From positions 2,429,400 through 2,493,399 of the forward strand of contig NZ_AP014648.1 of assembly GCF_000828475.1 (NCBI RefSeq): 64,000 bases of DNA, written 5' to 3'. The translations under genes were made by a program, and so were the position numbers. Source of the DNA: Methyloceanibacter caenitepidi (GTDB taxonomy: Bacteria; Pseudomonadota; Alphaproteobacteria; Rhizobiales; Methyloligellaceae). The notes beneath the pieces are model-generated. The model made no database searches. It saw nothing but the letters and a program-made list of their open reading frames with translations, and was not told the DNA's origin. Positions 1 to 64,000 of this stretch are shown piece by piece (positions within the stretch are counted from its first letter, which is position 1; the number at the start of each line of letters is the position of its first letter).

Positions 1-1
1 G

Positions 2-1729
2 GCGGGCATCTCCTTCGGCGGCGACGACCCGCGCCTGTTCGCGCCCCACTACCCCGGCGCGACGTCGAGTCTCAAGGAACTGCAGACCCCCGCGGTCGGC
101 GCCGGCGCGCTCAACTGGGTCCCGGAATACGACCAGATTATCCGGCGCATGCCCATTCTCGTGACCCTCGACGAAACGCTGTATCCGTCTTTTTCCGCCG
201 ATCTCCTGCGCGTCGCCCAAGGCGCGTCAACCTATGTGGTCAAGTCCTCCGGTGCGAGCGGCGAGAAGGCGTTTGGCGAGCAGACCGGCATCGTCAAGGT
301 CCGCGTCGGCGATTTCGAAATTCCGACCGATGCGAACGGCCAAATGTGGCTCCATTTTTCGCCGCAGACCCGCGATCGTTATCTGCCGGCCTGGAAGATT
401 TTGAACGGCGAGCTGGGTGAAGAAGCGATCGCAGGACGCATTCTTCTGATCGGCACCAGCGCCGCGGGCCTGCTGGACCTTCGTGCGACGCCGCTCGAAG
501 CCTCCGTACCCGGCGTCGAACTGCACGCTCAGGCCGTGGAACAGATCATCCGCGGCAGCTACCTCATGCGGCCCGATTTCGCGACGCCGGCGGAACTACT
601 TTATATCCTCGTCCTCGGCCTCCTGATCGCCGTGCTGATCTACCGGGCGGGGGCGCTGGGCAGCGCCGTGCTCGGCGGGCTCGCCGTGGCCTTCGTCGTC
701 TGGCTGTCGTGGCACGCGTTCAACAGCTGGGGATGGCTGGTCGATCCGGTCTATCCGACGATCGCCTTGACGGCGATCTATCTCACCGGCTCTTCGTTCG
801 TCTTCTTGCGGACCGAGCGCGAACGCAATCGCGTGCGCAACGCCTTCTCGCACTACATGGCTCCCGCTCTCGTGGAACGGTTGGCGGACGATCCCGAGCG
901 GCTCAAGCTCGGCGGCGAGAATCGCGACATGACGCTTCTCTTCAGCGACGTGCGCGGTTTCACCACAATATCGGAGGGGCTGGATGCGGAGGAGCTCACC
1001 CGCTTTCTCAACGACCTGTTCACGCCGCTCAGCAACATCATCCTCGACGAGGAAGGCACGATCGACAAATTCATGGGCGATGCGTTGATGGCCTTTTGGA
1101 ACGCGCCGCTCGACGACCCCTACCATCCCGGACACGCCTGCGCCGCCGCGCTTCGCATGGTCGACGAGATGGCAGTTCTGAACGAGCGCTGGCAGAAGGC
1201 CGCAGAGGAAGCCGGCCGTGAGTACAAGCCCGTGAAGCTCGGCATCGGCCTGAACACGGGCGTTTGCTGTGTCGGCAATCTCGGTTCGGAAACGCGGTTC
1301 GACTATTCGGTTATCGGCGACAACGTGAACGTCGCTTCCCGCCTCGAGGGCCAGTCGAAGACCTACGACCTCGTGATCATTGTCGGCGAGGAGACTGCGG
1401 CCCGCGCGCCGGATTTCGCCTTCCTCGAACTCGACCTGTTGAAGGTCAAAGGCAAGACAGCGGCCACCCGCATCTTCGGTCTGCTGGGCGACGACGCCGT
1501 CCGGCAGAGCGAGGCCTTCGGAGCTCTCGCCGCCAAGCACCAGGACTTCCTGTCCAAATACCGCGCTATGGACTGGGACGGCGCCAAGGTGCTACTGGCC
1601 GAATGCGAAACATTAGGCGGCGACAAGCTGAAAGGTCTTTACGCGCTCTATCGCCAGCGCATCGATGCATTTCGTATCACGCCCCCGCCGGACAATTGGG
1701 ACGGCAGCACGCAAGCAGCCTCCAAATAA
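2..1729 (+). CDS. CHASE2-domain class III adenylate cyclase (5' end outside window)
   Basis: This integral-membrane sensor probably makes cAMP from ATP. The reading frame is open back to base 2, and the translated upstream part still looks like CHASE2 (GALNWVPEYDQIIRRMP), so the internal ATG at 149 is not the start. An extracytoplasmic CHASE2 sensor is followed by three membrane helices (about nt 590-810) and a cyclase domain (about nt 926-1470). Both metal-binding Asp are present (FSDVRGF and KFMGDA), as are the purine-selecting Lys of DKFMGD and the transition-state Asn/Arg of NVASR. A Ser (DYSVIGD) stands where class IIIa enzymes have Asp, which resembles class IIIb cyclases, many of which respond to bicarbonate. 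ATP rather than GTP specificity is inferred from the Lys. The next gene begins about 60 bp downstream. Confidence 0.88.
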   Translation, partial: AGISFGGDDPRLFAPHYPGATSSLKELQTPAVGAGALNWVPEYDQIIRRMPILVTLDETLYPSFSADLLRVAQGASTYVVKSSGASGEKAFGEQTGIVKVRVGDFEIPTDANGQMWLHFSPQTRDRYLPAWKILNGELGEEAIAGRILLIGTSAAGLLDLRATPLEASVPGVELHAQAVEQIIRGSYLMRPDFATPAELLYILVLGLLIAVLIYRAGALGSAVLGGLAVAFVVWLSWHAFNSWGWLVDPVYPTIALTAIYLTGSSFVFLRTERERNRVRNAFSHYMAPALVERLADDPERLKLGGENRDMTLLFSDVRGFTTISEGLDAEELTRFLNDLFTPLSNIILDEEGTIDKFMGDALMAFWNAPLDDPYHPGHACAAALRMVDEMAVLNERWQKAAEEAGREYKPVKLGIGLNTGVCCVGNLGSETRFDYSVIGDNVNVASRLEGQSKTYDLVIIVGEETAARAPDFAFLELDLLKVKGKTAATRIFGLLGDDAVRQSEAFGALAAKHQDFLSKYRAMDWDGAKVLLAECETLGGDKLKGLYALYRQRIDAFRITPPPDNWDGSTQAASK

Positions 1730-1789
1730 TCCATTCGAGCAGCCCATCCACCAACGCAATACGCCAAACGCCTACAGTCGAACGTTCCT

Positions 1790-2182
1790 ATGCCTAAGAT
1801 TGCCATTCTTTGCCTCGCCGCGATCGCCATCTTGATGATCAAGCACACCGTGGCGGACTTCTTCCTTCAGACCCCATTCCAATACTGCAACAAGGGGACG
1901 TACGGTCATCCGGGCGGCTTCGTGCACGCGGGGATTCATGTGGCGCTGACGCCGCTCGCGTATCTGGTGCTGGCCCCCGCCTCCTTGATGCTGGCGCTCT
2001 GGATCGCGCTGGGAGAGTTCGTCGTCCACTACCATGTGGATTGGGCCAAGGAGCAGTTCGGCCGCCGTATGAAGGCGACGCCGCAAACGGCGAACTATTG
2101 GCATGCGCTCGGCCTCGACCAGCTCGCACACGGCCTGACCTATGTCGGCATCGTCGCCGCGCTCGTCTGGGCAATGAGCTGA
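1790..2182 (+). CDS. DUF3307 family small membrane protein
   Basis: A 130-residue hydrophobic protein of unknown function. An N-terminal helix is followed by a conserved-looking KHTVADFFLQTPFQ stretch, and His residues recur through the chain (HPGGFVHAGIHV, VVHYHVDWAK, YWHALGLDQLAHG). That HxxxDFxLQ plus His pattern is typical of DUF3307. Three or four membrane segments are likely. It follows the cyclase in the same direction, but the roughly 60-bp gap shows no obvious coupling. The ATG at 1790 sits just before the first membrane segment. The family assignment comes from pattern recognition and no activity is known. Confidence 0.7.
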   Translation: MPKIAILCLAAIAILMIKHTVADFFLQTPFQYCNKGTYGHPGGFVHAGIHVALTPLAYLVLAPASLMLALWIALGEFVVHYHVDWAKEQFGRRMKATPQTANYWHALGLDQLAHGLTYVGIVAALVWAMS

Positions 2183-2287
2183 ACCGCAGACAGAACGTGT
2201 GCCCTGGGCAGCGCCCGGCCCGAATTGTATGCTCAGCGCCGCGATTGGTTCGTCCAACGGTGAACGAGCGGCTGCGGGAGGCACATC

Positions 2288-2821
2288 GTGAATGTATTGA
2301 TCGTCTATGGAACCACCGAGGGGCAAACGCGGAAGGTTGCCGAGCACGTGGCCAAGGACGTGTCCGATCGGGGACATGCCGTCGAAGTGCTCGACGCCGC
2401 CGAGTCGGATGCCAACGTTGACCTCAATGACTTTCAAGCCGTAGTACTCGCGGGGTCCGTGCACCAAGAACAGCACCAAAAGGCCGTCAAAAACTTCGCG
2501 ACCGCCCACAGCGAACAGCTGGATTCGTGCCCGTCGGCGTTTATTTCGGTCAGCCTGTCGGCAGCGCTGGAGGAAACCCGGCCCGAGGCGCAACGCTACG
2601 TCGATCAGTTTGTCGAGCTGACCGGATGGCAGCCGCGCATGACTCTCCTATTGGGGGGAGCCGTCCGCTTTACCGAGTACGACTATTTCCAGGAGCAGGT
2701 CGTGAAGTTCATCGTCATGAAGCGGGGGCTGGCCGCCGAGGACGGAGGCGATCGCGAGTTCACGGACTGGAGCGCTTTGGACGCTTTCGTCGACGAGTTT
2801 CTCGAACGCGCCGCGAGCTAA
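2288..2821 (+). CDS. hemG: Flavodoxin-domain protein, HemG-like protoporphyrinogen dehydrogenase
   Basis: Probable FMN protein of the HemG type, which oxidises protoporphyrinogen IX to protoporphyrin IX using respiratory quinones during haem synthesis. The N-terminus carries the FMN phosphate loop (VYGTTEGQTRK). The middle (SAFISVSLSAALEETRPEAQRYV) and the C-terminal part (WQPRMTLLLGGAVRFTEYD ... FTDW) follow E. coli HemG closely, and the length (177 aa) also fits. The start is GTG at 2288 with a strong GGGAGG ribosome site just upstream. It runs convergently with the cytochrome c gene, overlapping it by four bases. A general flavodoxin-like quinone reductase is the main alternative. Confidence 0.7.
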   Translation: MNVLIVYGTTEGQTRKVAEHVAKDVSDRGHAVEVLDAAESDANVDLNDFQAVVLAGSVHQEQHQKAVKNFATAHSEQLDSCPSAFISVSLSAALEETRPEAQRYVDQFVELTGWQPRMTLLLGGAVRFTEYDYFQEQVVKFIVMKRGLAAEDGGDREFTDWSALDAFVDEFLERAAS

Positions 2822-3111
2822 CGGTCGCTGGCGAAGTGGTAGAACTCGTCGTTCAAATATTTGAGCAGGTCCCGCGTTTCGTCCGCCGAAAACTCGGCGT
2901 TCGCCATATGACTGCAGCTGGATAGTTGCTCCCTCAACTGATCCAGAGACTGAACGGCGCGGTCCGAGCGCGAGAGAACGCTCGTGTCGTGGCACTCCGT
3001 GCAATGCGTGTCGTACAGACGCTTTCCGTTGGCGCTGTCGCCCGGTAGCGATGAGGCTTGCGCCATTGACACGAGCAGCATTGACGCCAACACGCTCAGA
3101 AAGCTTTTCAT
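2818..3111 (-). CDS. Small periplasmic monohaem c-type cytochrome
   Basis: A 97-residue secreted protein. A signal peptide (MKSFLSVLASMLLVSMAQAS) is followed by a single haem-binding CTECH site near residue 37, then a short helical tail ending in DLLKYLNDEFYHF. It resembles small class I cytochromes acting as periplasmic electron carriers. The sixth ligand is probably the Met of SCSHMAN, though a His lies next to it. A strong GGAGG ribosome site precedes the ATG. It overlaps the 3' end of the HemG-like gene on the other strand by four bases. Its partner enzyme cannot be read from the context. Confidence 0.8.
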   Translation of the reverse strand: MKSFLSVLASMLLVSMAQASSLPGDSANGKRLYDTHCTECHDTSVLSRSDRAVQSLDQLREQLSSCSHMANAEFSADETRDLLKYLNDEFYHFASDR

Positions 3112-3249
3112 CGCTTACCTCCAGGGTTCTTGTGCAAGCCCCCAATCGGCTTCCCGCTGCGCAGGCCGAACGATGCGGCCTAAGGGCGTGACCAAGACCT
3201 GACCGGAATGCCTTGCGCGGAAAGTCGAGGCGCCTATGCCGGCGTAGAC

Positions 3250-3516
3250 TTACCAGCCGCGCCAATAGCGGCGCGATTGCCGTCTGAGATACCGCTTGGG
3301 CACACGGTAGACGGTGTACCCTTGCGGATAGTCGTTGCCGTCCCTGAATCGCGGATGCTCGTTCCGGTATTGGAGATAGTCGTCACTATGCCGGGGATAT
3401 ACGTAGCCATAGGGCGGTCCGACATAGACTCGGACCCGCCCCGCCGACGCCGTGGCCGGCACAAGCGCCGTCAGGAAGAGCGCGGCGCCTGCAATGAGTA
3501 GTGGTGATTTTGTCAT
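3250..3516 (-). CDS. Small secreted Tyr/Arg-rich hypothetical protein
   Basis: An 88-residue protein with a clear signal peptide (MTKSPLLIAGAALFLTALVP, then an ATASA cleavage site). The mature part of about 63 residues is rich in Tyr, Arg and Pro (VYVGPPYGYVYPRHSDD) and ends in a very basic stretch (KRYLRRQSRRYWRGW). The frame could begin 18 codons earlier, but the Met at 3516 starts a canonical signal sequence. No domain is recognised. The basic aromatic tail suggests an envelope or periplasmic role, which is inference only. Confidence 0.6.
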   Translation of the reverse strand: MTKSPLLIAGAALFLTALVPATASAGRVRVYVGPPYGYVYPRHSDDYLQYRNEHPRFRDGNDYPQGYTVYRVPKRYLRRQSRRYWRGW

Positions 3517-3711
3517 CGCGTTGCTCCGATCGCAAAGACAGAGCATCTCACTGGCATCACAGACTGTCAAAGCAACCGGCTTTGGGGCCGGTTTTCAGGC
3601 GCTAGCGCTGCATCCCAAAGCACACCCTTGACTTCCTGCGGCATTGCGGGCTTCACGGTAGTATCTTCAACTCTACCGCCGCTCGGCTCAACCGCTCGGG
3701 AGAGTTCCATT

Positions 3712-4527
3712 GTGACGACACGCGGACTCAGACCGTTGATACGTTCCATCGCCGACAATCCACGTCCGAGCATACAGGACGCCCTGCTCCTCGCCAGCGT
3801 CTTGCTCGTGGGGGCACTGCTCGCGCTACAATACAACCTCTTCTGGTTCAGCGCCGAGCTTTCCGACCCCCAGCGCAAGATCTCGCTTGCCGAGGCAATG
3901 GCGCTCACCGTCCTGCTCGCTTTGTGCATTTGTGCCTTCGCTGTCCGGCGGCTGCGCGAGGTCAGGTATGACACGGCGCGCCGTGCCGTGACGCGATCTC
4001 AGATGCGGCAGCTGCGCACGCTTGCATCCCATGACTCCCTGACGGGGCTCGCAAATCGCCGCGAGTTGGATTCGGCTCTGGCGGCGGCGATCGCCTCCGC
4101 GGCCAGTGGACGGAGGCACGCGTTTTTCATGATCGATTTGAACGGCTTCAAACGCATCAACGATGTTTATGGGCACGCCATGGGAGACCGCGTCCTGCAA
4201 GCCGTCGCCGGGCGATTTCAGTCCGCGGCCCGGCCAAGCGATCTGCTGGCGCGGCTCGGCGGCGACGAATTCGCCCTCCTCTCCTATGATGTCGATCACG
4301 ACACCGCCCGCGCCATTGGTCAGCGCATGATGGCCACGCTGGACAGCGAGATTCGGGTCGGCGGACGCTCCCACGAGCCCAGCGCCTCGATCGGCGTGGC
4401 GCTCATTCCCCAAAATGGCTCCACGCCGGAGGAGATTATCCATCACGCCGATATCGCGATGTACCGGGCGAAAGGCGAAGACAAGACCGCGCTCGTGTTC
4501 TTCGAACCGCCGGCCGCGATTAGCTGA
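3712..4527 (+). CDS. Membrane-anchored GGDEF diguanylate cyclase
   Basis: Predicted to make cyclic di-GMP from two GTP. Two N-terminal membrane helices (ALLLASVLLVGALLAL and ALTVLLALCICAFAV) lead into a GGDEF domain starting at HDSLTGLANRREL. The active-site loop is an intact GGDEF, and an inhibitory I-site RxxD (RPSD) lies exactly five residues before it, so product feedback is expected. There is no separate sensor domain beyond the membrane anchor. The frame opens earlier (ATG at 3628), but GTG at 3712 has a GGGAGAG ribosome site at good spacing and gives a normal N-terminus. It converges with the SulP gene. Confidence 0.85.
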   Translation: MTTRGLRPLIRSIADNPRPSIQDALLLASVLLVGALLALQYNLFWFSAELSDPQRKISLAEAMALTVLLALCICAFAVRRLREVRYDTARRAVTRSQMRQLRTLASHDSLTGLANRRELDSALAAAIASAASGRRHAFFMIDLNGFKRINDVYGHAMGDRVLQAVAGRFQSAARPSDLLARLGGDEFALLSYDVDHDTARAIGQRMMATLDSEIRVGGRSHEPSASIGVALIPQNGSTPEEIIHHADIAMYRAKGEDKTALVFFEPPAAIS

Positions 4528-4603
4528 CCGGCCGCCGGCGCCGTTTTGAGCGCGCGGACAGGTGCCCATGGTCCGGCGCGGCGGCTGTTGGCAAGCTCCA
4601 AGC

Positions 4604-6829
4604 CTAATGCAGAGCGGATATCTCGCGGTTGGCGAAATCGAGCCGGTCGGACAAGAGCCGGATAATGAGCTTGTGCAGAGACGCCGCTGCACCCGGATCT
4701 TCGTCCTGCATCTTGTCGAAGGACTCGCGGGTCAGGATGTAAACGACGCTCGCGCTCTCCGCGACCACGTTCGCGCCGCGCGGCACGTCGCGGTAGAAAC
4801 CCATTTCGCCGACGACCGTATGACCCAGCATACGCCGTAGACGGATGGACCGCCCGTATTCGCCTTCAATCGTGATCGCGACGCACCCTGATGCCTGGAA
4901 CACGACGGAGTCCGACGGCTCCCCCTGCCGGAAGAGAACGGCGCCACTATCCAACTCACGCCGGGTCATATAGGGCTCGACCCGCTCGAAGGTGATATCC
5001 CCACCGAGTTCGTTCTGCAGCCAGGTCTCGAAGGTGTGCGAGGATGCTTCGCCGACCTCGTGATACAGCAACACCATGTCCTCGCACCATTCGACCGCGT
5101 CGTTGCGGGTCGGGAACGCCTGATGCGGCCGGTCCGTACCGAAAAATCCAGCGCCCAGGAACGCGGCGTGCATGGAATCGCTCAGCCCACTGAAGACGAG
5201 CGTGACGTCACGCTCCTCGCAATAGTTGCGCAGCTTGACGAGGCTCAAGACGGCCGACGTGTCCAGACCCTGCACTGCGCTGAAGTCGAGCACGATATAG
5301 CCGACCGGTTTCTCTTTCTGCTCCTCGATCTCGCGCCGGATCCGCTCGAAGAGCCCGTTCGAGGATCCGAAGAAGATGAAGCCGGACAGCCAGAACACGT
5401 GGACGCGCTTGCCTTCCTCCTGGAGGAGGCGCGCTTGCTCCGGCGAACGGTCCACGCTGCTAGACAGCTCGTAGCGGGTCAGGTGACGGCGGATCACGCC
5501 GATCCGGCTGTATGAGAGCGCGAACAGCAGGCAGGCGCCGATGACGCCCAGCACCACGCCCACCAGATAGCCGAAATAGAGAATGACGAGCGCAATCGCG
5601 ATGGCGAGCGCAAGGTCCGTGCGCGACCGCTGCGCCGGCGAATGCACGAGCGCTTCGATCAGAATCATCGTGCCGAGATAGGCCAGCATGCCGCCCAGGA
5701 TCGCCTTGGGTACGAAGCTGCCCACATCGGCGCCGGCGAACAGCACCAAGCCGCACACGACCGCAACCGACACACCGCTGATCCGCGTCACCGCGCCCGC
5801 CTGTTGCAGCAGCAGGCTGTTGTTGAGCGACAGATTGCCGGCCACGCCGCCGAGCACGGAAGCCAGCACATTGGCGAGCCCGTTGGTGCGAAACTCCTTG
5901 TCGAGATCGGCGGATTTCTGCCTGGCGACTTCGAGGCTCGAAACGTCGAGCAGCATCGATATCGCCGTCACGCCGCAGACGGCGCCGATTTCCGCACTGC
6001 TCAGCGCCATGACGCCCCAATCGATATCGTGGGTCGACAGAGCGCCGATGGGCCACCAGAGCTGCAAGGCGCCGACGGCCGCCAGATACCAGTCCGCCTG
6101 GGTGTCAGGGTCGGCCACGAACCACATCAGAATGGCATTCAACACGACAAGGAAAACGACGAAGGCGATGGGCAGCGTCAGATAGTCGTCCATCCAGCGC
6201 TTGAGCAGGACGATGAAGAAGGCGAAGGCGAGCCCCACGGCGATCTGCGGCGCGAAGCGCATATCCGCCATGACAGCCCAGCTCGACGGCGACAGAGTGA
6301 GGTTGCTGCCGGTGATGACTTCGACGCCGCCGGTGATGAGCAATAACCCCGATGCGGCCAAGAAGCCGCCGATCACCGGAAACGGAACGAAGCGCAGCCA
6401 CTGACCGAGCTTCAGCCCGCCGAGCCCGAACAACACGGCGCCGGTGAGAAACGTGCTGACCGTGATGGCGACCATTACGTTGATGATCATCGTTTCGGTG
6501 TCCGCGCCCTTCGCGGCGAGCCCCGCGGCCACCGTGGTTGCCAACACGCTCATAACGGCGACGGCGGGCGTATCGGGCCCCGCATCGGCGGGAACGAGCG
6601 TCGTGGTCAGGGACACGACGACGCCGGTCACCATAGTGCCCATGATGAGCGCGGCCAGTCCGAGCGGGAATCCGGCGGCGATAGAGCCTTGGAAAATTAG
6701 GGCGCTGAACGAGATGCAATAGGCGATGTTGACGATCGCCGAGATCGTCCCCGCCATGGCGTCGCGCCCGAGCGTTGCGACGTCAATGTTCTGCGGGCGC
6801 TTGGGCGCCAAATTTTCCAGTAAAGACAA
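4604..6829 (-). CDS. SulP anion transporter fused to STAS and cyclic-nucleotide-binding domains
   Basis: A 741-residue inner-membrane transporter of the SulP/SLC26 family, which moves sulfate, bicarbonate or other anions. Residues 1 to about 430 form the membrane part, about 455-560 a STAS domain (GYIVLDFSAVQGLDTSAVLSL), and about 610-735 a cyclic-nucleotide-binding domain. The phosphate-binding cassette looks intact, with Glu and Arg in GEMGFYRDVPRGANVV, so cAMP or cGMP binding is plausible. The start reads as TTG at 6829, since an in-frame stop lies just upstream and no ATG or GTG falls between. The ribosome site is poor, so the start is uncertain. The substrate cannot be told from sequence. 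A cAMP-type cyclase lies about 2.9 kb away. Confidence 0.88.
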   Translation of the reverse strand: MSLLENLAPKRPQNIDVATLGRDAMAGTISAIVNIAYCISFSALIFQGSIAAGFPLGLAALIMGTMVTGVVVSLTTTLVPADAGPDTPAVAVMSVLATTVAAGLAAKGADTETMIINVMVAITVSTFLTGAVLFGLGGLKLGQWLRFVPFPVIGGFLAASGLLLITGGVEVITGSNLTLSPSSWAVMADMRFAPQIAVGLAFAFFIVLLKRWMDDYLTLPIAFVVFLVVLNAILMWFVADPDTQADWYLAAVGALQLWWPIGALSTHDIDWGVMALSSAEIGAVCGVTAISMLLDVSSLEVARQKSADLDKEFRTNGLANVLASVLGGVAGNLSLNNSLLLQQAGAVTRISGVSVAVVCGLVLFAGADVGSFVPKAILGGMLAYLGTMILIEALVHSPAQRSRTDLALAIAIALVILYFGYLVGVVLGVIGACLLFALSYSRIGVIRRHLTRYELSSSVDRSPEQARLLQEEGKRVHVFWLSGFIFFGSSNGLFERIRREIEEQKEKPVGYIVLDFSAVQGLDTSAVLSLVKLRNYCEERDVTLVFSGLSDSMHAAFLGAGFFGTDRPHQAFPTRNDAVEWCEDMVLLYHEVGEASSHTFETWLQNELGGDITFERVEPYMTRRELDSGAVLFRQGEPSDSVVFQASGCVAITIEGEYGRSIRLRRMLGHTVVGEMGFYRDVPRGANVVAESASVVYILTRESFDKMQDEDPGAAASLHKLIIRLLSDRLDFANREISALH

Positions 6830-6971
6830 AGGCGTATCGGAAATTCACGGGGTTGAATTGTGACCGATCATGGCCGGGCGATACGACAATGCAAGCAAAA
6901 ACGCCCTCGCCCGCACATTCTTCGGCACAAAGCGATGAGCAGGCGCGTTTCGCGGTGATCCGCACAGACGA

Positions 6972-7805
6972 TTAGGCCGACGGATGCAGCGTGTCGTTGC
7001 CGCTCCGGCGCGATTGACCGGTCGCCTTGCCCGTCCCGGCATAGCGCGGATTCCAATGAGCGGCATCGAGACCCGTTTCCACGCCCCACTTGCCCACCCG
7101 GCTTGGATGAAGCACGGCCTTGGACAAGAGCCCGTTGAAGGCGAAGCGGGGCACCGCTACGAAACCGAGCTGGCTGAGATGTCCGCGCATGCGCTTGCCG
7201 TCGTTGAGCGTGAAGCCCCAGTGCTGCAAATGACAGCTCAACGTCACGAAACCCACATTTGCCGCATCGCGCTCCCGCGCGAACAAGCCTTCGGTGAAGA
7301 ACGCCCGTCCGATCGCAAGTCCGAACAGACCGCCCGCGAGGCGGCCGCTGCGGTCCCAAGCTTCGACCGAGTGCGCATAACCTGCGCGATGCAGTGCCGT
7401 GAAGACCTCGACTAGCCCCTCCTCGACCGCGCAGCCGCGAAGCACCGCCGCGAAGTCCGTGTCGAACGTGACGCCATAGGCCTGCGTCTGCAGCAAACGC
7501 CAGACGCGCTGTGAAATGCGGACGTTCTCGGGAAACGACACGGCGCGCTCGGCGGGAGCCCACCACTTGTTCTCCTGGGGATAGAGCCCTTTCGCGTAGG
7601 CCGCGACCATGGTGGGCACGTCGAGCGACGAACAGCGTCCGGCCTGCCCTTCGGGCTGACACAGCGCCTTCTCCGGATCGGGCAGGCGCGGACCGAAGCC
7701 CACGAACTGTTTGGCAAGCAAGACCAAAGCCGCCGGCTTGCTGTAAAGCCCGGACGTGACAAGGCTTTCTGAGACCTGCTTGAGGACATTCTGTCTCGCG
7801 GACAC
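6972..7805 (-). CDS. Leucyl/phenylalanyl-tRNA-protein transferase family protein (divergent Aat)
   Basis: A member of the Aat family, which attaches Leu or Phe from tRNA to proteins starting with Lys or Arg for N-degron turnover. Family landmarks are AYAKGLYPQENKWWAP, GGLFGLAIGRAFFTEGLF and the C-terminal HLQHWGFTLNDGKRMRGHLSQLGF. The Glu of the usual FxE motif and the Asp of LND are kept. The residue equivalent to the catalytic-relay Gln is Lys here (NDGK instead of the usual IDxQ), and the N-terminal third is longer than usual. GTG at 7805 is chosen because GGAG lies seven bases upstream; a TTG at 7817 is the alternative. It may be a paralogue with changed activity. Confidence 0.72.
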   Translation of the reverse strand: MSARQNVLKQVSESLVTSGLYSKPAALVLLAKQFVGFGPRLPDPEKALCQPEGQAGRCSSLDVPTMVAAYAKGLYPQENKWWAPAERAVSFPENVRISQRVWRLLQTQAYGVTFDTDFAAVLRGCAVEEGLVEVFTALHRAGYAHSVEAWDRSGRLAGGLFGLAIGRAFFTEGLFARERDAANVGFVTLSCHLQHWGFTLNDGKRMRGHLSQLGFVAVPRFAFNGLLSKAVLHPSRVGKWGVETGLDAAHWNPRYAGTGKATGQSRRSGNDTLHPSA

Positions 7806-7953
7806 GGGCAACTCCAACGCAATACTCGATGACGCGCGCGGCAGCGATCACAGGCCACCACCTCTCGCATCAAGCTTGCCCGCAAAGGATTCCCAAGGCG
7901 TTAACACTCGCCCGGGCCTTGGAATCCAAGCCTGATGGGATAAGAAATCGCCG

Positions 7954-9447
7954 CTACGCTCTTCCGCTACGGACCCTGTCCACGGCTTCGAGCCAGCCGG
8001 CGTAGCGCGCTTCACGCTCGCGCTCGGCCATCTGCGGCTCGTACCGTCTGAACGGCTCCCACGTCCGTGCAAGCGCCGCATCGTCGCCGTAAACGCCAGC
8101 CGCCTGACCAGCGAAATAGGCGGCGCCGAGGGCTGTCGTTTCAGCGATCGGGGCCACTTCGACCTCTTCACCGAGAATATCGGCGAGCCGCTGCATGGCC
8201 CAGCCATTGGCGGTCATCCCGCCGTCCACACGCAGCACACCGGTCTCGCCGATCCCCGCCCCGGCCATGTCCTGCCGCATGGCGCCCAGCAGGTCGCGGG
8301 TCTGAAAGGCGACCGACTCGAGCCCGGCGGCGACAATGTCGGCCTTGCCCGAGGCACGAGACAACCCGACGATGGCCCCCCGTGCTCCCGCGTCCCAGAC
8401 CGGTGCGCCGAGCCCCTGAAACGCCGGCACCAGATAGACGCCGCTGTCGGGATTGGCCTCCTTGGCCAGGTCTTCGCTATCGGCAGCTTCCGCGATGAGC
8501 CCGAGATTGTCGCGCAGCCATTGAATGGTGGCGCCGGCCATGAAGATCGACCCCTCCAAAGCGAACGTGCGCGCGCTGTCCAACTGCCACAACACCGTGG
8601 ACAACATGCGGTTGACCGAGTTCAGCTGCCTGTCCCCGGTATTGGCGACGACGAAGCAGCCGGTTCCGTAGGTCGCCTTGATCATGCTGGGGCGAACGCA
8701 GGCCTGGCCTTTGGCGGCGGCCTGCTGATCGCCCGCAACGCCGCGAATTGGCAGCACCGTACCGAATGCGTCCGCAAGCGCCTCACCGAAGTCGCCGCGA
8801 TTGTCGCGCACCTCGGGCAAGATGCCGGCGGGAATACCGAGCCGGTCGAGAAGCTTGGGGTCCCATTGACCTTTGCGGATGTCGAACAGCATCGTGCGGG
8901 CCGCGTTCGTCGCATCGGTCACATGCAGGGCCCCGCCCGTCAGCTTGAAAAGCAGGAAGCTGTCGATGGTGCCGAAGCAAACCTCGTTGCGCTCAGCCTT
9001 TTCGCGTAGCCCCGGAACGTTCGCCAGGAGCCAAGCCATTTTGGTGGCCGAGAAGTACGGGTCGATCAGCAGACCCGTGGTCTCCGTGACATGCGCGCCC
9101 CACCCTTCCCGCTCGAGCTCTTCGCAAAGCGGCGCCGTACGCCGGTCCTGCCAAACGATGGCATTGTGGAGCGGCTCGCCGGTCGCGCGATCCCACACCA
9201 CGGTCGTCTCGCGTTGGTTGGTGATCCCGAGCGCGGCGATATTCGATGCGCCAACCTCGCCGATAACCGCGCGGCAGACCTCGCGAACCGCCTTCCAAAT
9301 TTCGTTCGGATCGTGTTCGACCCAGCCCGGTTTCGGAAAGATCTGGTTCAACGGCCGCACCGCCGATGCCCCCGGACGCCCCACCTCATCGAAGGCGATC
9401 GCCCGCGTGCTGGTGGTTCCCTGATCGATGGCCAGTACGTGCCCCAT
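7954..9447 (-). CDS. glpK: Glycerol kinase
   Basis: Phosphorylates glycerol to glycerol 3-phosphate with ATP in the cytoplasm. The FGGY-type sugar kinase fold is plain: N-terminal phosphate loop [15 protein letters not shown], the [14 protein letters not shown] segment, KATYGTGCF, and the C-terminal signature [15 protein letters not shown]. The length (497 aa from the chosen ATG) is normal for GlpK. The ATG at 9447 directly precedes the conserved strand and has a G-rich ribosome site; a GTG four codons upstream is less likely. It follows cutA in the same direction by about a dozen bases. No glpF or glpD is nearby. Confidence 0.95.
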
Positions 9448-9459
9448 GAGGCCCCCCAC

Positions 9460-9798
9460 CTATGTGTTGGTTCCTTGCGTTTCCCGAACGATCCAAGCGC
9501 AGTACTCGGCGCTTCCGCCTTCCGTCGGCAACACAAGCAGTGCCGGCAGGTCGTAAGGATGCAGCCGCTTGACCTCGGCCATGACCTGCTCCGTCAGCCC
9601 TTTGCGGGTCTTGATAATCATGGCGACCTCCTCAGCCGTCTCCCGCGCGCCTTCCCATTCATAAATGGAGACCATGCCGGGGAACACGTTCACACATGCC
9701 GCAAGCCGCGCGTCGACCAGTGCGCCGCCGATGTTTTTGGCTTCGTCGATGCTGGGAAAGGTCGCGTAGATCAGAACCGGAAGATCGGTATCGTCCAT
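9460..9798 (-). CDS. cutA: CutA-family divalent-cation tolerance protein
   Basis: A small cytoplasmic protein that forms trimers, historically linked to copper tolerance; its true function is unsettled. Family features are the start [19 protein letters not shown], the [21 protein letters not shown] core with its conserved Cys, and the C-terminal [12 protein letters not shown] block. The ATG at 9798 is preceded by GGGAG at normal spacing; the longer frame adds 18 unlikely residues. It is probably co-transcribed with glpK, whose start follows closely. Length (112 aa) fits the family. Confidence 0.9.
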
Positions 9799-9966
9799 GT
9801 TGGCTCCCTTGCCGCCCTTCTGAAGAGGCGTTTCGTCACTGTCCCACGTCACGCAAGACGGCGATACTCGTTAAGCCTCCGTCGTAAGTGGCACTTGCAC
9901 GACATTAACACCACAGCTTTAGTGTGGCCTCCCTCAATGGGCGGTTGGATGCACAACAGACCTGTC

Positions 9967-10737
9967 ATGGCCGATTTCGAAAAGATCGCCTTCGTGGCCA
10001 GCGAGACGCGCGATGCGGAAGACGCATACGCTGCGCTCGTCAAACGCTATGGCAATGTGCCGCCCAAGGACGCAGATGCAATCGTCGCGCTCGGCGGCGA
10101 TGGCCTGATGCTTCAGACCATGCATGACCACCTTCACAGCAACATCCCGATCTACGGCATGAATCGGGGCTCGGTGGGCTTCCTGCTCAACGACTACAAG
10201 GAGAACCGGCTGAAGGAGCGTTTGGCCGCGGCGGAGATCACCGTCATCCATCCACTGCGCATGGTCGTCCGCGACCGTAACGGGGAAACGCACGAAGCCC
10301 TTGCAATCAATGAAGTCTCGCTGTTCCGCCAAATCCACCAAGCGGCCAAGCTCAAGATCGGTGTCGATGGGACCACGCGGCTGGGCGAGCTGATATGTGA
10401 CGGCGTCCTGGTATCAACGCCGGCCGGCAGCACGGCCTACAACCTGTCCGCCCACGGCCCCATTCTACCGATCACGGCGCCGCTCTTGGCCCTGACACCG
10501 ATCAGCCCGTTCCGGCCCCGGCGATGGCGCGGTGCGCTCCTGCCCAACGAAGCGCGCGTCTTGATCGAGGTTTTGGAGCACGACAAGCGCCCGGTCAGCG
10601 CCGTGGCCGACCACACCGAATTCAGGAATGTGGTGGCGGTGGAGATCGCCGAAGCGAGCGCGATCGATATCTTCATGATGTTCGATCCCGGACATACGCT
10701 CGCCGAACGTATCCTCGCCGAACAATTCGATTACTGA
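9967..10737 (+). CDS. nadK: NAD kinase
   Basis: Makes NADP+ from NAD+ and ATP. The signature GGDG ([13 protein letters not shown]), the [12 protein letters not shown] segment, NEVSLFR, and the second glycine-rich block [15 protein letters not shown] are all present in order. The open frame extends far upstream (to 9091) antisense to cutA and glpK, but homology starts at [12 protein letters not shown]. The chosen 256 residues match the short alphaproteobacterial form. Its last seven bases overlap the end of the convergent flavin reductase gene. Confidence 0.94.
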
Positions 10738-11330
10738 GAGCCGCCGAGCTCGAACACCTCGTCGATCACCGCGTAGTCCTGATAACCCAGCCGGGCGATC
10801 GGGCGCAGCTTCGTGACGTCGACCCGACCGTCGACCAGAGCGTCGTCGTCGATATGGATGCCCACCACTTGGCCCAGCACGATGGCATGGTTTCCCGGCC
10901 CTCCGTCCACGCCCGGAAGCTCGATTGTCCGCCAGTACCTGCATTCGAAGGCAACCGGCGATTCAGCCACCCGGGGCGGCGCGACGATGGTGGACGGCGC
11001 GGGGCTGAGGCCGGCCAACACCATCTCGTCCACGTGAGGTTCCACGTGCTTCGACGTCCGGTTCATCGCGTCGCGCAAATCGTAGGTGGCAAGCGAGCAC
11101 ACGAACTCGCCCGTCTCCTCCGCGTTGCGCTGACTGTCCTTGCGGCCCCCCGACGAGAACATCACGAAATGCGGATTGGTCGAGACCGCGTTGAAGAAGC
11201 TGTAGGGCGCGAGATTCACGACCCCTTCCGCGTCCAGCGTGGAAATCCACCCAATGGGCCGCGGACTGACGAGCGCCATGAAGGGGTCGCGGGTAAGCCC
11301 GTGGGAATTGGAGACTGCGTCGTAGAACAT
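10731..11330 (-). CDS. Flavin reductase-like (FMN-binding split-barrel) protein
   Basis: A 199-residue protein of the flavin-reductase-like family, binding FMN and using NAD(P)H to supply reduced flavin or act as a small oxidoreductase. Typical motifs are [42 protein letters not shown] and [15 protein letters not shown]. The preceding nitroreductase gene, 41 bp away on the same strand, suggests a two-gene flavoenzyme operon. The ATG at 11330 has an AGG-containing ribosome site. The substrate is not predictable. Confidence 0.87.
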
Positions 11331-11371
11331 GATGCCTACCGTAAAGCCGGTCTAAGCCAATTCAACATCGA

Positions 11372-11944
11372 TCAGGGCTGCCACGCCGATACGATCTCGT
11401 CCAGCGCCGGACGCGGCCTCTCGTCCGGTTTACCATCGGCCGTGCCAATATAAACGAAGCCCGCAACCTTCTCATTCTCCTGAAGGCCGAGCGCCTGCCG
11501 CACCCCGACGCTGTAGGCGCACCATTCCGTCACCCAGTTGACCCCGAAGCCGAGCGCACTGGCTGCCACGACGAGGTTCTGGCAGGCGGCGCCGGCCGAC
11601 AGGACTTGCTCCCATTCCGGCACCGGCGACGGAGACGTGATGCGGGAGATCACGGCGATCACAAGCGGCGCGCGCAGGAACCGCTTCGCCTCCATCTCCA
11701 AGCGAACGGCGCTCGAGGCCGGCTCTTCCTGACGGCAGATGTCGGCCAAGACGCGTCCGAAGGCCTCCCGGGCATCTCCTTGAAAGAGGATGAAACGCCA
11801 GGGCACCAGCTTCTTGTGGTCCGGAACCCGGGCTGCGGCGGTCAGGATTCTATCGAGCTGGGCCGAATCCGGACCGGGGTCACCGAGGGCATTAGCCGAC
11901 ACCGACCGGCGGGTCAGCAGATGTTCGATCGTAGGTTTGGACAT
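11372..11944 (-). CDS. Nitroreductase family protein
   Basis: A 190-residue FMN oxidoreductase reducing nitroaromatics, quinones or related acceptors with NAD(P)H. The FMN-binding start is recognisable (HLLTRRSVSANALGDPGP), as are the LDRILTAAARVPDHKKLVPWRF segment and the central AGAACQNLVVAASALGFGVNW helix. It resembles the small YdjA-type nitroreductases. It lies upstream of the flavin reductase in the same orientation. The start ATG at 11944 has only a weak ribosome site but agrees with the family start. Confidence 0.9.
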   Translation of the reverse strand: MSKPTIEHLLTRRSVSANALGDPGPDSAQLDRILTAAARVPDHKKLVPWRFILFQGDAREAFGRVLADICRQEEPASSAVRLEMEAKRFLRAPLVIAVISRITSPSPVPEWEQVLSAGAACQNLVVAASALGFGVNWVTEWCAYSVGVRQALGLQENEKVAGFVYIGTADGKPDERPRPALDEIVSAWQP

Positions 11945-12137
11945 AATATGCGCTGTGTTGGCTAAGGGCCCGGTGCATATCGCGAAACGGCTGCGCTAAC
12001 AATGGGGCCAATTGGACTGCCGTACAGGGAGCGTCTTCCAAAAATCGGCCTCATTCCGCGTCAATTTACAGGAGTGGGTCGCCGACAAAGCCTATACTGG
12101 GCCGGCGTAGGGAAGCGAATTCTGAAAGAGAATCGGT

Positions 12138-13922
12138 ATGCGGGGACAGGTCCTAGCGGCGCGAAGGCTTTTGCTTTTGCCCGTTCTCGTCTTCGGCGCC
12201 GTGCCAGCGGCGGCCGAAGAGCCTGCCGTGCCCGCCTCCCAAGCCGCCGTGATCGTGGTCGACGGCTCCCAAGGCATGACCGAGAAGGTCGGTGACAACG
12301 CAAAGATCGACAGCGTCACCGGCGTTCTATCCAAGGCAATCGCCACTCAAGGCGAGAAGCGAGCCCTCGGGCTTGTCGCCTTCGGCCATCGCGAAGCCTC
12401 GAGCTGTACCGATATCGAAGCCCTTGCCAAGCCCGGCGAGTTGAAAGCCTCGACCGCCGACCCGCTGCTCGGCAAGGTCACGCCGAAAGGCCAAGCGCCG
12501 GTTGCCGCTTCCGTCGAGGAAGCCGCCAAGCTTGGATCTGACGGACAACCGCTCAACGTCGTTCTGATCGCTGGCGGCGCGGATACCTGCAAGGCGGATC
12601 CTTGCGCGATGGCTCGGACGCTAAAGGAGCAACAGAAGGATCTGCGCATTCACGTGGTGGGCTTGAGCACGCAGCCGCAAGACATCCAACCGCTCGCCTG
12701 TATGGCCGAGGCGACCGGCGGAAAATTCGTCGCCGCGACGAACGAGCAAGGATTCGACGTTGCCCTCGGCGCCGTGTTCGCGGCGATCGATGCACCCGTC
12801 GCCGCACCGGCGCCCCCTCCCGTCGCGGCCGCGCCAGCAGCGGCCATGCCGCCGAGAACGTCGGCCGCGCCGGCAAAGTCCCCACCGTCGAAATCCAGCG
12901 GCATCAACACTGTCAACACGGCCGAGAGCATCATTGAGGTGCTGCCGCCTGCTCCCATCCCGACACCGCCGGCCCAACCTGTCCCGGTCTCGTTCCGCGC
13001 CCTGGCGACGGAAGCTGGTCCGCGGCTGCGATCGGGCCTCATTTGGAGAATTTTCCATGCCGAGGCCGAGGCCGATGGCGGGTTCAAGCTCATCAGCACC
13101 CACCGCGAAGCCGCCCCGTCCATGACCCTGCTGCCGGGCGAGTATCTCGTGAACGCCGCTTACGGCCTTTCCAATCTGACCAAGAAGATCCGGGTCGAGG
13201 GCGGAGCGGAGAAAAAAGAAACTTTCGTTCTCAATACGGGCGGTTTGACGTTGAAGGCCGTGCTGGCCACGGGCGAGGACTGCCCGGAGGGCGACGTCGA
13301 TTTCGACATTCAATCGGACGAGATCGATCAGTTCGGGAAGCGCGAAACGATCCTCGCCGATGCCGCGCCGAACAAGGTCGTGCGCCTCAATGCCGGCGCC
13401 TATCATATCAACAGCCTATACGGCGATGCGAACGCCAATGTCGGCGTCGACGTGACCGTCGAACCGGGACGCATCACGGAGGCGACCATCAAGCACACCG
13501 GCGCGAAAATAACCTTCCGGTTGGTTCAGAGCCGCGGCGGCGAAGCCTTGGCGGACACGGAATGGCAGATCCTCACATCCGCGGGCGACACCGTGAAAAC
13601 CACCGTGGGCGCTCTCCCGACCCATATCCTCGCCGCCGGCAACTACGCGGTGATCGCAAAGCACGGAGAGAAATCCTACTCGCGCAAGTTCACCATCGAG
13701 CCGGGCAACGACAAACAGATCGAAGTCGCGATCGAGGATGGGCCTACGTCGGCGAAGGAGCTCCAGGTCCTGCTGGAACCGCCGGAAGCGCCGCGCCCCG
13801 GTACGAGCGGCTACGCCGGACCGCCGCCGGCGGGTGCCTTTGGCGTCGACGGATTCTCGAACCCCGCCGACCCCAATGGCCCGCTTCTAAACCCGGGCGC
13901 TTTGCTGCGGCCATCGCGCTAG
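12138..13922 (+). CDS. Secreted VWA-like protein with Pro-rich linker and repeated beta domains
   Basis: A 594-residue exported protein. A signal peptide (residues 1-26) is followed by a von Willebrand A-like domain (about 35-220). Its metal site is incomplete: DGSQG at 42-46 lacks the last Ser of DxSxS. A Pro/Ala-rich linker (about 225-290) leads to a C-terminal half that looks like three or four similar beta-sandwich units, each with a TLLPGEYLVNAAYG-type stretch (LNAGAYHINSLYG, HILAAGNYAVIAKHG). The tail is Pro/Gly-rich. It stands alone between the nitroreductase and the convergent thrS gene. A cell-surface binding role is inferred from layout; no substrate can be named. Confidence 0.72.
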   Translation: MRGQVLAARRLLLLPVLVFGAVPAAAEEPAVPASQAAVIVVDGSQGMTEKVGDNAKIDSVTGVLSKAIATQGEKRALGLVAFGHREASSCTDIEALAKPGELKASTADPLLGKVTPKGQAPVAASVEEAAKLGSDGQPLNVVLIAGGADTCKADPCAMARTLKEQQKDLRIHVVGLSTQPQDIQPLACMAEATGGKFVAATNEQGFDVALGAVFAAIDAPVAAPAPPPVAAAPAAAMPPRTSAAPAKSPPSKSSGINTVNTAESIIEVLPPAPIPTPPAQPVPVSFRALATEAGPRLRSGLIWRIFHAEAEADGGFKLISTHREAAPSMTLLPGEYLVNAAYGLSNLTKKIRVEGGAEKKETFVLNTGGLTLKAVLATGEDCPEGDVDFDIQSDEIDQFGKRETILADAAPNKVVRLNAGAYHINSLYGDANANVGVDVTVEPGRITEATIKHTGAKITFRLVQSRGGEALADTEWQILTSAGDTVKTTVGALPTHILAAGNYAVIAKHGEKSYSRKFTIEPGNDKQIEVAIEDGPTSAKELQVLLEPPEAPRPGTSGYAGPPPAGAFGVDGFSNPADPNGPLLNPGALLRPSR

Positions 13923-13937
13923 GGCAATCGCCGCAGA

Positions 13938-15884
13938 CTAGGCTGCTTTCGCAGCACCGTCCGACGGCTTGGCATCGGGCGGAACCGACTCGGCCTCGAT
14001 CATCGCCACCGCATCGTCCAGGCTCATCACTTCCTGTTTTTGCGAACCGAGACGGCGCACGGAGACCGTGCCCTCCTCTGCCTCGCGCTTGCCGGCGACC
14101 AGAATGACCGGCACCTTGGCCACGGAATGCTCGCGGACCTTGTAGTTGATCTTCTCGTTGCGAAGATCGGCTTCCGCGCGCAGCCCCGCCGCCTTGAGCC
14201 GCTCCAGCACCGTTTGCGCATAGTCGTTCGCATCGGACACGATCGTCGCCACGACGGCCTGCACCGGCGAGAGCCAAAGCGGCAGATGGCCAGCATGGTG
14301 CTCCACGAGAATGCCCGTGAAGCGCTCCAGCGACCCGAACATGGCGCGATGGATCATGACGGGGACCGTCTTCTCTCCGTCGGCGCCGATATAGTACGCC
14401 CCAAGCCGCTCCGGCATGTTCAGATCGACCTGGACCGTGCCGCACTGCCAGTCACGCCCGATGGCATCGCGCAGCACGTATTCGAGCTTTGGTCCGTAGA
14501 AGGCGCCCTCGCCCGGGTTCAGCTCGTATGACAGGCCCGCGGCCTCAACCGCGCGCTTCAGCGCGGCCTCGGCCTTGTCCCAGACTTCGTCCGCGCCGAC
14601 GCGCTTCTCGGGACGGTCGGAGAATTTGATCCGCACATCCTCGAATCCGAAATCGCGGTAGATCGAGAGAACCTGCTCATTGAGCTTCACGCATTCCTCT
14701 GTGATCTGATCTTCCGTGCAGAAGATATGCGCATCGTCCTGCGTGAAATGTCGAACCCGCAACAGACCATGCAGCGCCCCCGACGGCTCGTAACGGTGCA
14801 CCTTGCCGAACTCGGCGATCCGCAACGGAAGGTCGCGATAGCTCTTGAGGCCGTTCTTGAAGATCTGCACATGGCCGGGGCAGTTCATGGGCTTGCAGCA
14901 GAACACGCGATCGTCCGGCGTTTCGGCGATGTACATGTTCTCCTGGAACTTCTCCCAATGGCCCGACTGCTCCCAGAGCGTGCGTTCCATCATGTCGGGT
15001 GAATTCACCTCGACATAACCCCACTCCTGCTGCCGACGGCGCATATAGCCGATCAGCGCCTGGAACAGGGACCAGCCCTTGGCATGCCAGAACACAGCGC
15101 CCGGAGCCTCCTCCTGGAAGTGGAACAGGTCCATCTCGCGCCCCAAGCGGCGATGGTCGCGCTTCTCGGCCTCCTCCAACTGATGGAGATAGGCCTTGAG
15201 GTCGTCCTCGTTCGCCCAGGCCGTGCCGTAGATGCGCTGAAGCATCGGGTTGTTCGAATCGCCGCGCCAATAGGCGCCCGCGATCTTGAGCAGCTTGAAG
15301 CCCTTCCCGATGCGGCCGGTCGTATCCATATGCGGGCCGCGGCACAGGTCGAACCAATCGCCCTGGTGATAGATCTTGACGTCCTCACCCTCGGGAATCG
15401 CGTCGACGAGCTCGACCTTGAAGTGCTCACCCTTCTCAGCGAAGACCTTCTTGGCTTTCTCGCGGCTCCAAACCTCCACCGTGAACGGGTGATTGGAGGC
15501 GATGATCTGCGCCATCTTCTTCTCGATGACCGGCAGGTCTTCGGGCGTGAACGACTCATCGCGTGCGAAGTCGTAATAGAACCCGTTTTCGATCACCGGA
15601 CCGATGGTGACTTGCGTGTCCGGGTAGAGCGCTTGGACGGCTTCGGCCATCACATGCGCCGCGTCGTGACGGATCAGCGTCAGCGCCTCCGGATCGGTGC
15701 GCTTGACGATGCGGATGTCGCCATCGTTCTGGATCGGCTCGCCGAGATCGCGGATGGCGCCGTCGACCACGACCGCGACCGCGTTTTTCTCGAGCGATTT
15801 GGAGATTGAGGCGGCGACGTCGCGCCCCGTGACTCCGGATTCGAAGTCGCGTGCGGAACCATCGGGAAACTTTAGGGAAATCAT
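13938..15884 (-). CDS. thrS: Threonine-tRNA ligase
   Basis: Charges tRNA-Thr and edits mischarged Ser. All three domains are visible: an N-terminal TGS domain ([17 protein letters not shown]), the editing domain with its [12 protein letters not shown] metal-site motif, and the class II catalytic core ([48 protein letters not shown]), followed by the anticodon-binding domain. The start at 15884 gives 648 residues and has a GAGAGGAG ribosome site; the frame is open further up but without homology. It converges with the VWA-like gene at 15 bp. No leader regulation is evident. Confidence 0.97.
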
Positions 15885-16003
15885 AGCGTCTCTCCTCTCA
15901 ATCCTGCGTACGAGCGCAGGTAAGATGGAATGGTTGGGTAGGCGGCGGGTTCTAACGGGAATCGCAGGCGAAGTCACCCGTCTTGTCACCCGTATCTAGC
16001 TAT

Positions 16004-16324
16004 TCAGGCCCCGATACGCCACCGGCCGTAGCGCCAGGGCGCGAAGGGATGGCGTTCCGTGCGGCTATCCGGCACCGGATCGTGCCCGTGGCTTCCCAAG
16101 GGGTTGCAGCGGCACAGCCGCGCCAGGGTCAGCCACCCCCCTTTCCAAGCGCCGTTCAGATCGATGGCTTCGCGCGCGTAGTCCGAGCATGTAGGCAGGT
16201 GGCGGCAATGGCCGCCGACCAGCGCGGAGAAGGTGTAGCGATAGGCCATGATCGGGGCGAGCATCACCGCCTTCGCGATCTGCCGCCCCCAAACCCGCGG
16301 GATCCATGTCGAAGGCGGGTTCAT
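16004..16324 (-). CDS. yidD: YidD, membrane protein insertion efficiency factor
   Basis: A small membrane-associated protein thought to assist YidC-dependent insertion of inner-membrane proteins. The family signature is clear: [33 protein letters not shown] and the second Cys cluster RLCRCNPLG. The 106 residues include a longer polar C-terminus than the shortest members. Its ATG overlaps the cupin gene stop (ATGA), so translation is probably coupled. The position upstream of thrS is frequent in rhizobia. Confidence 0.92.
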
Positions 16325-16800
16325 GGGATTGGTGTGCCGTCCTTGCGCGTAAACGCGAACGCCCCGGTTCCGTCGCGGCGGGCTTTCATGTCGATGTCGC
16401 TGTAATGCGCCGTTTCTTCACGCGCTCGCGTGCCGACTTCGAGATAGACGACGGAAGCGTCGCTCCTGTTCACCAAATGATGCCCATCCGGCTGGCCCGC
16501 CGGGAAGCCCGCCGCCGTACCGGCCTCCAGCGTCGACTCTCCATCGTCGGTAATCAGCGTGGCCGTTCCCTCGAGGATGTATACGAACTCGTCCTCGTTT
16601 TCATGCCAGTGACGTTGTGAGGACCACGCGCCAGGGGCAAGCGTGACCAAATTGACGCCGAATTGGTTCAGCCCAAGAGCGTTGCCCAGTGCTCGTTTGA
16701 TCCGCCCGGCGACCGGCTCGTCGAACGGGGCCGGGTAGATGCTGCCCGTCCGCGCCGAAACCGCCATCGCCTCGATTTTGGTGGGCTTCGTGTCGCTCAT
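16321..16800 (-). CDS. Cupin-domain protein
   Basis: A 159-residue single-domain cupin. The first motif is [20 protein letters not shown], supplying the usual His, His and Glu metal ligands. The second has [20 protein letters not shown]. It probably binds a metal and a small ligand; the reaction is unknown. It sits between the NifU-like gene (nine-base gap) and yidD (four-base overlap), so all three are likely one operon. The function is not inferred from this context. Confidence 0.85.
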
Positions 16801-16809
16801 GTCTCGTTC

Positions 16810-17271
16810 TCAAACGGACGGCTGTTCGGCCGCGACGCTCATGGCCTCGATCTGACCGATGGCATCTTCGACCGCATCGAAGACAAGAAGCGTCGACGGC
16901 TGACGGGCCTTGTAGTCGCGGACGGACTCGAGGAGCGCCAAATCTTCCCAGCGGCCGGTGGGAGGCGGACCGCCCTGCTTCAGCATCGCGCGCATCGCAG
17001 CACCGACCGCACGCAATTCCGTGGCGGTCGAACCGACGATCTCGCGGCCCATCACAGACGCAGCCGTTTGACCGAGGAGGCATGCCCGCACCGTCTGCCC
17101 GTAGCCGGTGACGACATCGCCATCCATCACAAGGTCGACCTCGACCGTGCTGCCACAGAGTTTCGAGTGAGCCCGGGCCGTCGCCTGCGGCGCGGCCAAG
17201 CGCTCCGTCCGGGGCATTGCCGCAGCCAGGGCAAGCAATCGATCGCTGTAGATGTCCTCTGGCCGCGTCAT
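16810..17271 (-). CDS. NifU/IscU-like iron-sulfur scaffold family protein with reduced Cys set
   Basis: A NifU_N-fold protein of 153 residues. Canonical scaffolds hold an Fe-S cluster with three Cys and one Asp. Here two Cys are seen (KLCGSTVEV and VRACLLGQTA). The Asp after the first Cys is Ser, and the third Cys position reads ARQPSTLLVFD, without Cys. It may therefore be a non-scaffold paralogue. The ATG at 17271 has an excellent AGAGGA ribosome site; the frame is open further upstream without homology. It is first in an operon with the cupin and yidD genes, divergent from folE. Confidence 0.78.
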   Translation of the reverse strand: MTRPEDIYSDRLLALAAAMPRTERLAAPQATARAHSKLCGSTVEVDLVMDGDVVTGYGQTVRACLLGQTAASVMGREIVGSTATELRAVGAAMRAMLKQGGPPPTGRWEDLALLESVRDYKARQPSTLLVFDAVEDAIGQIEAMSVAAEQPSV

Positions 17272-17476
17272 GAAAATCCTCTTTGGAAGTGCTGCACGTG
17301 TTGCTCTGGTTCCCGCCTCGGGTTGCAGGCGGGTGATACGCACTATATATGCTCGGAGGAAATTATCTTCTACGCGCCCGTTGCCGCGCTGCCGCACCTT
17401 GCGTCATTCGCCTTGCGGGATCTTTCTCTTTGAAAGAAAATCAAGCGCTTAGACAACCGGAAGGATCTGTCACGTC

Positions 17477-18127
17477 ATGGCTACGAAGACCGACACACGT
17501 CCAGGGCGGAAGCTCTATGCGGGCATCGAGATTGGCAAGGGACCGCAGATCACCCGTCCTTCCCGCGAGGAAGCGGAAAGGGCCGTGCGGACCTTGATCG
17601 CCTACGCCGGCGATGATCCGGAGCGCGAGGGCCTGCGCGACACGCCGAAGCGCGTTGTCGGCGCCTATGACGAGTTTTTTGCCGGCTACAAGGACGACCC
17701 GATCGAGGTGCTGTCCCGGACGTTCGACGACGTCGGCGGCTATGACGACATCGTCATGCTGCGCGACATCGAGCTGAACTCCCATTGCGAACACCATATG
17801 GTGCCCTTCATCGGCAAGGCGCATATCGCCTACTTCCCGACCGATCGGGTCGTGGGTCTCTCCAAGCTTGCGCGTGTTGTGGAAGTGTTCGGCCGCCGCC
17901 TGCAGACGCAGGAGACGATGACGGCGCAGATCGCGGAGACGATCGATCGTGTGCTGAAGCCGAAGGGCGTCGCGGTGATGATCGAGGCCGTTCATCAGTG
18001 CATGTCGATGCGCGGTGTGCGCAAGCCGGGCGTCGCCACCATCACGACGCAGTTCACCGGCGTCTTCAAGGAAGACCCGGCGCAACAAGCCCGTTTCATG
18101 CAGTTGGCGGTGGATCGCGGACGCTAG
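17477..18127 (+). CDS. folE: GTP cyclohydrolase I
   Basis: Converts GTP to 7,8-dihydroneopterin triphosphate, the first step of folate and pterin synthesis. The zinc ligands are visible in [11 protein letters not shown] and in [12 protein letters not shown], and the central [21 protein letters not shown] helix is typical of the tunnel-fold decamer. Length (216 aa) is normal. An AAGGA ribosome site lies upstream of the ATG. The hisI gene follows after about 37 bp in the same direction, a common rhizobial arrangement. Confidence 0.97.
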
Positions 18128-18164
18128 AAGAAGCGCGCGATAGCCGCAATAGGAAGACTTTGCG

Positions 18165-18641
18165 GTGACCGACGCTCAAAGGTTCCCGACAATCGCGGAT
18201 AAGACCGAGCTCGAGGAAGGCGACACGTTTGCGCCTGCTTTCGACGCCGACGGTCTGGTGCCGGCCATTGTGACGGCGGCGGAGACCGGCGAGGTCTTGA
18301 TGTTCGCCTATATGAACGACGAGGCCTTGGACCGCACCATCGAGACCGGCGAAGCTCATTTCTGGTCCCGCTCGCGCAAGGCATTGTGGCGCAAGGGCGA
18401 AACGAGCGGGAACACGCTCCGCATTGTAGAGATGCGGGTCGACTGCGATCAGGACGTGCTCTGGCTGACCGCCGAAATGACGGGCGCCGGCGCGTGCTGC
18501 CATACGGGCCGTGTCTCGTGCTTCTACCGCCGCGTCCCGTTCGGCAAGGCGGCCGGCAGGAAACTGGTCATGGTGCACACCGACCGTCAGTTCGACCCGG
18601 CCGAGGTGTACGGCGACCCCTCGCCCAAAACGAAACCTTAA
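18165..18641 (+). CDS. hisI: Phosphoribosyl-AMP cyclohydrolase
   Basis: Opens the adenine ring of phosphoribosyl-AMP in histidine synthesis. Typical segments are [40 protein letters not shown], the DCDQD metal site and the [12 protein letters not shown] zinc site. It is the monofunctional form, lacking the HisE part. The start is GTG at 18165 behind an AGGAAG ribosome site. It lies downstream of folE rather than in a his operon. Confidence 0.95.
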
Positions 18642-18780
18642 ATACCACGCGGTACTGTTCCAATTGACTCGCGGCACGGGTTGCGGTTCGAGCCGCGTTG
18701 GCGCACGTCTTGCGGTAACGTGCTTGCAGCGTTGCGGCGTGTCGATACGGGACCCATATCTCCCGTAAGAGGCTTTGAGA

Positions 18781-19710
18781 ATGGCAAGACCAACTGTCGG
18801 CTTAGCCCTAGGTGGCGGCTCCGCCCGCGGATGGGCGCACATCGGCGTTCTAAATACACTGATCGCTGCCGGCTTAGAGCCGGATGTCGTGGCCGGCACT
18901 TCGATCGGGGCCGTCGCGGGCGCGTGTTTCGTGACTGGCAATCTGAGACATCTCGAGGACTTCGCGCGACGGCTCACGCCTCGGAAAATTTTCGGCTTTC
19001 TGGATTTCAACCTCGCCGGATCGGGACTGATCACGGGCCAACGCCTCTCCGGCGAGCTGCAGGATCATCTTAAAGGCCTGAGGATCGAGGATCTGGATCC
19101 GCGCTTCGTGGCGGTGGCCACCGAACTCGGGACCGGGCATGAAGTCTGGCTCAACAAGGGCGACCTCGTCACAGCGCTGAACGCGTCGTTCGCCCTGCCC
19201 GGCATCTTCAAGCCGGTGCAGATCAACGGCCAATGGATGATCGACGGCGCGCTGGTCAACCCGGTTCCCGTGTCGGTCTGCAGAGCCCTCGGCGCCCGCA
19301 TCGTGATCGCGGTCAACGTGACCAGCGATCCGTTCGGCAAAGCCGGTGTGATCCATGACCATGCCTCGTTCAGCGAACCGGAGGATATGGAAATTCCGGC
19401 GCTGCAGCCCAACGCCGACACCGCGCAGGACGGCGGCGCACTTCGCCTGCTGCATCGTCAGTTGTTCGGCCGCGGCAAGGGCGCACCCGGCATCTCGTCG
19501 GTGATGATGGATGCGATCAACATTACGCAGGACCGCATCGCGCGCTCGCGCCTCGCAGGCGACCCGCCCGACATCACCATCAATCCCAAGACAGGACGCA
19601 TCGCGCTGTTCGACTTTCACCGCGCGAACGAAGCGATAGCGCTGGGGGCGAAGGCTGCGGAGTCTCAGCTGGACGAGATACGCCACACGCTGAAGGCGGT
19701 CGCCGCCTAA
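18781..19710 (+). CDS. Patatin-like phospholipase
   Basis: A predicted acyl hydrolase of the bacterial patatin family (RssA/NTE type). The oxyanion hole (GLALGGGSARGWAHIG), nucleophile elbow GTSIGA and catalytic Asp in DGALVNPVPV are complete, so it should be active. No signal peptide or membrane helix is seen, so it is cytoplasmic or peripheral. The ATG at 18781 has AAGAGG eight bases upstream. Substrate specificity among phospholipids is unknown. The chain ends 47 bp from the convergent CBS gene. Confidence 0.9.
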   Translation: MARPTVGLALGGGSARGWAHIGVLNTLIAAGLEPDVVAGTSIGAVAGACFVTGNLRHLEDFARRLTPRKIFGFLDFNLAGSGLITGQRLSGELQDHLKGLRIEDLDPRFVAVATELGTGHEVWLNKGDLVTALNASFALPGIFKPVQINGQWMIDGALVNPVPVSVCRALGARIVIAVNVTSDPFGKAGVIHDHASFSEPEDMEIPALQPNADTAQDGGALRLLHRQLFGRGKGAPGISSVMMDAINITQDRIARSRLAGDPPDITINPKTGRIALFDFHRANEAIALGAKAAESQLDEIRHTLKAVAA

Positions 19711-19757
19711 AGAGTGCGGTCAAGAAACGTGCGTTGTCAAAATCTGGCGGACGTCGA

Positions 19758-20189
19758 TCAGCCCGTGGCGATGTACTCGCGCATGGCGGCGGCTTCCATC
19801 TCGGCCTCGGCGATGCGCATCCTCACTACGTCACCGATCGATACGAGACCGACAAGGCGGCCGCGCTCTATAACGGGCATATGGCGGAAGCGGTGGGCGG
19901 TCATTTCACCCATGAGTTGATCCGTGGTGTCGGCCTCGCGGCAGCTCACAACGGATTTCGTCATGCAGACCTCGACAGGCTCGTCCATCACGGATGTGCC
20001 GGCACGGGCCAGTTCCTGAACGATGTCCCGTTCCGAGACAATGCCCACCACATTGCCATCGTCGTCGGCAATCACAATGCAACCGATCTTCCGCTCTCCG
20101 AGCATCCGGGCGATATCCAACAACTTGGTGCTAGGGGGGGCCGTCAACACGTCCCTGCCCTTGAGCTTCAAGATCGCTGCGACGTTCAT
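19758..20189 (-). CDS. Tandem CBS-domain protein
   Basis: A 143-residue protein that consists of a CBS pair, a module that binds adenosine nucleotides or other ligands. The two halves are LDIARMLGERKIGCIVIADD/GIVSERDIV and TTDQLMGEMTAHRFRHMPVIE/GLVSIGDVV. No effector domain is attached, so it may act in trans. The ATG at 20189 fits the family start (MNVAAILKLKG) and follows a GGAGG site; upstream codons in the longer frame look non-coding. It lies downstream of the rhomboid gene on the same strand. Confidence 0.92.
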   Translation of the reverse strand: MNVAAILKLKGRDVLTAPPSTKLLDIARMLGERKIGCIVIADDDGNVVGIVSERDIVQELARAGTSVMDEPVEVCMTKSVVSCREADTTDQLMGEMTAHRFRHMPVIERGRLVGLVSIGDVVRMRIAEAEMEAAAMREYIATG

Positions 20190-20298
20190 GGGGGGTGTTC
20201 CTCCGGCACTGCTCAACGGAATCCAACTGCGGCAGCATTGTGTCGGCAAGTTATGACGCGCGCAAGCAGTCTGGAAAACACTCGAAGATTTCCAATGC

Positions 20299-21021
20299 TT
20301 ACCGCAGTTGCGAAGGGCCCGGATTGGGCCGTACCGCATCAAAATAACCAAAGATCAACAGGCCGCTTACGAACCCGCCCACATGGGCTTCCCACGCGAT
20401 CTCGCTTTCGGGTCCGGTCCCGAACGATGCGCCGCTAAGGCCGAAATAGGCGTTCAGAACCAGCCAGAAAACGACGAACCCCATCACCCGGCCGTCCTTC
20501 AATGTCTCGCTCAGGGTTGCGAGCGGCACATGCGTGAAATCGGGAACCTGACCCTGCGGTCCGCCCCGCGCGAAAAAGATGAAGCGCAAGGCCGCCGCCA
20601 TCTGTCCCGAAATGGCAGCCGAGGCGCCCACCATGGGAGACACTTCGCCCCAATGTAGGACAAGGTGGGTCAGAGCGCCGACGATCCCGCAGATGATCGA
20701 GAACTGGAAAAAGGCCGCCGTCGACACGCGGCGCGCAACAGCCGTGCCGAAGGCTAGCATCCAAAAGACGTTAACGGTTAGGTGCAGCCAGCCGCCATGG
20801 ACCACCATGTAGGTCACGAACGAGCTGACGGCGGAAATGTAGCCACCCGGAAACTCGGCGGCGGCGCCTGTGTAACGGGCTGGAATCATTGCCAAACTTA
20901 AGAAAACAGTGAGTCCCGTCTGAAGCGGCAGCACACTCAGAAGGAGCTGCATCGCGATCATCGCACCGGCGGAAAGCGTCACCGCCCGCGGCACGTTCAA
21001 GATCGGTTCTCTAGCCGGCAT
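20299..21021 (-). CDS. Rhomboid family intramembrane serine protease
   Basis: A multi-pass membrane protein with rhomboid hallmarks: YMVVHGGWLHLTVNVFWM (helix 2 His/Asn region), the catalytic GASAAISG serine loop, and the AHVGGFVSGLLI helix carrying the catalytic His. It should cleave transmembrane helices in the bilayer; substrates are unknown. Two start codons are possible, 21033 and 21021. The second has GGAG six bases upstream and is preferred. Length (240 aa) suits the basic six-helix form. Confidence 0.88.
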   Translation of the reverse strand: MPAREPILNVPRAVTLSAGAMIAMQLLLSVLPLQTGLTVFLSLAMIPARYTGAAAEFPGGYISAVSSFVTYMVVHGGWLHLTVNVFWMLAFGTAVARRVSTAAFFQFSIICGIVGALTHLVLHWGEVSPMVGASAAISGQMAAALRFIFFARGGPQGQVPDFTHVPLATLSETLKDGRVMGFVVFWLVLNAYFGLSGASFGTGPESEIAWEAHVGGFVSGLLIFGYFDAVRPNPGPSQLR

Positions 21022-21216
21022 CCGGCACTCCATGAAAAATTGGCACGCGCGGCAACCTTAACGGCATCGCCAGCCGCCCCCGGCCGCGCCCGGCACGCCC
21101 GCTGGCACACTCTCTGCTTCGTTAGCCCCAATCGCACCGGATCCTCTGCGGCACCCGCCCCGGGACGCAGCCGTGCGTAGCGACGAGTGTTTCGAACTGG
21201 ACTGGTTGAGTACCTT

Positions 21217-21801
21217 ATGCAGCAGGCAACGACCACGAAGCTTTACGCGTATTGGAACGCGATCCGCAACGGCCGGATCGCGCCTCAACGCTTTGAGGTC
21301 GACCCATCGCAGATCTCCGGACTGTTGCGGGAGACCTTCATTGCCGAATGCAGCGGAGTCACTTCCTTCCGTTTTCGCCTGGCCGGCACCGAGGTTTGCC
21401 AGCATTTCGGCCGCGAATTACGCGGTACCGAATTCCTGAGCCTGTGGTCGCTCGAGGACCGGCACACGATCTCCGCGACACTCCAAACGATTGTGAGTGA
21501 GGGGGCGGTCGGTCACGGGACCTTCTTCGGAGTCACCGAGAACAATCGCGAGGCGGCGTTTGAGTTCGCCCTATTGCCGCTCATCCATACCGGATCGTCG
21601 ATCAACCGTATTCTGGGAGCCATAACGGCCGTGGACCGTCCGTTCTGGATGGGGGCGGATCCCGTCGTTGCTCTGGAACTTCGAGACATCGGCCTTGTTT
21701 GGCCTGACGGCACGCCCAGCTTGCTCCCCACCAGCAATGCCGAAGCGGCCCTCGAGGCACGGCGGAAATTCCGGGTTGTGCAGGGCGGCTTGTCACGCTG
21801 A
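21217..21801 (+). CDS. PAS_5-type PAS-domain protein
   Basis: A 194-residue cytoplasmic protein resembling the alphaproteobacterial stand-alone PAS family, in which a conserved LYAYWNAIRNGRIAPQRFEVDP start precedes a PAS fold (FRFRLAGTEVCQHFGRELRG, LLPLIHTGSSINRILGAITA). It has no output domain. The start at 21217 (MQQATTTKL) is preferred over an earlier frame start at 21187. The double-PilZ gene follows about 150 bp downstream on the same strand, so a shared role in c-di-GMP or surface control is possible but not shown. Confidence 0.72.
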   Translation: MQQATTTKLYAYWNAIRNGRIAPQRFEVDPSQISGLLRETFIAECSGVTSFRFRLAGTEVCQHFGRELRGTEFLSLWSLEDRHTISATLQTIVSEGAVGHGTFFGVTENNREAAFEFALLPLIHTGSSINRILGAITAVDRPFWMGADPVVALELRDIGLVWPDGTPSLLPTSNAEAALEARRKFRVVQGGLSR

Positions 21802-21949
21802 ACCTCCGAAACGTCGCAATGCGTACAATTGTCGCGAAGCACGGTTCTTTGCCAGTACGCTTAGCCATTCGTTAATGGCTTGCGGCGTATCTATGCTGCT
21901 GGTTGTATCGAGCAGTGCCTGCGAGAAGGCATAATAAACAGAGCGCGGC

Positions 21950-22597
21950 ATGAGCACTCCCATATCCCCAGAGTCCGAACTCGAGACGACGTCCCAACGG
22001 ACAAAACGTCAGACCGATCGGCCGAAGATTCTGGAGGAACGTCGGCGCTTCAAGCGCATGGACGTGTCGCTCAACGGGCGCTTCATGGTGGAGAACACCA
22101 ACGAGTATCCGTGCGAGGTGTTCAACATGTCCCCCGGCGGCATGGCCCTATGGGCCCCATTCTCGCCGCGTGTCGGGGAGCGGGTCATCTCCTATATCGA
22201 GCAGATGGGCGGCCTGGACGGTACGGTCACCAGGACATTCGAGGGCGGCTTCGCCGTGGAATTCAAGATCAGCGCCCGCAAGCGCGAACGCATCGCCAAT
22301 GTTCTGACCTGGTACAGCAGCGGTGAGCACAATATCGAGGACCGCGTCCACGAGCGCTACGCACCGCGCATCGCGGAGCATAAGCTGATCCTGCCGTCCG
22401 GCACCGTGCATGCATGCCGCGTCATTGATATCTCCTTGAGCGGCGCATCCATCGCGAGCAAGCTGAGACCCGATATCGACTCCTTGGTCGTTCTGGCGCG
22501 GCACCGCGGCAGAGTGGTCCGTCATCATGACGAAGGCTTCGCGATCGAGTTTGTCGAAGTACAGGACCCGGACAGCCTGGCTCGTACATTCGGCTAA
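21950..22597 (+). CDS. Double PilZ-domain protein (c-di-GMP receptor)
   Basis: A 215-residue soluble protein with two PilZ modules. The first has RRFKR and NMSPGG; the second has RYAPR and DISLSG. Each pair matches the RxxxR and (D/N)xSxxG c-di-GMP-binding pattern, so both could bind ligand. There is no catalytic or membrane part, which suggests an adaptor. It lies between the PAS gene and the periplasmic BTLCP peptidase gene. By analogy with Lap systems it might relay c-di-GMP to surface adhesion, but that is inference. Confidence 0.85.
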   Translation: MSTPISPESELETTSQRTKRQTDRPKILEERRRFKRMDVSLNGRFMVENTNEYPCEVFNMSPGGMALWAPFSPRVGERVISYIEQMGGLDGTVTRTFEGGFAVEFKISARKRERIANVLTWYSSGEHNIEDRVHERYAPRIAEHKLILPSGTVHACRVIDISLSGASIASKLRPDIDSLVVLARHRGRVVRHHDEGFAIEFVEVQDPDSLARTFG

Positions 22598-22855
22598 CCA
22601 GCCCAAGAATAGCCTTTCCCAATTCTTTCGGTGCTATGCGTCTTCTCTCGCCCGCGCGAGGCAAGAAAGTATATTAGATTCAGGCACTAAGCTGCCTAAG
22701 ACTAGGCTTTCTAAAAGGCTGGGTAACCAAGCTCATTCAGCTTTGGGTAGTCGCCGCTAAAAAAGCCCTACCAACACCCCTTCAAAACTCAGGCTTTCCT
22801 TATCGGGATCGCAAATTGTTCCTGCGATAGTTCTCCCTAACAACAGGGGGACGTA
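22598..22855 (+). other. AT-richer intergenic leader before the BTLCP peptidase gene
   Basis: These 258 bp are visibly poorer in G+C than their surroundings, with runs such as AAAGTATATTAGATT and CTAAAAAAGCC. They end in an AGGGGG ribosome site ahead of the ATG at 22856. No convincing ORF, RNA gene or strong hairpin was found. The composition suits a promoter and leader region for the downstream gene, possibly of foreign origin. Confidence 0.4.
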
Positions 22856-23506
22856 ATGAAAAACTTTGTTTTGGGGACAGCATTTCTGATGTTTATTTCG
22901 TCGCTTCCAGCAGAGGCGACCAATAAACACACTATCTCGCTGAAGAACTCATCCGACTCTTATCAGATGAGCTTCATGCAATCCTTCGGTGAAACCTTGC
23001 CGCCCATTGGCTACGTGAACTTCTGCCGCGCGCGATCGGCCGAGTGCCGCCCGTCGCGCCGGTTCACGGATCGCATTCAGTTGACCCCGGCGCGTGCCGC
23101 TGCGCTCCGCAAGGTCAATGTCGCGGTCAACGCCGCGATCGCACCGGTCACGGACATGGATCTGTACGGAGAGATCGAAAGATGGACCTACCCGGACAAG
23201 CAGGGCGACTGCGAGGACTATGTGCTGCTGAAGCGGCGCATCCTGATCCAGCGCGGCTGGCCGGCAACCGCCCTCCTCATCACCGTGGTCCGGGACGAGA
23301 ACAATGAGGGTCACGCCGTGCTGACCGCACGGACCGACCGCGGCGACTTCGTGCTCGACAACAAGGTGAACCAGGTGAAGGCCTGGGCCGATACGCCCTA
23401 CACCTTCGTGAAGCAGCAATCCGCCCGCAACCCTCTCGTTTGGATTTCACTGCTGCCGCCCGATCTGGAGCCGCAGCCTGCAACGTCGGCGTCGAACCGC
23501 CGCTAA
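22856..23506 (+). CDS. Periplasmic transglutaminase-like cysteine peptidase (BTLCP / LapG-related)
   Basis: A 216-residue exported protein. A signal peptide (MKNFVLGTAFLMFISSLPAE) precedes a bacterial transglutaminase-like cysteine peptidase domain. The Cys is in KQGDCEDYVLLKR, the His in NEGHAVLTART, and the Asp in DRGDFVLDN. The family includes LapG, which cleaves large adhesins from the surface under c-di-GMP control. No LapA-like adhesin or LapD receptor is in this window. A strong terminator follows at 23604. The PilZ gene upstream makes a c-di-GMP link plausible. Confidence 0.85.
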   Translation: MKNFVLGTAFLMFISSLPAEATNKHTISLKNSSDSYQMSFMQSFGETLPPIGYVNFCRARSAECRPSRRFTDRIQLTPARAAALRKVNVAVNAAIAPVTDMDLYGEIERWTYPDKQGDCEDYVLLKRRILIQRGWPATALLITVVRDENNEGHAVLTARTDRGDFVLDNKVNQVKAWADTPYTFVKQQSARNPLVWISLLPPDLEPQPATSASNRR

Positions 23507-23603
23507 CAACCGCGTTTTGCCTCCCCAGTCCCCCTCAACGGGAGGCATTCCAAGGGTCCGGTGACCATCCCCCACCGATCCCCACCAAGCCGGGCCCCTA
23601 CTC

Positions 23604-23644
23604 GAGCCGGCCCTCCTTCCCCGGAGGCCGGCTCCTTCTTTTTC
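23604..23644 (+). terminator. Rho-independent terminator after the BTLCP gene
   Basis: The arms GAGCCGGCCCTCC and GGAGGCCGGCTC form a 12-bp stem with one bulged C, followed by CTTCTTTTT. It lies about 100 bp after the peptidase stop codon and is oriented for the plus strand. It also separates this unit from the minus-strand gene ending at 23652. Confidence 0.8.
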
Positions 23645-23651
23645 GGAGCGC

Positions 23652-23963
23652 CTAAACGTTCAAGAGGATGTCGATCAGAAGACAGCCGATCAGGAGGCTC
23701 CAGAAACCCGCGATCCCCGACGCGAGCCAGAACCACCCTTGCGGGCGCTTTTCAACGATCATCCCCCGCCAGGCGTTGCGCATTAGGATTTCGGGGCCAG
23801 CAAGGACCCGCAGGAGGACACTGCCGATTGATGCCGCGAGGGACCGGTGCTCCACGAAGAAGCGCATGGGCTGTCCCGAAACGAGTTGAACGAAACTCGA
23901 AAGAACCCCGGCAGTCACGAAACCGACCGCGATCACGAACGCAAAAACCAGCCCTTCGCTCAT
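23652..23963 (-). CDS. Small conserved membrane protein of unknown function
   Basis: A 103-residue protein with three probable membrane helices: LVFAFVIAVGFVTAGVLSSF at the N-terminus, SIGSVLLRVLAGPEILM in the middle, and a hydrophobic C-terminal segment. A short cytoplasmic-looking loop (RNAWRGMIVEKRPQG) separates the last two. It resembles small rhizobial membrane proteins I have seen only as hypothetical. The Met at 23963 is preferred to the frame start at 24017 because the family-like part begins at MSEGLVFAF. No function can be proposed. Confidence 0.6.
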   Translation of the reverse strand: MSEGLVFAFVIAVGFVTAGVLSSFVQLVSGQPMRFFVEHRSLAASIGSVLLRVLAGPEILMRNAWRGMIVEKRPQGWFWLASGIAGFWSLLIGCLLIDILLNV

Positions 23964-24092
23964 GGCCACTCCCCTGGTGGCGCCAATCCCATGGCGCATC
24001 TCGACGAGACGCACCATAGCGAGCGTGGCATTTGATGTGACTTTTATTCTTAATGAGTGGTTAACGCGTGCCCCAAAGCCACGCAGGTGCCA

Positions 24093-24305
24093 CTACTGGA
24101 GGTCGTAGTCCAAAATGGCCATCTGGAACTGGTAGGCCGTGTCGTCCGGGTCCTCGTCGTCACGAAACAGAATTCCGATGAACTCGTCGCCGATATAGAC
24201 CTCCGCGGAATCGTCCTTCTGGGGCCGTTGCCGGACCTCGATATCCGCCATGCGGAAGGTCTTCTTCAGATAGCTCTCGAGTTTCAGAATTTCGTCGCGT
24301 GTCAC
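24093..24305 (-). CDS. DUF3126 family protein
   Basis: A 70-residue acidic protein of the DUF3126 family, found mainly in alphaproteobacteria beside cysE, as here (22-bp gap on the same strand). The chain is almost a single conserved unit: EILKLESYLKKTFRMADIEV, then AEVYIGDEFIGILFRDDEDP and FQMAILDYDL. A GTG at 24305 with an upstream GGGGG site gives the expected start. The function is unknown, but the neighbourhood points to cysteine or sulfur metabolism. Confidence 0.8.
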   Translation of the reverse strand: MTRDEILKLESYLKKTFRMADIEVRQRPQKDDSAEVYIGDEFIGILFRDDEDPDDTAYQFQMAILDYDLQ

Positions 24306-24327
24306 TGCACTTGCCCCCTTCAGAACC

Positions 24328-25173
24328 TTACAATTCGTCGTCGCCGAGGTGAACATCCTCGCCCGGGACGAACTGATCCATGGTCAGCGCCGGTTCTGGG
24401 CACGTGTTTTCACCAATATCTCTGGCCGGAACGCCCGCAACCGTGCGGCGCGCCGGAATGTCCTTGAGCACTACGCTGCCGGCGGCGATCCGCGCGCAGT
24501 CGCCGACCTTGATGTTCCCGAGGATCTTCGCGCCGGCGCCGATCATCACGCCGCGGCCGATCTTGGGATGACGATCGCCATGCTCGTTGCCGGACCCGCC
24601 AAGCGTCACACCATGCAGCAGCGAGCAATTGTCGCCCACCACCGCCGTCTCGCCGATCACGATGCCGGTGGCATGGTCGATCATGATCCCACGGCCGATC
24701 CGCGCCGCTGGATGGATGTCCACCTGCAGGAAGCGGGAGACGAGGCTCTGCAGATAGAGCGCGAAATCCTTGCGCCCCGCGTTCCACAGCCGATGGCCGA
24801 TGCGATGCGTCTGCAAGGCGTGGAAGCCCTTGAAATAGATCAGTGGCTCGATCAACCGGTCGCAGGCCGGATCGCGTTGAATCCAGGCCATCGCATCGGC
24901 GCGGAACTCCTCGCCGAGCGTGGGGTCCTGATCCAGAATCTCATGAAATGTCTTGTGGATCAGGCCGGGGTCGAGCACGGCGTGCTGCAGGCGCCGCGCC
25001 AAACGATGCACGACCGCATCCTCGAAGCGCGAATGGCTGAGGATGGAGGCATAGAGAAAACCGCCCAGAGCAGGCTCGGCCGCGCTGACCTCTTCGGCCT
25101 CGCGCCGCACTTGGCTCCAGACAGGATCCCAACTTTCGACTTTTGGCTGTGCCGCCACTGCGGGCTTGTTCAT
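24328..25173 (-). CDS. cysE: Serine O-acetyltransferase
   Basis: Acetylates serine to O-acetylserine, the committed step of cysteine synthesis. The N-terminal helical domain (residues about 1-140) is followed by a left-handed parallel beta-helix made of hexapeptide repeats (IGRGIMIDHATGIVIGETAV, IGRGVMIGAGAKILGNIKVG). Catalytic Asp and His lie in MIDHATG and LLHGVTLGG. The C-terminal tail, usually involved in cysteine inhibition or OAS sulfhydrylase binding, is longer and acidic here. A GAGGTGAG ribosome site precedes the ATG. DUF3126 follows in the operon. Confidence 0.96.
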   Translation of the reverse strand: MNKPAVAAQPKVESWDPVWSQVRREAEEVSAAEPALGGFLYASILSHSRFEDAVVHRLARRLQHAVLDPGLIHKTFHEILDQDPTLGEEFRADAMAWIQRDPACDRLIEPLIYFKGFHALQTHRIGHRLWNAGRKDFALYLQSLVSRFLQVDIHPAARIGRGIMIDHATGIVIGETAVVGDNCSLLHGVTLGGSGNEHGDRHPKIGRGVMIGAGAKILGNIKVGDCARIAAGSVVLKDIPARRTVAGVPARDIGENTCPEPALTMDQFVPGEDVHLGDDEL

Positions 25174-25267
25174 GGCTCACCTCTTCGGAGCTCGGCTCAG
25201 TTGAGCCCCCCTAGCAGGTACATATGGTCACGTCTAGCGCGGCCGCCGCTTTTGGCAAACCAGACCT

Positions 25268-26020
25268 TCAGGAGCGAGACGCCAAAAACGCCAGCACGCC
25301 CTCTTTGAACTGCTTGTCGCCTACGGCCTTCATATGGTCGCGCCCGGATATATCCAGGAACTGGGCATTCGGAATGAGTTCCGCAAGCGCAGCTCCCGAT
25401 CCGCCGATCACATCTTTACTACCGACCGCCACGAGAACCGGCACGGAGAGCTCGCCGAGCTTCTCCCGGGGCACTTTCTCGCGCGGGCCGCGCATGCAGG
25501 CCGCCAGGGCCTTGAGGTCACTGTTCGTCTGCTCGGCGAAAACGCGGAAACTGCGCGCGGTGTCGTTCGTAACGTCTTCCAGCTTAGGGGCTTCGAGCGC
25601 GGCCGCTAAAGGCCCCGCGCCCACCATGCCCCGGACCATGTGGATCCCGAGGCCGCCGAACACGATGCTTCGCACCCGCTCCGGATGGGCAAAGGCGAGA
25701 AACGCCGCGATCCGTGCGCCCATGGAATAGCCGAGCACATCCACACGATCGATACCGAGGTGATCCAGGAGCCGGATCGCGTCCTCGGCCATTTCAGGGG
25801 CGCCGTAGCGCGCGGGATCGTACAGCTTGTCGCTCTGCCCGTGGCCGCGATTGTCGAGTGCAATGACCCGGCGGCCATCCTGCGTCAACGTGCGCACCCA
25901 TTGCGGATCGACCCAGTTGGTCACGACGTTTGACGCAAAACCATGGATCAGAAGGATCGGATCGCCGTCCCCTTCATCCAGATAGGCGATCCGCACGCCA
26001 TCGGAATCGAAACTCTGCAT
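25268..26020 (-). CDS. Alpha/beta-fold hydrolase
   Basis: A 250-residue cytoplasmic hydrolase. The oxyanion strand LLIHGFASN, the DNRGHGQSD segment, the nucleophile elbow GYSMGA, an Asp near VAVGSKDVIGG and the His of GRDHMKAVG make a complete catalytic triad. The natural substrate cannot be deduced. It stands alone, divergent from the zinc-finger gene at 26097 and upstream of cysE on the same strand with a gap of about 95 bp. Confidence 0.9.
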   Translation of the reverse strand: MQSFDSDGVRIAYLDEGDGDPILLIHGFASNVVTNWVDPQWVRTLTQDGRRVIALDNRGHGQSDKLYDPARYGAPEMAEDAIRLLDHLGIDRVDVLGYSMGARIAAFLAFAHPERVRSIVFGGLGIHMVRGMVGAGPLAAALEAPKLEDVTNDTARSFRVFAEQTNSDLKALAACMRGPREKVPREKLGELSVPVLVAVGSKDVIGGSGAALAELIPNAQFLDISGRDHMKAVGDKQFKEGVLAFLASRS

Positions 26021-26096
26021 TCTTTGACCTACCGCATCGCATCAAGGGTCACTATGCTGGCCCCATCGACCTTCAACCACTGGCGAACGGAATACC

Positions 26097-26360
26097 ATGG
26101 CTCAATCGCTCGTGCCCCATTACGTGAATGACATAGGCGTCAACCGGATCAAGATCGGCGTCAAGGAGTTCCAGTGCATGGGTGCTTCGCCGCCTCAGGA
26201 TCACCCTCACGTCTATCTCGATATGGGCAGCGATAACGAAGTCATCTGCCCGTATTGCTCGACGCTCTATGTCTACGACGTTGCGCTGGCGCCGACTGAA
26301 AGCGATCCCGATGGATGCGTCTACGTGGCCACGGCGCCCGCGGGGGCACCGGCGGCCTAA
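26097..26360 (+). CDS. CHCC zinc-finger domain protein
   Basis: An 87-residue protein with the zf-CHCC pattern of the NDUFS6/Lpl family. Cys near 27 (EFQCMG), His near 37 (HPHVYLDMG) and the pair CPYCSTLYVY make four possible zinc ligands. In mitochondria the related subunit helps mature complex I, but most bacterial members are uncharacterised. Only 12 bp separate it from the FAD monooxygenase gene, so they are probably transcribed together. The C-terminus is Ala/Pro-rich and looks disordered. Confidence 0.88.
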   Translation: MAQSLVPHYVNDIGVNRIKIGVKEFQCMGASPPQDHPHVYLDMGSDNEVICPYCSTLYVYDVALAPTESDPDGCVYVATAPAGAPAA

Positions 26361-26372
26361 GACAAAATCTCG

Positions 26373-27560
26373 ATGACGACTCACCGGCCTGTCCTGATTG
26401 CGGGCGGCGGCATAGGCGGGCTGACGGCCGCGATCGCGCTGGATCGTGAGGGGATCGAGTCGCACATTCTCGAGCGCTCGACTTTCGCGGAAGAAAGCGG
26501 CGCGGGGATCCAACTCGGTCCTAACGCCACAAGAATTCTCCAGCGACTGGGTGTGCTCGACGCACTCAACCCACAGACCTTCCGGCCCGAGGCGGTCTGG
26601 CTGTTCGACGGCCGCAATGGCGATAAGCTCGCGACGGTACCGCTCGGTGACCTAGCGGAGAAACGCTATGGCGCGCCCTACATCACCGCACACCGGGCCG
26701 ACCTGCATGAGGCACTCCGAACCGTTGCCGCCGGTTGCGCACACGTCTCGCTCACCACTGAGTTCACAGTTGCCGATATTCGCGATGAGGATGGGGTAAG
26801 CGTCACCGGTTCCAACGGCGAGACGCAGCACGGTTCACTCCTTGTCGGGGCGGATGGACTTTGGTCCACGGTGCGCGGCTGGGTCGCGCCGGGCCTGGCG
26901 CCGTCCTTCACCGGGGCAACGGCTTTTCGCAGCCTCATGCCGCGCGATGCCCTCCCCGAACCGTTCTCCGCTCCCATCGTCGGCCTCTGGCTCGGGCCCC
27001 GCTCCCACCTGGTGCATTACCCCGTGCGGGGCGGCGACGCCGTCAATGTCGTGGCGGTGACGGAGCAAGGTGACAAGCAAGAGGGGTGGAACAGATCGGC
27101 CGAGAAGGAAACCGTGCTCAGCAACTTCGCACGCTGGAGCGACGCGCCGCTCGGCCTGATGGATGCCGCGCCGAGCTGGCGGGCCTGGTCGCTGTTCCGT
27201 CTGCCGGCCCTGCCCCATTGGTCGCGCGGCGCGACGGTTCTCCTGGGCGATGCCGCCCACCCGGTCCTCCCGTATTTGGCGCAAGGGGCCGGACTCGCAA
27301 TCGAGGATGCCGCAAAGCTCGCCGAGCTTTTGGGGGCGAACCGCGCGCAGCCCTCACACGCGTTTCAGGCCTACGAGGCGCTTCGCCGCCCACGCGCGAC
27401 ACGGGTCCAGCAGGCCTCAAAGCGCCTCGGCCGGGCTTACCACATGGGCGACGGCTTTTTCGGCGAGGTTTTCCGCGCTGCGCGCAACACCATTCTCGGT
27501 CTGCGCAGCGAAACGGCAACGTTGCGCGGCTTCGATTGGCTCTATGGCCATGAAGGTTGA
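26373..27560 (+). CDS. FAD-dependent aromatic-ring monooxygenase
   Basis: A 395-residue class A flavoprotein monooxygenase (salicylate hydroxylase / UbiH-like). It has the ADP-binding loop LIAGGGIGGLTAAIAL, the DG motif (LVGADGLWSTVRGW) and the C-terminal GD motif (LLGDAAHPVLPYLAQGAGL). It should hydroxylate an aromatic or related substrate with NAD(P)H and oxygen; ubiquinone synthesis and catabolic roles are both possible. Its last 17 bases overlap the start of the MAPEG gene, suggesting coupled translation. Confidence 0.88.
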   Translation: MTTHRPVLIAGGGIGGLTAAIALDREGIESHILERSTFAEESGAGIQLGPNATRILQRLGVLDALNPQTFRPEAVWLFDGRNGDKLATVPLGDLAEKRYGAPYITAHRADLHEALRTVAAGCAHVSLTTEFTVADIRDEDGVSVTGSNGETQHGSLLVGADGLWSTVRGWVAPGLAPSFTGATAFRSLMPRDALPEPFSAPIVGLWLGPRSHLVHYPVRGGDAVNVVAVTEQGDKQEGWNRSAEKETVLSNFARWSDAPLGLMDAAPSWRAWSLFRLPALPHWSRGATVLLGDAAHPVLPYLAQGAGLAIEDAAKLAELLGANRAQPSHAFQAYEALRRPRATRVQQASKRLGRAYHMGDGFFGEVFRAARNTILGLRSETATLRGFDWLYGHEG

Positions 27561-28152
27561 TCTGACGACGCAGAAGCAGGTCGGGGTTGCGACAGGCATG
27601 GCGATCGCCGTGGCCGTGACCGCCGCAACGCTCGCGCTGCCCTTCGTTTGGCCCGGATTTCCGGCCGGCCCAGACGACCAGGCGGGCACGATGCGATTGT
27701 GGGCCTATGTCACGACCGGCGTTGCGTTCTGGCTCCTGGTCTCGGTTGCCCGTCTTGCGAAACACCGATTCTTCACGCCGGAAGACATCGACGGCGCGGC
27801 GGGCCCGAGCGAGACGGCGAAAGCGCGGATGCTGCAGTCGATGCTGCAGAACACCTTGGAGCAATCGGTCCTCGCCATTGCGGTCTACGGTGCCTGGTTT
27901 GCCCTCACCCCTGCCGAAACGAGGCTGCTGCCGCTTCTGTGCATGGCGCTCTTCAGCCTCGGACGGATACTCTTCTTTTTGGGATATGAGCGGGGAGCCG
28001 TGGCCCGCTCTTTGGGCTTCGCGCTGACATTCTACCCGACCGTGGGGCTGTTCATCCTGCTGCTTGGATTTTCCACGGCGCGCCTAATCGGCGCGGCTCA
28101 CGCAATCCCGCTTCAGACGACTTTCGGCCTTGATCCGGCTATGCTTGGATGA
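27544..28152 (+). CDS. MAPEG-like membrane protein
   Basis: A 202-residue four-helix membrane protein. The middle part (MLQSMLQNTLEQSVLAIAVYGAWF, then LCMALFSLGRILFFLGYE) matches the MAPEG fold, whose eukaryotic members are glutathione transferases and eicosanoid enzymes. The conserved ENTLEQ-like turn and the Arg of GRILFF are present. ATGs at 27544 and 27550 are both possible; they lie inside the end of the monooxygenase gene. The open frame extends further up but is antisense-like noise. Bacterial function is unknown. Confidence 0.78.
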   Translation: MAMKVDLTTQKQVGVATGMAIAVAVTAATLALPFVWPGFPAGPDDQAGTMRLWAYVTTGVAFWLLVSVARLAKHRFFTPEDIDGAAGPSETAKARMLQSMLQNTLEQSVLAIAVYGAWFALTPAETRLLPLLCMALFSLGRILFFLGYERGAVARSLGFALTFYPTVGLFILLLGFSTARLIGAAHAIPLQTTFGLDPAMLG

Positions 28153-28223
28153 CATCAAACGCTGATTCCCGCGCCGCCGTTTCTAGTCGCCGCCCTCTTC
28201 ACAAACCCCGGTAAGCCTTACGG

Positions 28224-31085
28224 ATGCTTCTTGCCCTCGCCACACTCACGCCGTTTCTCGGCGCGGTTGTGCCTTTGTTGGCGGACCGCTTTGGGCGCGA
28301 TATCTGCGCGATTGCGACCGGCGCGGTCACCCTGACGGCGCTCGTGCTCGCGATGTCGCACGCGCCGGCGGTCTACAATGGCGAGGTCGTCACCTGGAGC
28401 GTGCCCTGGCTGCCCACGATCGGGCTGTCCTTCTCGTTCTTCGCCGACGGCCTCGGGCTGTTCTTCGCCGGACTCATTCTCGGCATCGGGCTGCTGATCA
28501 TTCTCTATGCCCGGTACTATTTGGGCTCGAAGGATTCCCTGAGCCTCCTCTATTTCTATTTGCTGCTGTTCCAAGGCGCGATGGTCGGCATTGTCCTCAG
28601 CGACAACATCCTTCTGCTGATCGTCTTCTGGGAACTGACCAGCCTCACCTCGTTCTTGCTTATCGGCTATTGGCGGCATCTGCCCGAGTCGCGCCAAGGG
28701 GCCCGCATGGCGCTGATCGTCACCGGCACCGGCGGCCTCGCGCTGATCGCGGGCATGGTGATCCTGGGCCACATCGCCGGCAGCTACGAGATCACCGAGA
28801 TCCTTCAGCGCGGCGACGCCGTCCGGTCCTCGCCGCTGTTCCTGCCCGCGATGCTCCTGGTCCTCCTCGGGGCCTTCACGAAGTCCGCGCAGTTCCCGTT
28901 CCATTTCTGGCTGCCGCACGCCATGGCTGCGCCGACGCCCGTCTCCGCCTATCTGCATTCCGCGACCATGGTGAAGGCGGGACTGTTCTTGATGGCCAGG
29001 CTCTGGCCGGTGTTCTCGCCGGCCGATGCATGGTTCCTCATCGTCGCGCCGATCGGTCTTGTCACCATGCTGATCGCGGCCTGGATCGCTCTGTTCCGGA
29101 ACGACCTCAAGGCGCTGCTGGCCTATTCGACCGTGAGCCATCTGGGCCTTGTGACAATGCTGCTCGGCTTCGGCACGCCGCTTGCCGCGATTGCCGCGAT
29201 GTTCCACATCCTCAATCACGCGACCTTCAAGGCGGGCCTCTTCATGTGCGCCGGGATCGTGGATCACGAGGCGGGCACGCGCGACATCCGGCGGCTCGGG
29301 GGGCTGATGACGCTCATGCCGATCACGGCGACGCTGGCCATGATCGGCGCGGCGTCGATGGCTGGCATTCCGCTGTTCAATGGGTTCCTCTCCAAGGAGA
29401 TGATGCTGGAGGAAGCCTCGCATACCGCCTATGGCGGACACACCTGGGTGATCCCGTCTCTGGTGACGCTGGCTGCGCTGTTCTCTGCCGCCTACTCGTA
29501 CCGCTTCGCCATCAGCACCTTCCTCGGCCCCGTGCGCGACGACTATCCGAAGAAGCCCCACGATCCGCCTGTCGGCATGTGGCTGCCTGTCGCGCTCCTC
29601 GCCGTCCTCGTCATCGCAATTGGCATTTTCCCGGCTGAGACGGCGGGCGCGATTGTCGAGCGTACCGCGTCGGCGGTCGTCGGCGGCCCGCTGCCCAAAT
29701 ACTATCTCGCTCTCTGGCACGGCTTCACCCCCGCGCTTCTGATGAGCGTCATCGCCCTCGTGGGCGGCGCCTTCCTGTTCCGGTCCTACAACGCCGCGGA
29801 TCAGCTCCGCCTTGTCTTCGCGGGGATGGACGCGAAGAGCATGTTCGACGCCGGCGTCTCGGGCCTTGTCCGCGGCGCGCGCGGCTTCATCAATGCCACC
29901 CACAACGGCTCGTTCTCGCGCTATGCCGGCGTCATCCTGGTGACGATCCTCGCGGTCGGCGCAGCGGGCTTCTTCAACGCGCCACATGGACCGGGGACGC
30001 GGGCCGTCATTCCGGGATCGTTCCCGGCGACTGCCGCGTGGCTCGTCCTTGCGACGTTGTGCATCTCGTTGCTGTTCTGGCACCAGAACCGGCTGCTGTC
30101 CTTGCTCTTGACCAGCGGCGTCGGCTTGATCGCCGCGCTGTTCTTCCTCGAGTTCTCCGCGCCCGATCTGTCCCTGACGCAGATCTCCGTCGACATCGTC
30201 ACGACCATCCTGCTGCTGCTCGCGCTCAATCTCGTGCCGCAGACCTCGCCGCAGGAAACGAGCACCGGCGGCCGGTTTGCGCGCGCGCTGGTTGCCGCGG
30301 CCGTAGGCCTGGGCATCGCCGCCCTCGCCTACGCGATCATGACCCGCGATTTCCAGACGATCTCGGATTACTACTTGGCCGAGGCCAAGCCCGGCGGCGG
30401 CGGCACCAATGTGGTGAACGTGATCCTCGTCGACTTCCGCGGCTTTGATACCTACGGCGAGATCATCGTGCTCGGGATCGCGGCGATCACCATCTTCGCG
30501 CTGCTCGACAACGCCTTACGCGGCGCGGCCGCGCGCACGCTCGCGTCGATCCGCAGCGACCGCGAGCAAAGCGTCAACGCCCACCCGATGATGCTGGTCG
30601 TGGCAACGCGCGTCCTGTTCCCACTCGTGCTCGTGGTGGCGGCCTTCGTCTTTCTGCGCGGTCACAATGAGCCGGGCGGCGGCTTTATCGCCGGACTGAT
30701 CGTGGCCATCGCGCTCATCATGCAATACATCGCCAGCGGTTACGGCTGGGCCGCATCCCGCATGCGCCTCGACAGCCAGGTGCTCATCGGCACGGGCGTG
30801 CTGATCGCCGGACTGACCGGCGTGGTATCGCTGATCTTCGGCTGGCCCTTCCTGACCAGTACCTACACCTATGTGCACCTTCCGATCGTCGGCGAGTTCG
30901 AACTCGCCTCGGCCATGTCGTTCGACCTCGGCGTGTTCCTGGCCGTGGTCGGCGTCGTGATGCTCTCGCTGGCCCAGATATCGCGTGTCGAGGCGCGCGC
31001 CGAGCCCGAAGTCATTCCCGAAGGCCCGATGGACGTTCCGTTGAAGGACGGCCGGGTCGTCAGCTCGAACAAGAAGGAGAGCTGA
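28224..31085 (+). CDS. mrpA: Mrp Na+/H+ antiporter fused subunit A+B
   Basis: The largest subunit of a multisubunit cation/proton antiporter that exports Na+ (or K+) in exchange for protons. The 953 residues include about 14 helices related to NuoL (LLIVFWELTSLTSFLLIGYW, FPFHFWLPHAMAAPTPVSAYLHS, LLAYSTVSHLG) and a C-terminal MnhB-like domain (FLRGHNEPGGGFIAGLIVAI). This is the fused form known in rhizobia as PhaAB, so no separate mrpB follows. It opens a six-gene operon. Confidence 0.95.
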   Translation: MLLALATLTPFLGAVVPLLADRFGRDICAIATGAVTLTALVLAMSHAPAVYNGEVVTWSVPWLPTIGLSFSFFADGLGLFFAGLILGIGLLIILYARYYLGSKDSLSLLYFYLLLFQGAMVGIVLSDNILLLIVFWELTSLTSFLLIGYWRHLPESRQGARMALIVTGTGGLALIAGMVILGHIAGSYEITEILQRGDAVRSSPLFLPAMLLVLLGAFTKSAQFPFHFWLPHAMAAPTPVSAYLHSATMVKAGLFLMARLWPVFSPADAWFLIVAPIGLVTMLIAAWIALFRNDLKALLAYSTVSHLGLVTMLLGFGTPLAAIAAMFHILNHATFKAGLFMCAGIVDHEAGTRDIRRLGGLMTLMPITATLAMIGAASMAGIPLFNGFLSKEMMLEEASHTAYGGHTWVIPSLVTLAALFSAAYSYRFAISTFLGPVRDDYPKKPHDPPVGMWLPVALLAVLVIAIGIFPAETAGAIVERTASAVVGGPLPKYYLALWHGFTPALLMSVIALVGGAFLFRSYNAADQLRLVFAGMDAKSMFDAGVSGLVRGARGFINATHNGSFSRYAGVILVTILAVGAAGFFNAPHGPGTRAVIPGSFPATAAWLVLATLCISLLFWHQNRLLSLLLTSGVGLIAALFFLEFSAPDLSLTQISVDIVTTILLLLALNLVPQTSPQETSTGGRFARALVAAAVGLGIAALAYAIMTRDFQTISDYYLAEAKPGGGGTNVVNVILVDFRGFDTYGEIIVLGIAAITIFALLDNALRGAAARTLASIRSDREQSVNAHPMMLVVATRVLFPLVLVVAAFVFLRGHNEPGGGFIAGLIVAIALIMQYIASGYGWAASRMRLDSQVLIGTGVLIAGLTGVVSLIFGWPFLTSTYTYVHLPIVGEFELASAMSFDLGVFLAVVGVVMLSLAQISRVEARAEPEVIPEGPMDVPLKDGRVVSSNKKES

Positions 31086-31086
31086 C

Positions 31087-31440
31087 ATGGAACTCATCGT
31101 CTCCAGCGCGATCGGCTTGATGACGGCGGCGGCTGTCTATTTGATTCTTCAGCAGCGGACCTTCCCGATCGTGGTCGGCCTGACCTTGCTGTCCTACGCG
31201 ATTAACATCTTCTTGTTTTCGTCGGGACGGCTTGTCATCGATAAGCCGCCGATCATTGGGGGCGCCGACGCCTATACCGATCCCCTGCCGCAGGCTCTCG
31301 TGCTCACGGCCATCGTCATCTCGTTCGGCATGACGGCACTGATCGTCGTGCTCGCGTTGCGCGGGTTCCTCGAGACCGCGACGGACACGGCAGACCTCCC
31401 CGAGGACGATTTCCCTGACGAGACGGAGACCGGCACATGA
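31087..31440 (+). CDS. mrpC: Mrp antiporter subunit C
   Basis: A 117-residue NuoK-like subunit with three helices (SSAIGLMTAAAVYLILQQRT, VVGLTLLSYAINIFLF, ALVLTAIVISFGMTALIVVL). It is part of the membrane core of the Mrp complex. It starts one base after the mrpA stop codon and overlaps mrpD by four bases (ATGA), so translation is strongly coupled. The acidic C-terminal tail (LPEDDFPDETETGT) is cytoplasmic or periplasmic and variable in the family. Confidence 0.95.
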   Translation: MELIVSSAIGLMTAAAVYLILQQRTFPIVVGLTLLSYAINIFLFSSGRLVIDKPPIIGGADAYTDPLPQALVLTAIVISFGMTALIVVLALRGFLETATDTADLPEDDFPDETETGT

Positions 31441-33056
31441 CGGCTCCGCATATCGCAACAAGCTGGATAATCGCGCCGGCGATCCTGCCCGCCATCACCG
31501 CGGCGATTATGATCCTGGTGCGGCGGCGCGACATCGAGATGCAGCGCGTGCTCTCGGTCGCCTCCACCGTGGCTTTGCTCGGGATCGCGCTGTTCCTCTA
31601 CCAAGCCGTCAGCGACGGCGAGACGGACGCTTACCGCCTCGGCGCCTGGCCGGCGCCATACGGCATCGTGCTCGTCATCGACCGTCTCTCCACCACGATG
31701 CTGGTGCTTACGGCGGGACTCGCTCTCGCCGTACTGCTCTACGCCATCGCCGGTTGGGACAGGCGCGGGCGGCACTTCCACGCGCTGTTCCATTTCCAGC
31801 TGCTCGGTTTGAACGGCGCCTTCCTCACAGGCGACCTGTTCAACCTCTTCGTCTTCTTCGAGGTCATGCTGATCGCATCCTACGGCCTCATGCTGCATGG
31901 CGGCGGCGCGAAGCGCCTGCGCGCGGGCTTCCAATATGTGGCCATCAATCTCATCGCATCGTCGCTGTTCCTGATCGCGGTCGGGCTGATCTATGGCGTG
32001 ACCGGCACGCTCAATTTCGCCGATCTTGCCGTCAAGGCGCGGGCGGTCGCGGCAAACGACCAGGCGCTCCTGCAGACGGGGGCGCTTCTGCTCTTGCTCG
32101 TCTTTGCCATCAAGGCTGCGTTCGTGCCGCTGCACTGGTGGTTGCCGGCAACCTACGCCGCCGCTTCCGCACCTATCGCCGCCCTCTTCGCGATCATGAC
32201 CAAGGTGGGCGCGTACGCCATCATCCGCGTGTTCGGCACCGTGTTCGGCGATGGCGCCGGCGCCGAGACGCTGGGCGCTGTCGCCGCACCCTGGGTCGTC
32301 CCCGCTGCGCTCGTGACCCTTGCTGTCGGCACGGCCGGCCTGCTCGGCGCACGAAGACTGCTCGACCTCGCCGCCTTCAACACGATCGCCTCGATGGGTA
32401 CGATCCTCATCGCCATCGGCCTGTTCAGCGTCGATGGGCTGACGGCGGCGCTATATTACCTGGTCCACAGCACCATCGCAGGCGCCGCGCTGTTCCTGAT
32501 CGTCGATCTGATCGCCGCGCGCCGTCCGAACAAGCTCGACGCCTTGGTTCCCTGCAACCCGATCAGCCAAGCGCCGGTCCTCGGCGCGCTGTTCTTCCTC
32601 GTGGCCATCGCTGTCGTGGGGCTGCCGCCACTGTCCGGCTTCATCGGCAAGCTCATGGTTCTCGACGCGACGTACGACGCGCCGCGGGCATGGCTGATCT
32701 GGACCACGATCCTCGTGGCCTCGTTGATGATGACCATCGCCTTCGCCCGCGCCGGAAGCACGATCTTCTGGAAGACCGACGGGCAGACGACCGGACCCGG
32801 CTGGGAAACCGCCTCCAAGACGCCTATGGTCGTGGTGGCGTTTCTCGTGGGCGCGAGCCTGATGCTGGCCGTGTTCGCAGGTCCCGCCGTGAAGGCCCTG
32901 CATGCGACCGCGGGCCAGGCGCTCGACACGCAGAACTACGTCAACGCAGTGCTCGGGCCACAAGAGAACACCGAACCGGAGCGGCCGATTACCGAGCCGG
33001 CCGATGAGGCCACGACCGTGCCCGTGCCGGCCGATACGCAGGTGGAGGAGCACTGA
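31437..33056 (+). CDS. mrpD: Mrp antiporter subunit D
   Basis: A NuoN/NuoM-like proton-translocating subunit of 539 residues with about 14 helices. Markers include NLFVFFEVMLIASYGLML, the KAAFVPLHWWLPATYAAASAP segment with its essential Lys, and VGLPPLSGFIGKLMVLDA. The C-terminal part after about residue 490 is a polar, Pro/Glu-rich tail (EPERPITEPADEATTVPVP) absent from many homologues. It lies between mrpC and mrpE with almost no spacing. Confidence 0.95.
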   Translation: MTAPHIATSWIIAPAILPAITAAIMILVRRRDIEMQRVLSVASTVALLGIALFLYQAVSDGETDAYRLGAWPAPYGIVLVIDRLSTTMLVLTAGLALAVLLYAIAGWDRRGRHFHALFHFQLLGLNGAFLTGDLFNLFVFFEVMLIASYGLMLHGGGAKRLRAGFQYVAINLIASSLFLIAVGLIYGVTGTLNFADLAVKARAVAANDQALLQTGALLLLLVFAIKAAFVPLHWWLPATYAAASAPIAALFAIMTKVGAYAIIRVFGTVFGDGAGAETLGAVAAPWVVPAALVTLAVGTAGLLGARRLLDLAAFNTIASMGTILIAIGLFSVDGLTAALYYLVHSTIAGAALFLIVDLIAARRPNKLDALVPCNPISQAPVLGALFFLVAIAVVGLPPLSGFIGKLMVLDATYDAPRAWLIWTTILVASLMMTIAFARAGSTIFWKTDGQTTGPGWETASKTPMVVVAFLVGASLMLAVFAGPAVKALHATAGQALDTQNYVNAVLGPQENTEPERPITEPADEATTVPVPADTQVEEH

Positions 33057-33058
33057 CG

Positions 33059-33550
33059 ATGTTCGCAAAGCTCGTTCCCCATCCATTGCTGACCGTGCTG
33101 ATCGTTATCGTCTGGATTCTCCTCAACGGGGTGTCCTGGGGCGCCGCCGTGCTGGGGCTGATCCTCGGCATCGTTGTTCCGCGCGCGACGAGCGCCTTTT
33201 GGCCCGACCGGCCGTTGGTCAAGAGCCCGCTCACGATCGTCACCTATGCGCTCATCGTGCTGTGGGACATCGTCGTCGCTAACTTTCAGGTCGCGTATCT
33301 GATCCTGTTCCGTCGCGGCGACGATCTGCAATCGCACTTCGTCACCATCCCGCTCGATCTCCGGTCGCCGGAAGCCATCTCCGCCCTCGCCGGCACCATC
33401 ACGATGACCCCCGGCACCGTGAGTGCCACCTTGAGCGCCGACGGACGCGCGCTGCTTGTCCATTGCCTTGAAACCGACGACCCCGAGAAGACCGTGGCCG
33501 AAATCAAGGCTCGCTATGAGACCCGACTGCAAAGGATCTTCGAGAGATGA
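33059..33550 (+). CDS. mrpE: Mrp antiporter subunit E
   Basis: A 163-residue subunit unique to Mrp complexes. Its N-terminal helices (LLTVLIVIVWILLNGVSW, GAAVLGLILGIVVPRA) lead into a soluble domain with TMTPGTVSATLSADGRALLV and HCLETDD, typical of MnhE. It starts two bases after the mrpD stop and overlaps mrpF by four. The role is assembly or stability of the antiporter. Confidence 0.94.
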   Translation: MFAKLVPHPLLTVLIVIVWILLNGVSWGAAVLGLILGIVVPRATSAFWPDRPLVKSPLTIVTYALIVLWDIVVANFQVAYLILFRRGDDLQSHFVTIPLDLRSPEAISALAGTITMTPGTVSATLSADGRALLVHCLETDDPEKTVAEIKARYETRLQRIFER

Positions 33551-33816
33551 TCGAAACCGCCTGTGCCATCGCCTTCGTCGCGATCAGCGCGGCCATGCTG
33601 CTCTGCCTTTACCGCGTGCTCGTAGGGCCGGACATGCCGACGCGAATTCTCGCGCTCGACACATTGACGATCAACGCGATCGGACTTGTGGTGCTTGCCG
33701 GCATCTATTGGGGCACGGAACTCTATTTCGAAGTCGCCTTGCTGTTCGCGATGGTCGGCTTCCTGACGACGGTCGCGTACTGCAAGTACATCTTGCGCGG
33801 CAATGTGATGGAGTAG
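33547..33816 (+). CDS. mrpF: Mrp antiporter subunit F
   Basis: An 89-residue three-helix subunit. RVLVGPDMPTRILALDTLTI is the family signature, followed by INAIGLVVLAGIYWG and ALLFAMVGFLTTVAYCKY. In several species MrpF also affects bile-salt or cholate efflux, though nothing here shows that. It is translationally coupled to mrpE (ATGA) and followed after four bases by mrpG. Confidence 0.94.
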   Translation: MIETACAIAFVAISAAMLLCLYRVLVGPDMPTRILALDTLTINAIGLVVLAGIYWGTELYFEVALLFAMVGFLTTVAYCKYILRGNVME

Positions 33817-33820
33817 ATCG

Positions 33821-34213
33821 ATGACCGACTTCGGCGACATCGCAGTAGCGGCCCTGATTTGCCTCGGCGCCTTTTTCCTCTTCGTCGGCTCGCTCGGCCT
33901 GGCCAAACTGCCTGACCTGATGCGGCGGCTGCACGGTCCGACCAAGGCGACGACGCTCGGCATCGGCGCGACGCTGATCGCCTCGATGCTCTACTTCCTC
34001 CTGAAGGGGAACGCGATGTCCATCCAAGAACTGTTGATCACGACGTTCTTGTTTTTGACGGCGCCTGTGACGGCGCTCATGGTGGCGAAGGCGCATCTCC
34101 TGCTCGACAAGTCCGAGGCGGCAAACCTACCGCCCACCGGCCGCAAGGTCGGCTGGTCGGTTTTCGACGCGCCGCCCGTTCAATCGGAAGACACCCCGTC
34201 CAAGGAAGATTGA
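33821..34213 (+). CDS. mrpG: Mrp antiporter subunit G
   Basis: A 130-residue subunit closing the operon. The motif FLFVGSLGLAKLPDLMRRLHGPTKATTLG is diagnostic, and two further helices complete the fold. A polar tail of about 30 residues follows (KSEAANLPPTGRKVGWSVFD). No clear terminator was seen in the 75 bp before the next gene, so read-through is possible. Confidence 0.94.
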   Translation: MTDFGDIAVAALICLGAFFLFVGSLGLAKLPDLMRRLHGPTKATTLGIGATLIASMLYFLLKGNAMSIQELLITTFLFLTAPVTALMVAKAHLLLDKSEAANLPPTGRKVGWSVFDAPPVQSEDTPSKED

Positions 34214-34288
34214 CATCGGGCAGCTGACACGGCCGGCGTCTGACGGAGCAGCTCCTGGACGCGGTCAAATTTTAGAAGGACGAGAAGC

Positions 34289-34618
34289 ATGTTCATCGCC
34301 ATGAACCGGTTCAAAGTACTCAAAGGCGCGGAAGAGGATTTCGAGCAAGTTTGGCTGTCGCGCGAGACTCATCTCGAAGACGTCCCCGGCTTTGTCGAAT
34401 TCCATCTCCTAAAGGGACCCGAGCGGGAGGACCACGTCCTCTACGCCTCGCACAGCATCTGGCGTTCCCAAGCCGACTTCGAGGCCTGGACACGATCGGA
34501 AGCTTTCCGCAAGGCGCATGCGCGCGCCGGCGAGGGCAAGCCCTTGTATCAGGGCCACCCCGAGTTCGAAGGCTTTACCACCTTGCAAAAGGTGCGCGCG
34601 AAGAATGCCGCGGCCTAG
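34289..34618 (+). CDS. Antibiotic biosynthesis monooxygenase (ABM/HmoA-like) protein
   Basis: A 109-residue ABM-fold protein. MFIAMNRFKVLKGAEEDFEQVW and FVEFHLLKGPEREDHVLYAS are typical, and the Trp and His residues resemble IsdG/HmoA haem-degrading members (SIWRSQADFEAWTRSEAF, HARAG). It may degrade haem or act as a small oxygenase. An AAGGA ribosome site precedes the ATG. It converges with the molybdopterin oxidoreductase gene 33 bp away; no shared function is implied. Confidence 0.85.
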   Translation: MFIAMNRFKVLKGAEEDFEQVWLSRETHLEDVPGFVEFHLLKGPEREDHVLYASHSIWRSQADFEAWTRSEAFRKAHARAGEGKPLYQGHPEFEGFTTLQKVRAKNAAA

Positions 34619-34651
34619 CCTCAGCAGACCAGGCCGCCGGCACTCCAAACA

Positions 34652-36787
34652 CTAATTGACGCGTCTCACCTGAACCAGATTGTCGGAGAAGGTGGGCGCG
34701 TGCCCCAGGCTCGCGAACTCATCCGAACTGATGCAGTTCACCGAACCGTCCGACCGGTTGAGGCTCCGCCAATAGCCGAGCGTTGCGACGATGACGCCTT
34801 TGTTCACGTCGTCGGTGACGCGCGCCAAACCTTCGAAGTCGCCCCGGTCGTTATAGACCCGGACGGGATCGCCATCGCGGATCGAACGGGCCTTTGCGTC
34901 GGCCTTGTTTATTAGAACGAACTGCTCGCCTTGACCTTTGATCTTGTGTGGCTCGTTGGCGTAGCACGAGTTCAGGAAGCCGTGGCTCTTCGGCGAGATG
35001 ATGTTGAGCGGGTACTGGTCCGCGAGCTTCCGGTTCGTCTCCGGAGATTCGCGCGGCGGCAAATAGCCGGGCAGCGGATCCACATCCTCGCCGGACTGCT
35101 TGTCCTCGTACATCATCCGGAACGGTGGCGCGACGAAGTTCGTGGCGCCATGCAGGAAGAACTCGACCTTGCCTGACGGTGTCGGGAAGTTCCCCTCCGC
35201 ATGCGGTAGTCGGTTATCGGGCGTGCCGACCGCGAGGTGGAAATAGCCGTGCTTGCGGAAGTAATCCATATCGATGCCGGCCATCTGCGGTGCGTCCCAT
35301 TGGATGTAGTGCTCCGCAAGCTCCATGTCGCTCATGGTGAAGCGTGGATCGTCGTCGAACCCGAAGGCTGCGGACAGGAGGCGGAAAATCTCCGCATTCG
35401 ACTTGGCCTCACCACGCGGCTCGATCGCCTTCTCGTTCAAGGTCAAATAGAAGTGCCCCCACGAGAACATCATGTCGTCGTGCTCGCCGGCCATGGTCGC
35501 CGGCAGGATGATGTCTGCGTAGGCCGCCGTGTCCGTGATGAAATGTTCGGCCGTGACGAAGAACAGGTCCTCGCGCGATAGGCCTTCCACAATGCGATTG
35601 GTTTCAGGTGCCTGGCTGACGGGGTTCGTGTTGTACACGAATAGCCCCTTGATCGGCGGGTCGAGCTGCATGTCGCCGGTGAGAGCCCGGCCGAGCTGGA
35701 GATTGTTCACGACGCGGGTGTGCGGCCGGATGTAGTCGGGCCGAGAGACCTTGCCCCAGTCGATGGGGAACTCCCAGAGCGGCATCTGCAAAAGGCCGCC
35801 GCCCACATGCCGCCAAGACCCGGCGAGCGCCGGAATGGCGCACACGGCCCGGATCGTCTGACCGCCGCCCGCGTGACGCTCCAGGGCGACGCCCATGCGG
35901 ATCACGGAGGGCTGCACGCTCGCGAACTCACGGGCGAACTGGGCCACGTCCTCGGCCGAAACGCCGGTGACTTCCTCCACGTAATCAGGCGTGAAATCGA
36001 GCGCCCGCTGCGCGAGCTCAGGATAGCCGACCGTGTGCGCGTGCACCCATTCGTCGTCCACGTAGTTGCCGCGGATCATGGCGGCGATGATGCCCATGGC
36101 GAGCGCGCCATCCGTGCCTGGCTTGGGCGCAATGTGCCAGTCGGCGGCCTTGGCCGTACGCGACCGGTAGCTGTCGATCACGACAACTTTCGCACCGTTC
36201 TTCTGCGCTTCCAGAATGAACGGCCAATGATGCAGGTTGGTGGAAATCGAGTTGCACGCCCAGATCACGATGTATTTCGAATGGACGAAGCTTTCCGGAT
36301 CGACGCCGCCGGTTGGCCCGACGGTCAAGAGCCAAGCCGTCGAGGAACCGGACGCGCAAAACGTCTTTTCGTTCACGGTCGTCCCTAGGCGGTTGAAGAA
36401 GGCATCGCCGCAGGTCAGTCCCTGCACCAGCCCCTCATTGCCGAGATAGCTGTACGGCAGAATCGCCTGCGATCCGTACTCATTGATAATGTCCGTCCAG
36501 CGCGCATGGATCTCGGCAATCGCCTCGTCCCAAGTTATCTCAACGAACTTGCGGCTGCCCTTGGGGCCTGCACGGCGCAGGGGATGCAGCACGCGATCCG
36601 GATTGTAGTGGTGCTCGTGGAAGTCCTTGAGCTTCACGCACAACCCGCCGCGGGTCATGGGATGTTCCTTGTTCCCCCTGACATCGACGAGCCTGCCGCC
36701 CTCGACCTCGTAGTACATGGCGCATGTATCCGGGCAGTCATGAGGACACCCACCAAAAAACCTCTCGCGTTTCGGCTGCTCGTTCAC
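34652..36787 (-). CDS. Molybdopterin-dependent oxidoreductase with [4Fe-4S] site
   Basis: A 711-residue catalytic subunit of the DMSO reductase superfamily. It has an N-terminal cluster motif (GCPHDCPDTC, with a fourth Cys in GGLCVK), MGD-binding segments and a C-terminal domain with DGDPVRVYNDRGDFEG. The Mo-ligand region reads EKTFCASGSSTA, so Cys or Ser could ligate the metal. There is no Tat signal and no adjacent Fe-S or membrane subunit. GTG at 36787 has a strong GGAGG site; the frame extends 29 codons further without homology. The substrate (formate, polysulfide, other) cannot be settled. Confidence 0.86.
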   Translation of the reverse strand: MNEQPKRERFFGGCPHDCPDTCAMYYEVEGGRLVDVRGNKEHPMTRGGLCVKLKDFHEHHYNPDRVLHPLRRAGPKGSRKFVEITWDEAIAEIHARWTDIINEYGSQAILPYSYLGNEGLVQGLTCGDAFFNRLGTTVNEKTFCASGSSTAWLLTVGPTGGVDPESFVHSKYIVIWACNSISTNLHHWPFILEAQKNGAKVVVIDSYRSRTAKAADWHIAPKPGTDGALAMGIIAAMIRGNYVDDEWVHAHTVGYPELAQRALDFTPDYVEEVTGVSAEDVAQFAREFASVQPSVIRMGVALERHAGGGQTIRAVCAIPALAGSWRHVGGGLLQMPLWEFPIDWGKVSRPDYIRPHTRVVNNLQLGRALTGDMQLDPPIKGLFVYNTNPVSQAPETNRIVEGLSREDLFFVTAEHFITDTAAYADIILPATMAGEHDDMMFSWGHFYLTLNEKAIEPRGEAKSNAEIFRLLSAAFGFDDDPRFTMSDMELAEHYIQWDAPQMAGIDMDYFRKHGYFHLAVGTPDNRLPHAEGNFPTPSGKVEFFLHGATNFVAPPFRMMYEDKQSGEDVDPLPGYLPPRESPETNRKLADQYPLNIISPKSHGFLNSCYANEPHKIKGQGEQFVLINKADAKARSIRDGDPVRVYNDRGDFEGLARVTDDVNKGVIVATLGYWRSLNRSDGSVNCISSDEFASLGHAPTFSDNLVQVRRVN

Positions 36788-37122
36788 AAACTTCCTCCCT
36801 CTATCGCGCTCTCGTTGGCCGCTGTTGAACGAAGCGTACGATGCGCAATCAGGGTTGTCGATTGTGCAATGCAAGAGCGAAACGGGTCATAGGGCTCGGA
36901 CGCGCGAATGGGATCCCGCCCATCGGAAACAGCCGAACCTGGCGCGCCCGCAACTGTTGCAGGCCTCGTCGTCCGGCTGCGAACGCCTCGCGCCCCGAAA
37001 CCCGCCGGCGGCCATATGAGGGATCCACCCCATACACCGGACGAGCAGGCGTCCGTACGTTCCTTCCCAGTTCTGGCGGACAAGCCAGCGCAGACGCCCT
37101 TGAACCCACGAAGGAACACATC
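36788..37122. other. Divergent intergenic region, 335 bp
   Basis: Lies between the minus-strand oxidoreductase start and the plus-strand secreted protein, so it should hold two divergent promoters. A ribosome site AAGGA is seen just before 37123 and AGGGAGGAAG on the other strand near 36795. ORFs crossing it lack ribosome sites and look random. I saw no clear operator or RNA structure. Confidence 0.5.
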
Positions 37123-37536
37123 ATGACCAAGATTGCTCAGACCACGACCACGTTTGCTTTTCTCTCGAAGTTCGCCTTCTTGATACTCGCCGCCTTCATG
37201 TTCACCGAAATCGCCGCCCCCTTGCCCGCGGCTGCGAAGACCGCCGAGCAGTGCTACTCCAGCGGCAAGTCCGCCGGCCAGAAGGACGGCTACACGGACG
37301 GCTTCAACGACGCCTACAAGGCCTCGTTCAACGACACGATCATCGGCACCATGGATCTTTCGGCCGAGGAATGTGCCAAGTATTACAAGCAGGGCTACAA
37401 CATCGGCTACATGGCCGGCTGGAAGAACGGCCAGAAAGAAGGCAAGTCCGCTGGCGCCGAAGATGCCCAGGACTGGAAAGACGACCTGCGCGACCGGATG
37501 CGCGAATGCATGCGGACCGGCAACAACTGCCCGTAG
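37123..37536 (+). CDS. Secreted Gly/Tyr-repeat hypothetical protein
   Basis: A 137-residue exported protein. The signal peptide spans about residues 1-38 and ends in LPAAAKTA. The mature part shows four-residue glycine periodicity: SGKSAGQKDGYTDGFNDAY and QGYNIGYMAGWKNGQKEGKS, with Gly at every fourth position, a pattern like the GX3 repeats of Yae1-type helices. Four Cys (QCYSSG, EECAKY, RECMRT, NNCP) could form two disulfides. An AAGGA site precedes the ATG. Periplasmic, function unknown. Confidence 0.68.
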   Translation: MTKIAQTTTTFAFLSKFAFLILAAFMFTEIAAPLPAAAKTAEQCYSSGKSAGQKDGYTDGFNDAYKASFNDTIIGTMDLSAEECAKYYKQGYNIGYMAGWKNGQKEGKSAGAEDAQDWKDDLRDRMRECMRTGNNCP

Positions 37537-37566
37537 CCGCAGCCACTCTTCCGAGCACTTGGTTCG

Positions 37567-37597
37567 GCTCTCTAGGACCGCGTCGGTCTTAGGGAGC
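37567..37597. other. Strong inverted repeat (14-bp stem, 3-base loop)
   Basis: Arms GCTCTCTAGGACCG and CGGTCTTAGGGAGC pair over 14 positions (two G-U) around CGT. It lies about 30 bp after the secreted-protein stop codon. There is no T-run on the plus side, so it is not a classical terminator. It may stabilise the transcript 3' end or act with Rho. Confidence 0.5.
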
Positions 37598-37833
37598 GGA
37601 GCCACGTTCTGTCACGGGCTACGAAGCGCTCCTCCGGAACCGCGCGAGTTGGCCGAAAGACGCCGGCAGCAGTCGATCTCGTCCTTCTCGCGCCGCCGAT
37701 GCGGCACGGAGATGATCATGTCATAAAATAGCTGCGGTTCGGGCGTTAGCTGGCGACCAGCCACGCTTTGCGCTTGGAAATCCACCGCTTCCCGTCGTCA
37801 GCCATACTGGACCAGAGGCCAGGGGCCGAGATC

Positions 37834-38091
37834 ATGGGCCAATACTCAGTCGCCCAGTTGAATAAATTCCGGGACACAAGCCGATGCTCGGACTGCGTTC
37901 ACTATCGCGGCTGCGCGCTGTGGCTATCCCTCCTGCTCATGAATGAAGAGCTGAGCCACCCCGGTCTCGACCTAATTGTCCCGGATATCACCAAGCCGTG
38001 CCCTATGTTCTTCCCTTGGACGACCGACGGCGCGAGACGGCATGCCGCGCGTCGCACCCCCTACGTACGGTCGATCAACCCGGAGCACTGA
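37834..38091 (+). CDS. Small four-Cys protein of unknown function
   Basis: An 85-residue protein with a compact cysteine group CSDCVHYRGC (near residues 18-27) and a later Cys in KPCPMFFPW. That makes four Cys suitable for a zinc or iron-sulfur site or for disulfides. No signal peptide is seen; a hydrophobic stretch ALWLSLLLM lies in the middle. The ATG at 37834 is preferred to a TTG at 37768. No family is recognised. It ends 42 bp before the tRNA-Leu 3' end. Confidence 0.5.
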   Translation: MGQYSVAQLNKFRDTSRCSDCVHYRGCALWLSLLLMNEELSHPGLDLIVPDITKPCPMFFPWTTDGARRHAARRTPYVRSINPEH

Positions 38092-38133
38092 ACCGGACAC
38101 CGGCGCCAACCTGCGGATGCACCGACGAGCTGC

Positions 38134-38220
38134 TGGTGCGGACGGCGGGGATCGAACCCGCACGGCCTTTCGGCCTCAGGATTTTAAGTCCTGTGTGTCT
38201 ACCAATTCCACCACGTCCGC
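38134..38220 (-). tRNA. tRNA-Leu (anticodon UAA)
   Basis: The minus strand gives an 87-nt tRNA: acceptor GCGGACG pairing with CGTCCGC, D-arm GTGGAATTGGTAGACAC, anticodon stem CAGGA/TCCTG with loop CTTAAAA (anticodon TAA), long variable arm GAGGCCGAAAGGCCGT, and T-arm GCGGGTTCGATCCCCGC. The terminal CCA is encoded. A long variable arm fits Leu. Confidence 0.97.
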
Positions 38221-38361
38221 GGAGCGAGCGGGACGCGCGCCGCGCGTCCCTCGCCGGGGCCGGACCGCCCGGAAGGCGGCCTGACCTGGAAGAATAGCCC
38301 TACTAACCGTTGCGATACGGTTTGTCTAAGGACTCCCGCCCGCCGGACGTGAAGGCGCCGC

Positions 38362-39408
38362 TTACGAGGGCGCCTTCTTGGTGCGTTTCCTGGTCCCGGA
38401 TGCTTCCTTGGAGGGCTTTTCGTCCGATGGCTTGTCTTCAGAAGACGCCTCTTCGGAAGCCTCATCTTTCGGGGCCCCCTCGTCCGAACCGCCCTCTTCC
38501 TTGGGCGCGTCGGCGTCGGCCGGCGCTTCCTCCGCCTTTGCCGGAGGCTCATCTTTCGACTCGGGTTCCGGCTTGGCTTCCGGTTCCTTCGCCTCAGGTT
38601 CGGCCTTGGCCTCGGGTTCCGACTTAGCCTCGGGCTCGACCTTGGCTTCGGGCGCCTTCTCCTCCGGCTTTTCCTCGACCGGTTCCGGTAGCGGCCTAAT
38701 GCCTGTTTCCAGGCTTGCGCGCATCAGTAGGAAGAGCACGACCGCGTTCAGAAGATGCCAGATGAAGTGCGTGCCGGTGTTGCGGCCCTCGACAACGATG
38801 CTGCTGCAATAGGCCATGTCGAGTGACCGCAGCAGGATCGACGCCGCGAAGACGAGCGTCGCGGCCATGACGTAGGGCGTGGCCTTATGGCGCCGCTCCG
38901 CCAGGAGCATACTGACGACGATGAGCACGCCGAGAGCCGGCAGATAGCCGACGCTGCCATTCATGCAGACCTTCGCCCCGTCCGGCGCGCCGGCCGCGAA
39001 GCCGACCCCACCGTCCCAGCAGTGAACTTGGCCGGCCGCGGCGGTCAGTCCGGCGAACAAGATGACCAGGAAGACCGTCCATCCGGGCGGCACGGTCAAG
39101 AGCCGGTTCAAGGCAAAGCCGAGATAGACCAGCATGAACACGGCAATGGGGATCACGTCCGCAAGTTCGGTGCCGCGATCCGCATAGACGTGGAAGGCGA
39201 TGCTGCCGAAGCAGATCGCGAACACGAGCGCTACGAACAGATAGTGATCGGCGCTGCGTTGCTCCGGCGGCCGCCACAAGACGAGCTGCCAGAAGATCAG
39301 AGCGGCTAGAAAAAAGCCGACATTGGAAATGGCGTTGATGGGCTCGGCCCACAGAGCCTCGTTCGTTCCCCGTTCGCAGTAGATATAGACGCGCTCGCCT
39401 AACGTCAT
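38362..39408 (-). CDS. Ceramidase-family membrane protein with long EPEAK-repeat tail
   Basis: The N-terminal two thirds (residues about 1-235) form a seven-helix protein of the alkaline ceramidase / CREST superfamily. Key blocks are YCERG/NEALWAEPINAISN, GSIAFHVYADRGTELADVIP and GTHFIWHLLNAV, supplying the zinc His and Asp/Ser set. It may hydrolyse amide-linked lipids. The last 105 residues are a highly charged tail of repeated EPEAK units, then acidic and finally basic stretches (RKRTKKAPS), probably disordered. A ribosome site lies upstream of 39408. Confidence 0.8.
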   Translation of the reverse strand: MTLGERVYIYCERGTNEALWAEPINAISNVGFFLAALIFWQLVLWRPPEQRSADHYLFVALVFAICFGSIAFHVYADRGTELADVIPIAVFMLVYLGFALNRLLTVPPGWTVFLVILFAGLTAAAGQVHCWDGGVGFAAGAPDGAKVCMNGSVGYLPALGVLIVVSMLLAERRHKATPYVMAATLVFAASILLRSLDMAYCSSIVVEGRNTGTHFIWHLLNAVVLFLLMRASLETGIRPLPEPVEEKPEEKAPEAKVEPEAKSEPEAKAEPEAKEPEAKPEPESKDEPPAKAEEAPADADAPKEEGGSDEGAPKDEASEEASSEDKPSDEKPSKEASGTRKRTKKAPS

Positions 39409-39635
39409 GGTCCCTTGTCCTTTCGTCCCGTCACTCCAGGAAAGAGGTTCCCCCTAGCGGCATGCAGCGCACCACCGACGGCTTTCGTCTGCATGCAGAC
39501 GCACTCCGTTGTGTTGTATTTTCAGCAGCACCCTCGGACCCATGATAACCGCGAAACAGCCGTCCTGTCAGCGTTGTCATGAAATTGATGCCGGCCAAAA
39601 CATACGTAGCCTGAGTGTTGGCCTGAAGCGGTGCG
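39409..39635. promoter_or_regulatory. Intergenic segment with a 16-bp palindrome upstream of the ceramidase-like gene
   Basis: A perfect palindrome CGTCTGCATGCAGACG occupies 39486-39501, about 80 bp before the minus-strand start. A second GCATGC core lies near 39460. Such a pair could be an operator, but one perfect 16-mer is expected by chance in a window this size. No ORF with a ribosome site was seen here. Confidence 0.35.
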
Positions 39636-39770
39636 CTAGTCTTTTGCTTTTGAGAGGGAATTCCGGAAACTGAGCTTCTTGAGCTGCCCGCCCTACAGCG
39701 GCCGCTGCTGTCCTGTCGGCAGGTCTTCCGACTGCTGACCCAACGAGATCACCGGCGCTTGCCGCGAAAC
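39636..39770 (-). pseudogene. Decayed copy of the aspS 3' end
   Basis: Read on the minus strand, this segment gives GQQSEDLPTG, an in-frame TAG, then GQLKKLSFRNSLSKAKD and a stop. It is colinear without gaps with the intact AspS terminus (QQAEDLLMG ... [16 protein letters not shown]): 16 of 33 positions agree over the last 33 residues, and spacing and stop position are the same. Similarity fades upstream of about 39770, and no catalytic part remains. It has the same orientation as aspS, 1561 bp away stop to stop, with the DUF2254 gene between. Confidence 0.72.
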
Positions 39771-39883
39771 CGACGCCCCACGTGGTGCCTCGGTGCCGAG
39801 GGTTGCTTGGCCCAAAGCGTTGCTTGCCTTAAGACTGATGAGATGACCAAACGTCGATTGTGTTTTCTTCCCGGGCGCGGCAG

Positions 39884-41182
39884 ATGCTGACACGGATTCT
39901 GACAGCCTGGCACCGCATCTGGATGAGCCTTTGGGCCCTTCCTCTTCTTATGGTGCTGGTTGCGGCCGCTACAGCACTCCTCGCGGTCCATCTTCCCCTA
40001 AGCCAAGACGACAGTTCCGTCTGGTTTCTCTACAGCGGCAACGCCGAGGAGGCGCCGCCGTTCCTGACCAGTCTCGTCACTGCCATGATCACCATGGCGA
40101 CGCTGGTCGTCTCTATCACCATGGTCGTGCTGACGCTGGCCGCCCAGCAGCTTGGCCCGCGTCTCATCCGCAGCTTCATGGCCGACCGGCGCACCCAAGC
40201 GACGCTCGGCCTCTTTATAGCGACGGTTGTCTATCTGCTCCTGGTTCTCCGCGCGGCGTATGGCAACGTCGAGGAGGTCCCTAATCTTGCCGTCAGCATC
40301 GGGACGCTGCTGGTTCTACTTTGTCTCATGGCACTGCTGGTATTCGTGCATCACCTGGCCCGCTCCATCATCGCCGACAACACGATCGAACGCGTGGGTG
40401 AGACTCTCGATGAAGACATCAAGCGCCTGCTTCCGGAGCGCGAGGCCGACCGTGCGAGCGAGCCGGAGACCCGTCCCTCCCAAACCGGCGCGCCGTTGAG
40501 CCTAACGGCCAACGGCTATGTGCAGGCCCTCAACTACGATGGGCTGGTCGACTGCGCTAAGGATGCGGACGCGGTTATCGAGATCTCGTTCAAGCCGGGG
40601 CGCCACGTAGTCGCGGGATCGACCTATGCCTGGATCAGTCCCGCCGACGCGGCCAACGACGGTATTCAGGACCAAATTGAAAACTGCGTGATAGTTGGCG
40701 GCGAGCGCGCTTCGGTACAGGATCTGGAAGCGTCCGTACGACAACTCGTCGAGGTCGCCTTGCGGGCGCTGTCGCCCAGCATCAACGACCCTTTCACGGC
40801 CATGGCCGTCATCGACCGGCTGACCACATCGCTCGCCAAGATGATGCGGCGAGGACCCGCGCAATGCGTCTGGACGGATTCCGATGGCGCCGTACGGCTC
40901 TTGGCGCCCCACTCGACATTTGCCGACATCGTCCAGGAAGCGTTTCGGCAAATCCGTCAGCACGGCTCGGAGCAACCTGCGATTCTAATCCGGCTGGTGG
41001 AAAGTCTCGGGCAATTGCTTGCGCTGGCGGACAAGGATCAGTGCGCCACACTCAAGGAGCAGGTCGAAATCGTGCTCGAGACCGGTCGCCGCGACATCCC
41101 TCAGAAGCAGGATCTGGAGTCCTTGGAGCGCCGCGCGAAGGAGGCCCTGGATCGCGCGAAGGAAATCGTTCCAAAAGACTAG
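39884..41182 (+). CDS. DUF2254 membrane protein
   Basis: A 432-residue inner-membrane protein of unknown function. Four N-terminal helices are seen (LWALPLLMVLVAAATALLAV, TMATLVVSITMVVLTLAAQQ, and two near 110-165), followed by a long soluble C-terminal domain. The stretch ITMVVLTLAAQQLGPRLIRSF is the DUF2254 signature. ATG at 39884 or GTG at 39860 are both possible starts; neither has a good ribosome site. It converges with aspS at 14 bp and is bounded on the other side by the aspS relic, so it may be an insertion. Confidence 0.82.
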   Translation: MLTRILTAWHRIWMSLWALPLLMVLVAAATALLAVHLPLSQDDSSVWFLYSGNAEEAPPFLTSLVTAMITMATLVVSITMVVLTLAAQQLGPRLIRSFMADRRTQATLGLFIATVVYLLLVLRAAYGNVEEVPNLAVSIGTLLVLLCLMALLVFVHHLARSIIADNTIERVGETLDEDIKRLLPEREADRASEPETRPSQTGAPLSLTANGYVQALNYDGLVDCAKDADAVIEISFKPGRHVVAGSTYAWISPADAANDGIQDQIENCVIVGGERASVQDLEASVRQLVEVALRALSPSINDPFTAMAVIDRLTTSLAKMMRRGPAQCVWTDSDGAVRLLAPHSTFADIVQEAFRQIRQHGSEQPAILIRLVESLGQLLALADKDQCATLKEQVEIVLETGRRDIPQKQDLESLERRAKEALDRAKEIVPKD

Positions 41183-41196
41183 CTCTGGCCCGAAAT

Positions 41197-42975
41197 CTAG
41201 CTCTTGGTCTTTTGCAGGGAGATCCGAATGCTAAGCTCTTTGAGCTGCTCGGGAGACACCTCGGACGGCGCACCCATCAGCAAGTCTTCTGCCTGCTGAT
41301 TCATCGGGAACATCACGACCTCGCGCAAGTTCTCCTCGCCGCAAAGCAGCATCACCATGCGGTCGATGCCTGGTGCGATACCGCCATGCGGAGGCGCCCC
41401 ATATTGCAGCGCGCGTAGCATGCCGCCGAACCGGGCCTCGAGCTCTTCCTTGGGATAGCCGGCAATGGCGAACGCCTTCTCCATAATCTCGGGCTTGTGA
41501 TTCCGGATAGCACCCGAGGACAATTCAACGCCGTTGCAGACGAGGTCGTACTGGTAGGCGAGAACCTCCTCCGGCTCCATCGTGTCGAGCGCTTCGAGCC
41601 CGCCTTGCGGCATCGAGAACGGGTTATGGGAGAAGTCGATCTTCTTCTCGTCCTCGTTCCACTCGAACATCGGGAAATCAACGATCCAGCAGAAGTCGAA
41701 GCGGCCCGAGGCGGTCAGCTTCAGCTCCTCGCCGATCTTCGTGCGGGCCCGCGCGGCGAAGTCGACGAAGTCCTTCGGCAGTCCCGCCACGAAGAAGACG
41801 GCATCGCCATCACCGAGACCGAGTTGGGTGCGGATCGCTTCGGTCCGCTCAGGCCCGATATTCTTGGCGACGGGGCCCGCCCCCTCGCCGTCGCGGAAGA
41901 AGATGTAGCCAAGGCCCGGCTGCCCCTCGCCTTGCGCCCAAGAGTTCAGCCGATCGCAAACCGCACGGCTGCCGCCGGTCTTGCCGGGGATGGCCCAGAC
42001 GCGCGCGTTTTCGTCCTTGTCCAGCATGCCGGCGAAGACCTTGAAGCCGGACCCGCGGAAGTGCTCGGACACGTCTTCCATTTCGATCGGGTTGCGCAGA
42101 TCCGGCTTGTCGGTGCCGTATTTGTGCATGGCCTCCTTATAAGGGAGGCGCGGGAACTTCTGCGTCACCGGCTGACCGTTGCCGAAATCCTCGAACAGGC
42201 CGCGGATGATCGGCTCGACCGTGTTGAAGATGTCGTCTTGGGTGACGAAGCTCATCTCGAGGTCAAGCTGGTAGAACTCGCCCGGCGAGCGGTCAGCGCG
42301 CGCATCCTCGTCGCGGAAGCACGGCGCGATCTGAAAGTATCGGTCGAAGCCGGCCATCATGATGAGCTGCTTGAACTGCTGCGGCGCCTGCGGCAACGCG
42401 TAGAACTTGCCCGGATGCACGCGGGACGGCACCAGGTAGTCCCGCGCGCCTTCCGGCGACGAGGCCGTCAGGATCGGCGTCTGAAATTCGAAGAAGCCCG
42501 CGTCGCGCATGCGCTCCCGGATTGAGGAGATGATCTCCGCGCGCTTCATGACGTTGGCATGAAGTGTCTCGCGGCGCAGATCGAGGAAGCGGTAGCGCAG
42601 CCGTGTCTCTTCCGGATAGTCCGGCTCGCCGAAAACGGGGAGCGGCAGCTCGGCGGACTCCGACAGGATGTCGAGATCGGCGACGCGCACCTCGACCTCG
42701 CCGGTCGGCAGGTTCGGATTGATCGTATCCTCGGAACGCGCAACCACCGTGCCGTCCACCCGTACGACCCATTCCGGCTTCAGACGCTCGACAGCCGCAA
42801 ACACGGGCGAATCCGGATCGGCGACGATCTGCGTGATGCCGTAGTGATCCCGTAGATCGATGAACAGCAGGCCGCCGTGATCGCGGACGCGATGGACCCA
42901 ACCCGACAGCCGAACAGTGCTGCCGACATCGGCGCTGCGAAGCGCGCCGCAAGTGTGTGTGCGAAATGCGTGCAT
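41197..42975 (-). CDS. aspS: Aspartate-tRNA ligase
   Basis: Charges tRNA-Asp (many alphaproteobacterial forms also charge tRNA-Asn). The OB-fold anticodon domain ([26 protein letters not shown]) is followed by the class II core with the bacterial GAD insertion. Motifs include [24 protein letters not shown] and, at the end, [14 protein letters not shown]. The start at 42975 gives 592 residues; an upstream extension in frame lacks homology. Its C-terminus matches the relic at 39636-39770. It is divergent from rnd. Confidence 0.97.
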
Positions 42976-43184
42976 GGCTCTATGGTCTAAAGGCGGAGAA
43001 ACGAAAAATGCCGCTGAGGCCTTGGTCTTGAAGGCGAGCGGAACACCGCACGGGATGGCTCCTTTTGTCAAGGTGGCGGCACAGCTTTCCCGGCTCTTGG
43101 GGTTATCGGCCGCGTTGCGGCGGATTGGGCCTCTCCATTAGTTCTCTTGGCCAGGCACCGCTCCTTGGGCTATATCCGCCATCC

Positions 43185-44354
43185 ATGAATCTCATCACAA
43201 CCACAGAAGAGCTTGAGGCGGCCTGCGCCGACCTCGCCAAGGCCCCGTTCATTGCGGTCGACACCGAATTCATGCGCGAGCAGACCTTCTGGCCGCGCCT
43301 GTGCCTCATTCAGATCGCAGGCGGCGACACCGAGGTCCTTATCGACAATCTGGCGCCGGGCATCGACTTGAAGCCGTTCTTCGACCTGATGGTCGACGAA
43401 AACGTCCTGAAGGTCTTTCATTCTGCCCGCCAAGACATTGAAATCGTTCATCATATGGCGGGTGTGGTGCCCCACCCCATCTTCGACACGCAAGTGGCGG
43501 CGATGGTCTGCGGCTTCGGCGAGGCGGTCAGCTACGCCATGCTTGTGAAGCGTCTGCTAGGCCGCAATCTGGATAAGAGTTCGCGCTTCACCGATTGGAG
43601 CCGCCGCCCGCTCTCGGAGCGGCAACTCACCTATGCCTTGGGCGACGTGACCCATCTGCGCGACCTGTTTCCCAAGCTCAAGGCACAGCTCGACAAGTCC
43701 GAGCGGGCGAGCTGGCTCATCGAGGAGATGGCCGTCCTGACCGACCCTGCCACCTACGAGCTCCATCCGGAGCACGCTTGGCGGCGGCTCAAGATGCGCA
43801 TCAAGACGCAAAAGGCGCTCGCCGTTCTCATGGAGCTGGCGGCTTGGCGCGAACGCGAGGCGCAAAGCCAGGACGTCCCCCGCTCGCGTGTTCTAAAAGA
43901 CGAGGCGCTCTACGACATTGCCGGCCAGGCGCCGCGTACGGTCGAAGACCTCGGGGCCCTGCGATCCTTGCACAACGGCTTCGCCCGGTCCTCGCGCGGC
44001 CGCGGCGTGCTGGAGGCTGTGGAGCGCGGCCTTGCGCGCGACCCTGCCTCGGTTCCTCCGCTTCAGCGCGGCGAGCCGATGCCGCCCGAAGCGCAAGCGG
44101 TAATGGACCTGTTGCGTGTGCTGCTGAAGGCGACGGCGGGACGTCACGGCGTCGCGCCCAAGCTGATCGCCACATCGGACGAACTCGAGCAGATCGCCCG
44201 GTCGAACGACGCGGACACCGCCGCACTGCGAGGCTGGCGGCTCAAGCTTTTCGGTGAGGACGCGCTGGCGCTCAAGCGGGGCGAACTGGCCCTGACGATC
44301 CGCAAGGGATCGGTGACGGTGCTAGCGGCGGAAGAACCAGAAGACCGCTCCTAG
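43185..44354 (+). CDS. rnd: Ribonuclease D
   Basis: A 3'-5' exoribonuclease that helps mature tRNA 3' ends. The DEDD catalytic set is visible: FIAVDTEFMREQTF, FHSARQDIEIVHH, DTQVAA and YALGDVTHL. Two HRDC-like helical domains follow. The ATG at 43185 begins the family homology; the open frame extends 40 codons upstream without meaning. The last 33 bases overlap the convergent DUF2905 gene. Confidence 0.93.
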   Translation: MNLITTTEELEAACADLAKAPFIAVDTEFMREQTFWPRLCLIQIAGGDTEVLIDNLAPGIDLKPFFDLMVDENVLKVFHSARQDIEIVHHMAGVVPHPIFDTQVAAMVCGFGEAVSYAMLVKRLLGRNLDKSSRFTDWSRRPLSERQLTYALGDVTHLRDLFPKLKAQLDKSERASWLIEEMAVLTDPATYELHPEHAWRRLKMRIKTQKALAVLMELAAWREREAQSQDVPRSRVLKDEALYDIAGQAPRTVEDLGALRSLHNGFARSSRGRGVLEAVERGLARDPASVPPLQRGEPMPPEAQAVMDLLRVLLKATAGRHGVAPKLIATSDELEQIARSNDADTAALRGWRLKLFGEDALALKRGELALTIRKGSVTVLAAEEPEDRS

Positions 44355-44519
44355 CAGCAGCGCCACGATCAGCCCCGTGGTGAACGGCACATAGAAGTAG
44401 AAGCTGCCGAGATCCACCACGATGTCGCCGGGTAGGCGGCCGAGGCCGTATTGCACGCTCGCCATGGTGAGCAGGATCACCAGCAGCACGTAGAAGACGA
44501 CGACACCGTTGGAGCGCAT
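44322..44519 (-). CDS. DUF2905 small membrane protein
   Basis: A 65-residue two-helix membrane protein. The YGLGRLPGDIVVD segment and FYFYVPFTTGLIVALLLGAVFWFF are typical of DUF2905. Function is unknown. It lies downstream of cbpM on the same strand (three-base gap) and overlaps the end of rnd by 33 bases on the opposite strand. Confidence 0.8.
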   Translation of the reverse strand: MRSNGVVVFYVLLVILLTMASVQYGLGRLPGDIVVDLGSFYFYVPFTTGLIVALLLGAVFWFFRR

Positions 44520-44522
44520 GGC

Positions 44523-44849
44523 CTAGCCCCGCCGCCACTGCTCGATGCGCAACCGCACGGTCGTCCGTACGTCGGGCGGAAGCGCATCGATGGCCTCCAC
44601 GAAGCCGCGCAACTCCGAACGGAGCCCGTGGATCTGATCGATCAGGTTCAAAAGAACCGGGACATCCTCCTCGTCGAATCCCATCTCGTCCTCGAGATTG
44701 CAAATCAACGCGGCCCGGGCGATGTCGGCCTCCGAATAAGCGGGCGCCCCGTCTTCTTCCGGCTTGATCAGGCCTTGGGATACGAACACACGCAACCGCG
44801 TCACCGTGAGACGCGACACCCGTGCGACAACGTCCTCCTCGGTCAGCAT
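44523..44849 (-). CDS. cbpM: CbpM-like chaperone modulator
   Basis: A 108-residue MerR-like helix-turn-helix protein of the CbpM family, which binds and restrains the DnaJ-type protein CbpA. Signs are MLTEEDVVARVSRLTVTRLR, the APAYSEADIARAALICNLED block and a C-terminal helix with LIDQIHGLRSELRGFVEAID. Its ATG overlaps the dnaJ-like stop by one base (TGATG), so the pair is coupled. The frame starts 18 codons earlier, but the family start is M at 44849. Confidence 0.85.
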   Translation of the reverse strand: MLTEEDVVARVSRLTVTRLRVFVSQGLIKPEEDGAPAYSEADIARAALICNLEDEMGFDEEDVPVLLNLIDQIHGLRSELRGFVEAIDALPPDVRTTVRLRIEQWRRG

Positions 44850-45787
44850 CACGCTTGCTCCTTCATTGTGCGCCGCGGATCGTAGGCGTGGGTTGTCTTC
44901 CACTCCTCGATGAAGGCCTTGAGCTCGTCGTCCACCTTCTCGGGCATCACCACGTTGAGCTTCACCAACTGATCGCCCTTGCCCTTCACGCCCCGCCCTT
45001 TGAGCCGCAGCGTCTGTCCGGAATTGGCGCCGGCAGGCACCGTCATGGCGACCTTGCCGCCAATGGTCGGAATCTCCACCTTGCCGCCGAGCACGGCCTC
45101 GTCGAGGCTGATCGGCAACTCGACCACGATATCGTTGCCTTCGCGCTTGAAGACGGGGTGCGGCCTCACGCCGACCTCGACCAGCGCGTCACCCGGCGGC
45201 CCTTCGCCGAGGCCCGGATGCCCCTTGCCCTTCAGCCGCAGGACCTGGCCCGCATTGACCCCCGGTGGAATGGTGACGTCGAGCGTGCTGCCGTCGGGGA
45301 GCGTGATGCGCGTCTTGGTGCCGTTGACCGCGTCGAGAAACGGAATGTCGAGATGGTACTGCGCATCCTGCCCCGGCATGGAGAACCGGGCACCGCCGCG
45401 CTGGCTGCGCCCGCCCATCCCGGCGCCGCGCATGCCCCCGCCGAACATGTCGCCGAACAGGTCGCTGAAATCGCCCATGTCCTCGTAGCCTGCCGATGAG
45501 TGGTAGCGCGCCCCGCCAGGTCCGCCCGCATATTCGCGGTAGTAGCGCGCCTCGGGCTTCTCCTGCCCGCTCGCGTCGATTTCGCCCCGGTCGTACTTCC
45601 CGCGCTGCTCCGCGTCTTTGAGGATCGAATAAGCGTGGGAGATCGCCTTGAACTTCTCCTCGGCGACCTTGTCGCCGGGATTGAGGTCCGGGTGCAGCTT
45701 CTTGGCGAGCTTGCGGTATGCCTTGGTGATTTCGTCGGCGCTCGCTGTCTTGGCGACGCCTAATACGGAGTAGAGATCCTCTGCCAT
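44849..45787 (-). CDS. cbpA: DnaJ-type co-chaperone (CbpA-like)
   Basis: A 312-residue type II J-protein that stimulates DnaK. The J-domain (MAEDLYSVLGVAKTASADEI, with the HPD motif in KKLHPDLNPGD) is followed by a Gly/Phe-rich linker (GDMFGGGMRGAGMGG) and two C-terminal substrate-binding domains. There is no zinc-finger, which separates it from DnaJ proper. The modulator gene cbpM follows immediately. Confidence 0.92.
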   Translation of the reverse strand: MAEDLYSVLGVAKTASADEITKAYRKLAKKLHPDLNPGDKVAEEKFKAISHAYSILKDAEQRGKYDRGEIDASGQEKPEARYYREYAGGPGGARYHSSAGYEDMGDFSDLFGDMFGGGMRGAGMGGRSQRGGARFSMPGQDAQYHLDIPFLDAVNGTKTRITLPDGSTLDVTIPPGVNAGQVLRLKGKGHPGLGEGPPGDALVEVGVRPHPVFKREGNDIVVELPISLDEAVLGGKVEIPTIGGKVAMTVPAGANSGQTLRLKGRGVKGKGDQLVKLNVVMPEKVDDELKAFIEEWKTTHAYDPRRTMKEQA

Positions 45788-45858
45788 CGTTATCTCAGGT
45801 CTGAGCCGGTCTTAGGGCTGGGTTGTGCGGAAATGATGCGGTCGGGGCGAGTGAGAAA

Positions 45859-45886
45859 GCCCGGAACCGGGCATTTTTCCCTTTTC
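45859..45886 (-). terminator. Hairpin terminator downstream of ppx
   Basis: GCCCGGAACCGGGC (45859-45872) is a compact perfect stem. On the minus strand it is followed by TTTCTC, as expected after ppx. On the plus strand it is followed by ATTTTTCCCTTTT, a better T-run, although no plus-strand gene ends here. It may work in both directions. Confidence 0.6.
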
Positions 45887-45950
45887 TCATAGTGATTTGG
45901 GGTTTGCTCCTGCATTCAGCAACCTTGGCGACTGCGGCCATGCCAGTCCG

Positions 45951-47468
45951 TCAGCTTGCGACGAGTTGGAACGGCTCGCCCATCCGAATCTCAGGCTCGC
46001 AATCCAACAGATTGGCGAGGGTCTTGAAGCGCCGGCTGACGCGTTCGCCTTCGAGATCCGCATAGGGCTCCGGCAAGGTCCAAACAAGCCGGTCACCCTC
46101 GTAGGTGAGCGGGGTATGCGGCAGCACGCCGGGCATGGCCGCGGAGACCATGTGCGCGACGCGGAATGCCGCGCCCAAGATTTTGGCGCGCCTCAGTGAC
46201 TCCTTATCCACCAACTCGACCAGCCCCTGGCTCAACTCGTCGCTCACTACGCCTTCGTTGCGGTAGTACGAGGTCAGTGCCAGGAACGCGCGGCCGGGAT
46301 GATCGACGCCGATGAGATCGCCATTGGTGATCAGGTTGAGACTCTGAGCGCCGCGGTAATCGGGATGTGCGCGCCAACCGATGTCCGACAGGAGGCACGC
46401 GGCATGGCGCAGGCGAGTCTGCTCCGGTGTCTCCACCGGCCCCGGCACACGGAAGAGACCATCGGTCCACGCGAGCAATTCGTTGGCGTTCTCCACCGAC
46501 CGGGCGCGCTGCTCAGCAAGCACCTGGCAAGCCTCGATGAGCGGATCCTTCGCGCGCTCCTCGGCGCTCAGGAGGCTGTAGAGCAACCCCTCGCGAATGC
46601 CGAACACAGACGTCACGATGGACCGCGGCTTCATCTGCTTGATGAGCCGTTCGAGCACGAGCGCACCGTAAGGCAATGTCTCGCGCCGCGCGCTGGAGAT
46701 GTCGCGCAGTCCGGGCATGTCGTCGTCCAACTGGCCGTAGAGGCTGCTGACGAATTTCAGCGCGTCCTGCCCGTCCATCCGGTAGTTGTGCATGACGCGC
46801 AAGGGATAGTCCGTCTGGGCCATATGCAGGCGCGACACGGCCCGCCAGGTCCCGCCGATGGCGTAGAAGTCCCGGCCCCGGCCCTTCTCGAGCCAGGTCA
46901 CCTTCGAAAACTCCGAATCGATGACCTCGCGCGCCTTTTTTAGATTTCCGCCCGACACATCGATCAGACGGAGTCCCCCGAGCGGCAGCGTGAGCGCATC
47001 GGACAACCGTCCACCCCGCACGTCGACCAGCTCCAGGCTGCCGCCGCCGAGATCGCCCACGAACCCATCGGCAGCATAGATTCCCGAGACGACGCCGAGC
47101 GCGGCGAGCTCCGCTTCCATCGTGCCGGACAGCACCGTGATCTTGTGCCCCAGGACCTCCTGGGCTTTGGTGATGAAGTCGGGCCCGTTCTTCGCATCGC
47201 GCGCCGCGGCGGTGGCGATTACCTCGGTCCGGTGCACGTGAAGCTGGGCGATCAAGGCGCGGAACCGCCGGAGCGCCCGGAGCGCGCGTGCGACCCCGGC
47301 CGGCTCGAGGCTCCCGGTGCTCGCGACCGTCCGGCCGAGCCCGCACAGAACCTTCTCGTTGAAGAGGGGCGCGGGCGCATGTGTCGCGCTGTCATAAACG
47401 ATCAGCCGCACCGAATTGGAGCCGATATCGACGACCGCGACCGGCGCCCGTTTCTTCCTCCCAGCCAT
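45951..47468 (-). CDS. ppx: Exopolyphosphatase (Ppx/GppA family)
   Basis: Releases phosphate from polyphosphate (or from pppGpp in GppA relatives). The N-terminal actin-like domain has VAVVDIGSNSVRLIVYD, the ATAAARDAKNGPDF segment and VGDLGGGSLELVDV. A C-terminal HD-like helical domain follows. The 505-residue length is in the Ppx range. It starts nine bases after the ppk stop codon, so polyphosphate synthesis and breakdown are co-expressed. Confidence 0.93.
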   Translation of the reverse strand: MAGRKKRAPVAVVDIGSNSVRLIVYDSATHAPAPLFNEKVLCGLGRTVASTGSLEPAGVARALRALRRFRALIAQLHVHRTEVIATAAARDAKNGPDFITKAQEVLGHKITVLSGTMEAELAALGVVSGIYAADGFVGDLGGGSLELVDVRGGRLSDALTLPLGGLRLIDVSGGNLKKAREVIDSEFSKVTWLEKGRGRDFYAIGGTWRAVSRLHMAQTDYPLRVMHNYRMDGQDALKFVSSLYGQLDDDMPGLRDISSARRETLPYGALVLERLIKQMKPRSIVTSVFGIREGLLYSLLSAEERAKDPLIEACQVLAEQRARSVENANELLAWTDGLFRVPGPVETPEQTRLRHAACLLSDIGWRAHPDYRGAQSLNLITNGDLIGVDHPGRAFLALTSYYRNEGVVSDELSQGLVELVDKESLRRAKILGAAFRVAHMVSAAMPGVLPHTPLTYEGDRLVWTLPEPYADLEGERVSRRFKTLANLLDCEPEIRMGEPFQLVAS

Positions 47469-47477
47469 GGCGAGAGA

Positions 47478-49658
47478 CTAGAGGTTCTCGTCGACCCGCG
47501 TAAAGCGCGGAGGCATGTTTTCCGGTAGAGAAGTTCCCCGCCCCGACAGGCTGGGGTTGGTCATGAAGTAGTTCTGGGCGCTGAAGGGCTCTTCCTCTCC
47601 TTCAGGATGGATGCGGACGGAGTTCCCGTCGGGGAGAACACGCCAGCTCTGCAGATTGTCCTTCAGATTTGCCACCATGATCTGATCCAGGATCTGCTCG
47701 TGTACCGTCGGGTTCTTGATGGGGGTCATCGCCTCGACGCGGCGGTTTAGGTTGCGGGGCATCATATCGGCGGAGCTGATATAGACGGCCGCCTTCCGGT
47801 GCGGCAGGCCGTGCCCTGCCCCGAAGCAATAGATACGGGAATGCTCCAGGAAACGCCCGACGATGCTCTTCACGTGGATGTTCTCCGACAGACCAGGCAC
47901 GCCGGGCCGCAGGCAGCAGATGCCACGGCAGACGAGATCGATTTCAACGCCCGCCTGGCTTGCCTCGTAGAGCGCATCGATGATTTCGGGATCGACGAGC
48001 GAGTTCAGCTTCATCCAGATCGCCGCCGGCCGGCCGGCCTTGGCGTGATACATCTCCTCGCGCACGTGATCGAGGATGCGCGCGCGGATTCCGCCGGGCG
48101 AGACCGCCATGGACTCGAGCTCCGCCGGTTCCGCATAGCCTGTCACGTAGTTGAATATGCGGGATAGATCGTTGCCGATCGAGCGGTCAGCGGTGAAATA
48201 GGACAAGTCCGTGTAGATCTTCGCCGTGACCTGGTGATAGTTGCCCGTGCCCACGTGGCAATACGTGGCTAGCTCGCCGCGCTCGCGCCGGACGATCAGG
48301 CTCAGCTTGGCGTGCGTCTTGAGTTCGATGAAGCCGTAGACCACCTGAACCCCGGCGCTTTCCAGGTCGCGCGCCCATTTGATGTTGGCTTCTTCGTCGA
48401 AGCGGGCTTTGAGCTCGACCACCGCCGTCACCGACTTGCCGGCCTCTGCGGCTTCCTTCAACGCCTCGATGATCGGCGAGGTCTTGCTGGTCCGGTACAG
48501 CGTCCATTTGATCGCGACAACATCTGGATCGGCCGCGGCCTGCTTCAGGAACTGCAGGACCACATCGAAAGACTCGTAGGGGTGATGCACCACGATGTCC
48601 TTCTTGGCGATTGCCGCGAAGCAATCGCCTTGATGCTCGCGGATGCGCTCCGGGAACCGACTGACATAGGGCGCGAATTTCAGGTCCGGGCGGTCCGCGA
48701 CGATAAGCTGGTCCGTGTCCGTCAGCCCGATCAGGCCTTTCTGCACGAAACTCTCGCGTTCCGTGACCTTCAGCTCCTGCATGACGAAGCGCTGCAGCCG
48801 CGACGGCATGGTGGCTTCCATCTCCAGCCGGATGACCGAGCCGCGCTTCCGGCGCTTGAGCGCCGATTCGAACACGCGCACGAGATCTTCGGCCTCTTCC
48901 TGGACCTCGATGTCGCTGTCGCGCACGACACGGAACGCGCCTTGGCTCCGTACCCGGTATCCGGGGAACAGCCGTGAGACGAAAATGCCGACCACGGTCT
49001 CCAGCCGCACGAAGCGGATCCCCGTCACACCGTCCTTGCCGTCCGGCAGCCGGATAAAGCGGTCGAGCTGGGAAGGGATCGGCAGCAGCGCGTGCATGGT
49101 CCGGAACGATCCCTCGCGCACCAGTTCCAGCCCCAGCGTGAATCCGAAATTCGGGATGAACGGGAACGGATGAGCCGGATCGACTGCGATCGGGGTCAAC
49201 ACAGGGAAGATCAAATTGAGGAAGTGATCCTCGAGCCAGCTGCGCTCCGCATCGGTCAGCTGATCGGCGGTGAGAACATGAATGCCCGCTTCGCCGAGAA
49301 GAGCTTCCAGCGCGACCCAAGTCTCCTGCTGCAAAGCCGTCAGGTCCGCGACGGAGCGATTGATGCGGTCGAGCTGTTGGGCAGGCGTCAGGCCGTCCTG
49401 ACTCGGCGTCTCGATCCCGGCCACCATCTGCGCCCGCAGGCCCGCGACGCGGACCATGTAGAACTCATCGAGATTGTTGGCGGAAATCGACAGGAAGCGA
49501 AGCCGCTCCAACAGCGGATGGCGCTCGTTCTCGGCCTCTTCCATCACGCGCTTGTTGAAGTTCAACCAGGACAATTCGCGATTGAAGTAGCGGCTCGGGC
49601 CATAGGCAGCGATTCGGGCAACCGCGCCTTCCGGCTCTATCGCTTCCGGAACGTTCAT
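47478..49658 (-). CDS. ppk: Polyphosphate kinase 1
   Basis: Makes inorganic polyphosphate from ATP. The 726 residues follow the PPK1 plan: N domain ([20 protein letters not shown]), head, then two PLD-like halves. The autophosphorylated His is in [15 protein letters not shown], and the second His region reads [20 protein letters not shown]. An AAGAGGA site precedes the ATG. It is upstream of ppx in one operon and downstream of hdaA by about 115 bp. Confidence 0.96.
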
Positions 49659-49774
49659 CGATATCCTCTTGGAATAAAGGGCATTGTGAGCCCGCCAGCT
49701 CCCTCAGGGTAGAGCCGTGATGTTAGGCCAGCAACTGTATCACCAGCGTAACGGTAAACGTCAAATCGGACGCC

Positions 49775-50452
49775 TTACTCAATCGTCGCAGCACGCTCCA
49801 GCGCCTCGGCGACGAGTTGCCGGCTGATCTTCCTGCCAGAGCGCAGGGCCGCCTGATCGACAGCCTCCACCGCCGCGGCAGCCGCTTCCAGCGAGCGGTC
49901 GATCCTGACAGCCAGGAACTCGAGCACCTTGGGTTCGATGGTGAGCTGGCGGTCGGAGAAGTGTTTCAGCATCACCGTCCGCAGCAAGACCTCGTCCGGC
50001 GCTCCGATCTCGGTCACCGGGACGGCACTGAGCCGCGAAAGCAGGTCCGGCAGACTGAACGGCCAGCGAATGGGGCTGATCCGCGCGGTCAGAAGGACCG
50101 AAAAGCGCTTCTCCGCCGCAAGATTCAAAAGGTGGAAGAGTGTCCGCTCGTCGAACCCGGACCGGTCGGCGTCCTCCACGGCAAGGGCCGACCCCGGCGG
50201 GCGCGCATCGAGCGACCGCACGTCCAGTGTCGTCGGATCGAGCGCGTCGGCGCTGGACCGCTCTTGCCAAACCCGGACGAGATGGGTCTTCCCACTCGCG
50301 GGCGGCCCCACAAGGACCTGCACCGGCCCCGGCCACTCGGGCCAGGCGTCCACCATGCGGACGGCCGCGAGATTGCAGTCGCTGACGAGGAAATCCTCTG
50401 CGCCCAGAGCCGCCCGGTGCGGCAAATCGAATGCGAGTTGCCCCGGACTCAC
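49775..50452 (-). CDS. hdaA: HdaA-like regulator of DnaA
   Basis: A 225-residue DnaA-related AAA+ protein lacking the DNA-binding domain. In alphaproteobacteria HdaA works with the sliding clamp to convert DnaA-ATP to DnaA-ADP. The start SPGQLAFDLPHRAALGAEDF holds the QLxFDL clamp-binding motif. The Walker A is LVGPPASGKTHLV, and LAVEDADR is the Walker B area. It starts with GTG inside the stop of the phosphatidyltransferase gene (GTGA overlap). Confidence 0.9.
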   Translation of the reverse strand: MSPGQLAFDLPHRAALGAEDFLVSDCNLAAVRMVDAWPEWPGPVQVLVGPPASGKTHLVRVWQERSSADALDPTTLDVRSLDARPPGSALAVEDADRSGFDERTLFHLLNLAAEKRFSVLLTARISPIRWPFSLPDLLSRLSAVPVTEIGAPDEVLLRTVMLKHFSDRQLTIEPKVLEFLAVRIDRSLEAAAAAVEAVDQAALRSGRKISRQLVAEALERAATIE

Positions 50453-51099
50453 GGCGTCCGGACCTCGGGCCGCGAGGCGCCGTTGCCGCTTTTCGCACGC
50501 GCCGCTTGGACGCTCGTCGGCCGCGCGGCCCCTTGCAGCCGGTGGAGCGGCTCGGGCTGCTCAGGCTCGTAGCTCATCATGTGGCGCAGCCAGCCGAAGA
50601 AATAGACCGAGGCCGACAGAACGGTGAGCCCGCCGGTGACCCAGATGAGCACGCTCACGAGCCAGCTCACGCCGAGGCCGAGCCCGAGTTGTGCCAGGAC
50701 GAACCCGGCCAGGGCAATCTGGGCGAATGTATTGATCTTGCTGACGATGAGCGGTTTGACCTCGACGGGGCGCCACATCATCCAGGCCAGCAGGACCGCG
50801 CCGACGATGAGAATGTCGCGGCTGACAACGATGATCACGAGCCAGACCGGCAGGTGGCCCGAAATCCCCAGCGCCACGTAGATCGCGACCAGAAGCGCTT
50901 TGTCGGCGATGGGATCGAGATAGGCGCCAAGCTCCGTGCGCCAGCCATAGCGCTTGGCGAGATAGCCGTCGGCCGCGTCGGAGAGCCCCGCCAGCATGAA
51001 CACCACAAACGCCGCGTAGAAGTCCTGGTCGATGATCAGCCAGATCAGAAGCGGCACGGACACGATCCGCGCAAATGTCAGCGTATTGGGGATATTCAC
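50449..51099 (-). CDS. CDP-alcohol phosphatidyltransferase family protein
   Basis: A 216-residue integral membrane enzyme related to PgsA. The family signature is complete: LSDAADGYLAKRYGWRTELG followed by AYLDPIADK, giving the DGxxAR-like and GxxxDxxxD metal site. It should transfer a phosphatidyl group from CDP-diacylglycerol to an alcohol, or related chemistry; the acceptor is unknown. GTG at 51099 with GGGAG upstream is the likely start. The tail after about residue 175 is polar. Its end overlaps hdaA by four bases. Confidence 0.9.
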   Translation of the reverse strand: MNIPNTLTFARIVSVPLLIWLIIDQDFYAAFVVFMLAGLSDAADGYLAKRYGWRTELGAYLDPIADKALLVAIYVALGISGHLPVWLVIIVVSRDILIVGAVLLAWMMWRPVEVKPLIVSKINTFAQIALAGFVLAQLGLGLGVSWLVSVLIWVTGGLTVLSASVYFFGWLRHMMSYEPEQPEPLHRLQGAARPTSVQAARAKSGNGASRPEVRTP

Positions 51100-51223
51100 C
51101 GGCGCTTCTCCCAAGCGTCTTTATGTTCTGGGTACTTCGGCCCGGAGATTATCAGACTGGGGCGGCTCCGCAGCCGAATTTCCGCGAGCCGAGACAGCGA
51201 GACAGGACCGGTGGGCCGCTCTC

Positions 51224-52411
51224 TCATGGTCCCATCGCACGTATCACGAGCGTCCCGTCTCGCTCATACAGTCCGATCCCGTTCTGGGCGAGCACGGCCT
51301 GCAACTGGTCGGCGGAGCCTTCATAGTCGAACACCACCTCGGCCCCGCGGGCGGACCTCGACACGATTTCGAAGTCCCGGATATCCGCCACACGCTGAAG
51401 CCCAAAATGAATCTGCTGCCAATCACTTACGCTGAAGAACTCAATGACCGCACCAACGCGGCCGAGCGCCTCGTCTTGGACTGTGAACGCCTCCTCGGGA
51501 TACAGCGCACCGCGCCGCAATGGGATATCGGCTGTCTCGTCGAATGTGGGATCCAGCCGCTGCTTCCAGCGCCGCTCGAGGATGTTAAGTCCCAACCGGG
51601 CTGCCTGCTCCTCTGTTGCGGTCATGTTGGCCCGATCCACAGCGCTCGTCGCGACGGCATCGACATCGCCCGCTGCGTCCTCGCCCACGAGGTGGATGCG
51701 AAACAAACCATCGGCGACCTGCCCTACGGCGACGACGAGACCGCCATAGCCATAGGTACTGCGCAAGGCCGCATAAGCGCTCTCGTCGCCTGCGAGTACG
51801 GCCTTGATCGTCCCGGCCTCGAGATCGTCGCGCAGCGTCGCCAGCTCAGCCGGCGCAACTCCGTTGTCGAGATCCAACCGCGCCCAGGCCTGGCGCCAGT
51901 CCGTACTCGCGCCCTTCGCGATGAAGTCGTCCTCGAGCATCACCGGCAGGATCGAAATGGGCGACGCCTGGCTCTCGACAAAGGGTATGGAACGGCTGGT
52001 CAAGAGTTGGCGCACCGCGCCCGGATAGAAACGCACATCGACGACACCGATATAGCGCCGCGCCGACGTCTTCTCGCTATGGATCGCGATGCCGGCGACG
52101 AGTCCTTCGATCTCACGATGGGAGAATGACGGCAGGCGGTGCTGCCAGCTCGGCGGCGCCAGCCGCTCAAGCAGAATCTGCATCGCCAAGGTCTCAGCCT
52201 TCGCCATGCCCTTCTCCCGCGCAACCACGGCATCCTTGGCCGTGACGTCGACTCGGACGTTGGCGACATTGAAGAGACTGGCGGCGCGGGCGGGATCCGA
52301 ACTTACCACACCGATGCCTAGCAGCATGCCGGCGCCCAGCAGAGCAAGGCGACTCAGTTTGGCAGAACGCCCCGCGAAACCCCTGAAAGCATTGGCTGAC
52401 TGAAGCGTCAT
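51224..52411 (-). CDS. DUF2066 family secreted protein
   Basis: A 395-residue exported protein of unknown function. A signal-type segment (SRLALLGAGMLLGIGVVSSD) is followed by the DUF2066 pattern, with repeated ANVRVDVTAKDAVVAREKGM and the ARRYIGVVDVRFYPGAVRQL block. The chosen start (MTLQSANAFRG) is 33 codons into the frame, after a GGAG-like site. It lies between the phosphatidyltransferase and the divergent purM gene, the usual place for this family in rhizobia. Confidence 0.8.
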   Translation of the reverse strand: MTLQSANAFRGFAGRSAKLSRLALLGAGMLLGIGVVSSDPARAASLFNVANVRVDVTAKDAVVAREKGMAKAETLAMQILLERLAPPSWQHRLPSFSHREIEGLVAGIAIHSEKTSARRYIGVVDVRFYPGAVRQLLTSRSIPFVESQASPISILPVMLEDDFIAKGASTDWRQAWARLDLDNGVAPAELATLRDDLEAGTIKAVLAGDESAYAALRSTYGYGGLVVAVGQVADGLFRIHLVGEDAAGDVDAVATSAVDRANMTATEEQAARLGLNILERRWKQRLDPTFDETADIPLRRGALYPEEAFTVQDEALGRVGAVIEFFSVSDWQQIHFGLQRVADIRDFEIVSRSARGAEVVFDYEGSADQLQAVLAQNGIGLYERDGTLVIRAMGP

Positions 52412-52640
52412 CGACTGCTCCGCGATTCGCGCCGGACCCTTGCGTTCCGGCGCCATTCGATGATGATGGACCAGCGGATTATCCCGGCTCCGGCTCTCTC
52501 CTGTGGGCACCCTTGCCTCTATCCCTCTTGCCTGCCAAGAGTGTTATGACAGAACTCTGGAACGTGCACCCGCTTGGCTGCGGACCCGAATTCTCAATTG
52601 CCACCTAAACACGACGCGCCCCACCAAGCTTGAAGAGTCC

Positions 52641-53702
52641 ATGCCCGAAGACAAGCCGCTGACCTATCGTGAGGCCGGTGTCGATATCGATGCCGGAAAC
52701 GCTCTCGTGGACGCGATCGGTCCCCTCGCCGCGAAGACGAAGAGACCGGGCGTTCTGGGCAATCTCGGCGGCTTCGGCGGGCTGTTCGATCTCGCGGCTT
52801 GCGGCTTCAAGGACCCGGTTCTCGTGGCCGCCACCGACGGGGTCGGAACCAAGCTGAAGCTGGCCATCGACACGGGCCTGCACGAAGGCATCGGCATCGA
52901 CCTCGTGGCCATGTGCGTCAACGACCTCGTCGTCCAAGGCGCCGAGCCGCTCTTCTTTCTCGACTATTTCGCGACCGGCAGGCTGGAGGTCGGCGTCGCC
53001 GCCGAGGTCGTCGCCAGCATCGCCGAGGGATGCGGCCAGGCGGGCTGCGCGCTCATCGGTGGAGAGACCGCCGAGATGCCCGGCATGTATGGCGACGGCG
53101 ACTACGACCTCGCGGGCTTCGCGGTGGGCGCGGTCGAGCGGGACGCCATCCTGCCGCGGCCCGACGTCAGCGCGGGCGATGTCCTGATCGGCCTGCCTTC
53201 GTCGGGCGTCCACGCCAACGGCTTCTCGCTCGTACGCCGCGTGGTGTCGGAAAGCGGCCTTGGCTGGGACGACCCCGCTCCCTTCGCGCCCGATGCCAAG
53301 CTCGGGACGAGCCTCCTCGCACCGACCCGCATCTATGTCCGCCAAGTGCTTGATACGATTCGGGCAAACCCAGGCGCCGTCAAAGCCCTTTGCCACATCA
53401 CCGGCGGCGGCCTGATCGACAATCTACCGCGCATCCTGCCGGAGACCGTCTCGGCGGCGATCGACATCGATGCCATCGACCCGCCGCCCGTCTTCTCTTG
53501 GCTGCAGACGGAGGCGCGGCTCGATGCGCATGAGTTGTACCGAACCTTCAATTGCGGTGTCGGCATGGTCATCGCAGTGGCGCCCAGCGATGCCGGACGC
53601 GTCGCCGCGAGCCTCGGGCCCGAAGCGTTTACGATCGGGAGACTCACCGAGCGCGGTGACGGACCGGCGGTCGTGCTGGGCACCGGGGGCACCGAGTCAT
53701 GA
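52641..53702 (+). CDS. purM: Phosphoribosylformylglycinamidine cyclo-ligase (AIR synthetase)
   Basis: Closes the imidazole ring in purine synthesis, using ATP. It has the conserved DVDAGN-like start ([14 protein letters not shown]), the [15 protein letters not shown] segment, [20 protein letters not shown], and [14 protein letters not shown]. The 353 residues begin at ATG 52641; the open frame continues upstream without homology. purN follows with a four-base overlap (ATGA), so the pair forms an operon. Confidence 0.96.
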
Positions 53703-54364
53703 GCGCAAAGATGCGCGTCGGCGTCCTGATATCGGGCCGCGGCAGCAATCTGCAGGCGCTCATCGATGCCGCCAAGGATCCCGACTATCCGGCCGAGCTG
53801 GTGCTCGTGATCTCCAACGTGCCCGACGTTCAGGGCCTCGATCGCGCCGAAGAAGCGGGCATCCCGACCTGCACCATCGACCACAAGAACTTCCCGTCCC
53901 GCGAAGCCTTCGAAGCCGCCCTGAACGATGCGCTGGACGGCGCCAGCGTGGAGCTTCTCTGCAATGCCGGCTTCATGCGCCTTCTGACGGAAAGCTTCGT
54001 GTCACGCTGGCTCAACCGCCACCTCAACATTCACCCGTCTCTCCTGCCCGCCTTCAAGGGCCTCGACACCCACGCACGCGTGCTGGATGCGGGCGCGCGC
54101 ATCAGCGGCTGCACCGTTCATTTCGTTCGCGCGGCGATGGACGATGGTCCGATCGTGGCCCAAGCGGCCGTCCCGGTTTTGCCGGACGATACGGAGGAGG
54201 ATCTTGCGGCGAGGGTGCTGGCGGCCGAACACCGTCTCTACCCCCACGCCCTGCGGCTGGTGGCATCCGGGCAGGTCTCGGTGGACGGCGAACGGAGTGC
54301 CGGCATGCCCCAAGGGCCCGGCGACCCCGCCCTTTTTTCGCCCCCGCTGAGGGGCAATTTTTGA
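53699..54364 (+). CDS. purN: Phosphoribosylglycinamide formyltransferase
   Basis: Transfers a formyl group from 10-formyl-tetrahydrofolate to GAR. Typical pieces are [17 protein letters not shown], the catalytic [16 protein letters not shown] segment and [20 protein letters not shown]. The length (221 aa) is normal for the folate-dependent enzyme. It is translationally coupled to purM. The C-terminus runs into a less conserved Gly/Pro-rich end. Confidence 0.96.
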
Positions 54365-54645
54365 GCGGACGTTCAAAATCCAGGAAAAATACTATGGGTG
54401 CCCCCGGCAAACTTGACGCATCGCAAGTCTGTGCGGCGCAAGGGCCCGTAGACAATGCAGACGAGCGGATGCTAGGAACAACATCTATTCAGTCGATCTC
54501 CGCAACGATGACCGCGCACGCAATATTCCTGCAAGGCGGAGGTTGCCCGAGACCTAGTGCTGATCTTGCGGTTTGGCCCCAAGCCCTGCGCGGCACACTT
54601 GGCCCAACGGGGATAAACGGCCCAACAATAAGAGGGATGGCGTAA

Positions 54646-56010
54646 ATGGCGGACATGACGGTCGCCTACTCTCCGTCGCACGGCCTCGGAGAAGAAGACA
54701 GCATTTGGTTCAAGCTATCGGCATTGCTGAACCAAGAGGACCCCATGCAGGTCCTCATGGCCCTGTGCGAAAAATACAAGGGCGTCCTCCCGGTCAATCT
54801 GAAAAACCAACGCATTGTCCTGCTGAGCGAGCCGGAGCACGCCGAGCGCGTTCTCGTGACGAACGCGGACAATTACACGAAGTATTTCGACGGGCTTCGC
54901 CCCGTTTTCGGCCGCAGCATGATCACCATCGACGGTGCGCTGTGGCAGAAGATCCGCGTGCCGCAGCAGGCCGCGTTCCATCCGAAGATGTTCGAGGAGT
55001 ACTTCCCCTATTTGATGTCGGCCATCGACTCGAAGATGGACCGCTGGCAGAAACTCGCCGACTCTGGCGAGACCGTCGAGATGGTGGAAGAGACCTGGAC
55101 GATGGCCGCCGACATGGTGTGCCGCGCGCTGTTCGACCGCGAGATGCCCTTCAACCCGCACTTCGTCTTCAAGCAAGTCAAGACGTACACGGACGTTGTC
55201 AACCACAAGAACGTGCGCCTTAAGAACGTGCGCGGCGAGCTCGAAGAGATCACGGCCGAGGATCCCGCCAAGGCCATGGAGATTTGGCATTCGGTTCCCG
55301 ACACGGTGATCAGCGCGAACGTCATCGATCATCGCGAAAAGACGCTGCTGACGGCGATGCAGGAAGCCGAGGCCGATCCGGACTTCCCGGAGTTCGACCA
55401 CCGCCAGGTCATCGATGAGATGAAGCAGTATTTGTGGGCGGGTACCGAGACGACGGCGCTGACGCTTGCCTGGTCGCTCTATCTTCTATCCCAGCATCCC
55501 GAAGCGATGCAGCGCGTCCGCGAGGAAGCGCACCGGGTTTGCGGCGACGCCGATCCCGATTGGAACCAGGTTCAGCAGCTGAGCTACACCCGCATGGTGA
55601 TCCAGGAGACCATGCGCCTTTATCCGCCGATCTGGGGCCTGATCCGCATCGCCGCCGGCGACGACGAGATCGCCGGGCACAAGATCAATGCCGGCGACAA
55701 GGTTTCCATCCTGACCTATATCGCTCATCACAGCCCCAAATATTGGGAAGAGCCGGAGAAGTTCGATCCGGAACGGTTCGCTCCCGAGCGCGCCAAGAAG
55801 CGGCGCAAATACTCTTACCTTCCCTTCGCGGCAGGCAAGCGCGCTTGCATTGGCGGGGCGTTGTCGCAGATCGAGAACACGCTGGCGCTGGTTCAGCTCC
55901 TGCGCCGCTTCACACCTGAGTACGTGGGACCGACACCGGCAAAGATCCGCGCCACCGTCACGCTCTGCCCGCAAGGCGGCCTGCCCTTCAAAATCCGCAA
56001 ACTCAGCTAG
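54646..56010 (+). CDS. Cytochrome P450
   Basis: A 454-residue haem monooxygenase. The oxygen-binding helix has AGTETTALTLAWSL, the ExxR motif is ETMR, and the haem loop is FAAGKRACIGGALS with the axial Cys near residue 400. The sequence resembles long CYP families acting on fatty acids or terpenes rather than short bacterial camphor-type enzymes. No ferredoxin or reductase gene is adjacent. A GAGGG site lies ten bases upstream of the ATG. The physiological substrate is not predictable. Confidence 0.93.
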   Translation: MADMTVAYSPSHGLGEEDSIWFKLSALLNQEDPMQVLMALCEKYKGVLPVNLKNQRIVLLSEPEHAERVLVTNADNYTKYFDGLRPVFGRSMITIDGALWQKIRVPQQAAFHPKMFEEYFPYLMSAIDSKMDRWQKLADSGETVEMVEETWTMAADMVCRALFDREMPFNPHFVFKQVKTYTDVVNHKNVRLKNVRGELEEITAEDPAKAMEIWHSVPDTVISANVIDHREKTLLTAMQEAEADPDFPEFDHRQVIDEMKQYLWAGTETTALTLAWSLYLLSQHPEAMQRVREEAHRVCGDADPDWNQVQQLSYTRMVIQETMRLYPPIWGLIRIAAGDDEIAGHKINAGDKVSILTYIAHHSPKYWEEPEKFDPERFAPERAKKRRKYSYLPFAAGKRACIGGALSQIENTLALVQLLRRFTPEYVGPTPAKIRATVTLCPQGGLPFKIRKLS

Positions 56011-56066
56011 TCTCGGCTCGCCAGCGAAGCGACCGCCCTTCAGGCCCTGTCACGAGCGCGGGGGCG

Positions 56067-56756
56067 CTAGGCCTCGTCGGTCGACAATTCTCCGTCGGCA
56101 GTTCCGGCGACGGGTCCACCGTTGAGCACCAGCGCGCTGGCAGGCCAGCGCGCCCCGAGCAGTCGCGACTTCGCAATGCGGGTCGTGCAGACCTTGTCGC
56201 TCTGGTTGCCGCCCAGCACATGGAAGGCCTTCGAGTCCTCGGCCTCGTAAAACCCGACGTGACCCTTCCAGCCGTTTCGGCTGCCCCTCCAGAAAACAAG
56301 AATAGCGCCGGGCTCGGGCTCGACTTTCTTGCCGAACTTGAGCCATTGGCGCGCACCCAACGGATTGTTCGGCAGTGGCTCCTTCGGCAGCGTCGCGGCG
56401 ACGCAGTGTCCGACGAACAGCCCGCACCACGCCACGTCGTCGCCGGGATAGTGGATGTCGAGATCGTCCGCCCAGTCCATGATGACCGGGTTGTTTGGGT
56501 CTCCGGCGAATTCCTTGGTGTTTCTGAGGCGCTCTGCCTCCTCGAACCACACGAGAGACGCGTCGTTCGACTCCTTTCCAGCGAGGGAAATCAGATGCCG
56601 CTCCGTGCGCGGATCGACGAGTCCCGTCAAGGGAAGACCGTGTTCTTCCTGAAACGCCTCGACAGCGTTGGCCGTCCTTCGTCCCCAGATTCCGTCGATG
56701 GGTCCAGGTTCGAATCCAAGCTTCTTCAAAGAGCGTTGAATGTTTCGCACGTTCAT
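56067..56756 (-). CDS. Peptidoglycan-binding NlpC/P60-like hydrolase (TIGR02594 type)
   Basis: A 229-residue protein. The N-terminal peptidoglycan-binding domain (MNVRNIQRSLKKLGFEPGPI, GIWGRRTANAVEAFQEEHGL) is joined to a C-terminal papain-like domain. The catalytic Cys is in DVAWCGLFVG and the His in WKGHVGFYEAED. Such enzymes cut peptide bonds in the cell wall and occur in phage-like and gene-transfer-agent contexts, but no phage genes lie nearby. There is no signal peptide. It stands alone between the P450 and ndk. Confidence 0.8.
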   Translation of the reverse strand: MNVRNIQRSLKKLGFEPGPIDGIWGRRTANAVEAFQEEHGLPLTGLVDPRTERHLISLAGKESNDASLVWFEEAERLRNTKEFAGDPNNPVIMDWADDLDIHYPGDDVAWCGLFVGHCVAATLPKEPLPNNPLGARQWLKFGKKVEPEPGAILVFWRGSRNGWKGHVGFYEAEDSKAFHVLGGNQSDKVCTTRIAKSRLLGARWPASALVLNGGPVAGTADGELSTDEA

Positions 56757-56827
56757 GACGCATACTCCCCTAAAGATCGCATATGTGCGACATGCTCTCT
56801 CTATGGTTGTACTATGTCAAGACACGC

Positions 56828-56861
56828 AAAAAGGTCTCTGGAGCGGTCAACTCCAGAGGCC
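56828..56861 (-). terminator. Rho-independent terminator after ndk
   Basis: On the minus strand GCCTCTGGAG and CTCCAGAGAC form a stem with a 7-base loop TTGACCG, followed by CTTTTT. It begins about 60 bp past the ndk stop codon. It also separates ndk from the hydrolase gene start at 56756. Confidence 0.85.
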
Positions 56862-56921
56862 TGCTGAGAAATAAGGTTAACTTCTCCTTACGCCGATGCC
56901 GGCGCAGGGAGAGGAGTGCCC

Positions 56922-57344
56922 CTAGCCGACGATCTCGCTCTTCTTGAAGAGAAGATCGATTTCGCGCTTGGCGCTCTCGGGGCTATCGGAACCGTGCACG
57001 GAGTTGCGCTGCAGGTTCACGGCGAAGTCCTTGCGGATCGTGCCGGGATCGGCATCGACCGGGTTGGTCGCGCCCATTACGAGACGGTTGCGCTTGATCG
57101 CGTCTTCGCCCTCAAGCACCTGTACAACGATGGGACCGGAAATCATGAACTGCACCAGCTCGTCGAAGAAGTCGCGCTTCTTGTGCATCTCGTAGAATTC
57201 TTCGGCCTGCTTCTTCTTCCACCAGACCCGCTTCTGCGCGACCACCCGAAGGCCGGCGCCTTCGAGGCGCGCCACGATCAGCCCTGTAATATTGCGCTCG
57301 GTCGCGTCGGGCTTGATGATCGAGAGCGTACGTTCGATGGTCAT
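56922..57344 (-). CDS. ndk: Nucleoside diphosphate kinase
   Basis: Balances NTP pools by phosphate transfer through a His intermediate. The 140-residue chain is standard: [20 protein letters not shown], the active-site His in [16 protein letters not shown], and [15 protein letters not shown]. An AAGGA site lies upstream of the ATG. A clear terminator follows, so it is a monocistronic unit. Confidence 0.97.
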
Positions 57345-57505
57345 TATTTCAGTCCTTCTAGTCTCTGATTCTTCAGTATTTTCAAATGTTGGCCGGGCTT
57401 ATAGCCACCGGTCATGACAGCCACAAGGCGCGGGCGCATTATCAATTAGTGTGTGATAAGAAAGCCTCAGATGCGTTGCCCATGTAACGCAGCGAGGATG
57501 ATGCG

Positions 57506-57856
57506 ATGCTCTATGCCACGATCAAGGTTCTTCTGACGAGCGTCCTTGTGGTCGCAGTCTCCGAGGCGGCCAAACGCAGCGCACTCTTCGGTGCACTGAT
57601 CGCTTCGGTACCCCTCACCTCGGTCCTGGCCATGATCTGGCTCTACGCCGAAACCGGGGACACGGAGAAGATTGCACGCCTTTCCACCGGCATTTTCTGG
57701 TTGGTGCTGCCCTCGCTGGTCTTATTCGTCAGCCTGCCCCTCTTTTTGCGCGCCGGCTTGGGCTTCCCCATCAGCCTGACCGCAGCAGTAGCCCTGACCG
57801 TCGGAGCCTATTTCGCCATGCTCTATGTCTTGGGACTCGCAGGTATCGAGATCTAG
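57506..57856 (+). CDS. DUF3147 small membrane protein
   Basis: A 116-residue protein with four membrane helices and short loops. IKVLLTSVLVVAVSEAAKRS and ALIASVPLTSVLAMIWLYAE resemble DUF3147. The family has no known function. A GAGG ribosome site precedes the ATG at 57506. It converges with holC 22 bp away. Confidence 0.75.
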   Translation: MLYATIKVLLTSVLVVAVSEAAKRSALFGALIASVPLTSVLAMIWLYAETGDTEKIARLSTGIFWLVLPSLVLFVSLPLFLRAGLGFPISLTAAVALTVGAYFAMLYVLGLAGIEI

Positions 57857-57878
57857 GCAGCCCAAGCGCTCCGCCCTG

Positions 57879-58337
57879 TCAGGCCTTCTGCTGCCACCGG
57901 CCCCCCTCGTCCTGCTGCCAATAGCTCACGGACAGGCCCTCATCCTTGGCCGCCGCCCAGGCTGCGCGCGCTCTGGCAACGGCATCCGGATCGTGGCCGT
58001 CGAAGATATGAACCACGCGCGCATAGCCGCTCGTCGCCTCCAGACTCGCTCCATCCACCAGGAAGCGGACATTCGCGCCATTCGGATTGGAGTCCGAGTC
58101 GGTGAGATAGACGGGCTGCGCCGTGGGAGCGCCGTCCGCATCGGTGCCATGGGGCAGGAAGCTGTCCTCCCGAAAGGTCCACAGTAGCGTATTGAGCGCC
58201 TCGACCCGCTCGAGGCTCGCGGCCTGAACGGCCGCCCGCCAGCCGCGCTCCAACGACCGCTCCAGCAGTGCCGGCAGCACCTGCTCCAGCGTGCGGCTTT
58301 CCAGATGATAGAAGTACACCTCCGTCTCGCCGCTCAT
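57879..58337 (-). CDS. holC: DNA polymerase III chi subunit
   Basis: The chi subunit links the clamp loader to SSB during replication. The family start EVYFYHLESRTLEQVLPALL and the WTFREDSFLPHG and PVYLTDSDSNPNGANVRFLV blocks are clear. The 152 residues are normal. Of two adjacent start codons (GTG 58340, ATG 58337) the ATG is chosen. It lies 27 bp downstream of der on the same strand and may be co-transcribed. Confidence 0.9.
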   Translation of the reverse strand: MSGETEVYFYHLESRTLEQVLPALLERSLERGWRAAVQAASLERVEALNTLLWTFREDSFLPHGTDADGAPTAQPVYLTDSDSNPNGANVRFLVDGASLEATSGYARVVHIFDGHDPDAVARARAAWAAAKDEGLSVSYWQQDEGGRWQQKA

Positions 58338-58364
58338 CACACATTCGCCATCGGGATCTTGCCG

Positions 58365-59735
58365 TTACGACTTGGACTTCACGTATGGATTGTTGCCCTT
58401 CCGCAAGTTGAACCGGATCGGCACGCCGGGCAAATCGAATGTCTCGCGCAGACCGTTCACGAGATACCGGACATAGGAGTCCGGCAGCGCTTTGGGCTGG
58501 GAACAGAAGGCGACGAAGGTGGGCGGCCGCGCATTGGCCTGGGTCATGTAACGGATCTTGAGCCGGCGCCCCGCAACGGCTGGCGGGGTGTGCGCATCGA
58601 TCATGGCCGCAAGCCACTCGTTGAGAGCTGCCGTCGGCAGACGCTTGTTCCAAACCTCATCGGCGGCGAGCACGGCGTCCATAAGCCGGTCGACGCCCTT
58701 GCCGCTCTGCGCCGACAGAGTCACCAAGGACACGCCTTTGACTTGAGGCAGCAGGCGCTGGCACATCTCGCGCAACTCGGCGAGTCGCGCCTGCTTGTCC
58801 TCCACGAGATCCCATTTGTTGACGGCGATGACGAGCGCGCGGCCTTCGCGGACAATCAAGTCCGCGATCTGCAGGTCCTGCTTCTCGAAGGGCTGCTCGG
58901 CATCGAGCAACAACACGACGACCTCGGCAAACTTGATCGCCCGCAGCGTATCGCCGACCGATAGCACCTCTGCGCGCGCCTCGATGCGAGCCTTGCGCCG
59001 GAGACCAGCGGTATCGAACACGCGCAACCGCCGCGACCCCCATTCGATCTCCGAGGCGATGGCATCGCGCGTGATCCCGGCCTCAGGTCCCGTGATCATC
59101 CGATCCTCGCCGAGAAGCGCATTGACCAGGGTGGATTTACCCACGTTCGGCCGTCCGGCGATAGCGATCCTTAAAGGGTACACACCCTCTTCGTCCGGCT
59201 CACCCTCCTCAGGCGCCCCGTCCTCGCCTGCTTCGGCTTGCGCATTGCGGTAGGCCTCCGCGATCGCCTCCGTCACGTCGCCGACGCCGAGACCGTGCTC
59301 GGCGGACATGGCCAGCGGCTCACCGAGCCCCAACGAGTAGGCCTCGTAGAATCCCGGCTCCGCGGCCCGGCCTTCCGACTTGTTGGCCGCGAGCACCACG
59401 GCCTTGCCGTGCTTGCGCACCAGATCGCCGAAAATCTCGTCCGCCGCCGTAACGCCCGTGCGCGCATCGATCACAAAGAGAACGAGATCCGCCTGCTCGA
59501 TGGCCGCTTCGGTCTGAAGCCGCATCCGCGCGGTCAGCCCTTCGTCGCCCGACTCGAGGCCTGCGGTGTCGATGAGCGTCATCGGAAGGCCTTCGATGAC
59601 GACGTCGGCTTCGCGGCGGTCACGCGTGAGGCCCGGCTGATCGTCGACCAGCGCAAGCTTCTTGCCTACGAGCCGGTTGAACAGCGTGGATTTGCCGACA
59701 TTCGGCCGTCCGACAATGGCGACAGTAAAAGGCAT
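58365..59735 (-). CDS. der: Der (EngA) ribosome-assembly GTPase
   Basis: A double GTPase essential for 50S maturation. Both P-loops are intact ([17 protein letters not shown] and [18 protein letters not shown]), with NKSE and NKWD specificity motifs and a C-terminal KH-like domain ([20 protein letters not shown]). An acidic insert ([15 protein letters not shown]) joins the two domains. Length (456 aa) is normal. It lies between the YfgM-like gene and holC. Confidence 0.97.
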
Positions 59736-59845
59736 GGCTGAGCGATCGCGGGATCCGGTGTTTCAGATGAAGGAGCACAAAGGATGCAGCACACGCAAGC
59801 AACGACAGCCAGAATGACGGTGTGGCTTGCGCCCCGCCAGAGACG

Positions 59846-60604
59846 CTAGTTGGTCGTCGCTTCGCTCGCCTCGGCGTCGTCGGACTTGGCATCGCCCGCA
59901 CCGGCGTCGCCGGACTTGGTGTCGTCCGCCTTCGTGTCCGGGGCCGTCGCCGTCTGGCTGACAATGAGGGCGAGCAAGACGTTGGCGCGGTCGCGCATGT
60001 TACGCGGGGTCCCGGCGTCGACCAGCAAGGCGCTGAACTGATCCTCCGCGGCCTTCAGATCTCCGTTCTGATAGGCCGACAGGCCCAGCAGCTCCTTCGC
60101 CGAAAAGCGCCAAGCGCTCTTGCCGCTCGCGAGACCATCGAGGCGCTTCTGCATCTCGGCGTAGTCCGCCTGATCGAGCCGGAGCGTCGCGGCCTGTAAC
60201 GTCGCCAGGCCCTTCAGAATAGCGTCGACGCGGCGATCCTTGGCCAGCGCTTCGTAGGACTCGACCGCCTTGTCCGTCTCGCCGGCCTTGGCCTGGCTCG
60301 ATGCAAGCTGGAACCGTGACAGAATGGCGTAACCCGACGGGCCATCCTTGACCAACTCTTCGAACGCCTCGGTTGCCTTCTCCTGCTCGTTGGCGTTCTT
60401 CAGGGCCACCGCCGCGGTAAAGGCGTCGCCCGCCGTCTCGGCTTCGCTCTCCTGGACGTACTTCCAAATATTGTAGGCCGCCGCACCAACGATGAGCGCC
60501 ACGGCGAGGCCGATGACATAGACGCCGAACCTGTCCCAAAGCGCCCTGTAGCGCTCCTGCCGAACCGCCTCGTCGACCTCGCGAATGAAACTGTTGTCAG
60601 TCAT
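59846..60604 (-). CDS. YfgM-like membrane-anchored TPR protein
   Basis: A 252-residue protein with a short cytoplasmic start (SFIREVDEAVRQERYRALWD), one membrane helix (GVYVIGLAVALIVGAAAYNI) and a periplasmic TPR-like region. In E. coli YfgM works near SecYEG and PpiD with exported proteins. The last 30 residues are an Asp/Ala-rich repeat tail (DTKADDTKSGDAGAGDAK). It lies 110 bp upstream of der on the same strand, a layout shared with many rhizobia. Confidence 0.85.
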   Translation of the reverse strand: MTDNSFIREVDEAVRQERYRALWDRFGVYVIGLAVALIVGAAAYNIWKYVQESEAETAGDAFTAAVALKNANEQEKATEAFEELVKDGPSGYAILSRFQLASSQAKAGETDKAVESYEALAKDRRVDAILKGLATLQAATLRLDQADYAEMQKRLDGLASGKSAWRFSAKELLGLSAYQNGDLKAAEDQFSALLVDAGTPRNMRDRANVLLALIVSQTATAPDTKADDTKSGDAGAGDAKSDDAEASEATTN

Positions 60605-60787
60605 AGGGTTAAGAGCTCTTTCGGCTTTCTTCGTCGGCGCTGGCGCGCGGTTGTGCGGGGCTGCTGCGGAACCGGACGGATCGTCCGGTCTAACCCACGC
60701 CGTATAGTGAAGCCCGCTTGCTGGCGCAAGACTGAATGCCGCAGGCCAGTGTGCGCAGCCTCGCTGATCGCCACCGAACCAAAAAGG
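60605..60787 (-). promoter_or_regulatory. panB to YfgM-like intergenic region with a small perfect hairpin
   Basis: ACCGGACG and CGTCCGGT pair perfectly over 8 bp around GAT (60671-60689). No T-run follows on either strand, so it is not a standard terminator. It lies between two same-strand genes and could be a leader element of the YfgM-like gene or a random repeat. Confidence 0.3.
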
Positions 60788-61648
60788 TTAACTAACTGAC
60801 ATCTTGAACCTTTTCAGGGCCTCGGGAACCTCTTCCAGCGTGGAATAGGTATGCTCCTCGGCTGGGAAGGCCCGCGCGCGCACGTCTCGCGCATAGGCTT
60901 TCACCGCCCCTTCCACGGCAGTCCGCAGCTCGGCGTATTCTTTCACGAACTTCGGCACCCTCGGGGAGAGCCCAAGCATGTCTTCCAGCACCAGCACCTG
61001 CCCGTCGCACTCAGGCGACGCGCCAATGCCGATTGTCGGGATCGGCACCTCTTGCGTGATACGCGCTGCCAGTCCTTCGGCCACGGCTTCGATCACCATT
61101 GCAAATGCACCCGCCTCGGCCACGGCCTGTGCATCCTTTTCGAAGCGGGCCCATTCGGCCTGGCGCCTGCCGCGGGCCGCGAAGCCACCGAGTTGATTGA
61201 CCGCCTGCGGCGTCATGCCGATATGGGCCATCACCGGAATGCCGCGCGCCGTCAGGAAGGCGATCGTCTCGGCCATCTGCACGCCGCCTTCGAGCTTCAC
61301 CGCACCGCAGCCCGTCTCCTTCATGACGCGGGCCGCGTTCCGGAAAGCCATGGCGGGGCTCTCTTCATAAGAACCGAAGGGCATATCGACGACAACCAGC
61401 GCTCGCTCCGAACCGCGCACGACGGCTTGGGCATGCGCGATCATCAGATCGAGCGGTACCGGCACGGTTGTCTCCAACCCGTGCATGACCATGCCGAGCG
61501 AGTCGCCCACCATGAGAATGTCCACATGCGGGTCGACCAGCGCGGCCGACTGCGCATGGTACGACGTCAGCACGACAATAGGCTCGCCGCCCTTGCGCGC
61601 GGCGATCTCCGGCGCGGTGATGCGCTTGATGGTGCTCTGATGCGACAC
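60788..61648 (-). CDS. panB: 3-methyl-2-oxobutanoate hydroxymethyltransferase
   Basis: Makes ketopantoate from alpha-ketoisovalerate and methylene-tetrahydrofolate in coenzyme A synthesis. The TIM-barrel signature blocks are clear: [61 protein letters not shown] and [11 protein letters not shown]. The start is GTG at 61648 with an AAGG site. Length (286 aa) is typical. No panC is nearby. Confidence 0.96.
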
Positions 61649-61771
61649 GAGCCTTATCCTCGCAAGTTCCAGTGTTTAGAGCGTCTTATTCCATACACAT
61701 AAGGATTTGTGCAGCGCAATGACAGGCCTTGGTGAAAAGGCCGCCCTTGGCCCAAAGTGCTACATCACGCC

Positions 61772-62344
61772 CTACATAGGCACTACCACCTTGCCGATCA
61801 GCAATGGGTGCAGCCACAGCAGGAAGACAACGTAGAACACGATGCCGAGCACCACGGCGATGATGTCGTTGCGCGGGCTTCCTGGCCCCGGCGTTTCGAT
61901 CAGCTCAGTCGGCTGGCGGTGCTTGAGCGCGATCCGGTCATAGACCGCATAGGCGAGAAACGATCCGAACAGGATAATGCCGGCCAGATCGCCATTGGCC
62001 AGCAGATGCGCCAGCGCCCAGGTCTTAATCGCGGTCAGCATGGGATGCTTCACAACCGCTTTGATGCGCCCCGGCACATAGGCGGCCACCAGCAAAATGA
62101 AGGCCGGCAACATCAGCAGCATCGCCAGATGGCGCATCCAGACCGGCGGCGTCCAAATGGGAATGATGGGCGCCGAGGCGAACCCATAGACGAGCAGGAT
62201 GAAACCCAGGATCGAGGCCACCGAGAAGAAGGCCTTGTAGCCGTTCTCGCCGAGCTTCTCGATCAACCCTTCGCGGACGCCCCTGAACGTGGGCAGCAGA
62301 TGAATACCCAGAAAGACAACGATGCCGATAATAAGCAGCGCCAT
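61772..62344 (-). CDS. NnrU family membrane protein
   Basis: A 190-residue protein with five or six helices. LIIGIVVFLGIHLLPTFRGV and the later KHPMLTAIKTWALAHLLANG and AYAVYDRIALKHRQP blocks match NnrU, first named in denitrification clusters and related to isoprenylcysteine methyltransferase-like folds. No denitrification genes are here, so a more general membrane role is likely. A GGGAGG site precedes the ATG. Confidence 0.88.
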   Translation of the reverse strand: MALLIIGIVVFLGIHLLPTFRGVREGLIEKLGENGYKAFFSVASILGFILLVYGFASAPIIPIWTPPVWMRHLAMLLMLPAFILLVAAYVPGRIKAVVKHPMLTAIKTWALAHLLANGDLAGIILFGSFLAYAVYDRIALKHRQPTELIETPGPGSPRNDIIAVVLGIVFYVVFLLWLHPLLIGKVVVPM

Positions 62345-62459
62345 GGCAAACCTCCCTCAATCTCGCGGGGACCCTACCACGCAGGTCTAGGTGAGGCGAT
62401 GAACGGATTACCGCAGTTCACGACCGCGAGCTGACGTGAGTCAGTGCCGCGCGTTGCCA

Positions 62460-63431
62460 TTACCGCCCAACGAGCGGTGCGACGACTTCGATCCGGTCCG
62501 TAAACACGCCACCCGAATAGCCCTTGGGCAGCCGGGCAAGGTCGCCCTCGGTATCAATCCCCGTGGACCAACCGCCATGGTAATCGCCCTGGACGAAGAC
62601 GCGAGAGCCCACACTGTCCATGCGATTGAGAAAGAGGTTCGGCCACCCCCACAGCCAGGGCGCCACGTTGAGCGGGACGGCGACCAATGTGTGCCGGCAT
62701 GCGTCGGGAACATAGCCCGACCAGCCAAGTGCCATGTAACGCAAGAGACAGGCCTTCGCGGAAGCTTTAGATAAGGCACGAACGCCGGGCACCTTTTCGC
62801 GCAAGGAGGCGAGCGCCTCTTCGCTGCCATAAACCATCAGGCGATTCCGCTGTGCGCGTGGCAGCTGAGCAAGCCGATCGCCGAGCATGGCTCCTTCCTG
62901 CGCATCCGCGCTCTTAACATTGATGAGGAAGTCGCGGTCAGGAAACCGAGTCAGAACCTCATCGAGGCTCGGCATCATCCCTATACCCTTTCCACGAAAG
63001 GGAAACGTCTTTCCGCCGTCGGCCGTGTAGCCGTAGCCGATATCCAGAGCCTTCAATTGCTGCATGCTGTGGTCGCGGGTGACTCCCTGACCGTTCGTGC
63101 GGCAATCGAGCGTCCAGTCATGGAACACGGCAAACTTCCCGTCAGTGGTAGGGTGCACGTCGAACTCGACCGCGTCGGCGCCTAGATCGAAGGCTGCCTG
63201 CATCGAGGCGATCGTGTTCTCGAGATACGCATGGTCGGTCGGCAGCATGTGCGCCGCCGTGCACGTATCCGCCTTGAGATCCTTGCGATCGAAATTCTGC
63301 GCAAGTCCACGATGGGCCAGCAATGTGGGCGTCCCCGGCGGACGGTTGGCGAACGTCGTCGCGTTGTTCACGTAGACGAACACCATGGTCGCGACGAGCG
63401 CCAGCAGACTGTAGATGATAATTTTCCGCAT
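62460..63431 (-). CDS. Glycerophosphodiester phosphodiesterase
   Basis: A 323-residue GDPD-family enzyme with one N-terminal membrane anchor (MRKIIIYSLLALVATMVFVY). The catalytic set is seen in LLAHRGLAQ (His-Arg), GADAVEFDVHPTTDGKFAVF (Glu, Asp) and FHDWTLDCRTNG (His). It should hydrolyse glycerophosphodiesters outside the cytoplasm to glycerol 3-phosphate and an alcohol. It stands alone. A link to glpK at 7954 is metabolic only. Confidence 0.9.
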   Translation of the reverse strand: MRKIIIYSLLALVATMVFVYVNNATTFANRPPGTPTLLAHRGLAQNFDRKDLKADTCTAAHMLPTDHAYLENTIASMQAAFDLGADAVEFDVHPTTDGKFAVFHDWTLDCRTNGQGVTRDHSMQQLKALDIGYGYTADGGKTFPFRGKGIGMMPSLDEVLTRFPDRDFLINVKSADAQEGAMLGDRLAQLPRAQRNRLMVYGSEEALASLREKVPGVRALSKASAKACLLRYMALGWSGYVPDACRHTLVAVPLNVAPWLWGWPNLFLNRMDSVGSRVFVQGDYHGGWSTGIDTEGDLARLPKGYSGGVFTDRIEVVAPLVGR

Positions 63432-63503
63432 CGACTCAAACAGAACTGGACGGGAGCCTGTCTAAAGCCTTGTCACAGCTCAGACAACCCATGCGGCAAC
63501 AGC

Positions 63504-63998
63504 TTACCCCGACCTGCAGACGGGCAACGGGCGCGGCGGCGGGCTGGGGTGTGCCTTTCTATACTTGGCGATGATCGGCTCGAGTTTTTCCTTCGGCCAG
63601 AACATCGGCGAACCGATCTCACGCAAACATGTGGCGTTCCAATAGAGCCCGGCGCTCGACAGGCTCTTGCCCGCCTTCTTCGCCTCTCGCACGGCTTCGA
63701 TGTCGCGCGACTCCGGATAGATGTAGACCGTCGTCGGACGATCCTTGATCATGTCCACGATCAGCTCGGAGTCTTCGGGCGTCCAGCTCGTGCAGCCATT
63801 GCTGCGGCCGGAGCTGTAATTCAAGAGATTGCCATAGGGGACGTATCCCTTCTCGTTCGCATAGGGGCTGTCGGGGTTCTTGCGCAGGCACATGCCCCGC
63901 AACAGCACGGCGGAGTGGCCTCCGATGGCCCGCTCCCGCGCATTGGCCGTGTCCCCCTCCCCTTCAAACTGCACGAAAGCGCGCAGGAGCGGCACCGA
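63504..63998 (-). CDS. Murein L,D-transpeptidase catalytic-domain protein (5' end outside window)
   Basis: The C-terminal part of a cell-wall enzyme. The segment GYVPYGNLLNYSSGRSNGCTSW matches the catalytic loop of YkuD_2-type L,D-transpeptidases, with Cys as nucleophile in SNGC, followed by a VDMIKDRPTTVYIYPES strand. The reading frame stays open to the window end, and an apparent GTG at 63995 is not a real start. The Pro-rich end (HPSPPPRPLPVCRSG) is short and variable. The family assignment is tentative. Confidence 0.65.
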   Translation of the reverse strand, partial: SVPLLRAFVQFEGEGDTANARERAIGGHSAVLLRGMCLRKNPDSPYANEKGYVPYGNLLNYSSGRSNGCTSWTPEDSELIVDMIKDRPTTVYIYPESRDIEAVREAKKAGKSLSSAGLYWNATCLREIGSPMFWPKEKLEPIIAKYRKAHPSPPPRPLPVCRSG

Positions 63999-64000
63999 CT

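Follow-up and report, generated by a model that had tools for sequence, protein, structure and literature searches.

Do a class III nucleotide cyclase and a SulP transporter that ends in a cyclic nucleotide-binding domain (cNBD) belong to one circuit when their genes lie close to each other, and would bicarbonate be what such a circuit senses? The question is raised by a locus of Methyloceanibacter caenitepidi at the beginning of the window, by which we mean the whole stretch of 64,000 nucleotides that was analysed. A preliminary description had proposed a loop in which anion or CO2 status sets cAMP and cAMP gates transport. The features of the locus are:

1..1729, + strand: CHASE2-transmembrane-class III nucleotide cyclase, last 575 of 738 amino acids (Pfam)
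917..1462, + strand: catalytic domain of the cyclase, approximately residues 469-650 (alignment to relatives and to solved cyclases, residue check)
947-949, + strand: cyclase Asp479 (alignment, residue check)
1067-1069, + strand: cyclase Lys519 (alignment, residue check)
1079-1081, + strand: cyclase Asp523 (alignment, residue check)
1307-1309, + strand: cyclase Ser599 (alignment, residue check)
1790..2182, + strand: DUF3307, a helical membrane protein of 130 amino acids with conserved His/Asp/Glu (PF11750, alignment, AF2 model, neighbourhoods)
2288..4527, no strand assigned: lineage-specific stretch between DUF3307 and SulP, outside the proposed module (Pfam)
4604..6829, - strand: SulP (SLC26-type) transporter with STAS and C-terminal cNMP-binding domain, 741 amino acids, TTG start (Pfam, AF2 model, fold search)
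4772..4810, - strand: phosphate-binding cassette of the cNBD, residues 674-686, GEMGFYRDVPRGA (invariant residues in the alignment)

The cyclase ORF in the window spans 2-1729 (+), with a start at base 2 that reflects only the window edge; the whole gene encodes 738 amino acids (L036:6913-9129) and begins 488 bp before the window. Pfam identified a CHASE2 (105.8 bits) and a Guanylate_cyc domain (76.6 bits), and with hydrophobic segments at 5-23, 358-376 and 382-400 the protein shows the order of a CHASE2 receptor cyclase, namely an N-terminal CHASE2, membrane segments and the catalytic domain. Class III cyclases use two metal-binding Asp, a Lys, an Asn and an Arg in their active site. All of these residues were found by alignment and residue check (Asp479, Lys519, Asp523, Asn606 and Arg610), and judged by its Guanylate_cyc domain and these residues the protein is a class III nucleotide cyclase. 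With the active site intact in the sequence, its product is probably cAMP.

The transporter shows Sulfate_transp (111.4 bits), STAS (52.0 bits) and cNMP_binding (56.4 bits) domains in this order, and a Foldseek search with its AF2 model found SLC26 structures (E 4.8e-19), so that the predicted fold is SLC26/SulP. Nucleotide-binding cNBDs carry a phosphate-binding cassette with the motif Gly-Glu and Arg-x-Ala. The cassette of the window SulP is intact, as had been claimed from the sequence, and all 61 distinct aligned rows, which represent 54 clusters at 90% identity, agree in G674, E675, R684 and A686. The STAS-cNBD profile was matched by 59 of the 397 genomes of the order (E 1e-25 or better). 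In the TM1 column the window SulP has Tyr. Of the three further SulPs of the genome, two have Gln or Glu there and one has Leu, and the 61 SulP-cNBD rows show Tyr (23), Phe (14), Thr (9) and additional residues. As the column varies across the SulP-cNBD set, a substrate assignment from it was rejected.

Both genes are convergent, 2.9 kb apart and separate transcription units, confirming the distance and the lack of a common operon given in the preliminary description. Only DUF3307 fits between them in eight of the nine relatives showing both genes, with a further 0.9 kb in the gap of the ninth (L028), and the 2.9-kb gap is peculiar to the lineage of the window. The stretch at 2288..4527 encodes a flavodoxin (+), a cytochrome c-like ORF (-), a small ORF (-) and a GGDEF cyclase (+). 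None of these genes gave a tblastn match above 40 aa in 11 relatives, and the stretch is common to G168 (L153) from a near lineage. The GGDEF gene (3628-4527) had been considered as a c-di-GMP link to SulP and was dropped from the module, having no such match in the 11 relatives and being common to this near lineage.

The preliminary description had overlooked DUF3307, which is the more widely kept neighbour. It follows the cyclase in the same orientation and scores 32.4 bits against a Pfam cut-off of 23. Its AF2 model has a pLDDT of 95.9, and the search of solved structures with it gave no clear relative (lowest Foldseek E 0.64; highest VIA Z 7.7, which corresponds to helical-bundle background). 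Dolichyl-phosphate-mannose synthase, diacylglycerol kinase, ATP synthase a-subunit and FAT-type bundles were rejected as its fold, all of them reaching background Z only. In the Hyphomicrobiales a class III cyclase or cNMP-binding gene lies no more than 400 bp away from 54 of 88 classified DUF3307 copies, in 19 of 30 genera, with distances taken between stop-to-stop ORFs. The remaining 34 copies lack such a neighbour at this distance, with g56 (0/6), g25 (0/4) and g38 (0/10; weak members) among them. For 60 DUF3307-centred loci we found a cyclase or cNBD neighbour in 26, compared to 24 of 176 control ORFs measured alike (p 5e-6); a number of the control ORFs are certainly no genes, and cyclases are abundant in these loci. 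An earlier control (18/171) used start-codon ORFs and was thus measured differently from the DUF3307 copies. Six of the 14 convergent cNBD neighbours were checked with Pfam and all six were recovered, and among the 'cyclase' neighbours that of L216 (G011) is a fragment of 82 aa whose 20.1 bits fall below the Pfam cut-off of 21.9.

The partners of DUF3307 include SulP-cNBD, POPDC, Crp-type and small cNBD proteins as well as cyclases. Leaving g1 and g3 aside, the 11 next-closest loci (L102-L112 from g2, g4, f10, f32, f39 and f47) all show SulP and DUF3307 adjoining convergently, and a cyclase with DUF3307 and no adjoining SulP is present in f3 and f16. Among the 39 deeper SulP-cNBD loci DUF3307 was not seen, and only three of them have a CHASE2 cyclase, about 8 kb off. 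A tree of DUF3307 (66 rows of at least 85 bits; the badly trimmed G359 forms a stray long branch) showed 22 partner-type changes over 8 classes versus a shuffled mean of 40.9, with few columns and many forks open. The partner type has been gained or lost repeatedly. Taken together this suggests that DUF3307 is the more constant and more widely kept partner of such genes and the better lead.

How far the cyclase-SulP pair itself is conserved depends on the genus, and the co-occurrence expected from the preliminary description holds for some relatives and fails in others. Cyclase and SulP are linked in 9 of 11 loci of Methyloceanibacter and close relatives, the contigs of the other two ending first, and in both genomes of genus g3 from the same family, where 26-37 bp lie between the two gene matches and DUF3307 is missing. 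They are linked in none of the 7 loci of genera g2 and g4, also from this family, and outside Methyloceanibacter-like genomes only one further genus has the pair. Its conservation among the 11 Methyloceanibacter-type loci is partly plain synteny, because glpK (9/11) and aat (7/11) stay nearby too. One might thus regard the genes as coincidental neighbours, with SulP responding to the overall cAMP of the cell or to other cyclases, the CHASE2 cyclase serving Crp-type regulators and the proximity being inherited synteny, which the missing linkage in g2 and g4 would also fit. Moreover, proximity alone means little, because the domain matches of another class III cyclase and an unrelated SulP are located 4.1 kb apart in the same genome. 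Plain synteny fails to explain, however, why DUF3307 recurs beside cyclases and cNBD genes with differing partners, and the short distance in g3 also argues against coincidence, as does the share of genera with an A2-type (CHASE2) cyclase, 23 of 27 among those with SulP-cNBD versus 63 of 114, a difference confounded by shared ancestry and genome size. We consider coincidence a possibility to be taken seriously, but doubt it.

The bicarbonate loop, in which bicarbonate or CO2 would activate a IIIb-like cyclase and cAMP would gate a bicarbonate-carrying SulP, appears very improbable. The Ser in place of the class IIIa Asp is indeed present (Ser599) and aligns with a Thr in the solved cyclases 3r5g (CyaB) and 1wc1, the latter being an adenylate cyclase by its structure listing and, as we assume, CyaC. 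However, Ser occupies this position in 42 of 47 readable CHASE2 cyclase ORFs, most of them without SulP beside, a count that includes the window cyclase twice (L003, L071) and for which 30 of the loci scanned were the best matches to this cyclase itself. As Ser599 does not track a SulP neighbour, the bicarbonate reading was dropped as a conclusion from sequence. Thr is the residue named as predictive in an excerpt of PMC3383692, and the literature searches on class IIIb cyclases gave no statement on Ser. The resemblance of the SulP model to BicA, which would favour a bicarbonate carrier, is no pointer to bicarbonate either, because BicA (Z 37.2, top) and SLC26Dg (Z 36.5) fit it equally. The two domain-bearing SulP-type transporters named in the available part of PMC13160679 are described to carry nitrate (LtnT) and cationic amino acids (Vsb1), and bicarbonate control is not general even in soluble adenylyl cyclases, according to an excerpt of PMC12867704. 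It is also unlikely, in our opinion, that the cNBD of SulP is a ligand-free structural (dimerization) domain as proposed for yeast Vsb1. The RmlC-like domain of Vsb1 is essential for transport and ligand binding was judged unlikely (PMC13160679, in part). The alignment of the bacterial domain points in the other direction, as Glu675 and Arg684 are invariant in all 61 bacterial rows while several surrounding residues vary. In known cNBDs these two positions hold ribose and phosphate.

On balance we favour, with reservation, the reading that the locus is a membrane-bound cAMP module. The CHASE2 cyclase would sense a periplasmic signal and, given its intact active site, make cAMP; cyclic nucleotide would be bound at the C-terminal domain of SulP-STAS-cNBD, where the cassette is seen, and switch solute transport; and DUF3307 may be a regulator or turnover factor of the signal in the same circuit, as its observed association would allow. 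These parts would be modular, with SulP and DUF3307 in some lineages, cyclase and DUF3307 in others and all three in this genus. From the loop proposed initially the cAMP link stays plausible, based on the invariant cassette and on DUF3307 and small cNBD genes keeping company with class III cyclases, and its bicarbonate part is unsupported. Several observations speak against the module: the convergent genes share no promoter, the genome encodes six class III cyclases (and 13 cNBDs, 12 above the cut-off) so that cAMP from elsewhere could serve SulP, and neither g3 nor the 34 DUF3307 copies mentioned above show the full association. The comparable domain of Vsb1 is also thought to be ligand-free (PMC13160679, in part). 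In favour of the module, small cNBD genes precede SulP in the same orientation in L105, L108 and L154. If the module is real, it would be a bacterial example of a SulP carrier controlled by cyclic nucleotides, with a candidate cyclase adjoining, and the orphan DUF3307 family of bacteria and phages, on which the literature search gave a single paper, would be tied to cyclic-nucleotide signalling.

Related architectures are known. The window SulP shares its domain architecture with LtnT and Vsb1, likened here by published descriptions. Asp223 of the Vsb1 binding site presumably falls into the TM1 column occupied by Tyr in the window SulP, a placement taken partly from the text of PMC13160679. 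LtnT from Synechococcus elongatus is a SulP nitrate transporter with a C-terminal cNMP-binding-type domain, for which the excerpt of PMC13160679 mentions no cyclase or DUF3307 partner. Vsb1 (YGR125w), a vacuolar cationic amino acid transporter of yeast, likewise combines SulP, STAS and a C-terminal jelly-roll domain, which, unlike the binding proposed for the window SulP, is thought nucleotide-free (same excerpt). The CHASE2 adenylate/guanylate cyclases CyaD1, CyaD2 and CyaK of Sinorhizobium meliloti have the CHASE2 sensor and class III cyclase in common with the window cyclase and make cAMP, which speaks for the proposed module; their known output is through the Crp-family regulator Clr, whereas in the window a cNBD transporter and DUF3307 adjoin (PMC13001267, in part). 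As a working model for the gating of SulP, the sperm Na+/H+ exchanger SLC9C1 is a solute carrier gated by its cNBD, but it belongs to another transporter family and has a voltage sensor, which was not seen in the window SulP (PMC6052114, in part). A cyclic nucleotide-binding domain is also marked for Aspergillus SulP-type proteins in a legend of PMC5541321, seen as an excerpt. The domain terms of the locus are absent from PMC7440668.

Outside the Hyphomicrobiales DUF3307 adjoins SatD in 6 of 12 loci (L155-L160), from f60, f71, f82 and f90, which are other families of the class and phylum. The SatD profile matches the class III cyclase Ma1120 (E 2.6e-6; hhalign E 1.4e-6), and the Pfam SatD model matched one of four SatD-like proteins scanned. 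As in the window, DUF3307 adjoins a protein whose domain resembles class III cyclases, but SatD differs by a helix-turn-helix-like C-terminal region and by two Asp (D21, D61) as invariant metal-type positions. Among the titles listed for SatD with cyclase none concerned bacterial SatD. A bolder idea, which we regard as improbable, is that DUF3307 is a membrane-embedded metalloenzyme that degrades cyclic nucleotides or controls them in another way. It would be a so far unnoticed partner of class III cyclases, among them SatD as a disguised cyclase-fold family, and in bacteria would shape cAMP signals local to the membrane for cNBD effectors like SulP-cNBD and POPDC, with many phages carrying it to silence such signals. 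DUF3307 was found in 199 of 50,697 phage records, and in the two records whose neighbourhoods were inspected it is surrounded by hypothetical proteins and general phage genes.

We analyzed the CHASE2 class III cyclase and the SulP transporter of Methyloceanibacter caenitepidi, whose genome is one contig of 3.42 Mb (window at G000:C1:2429400-2493399), together with their relatives. The two genes are the following:

L036:6913-9129 (locus holding the whole gene), cyclase of 738 aa, its ORF at window 2-1729 being truncated by the window edge
window 4604-6829, minus strand, transporter with SulP, STAS and cNMP-binding domains (cNBD)

The nearest named matches of the SulP (L025-L028) show 92-96% identity across 741 aa and come from Methyloceanibacter or a Hyphomicrobiaceae bacterium. 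Among 11 named loci the cyclase adjoins the SulP gene in nine, the contigs of L025 and L031 stopping before, and DUF3307 is present in ten (L031 being the exception), glpK in nine and aat in seven. Where complete, the gene order is glpK-aat-SulP> <DUF3307-cyclase, and in the window species and genome G168 (L153) flavodoxin, cytochrome c-like and GGDEF genes are inserted between DUF3307 and SulP. Two or more aat-like stretches stand in tandem upstream of SulP in L029, L031 and L100, and one metagenome assembly carries an in-frame stop near the C-terminus of the cyclase (L028:13558-15771, minus strand). Within the same family, cyclase and SulP matches lie 26-37 bp apart in both genomes of genus g3, in which DUF3307 was not found, and the locus of genera g2 and g4 lacks the cyclase and holds DUF3307 in 7/7 cases. 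SulP-cNBD loci of four other families (f10, f32, f39, f47) contain DUF3307 in 4/4 cases, and in one of them (L109) a different class III cyclase follows about 2.4 kb beyond. DUF3307 was not seen in 39 deeper SulP-cNBD loci (L113-L152 minus L143, some ending with the contig); three of them (L140-L142, one genus) have a CHASE2 cyclase at a distance of about 8 kb. A cyclase of this CHASE2 type (E 1e-60 or better) occurs in 55/59 genomes with SulP-cNBD versus 138/338 without, or 23/27 versus 63/114 by genus (Fisher p 0.004), a comparison in which ancestry and genome size are confounders. The window's genome encodes six class III cyclases, four SulPs (one of which gave two rows) and 13 cNBDs (12 above the cut-off). 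Elsewhere in it the domain matches of a second cyclase and an unrelated SulP are 4.1 kb apart, and therefore proximity within one genome is weak evidence. That locus (L037, G000:C1:1352380-1358198) holds the cyclase, a Crp/Fnr-like cNBD protein, a metallo-beta-lactamase-type protein and a STAS-bearing SulP inside 6 kb, the metallo-beta-lactamase type and the STAS being assigned by eye.

The cyclase combines CHASE2 with a class III catalytic domain, has hydrophobic segments at 5-23, 358-376 and 382-400, and retains the catalytic residues (D479, K519, D523, N606, R610). As the preliminary description had claimed, residue 599 is Ser, which aligns with a Thr in both solved enzymes compared, 1wc1 and CyaB (3r5g). 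This Ser had been read as a sign of a bicarbonate-responsive enzyme. Class III cyclase ORFs of L001-L006, L070-L154 and L203-L262 gave Ser in 42, Thr in three and Asp in two of 47 readable motifs, a tally in which the window's cyclase is entered twice, 30 loci are best matches to this same cyclase and 12 more ORFs unfitted by the motif search are uncounted. Most Ser cyclases belong to genomes other than those of g1 and g3 and have no adjacent SulP; thus Ser599, judged from these motifs, characterizes this group of cyclases and tells little about bicarbonate.

The AF2 model of the SulP (26 rows, pLDDT 83.5, pTM 0.62) resembles SLC26 structures (best Foldseek E 4.8e-19), with a tie between BicA (Z 37.2, rmsd 3.1) and SLC26Dg (Z 36.5, rmsd 3.5), each with 371 residues aligned. 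In its cNBD the cassette residues G674, E675, R684 and A686 show no variation in 61 distinct rows (54 clusters at 90% identity) while several adjacent columns vary, which is good evidence that the putative nucleotide-type ligand site is under selection. The STAS-cNBD profile is matched by 59/397 genomes of the Hyphomicrobiales (E 1e-25 or better). As excerpted, PMC13160679 names, besides Vsb1 (cationic amino acids), only LtnT (nitrate) as a reported transporter with such a domain. Genes for small cNBD proteins with an intact cassette (GEMALIDG.PR.A) directly precede SulP-cNBD in the same orientation at L105:7269-7676, L108:7154-7549 and L154:6816-7226, and L123 and L129 carry SulP-cNBD genes in tandem.

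A search of 397 genomes with the DUF3307 subfamily alignment gave 93 places in 90 genomes, of which 88 were classified, five by coordinates alone (G371, G321, G293, G244, G383), after two fragments at contig ends in G284 and weak matches in G171, G299 and G387 had been set aside. With distances measured between stop-to-stop ORFs, a class III cyclase or cNBD gene lies within 400 bp in 54/88 (19/30 by genus) and within 3 kb in 61/88. Within 400 bp the partner is a cyclase in 31, one of them (L216) an 82-aa piece below the Pfam cut-off, and a cNBD gene in 31, including 16 SulP-cNBD. The 34 copies with neither gene so close include g56 (0/6), g25 (0/4) and weak g38 members (0/10). Controls were ORFs lying 1.5 kb or more away from DUF3307 within the 60 DUF3307-centred loci (L203-L262). 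By a looser measure 18/171 of them stood next to a cyclase or cNBD gene; by an identical measure the figures were 26/60 for DUF3307 versus 24/176 (odds ratio 4.8, p 5e-6), the 26/60 being low because these loci omit most places already found beside SulP or cyclase. Same-strand CHASE2 cyclases (23) are the commonest partners, followed by convergent SulP-cNBD (16) and convergent cNBD proteins (14). L236 and L237 hold POPDC proteins that score above the Pfam cut-off, and L227 a Crp-type regulator; cyclases without CHASE2 lie in L231 and L207, and small cNBD proteins in L212, L207, L154, L091 and L087, in the last beside a cyclase only. On a DUF3307 tree built from 66 rows, 22 changes account for the distribution of partner classes, versus a shuffled mean of 40.9; therefore the partners appear partly inherited and repeatedly gained or lost. 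This recurrent association is the part of the locus worth further work. Membrane cNBD proteins converge with DUF3307 in L235-L238, and CHASE2 cyclases lie no more than 3 kb away in L235-L237. The L207 cyclase (5852-7582, minus strand), adjoining DUF3307 and the small cNBD gene, joins a membrane-like N-terminal region to a 2Fe-2S ferredoxin domain.

The DUF3307 model (130 aa, pLDDT 95.9) is all helical and gave no clear match to solved folds. Residues K18, H19, D23, Q27, Q31, K35, H40, H46, E76, H80, D84, K87, D110, Q111, H114 and Y118 are invariant in 15/15 rows and often spaced four apart along a helix, a pattern pointing to a possible metal or catalytic site close to one face of the membrane. 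The observations behind a mechanism are the domain content, the intact residues of the active site and the cassette, and the association of the genes. In the likeliest mechanism CHASE2 would respond to a periplasmic signal and set cyclase activity, cAMP would reach the cNBD of the neighbouring transporter and alter its gating, and DUF3307 would tune or terminate the signal at the membrane. We infer cAMP rather than cGMP as the nucleotide, its binding and the gating, and likewise the signal, the substrate and the part played by DUF3307. Sinorhizobium CHASE2 cyclases, as excerpted in PMC13001267, produce cAMP in response to a signal that an outer-membrane protein relays, and SLC9C1, in the portion of PMC6052114 consulted, is a precedent for a carrier gated by a cNBD. 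Of the loop proposed in the preliminary description, the underlying observation holds and the cAMP part is plausible, but the bicarbonate part is unsupported, Ser being general in the cyclase group.

In a sample of the phylum PF11750 was found in 18/249 genomes, 12 of them outside the order. In six of 12 loci outside the order (L155-L160, from f60 of the same class and from f71, f82 and f90 elsewhere in the phylum) a SatD-like gene adjoins DUF3307 within flanks of about 1.5 kb. One of four SatD-like proteins scanned matches the Pfam SatD model PF16264 (L157, 33.3 bits), and the others align with it. The SatD-like profile matches the class III cyclase Ma1120 (4wp8) at residues 15-109 (E 2.6e-6), and profile comparison with cyclases (probability 90.5, E 1.4e-6) aligned the first and second Asp motifs, so that these proteins resemble relatives of class III cyclases to which a helix-turn-helix-like region is appended. 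Phages carry DUF3307 as well, with uninformative neighbours in two records inspected: it occurs in 199/50,697 phage records (Salmonella, Escherichia, Aeromonas, Erwinia, Caulobacter and others), for example at NC_048048.2 229872-230213.
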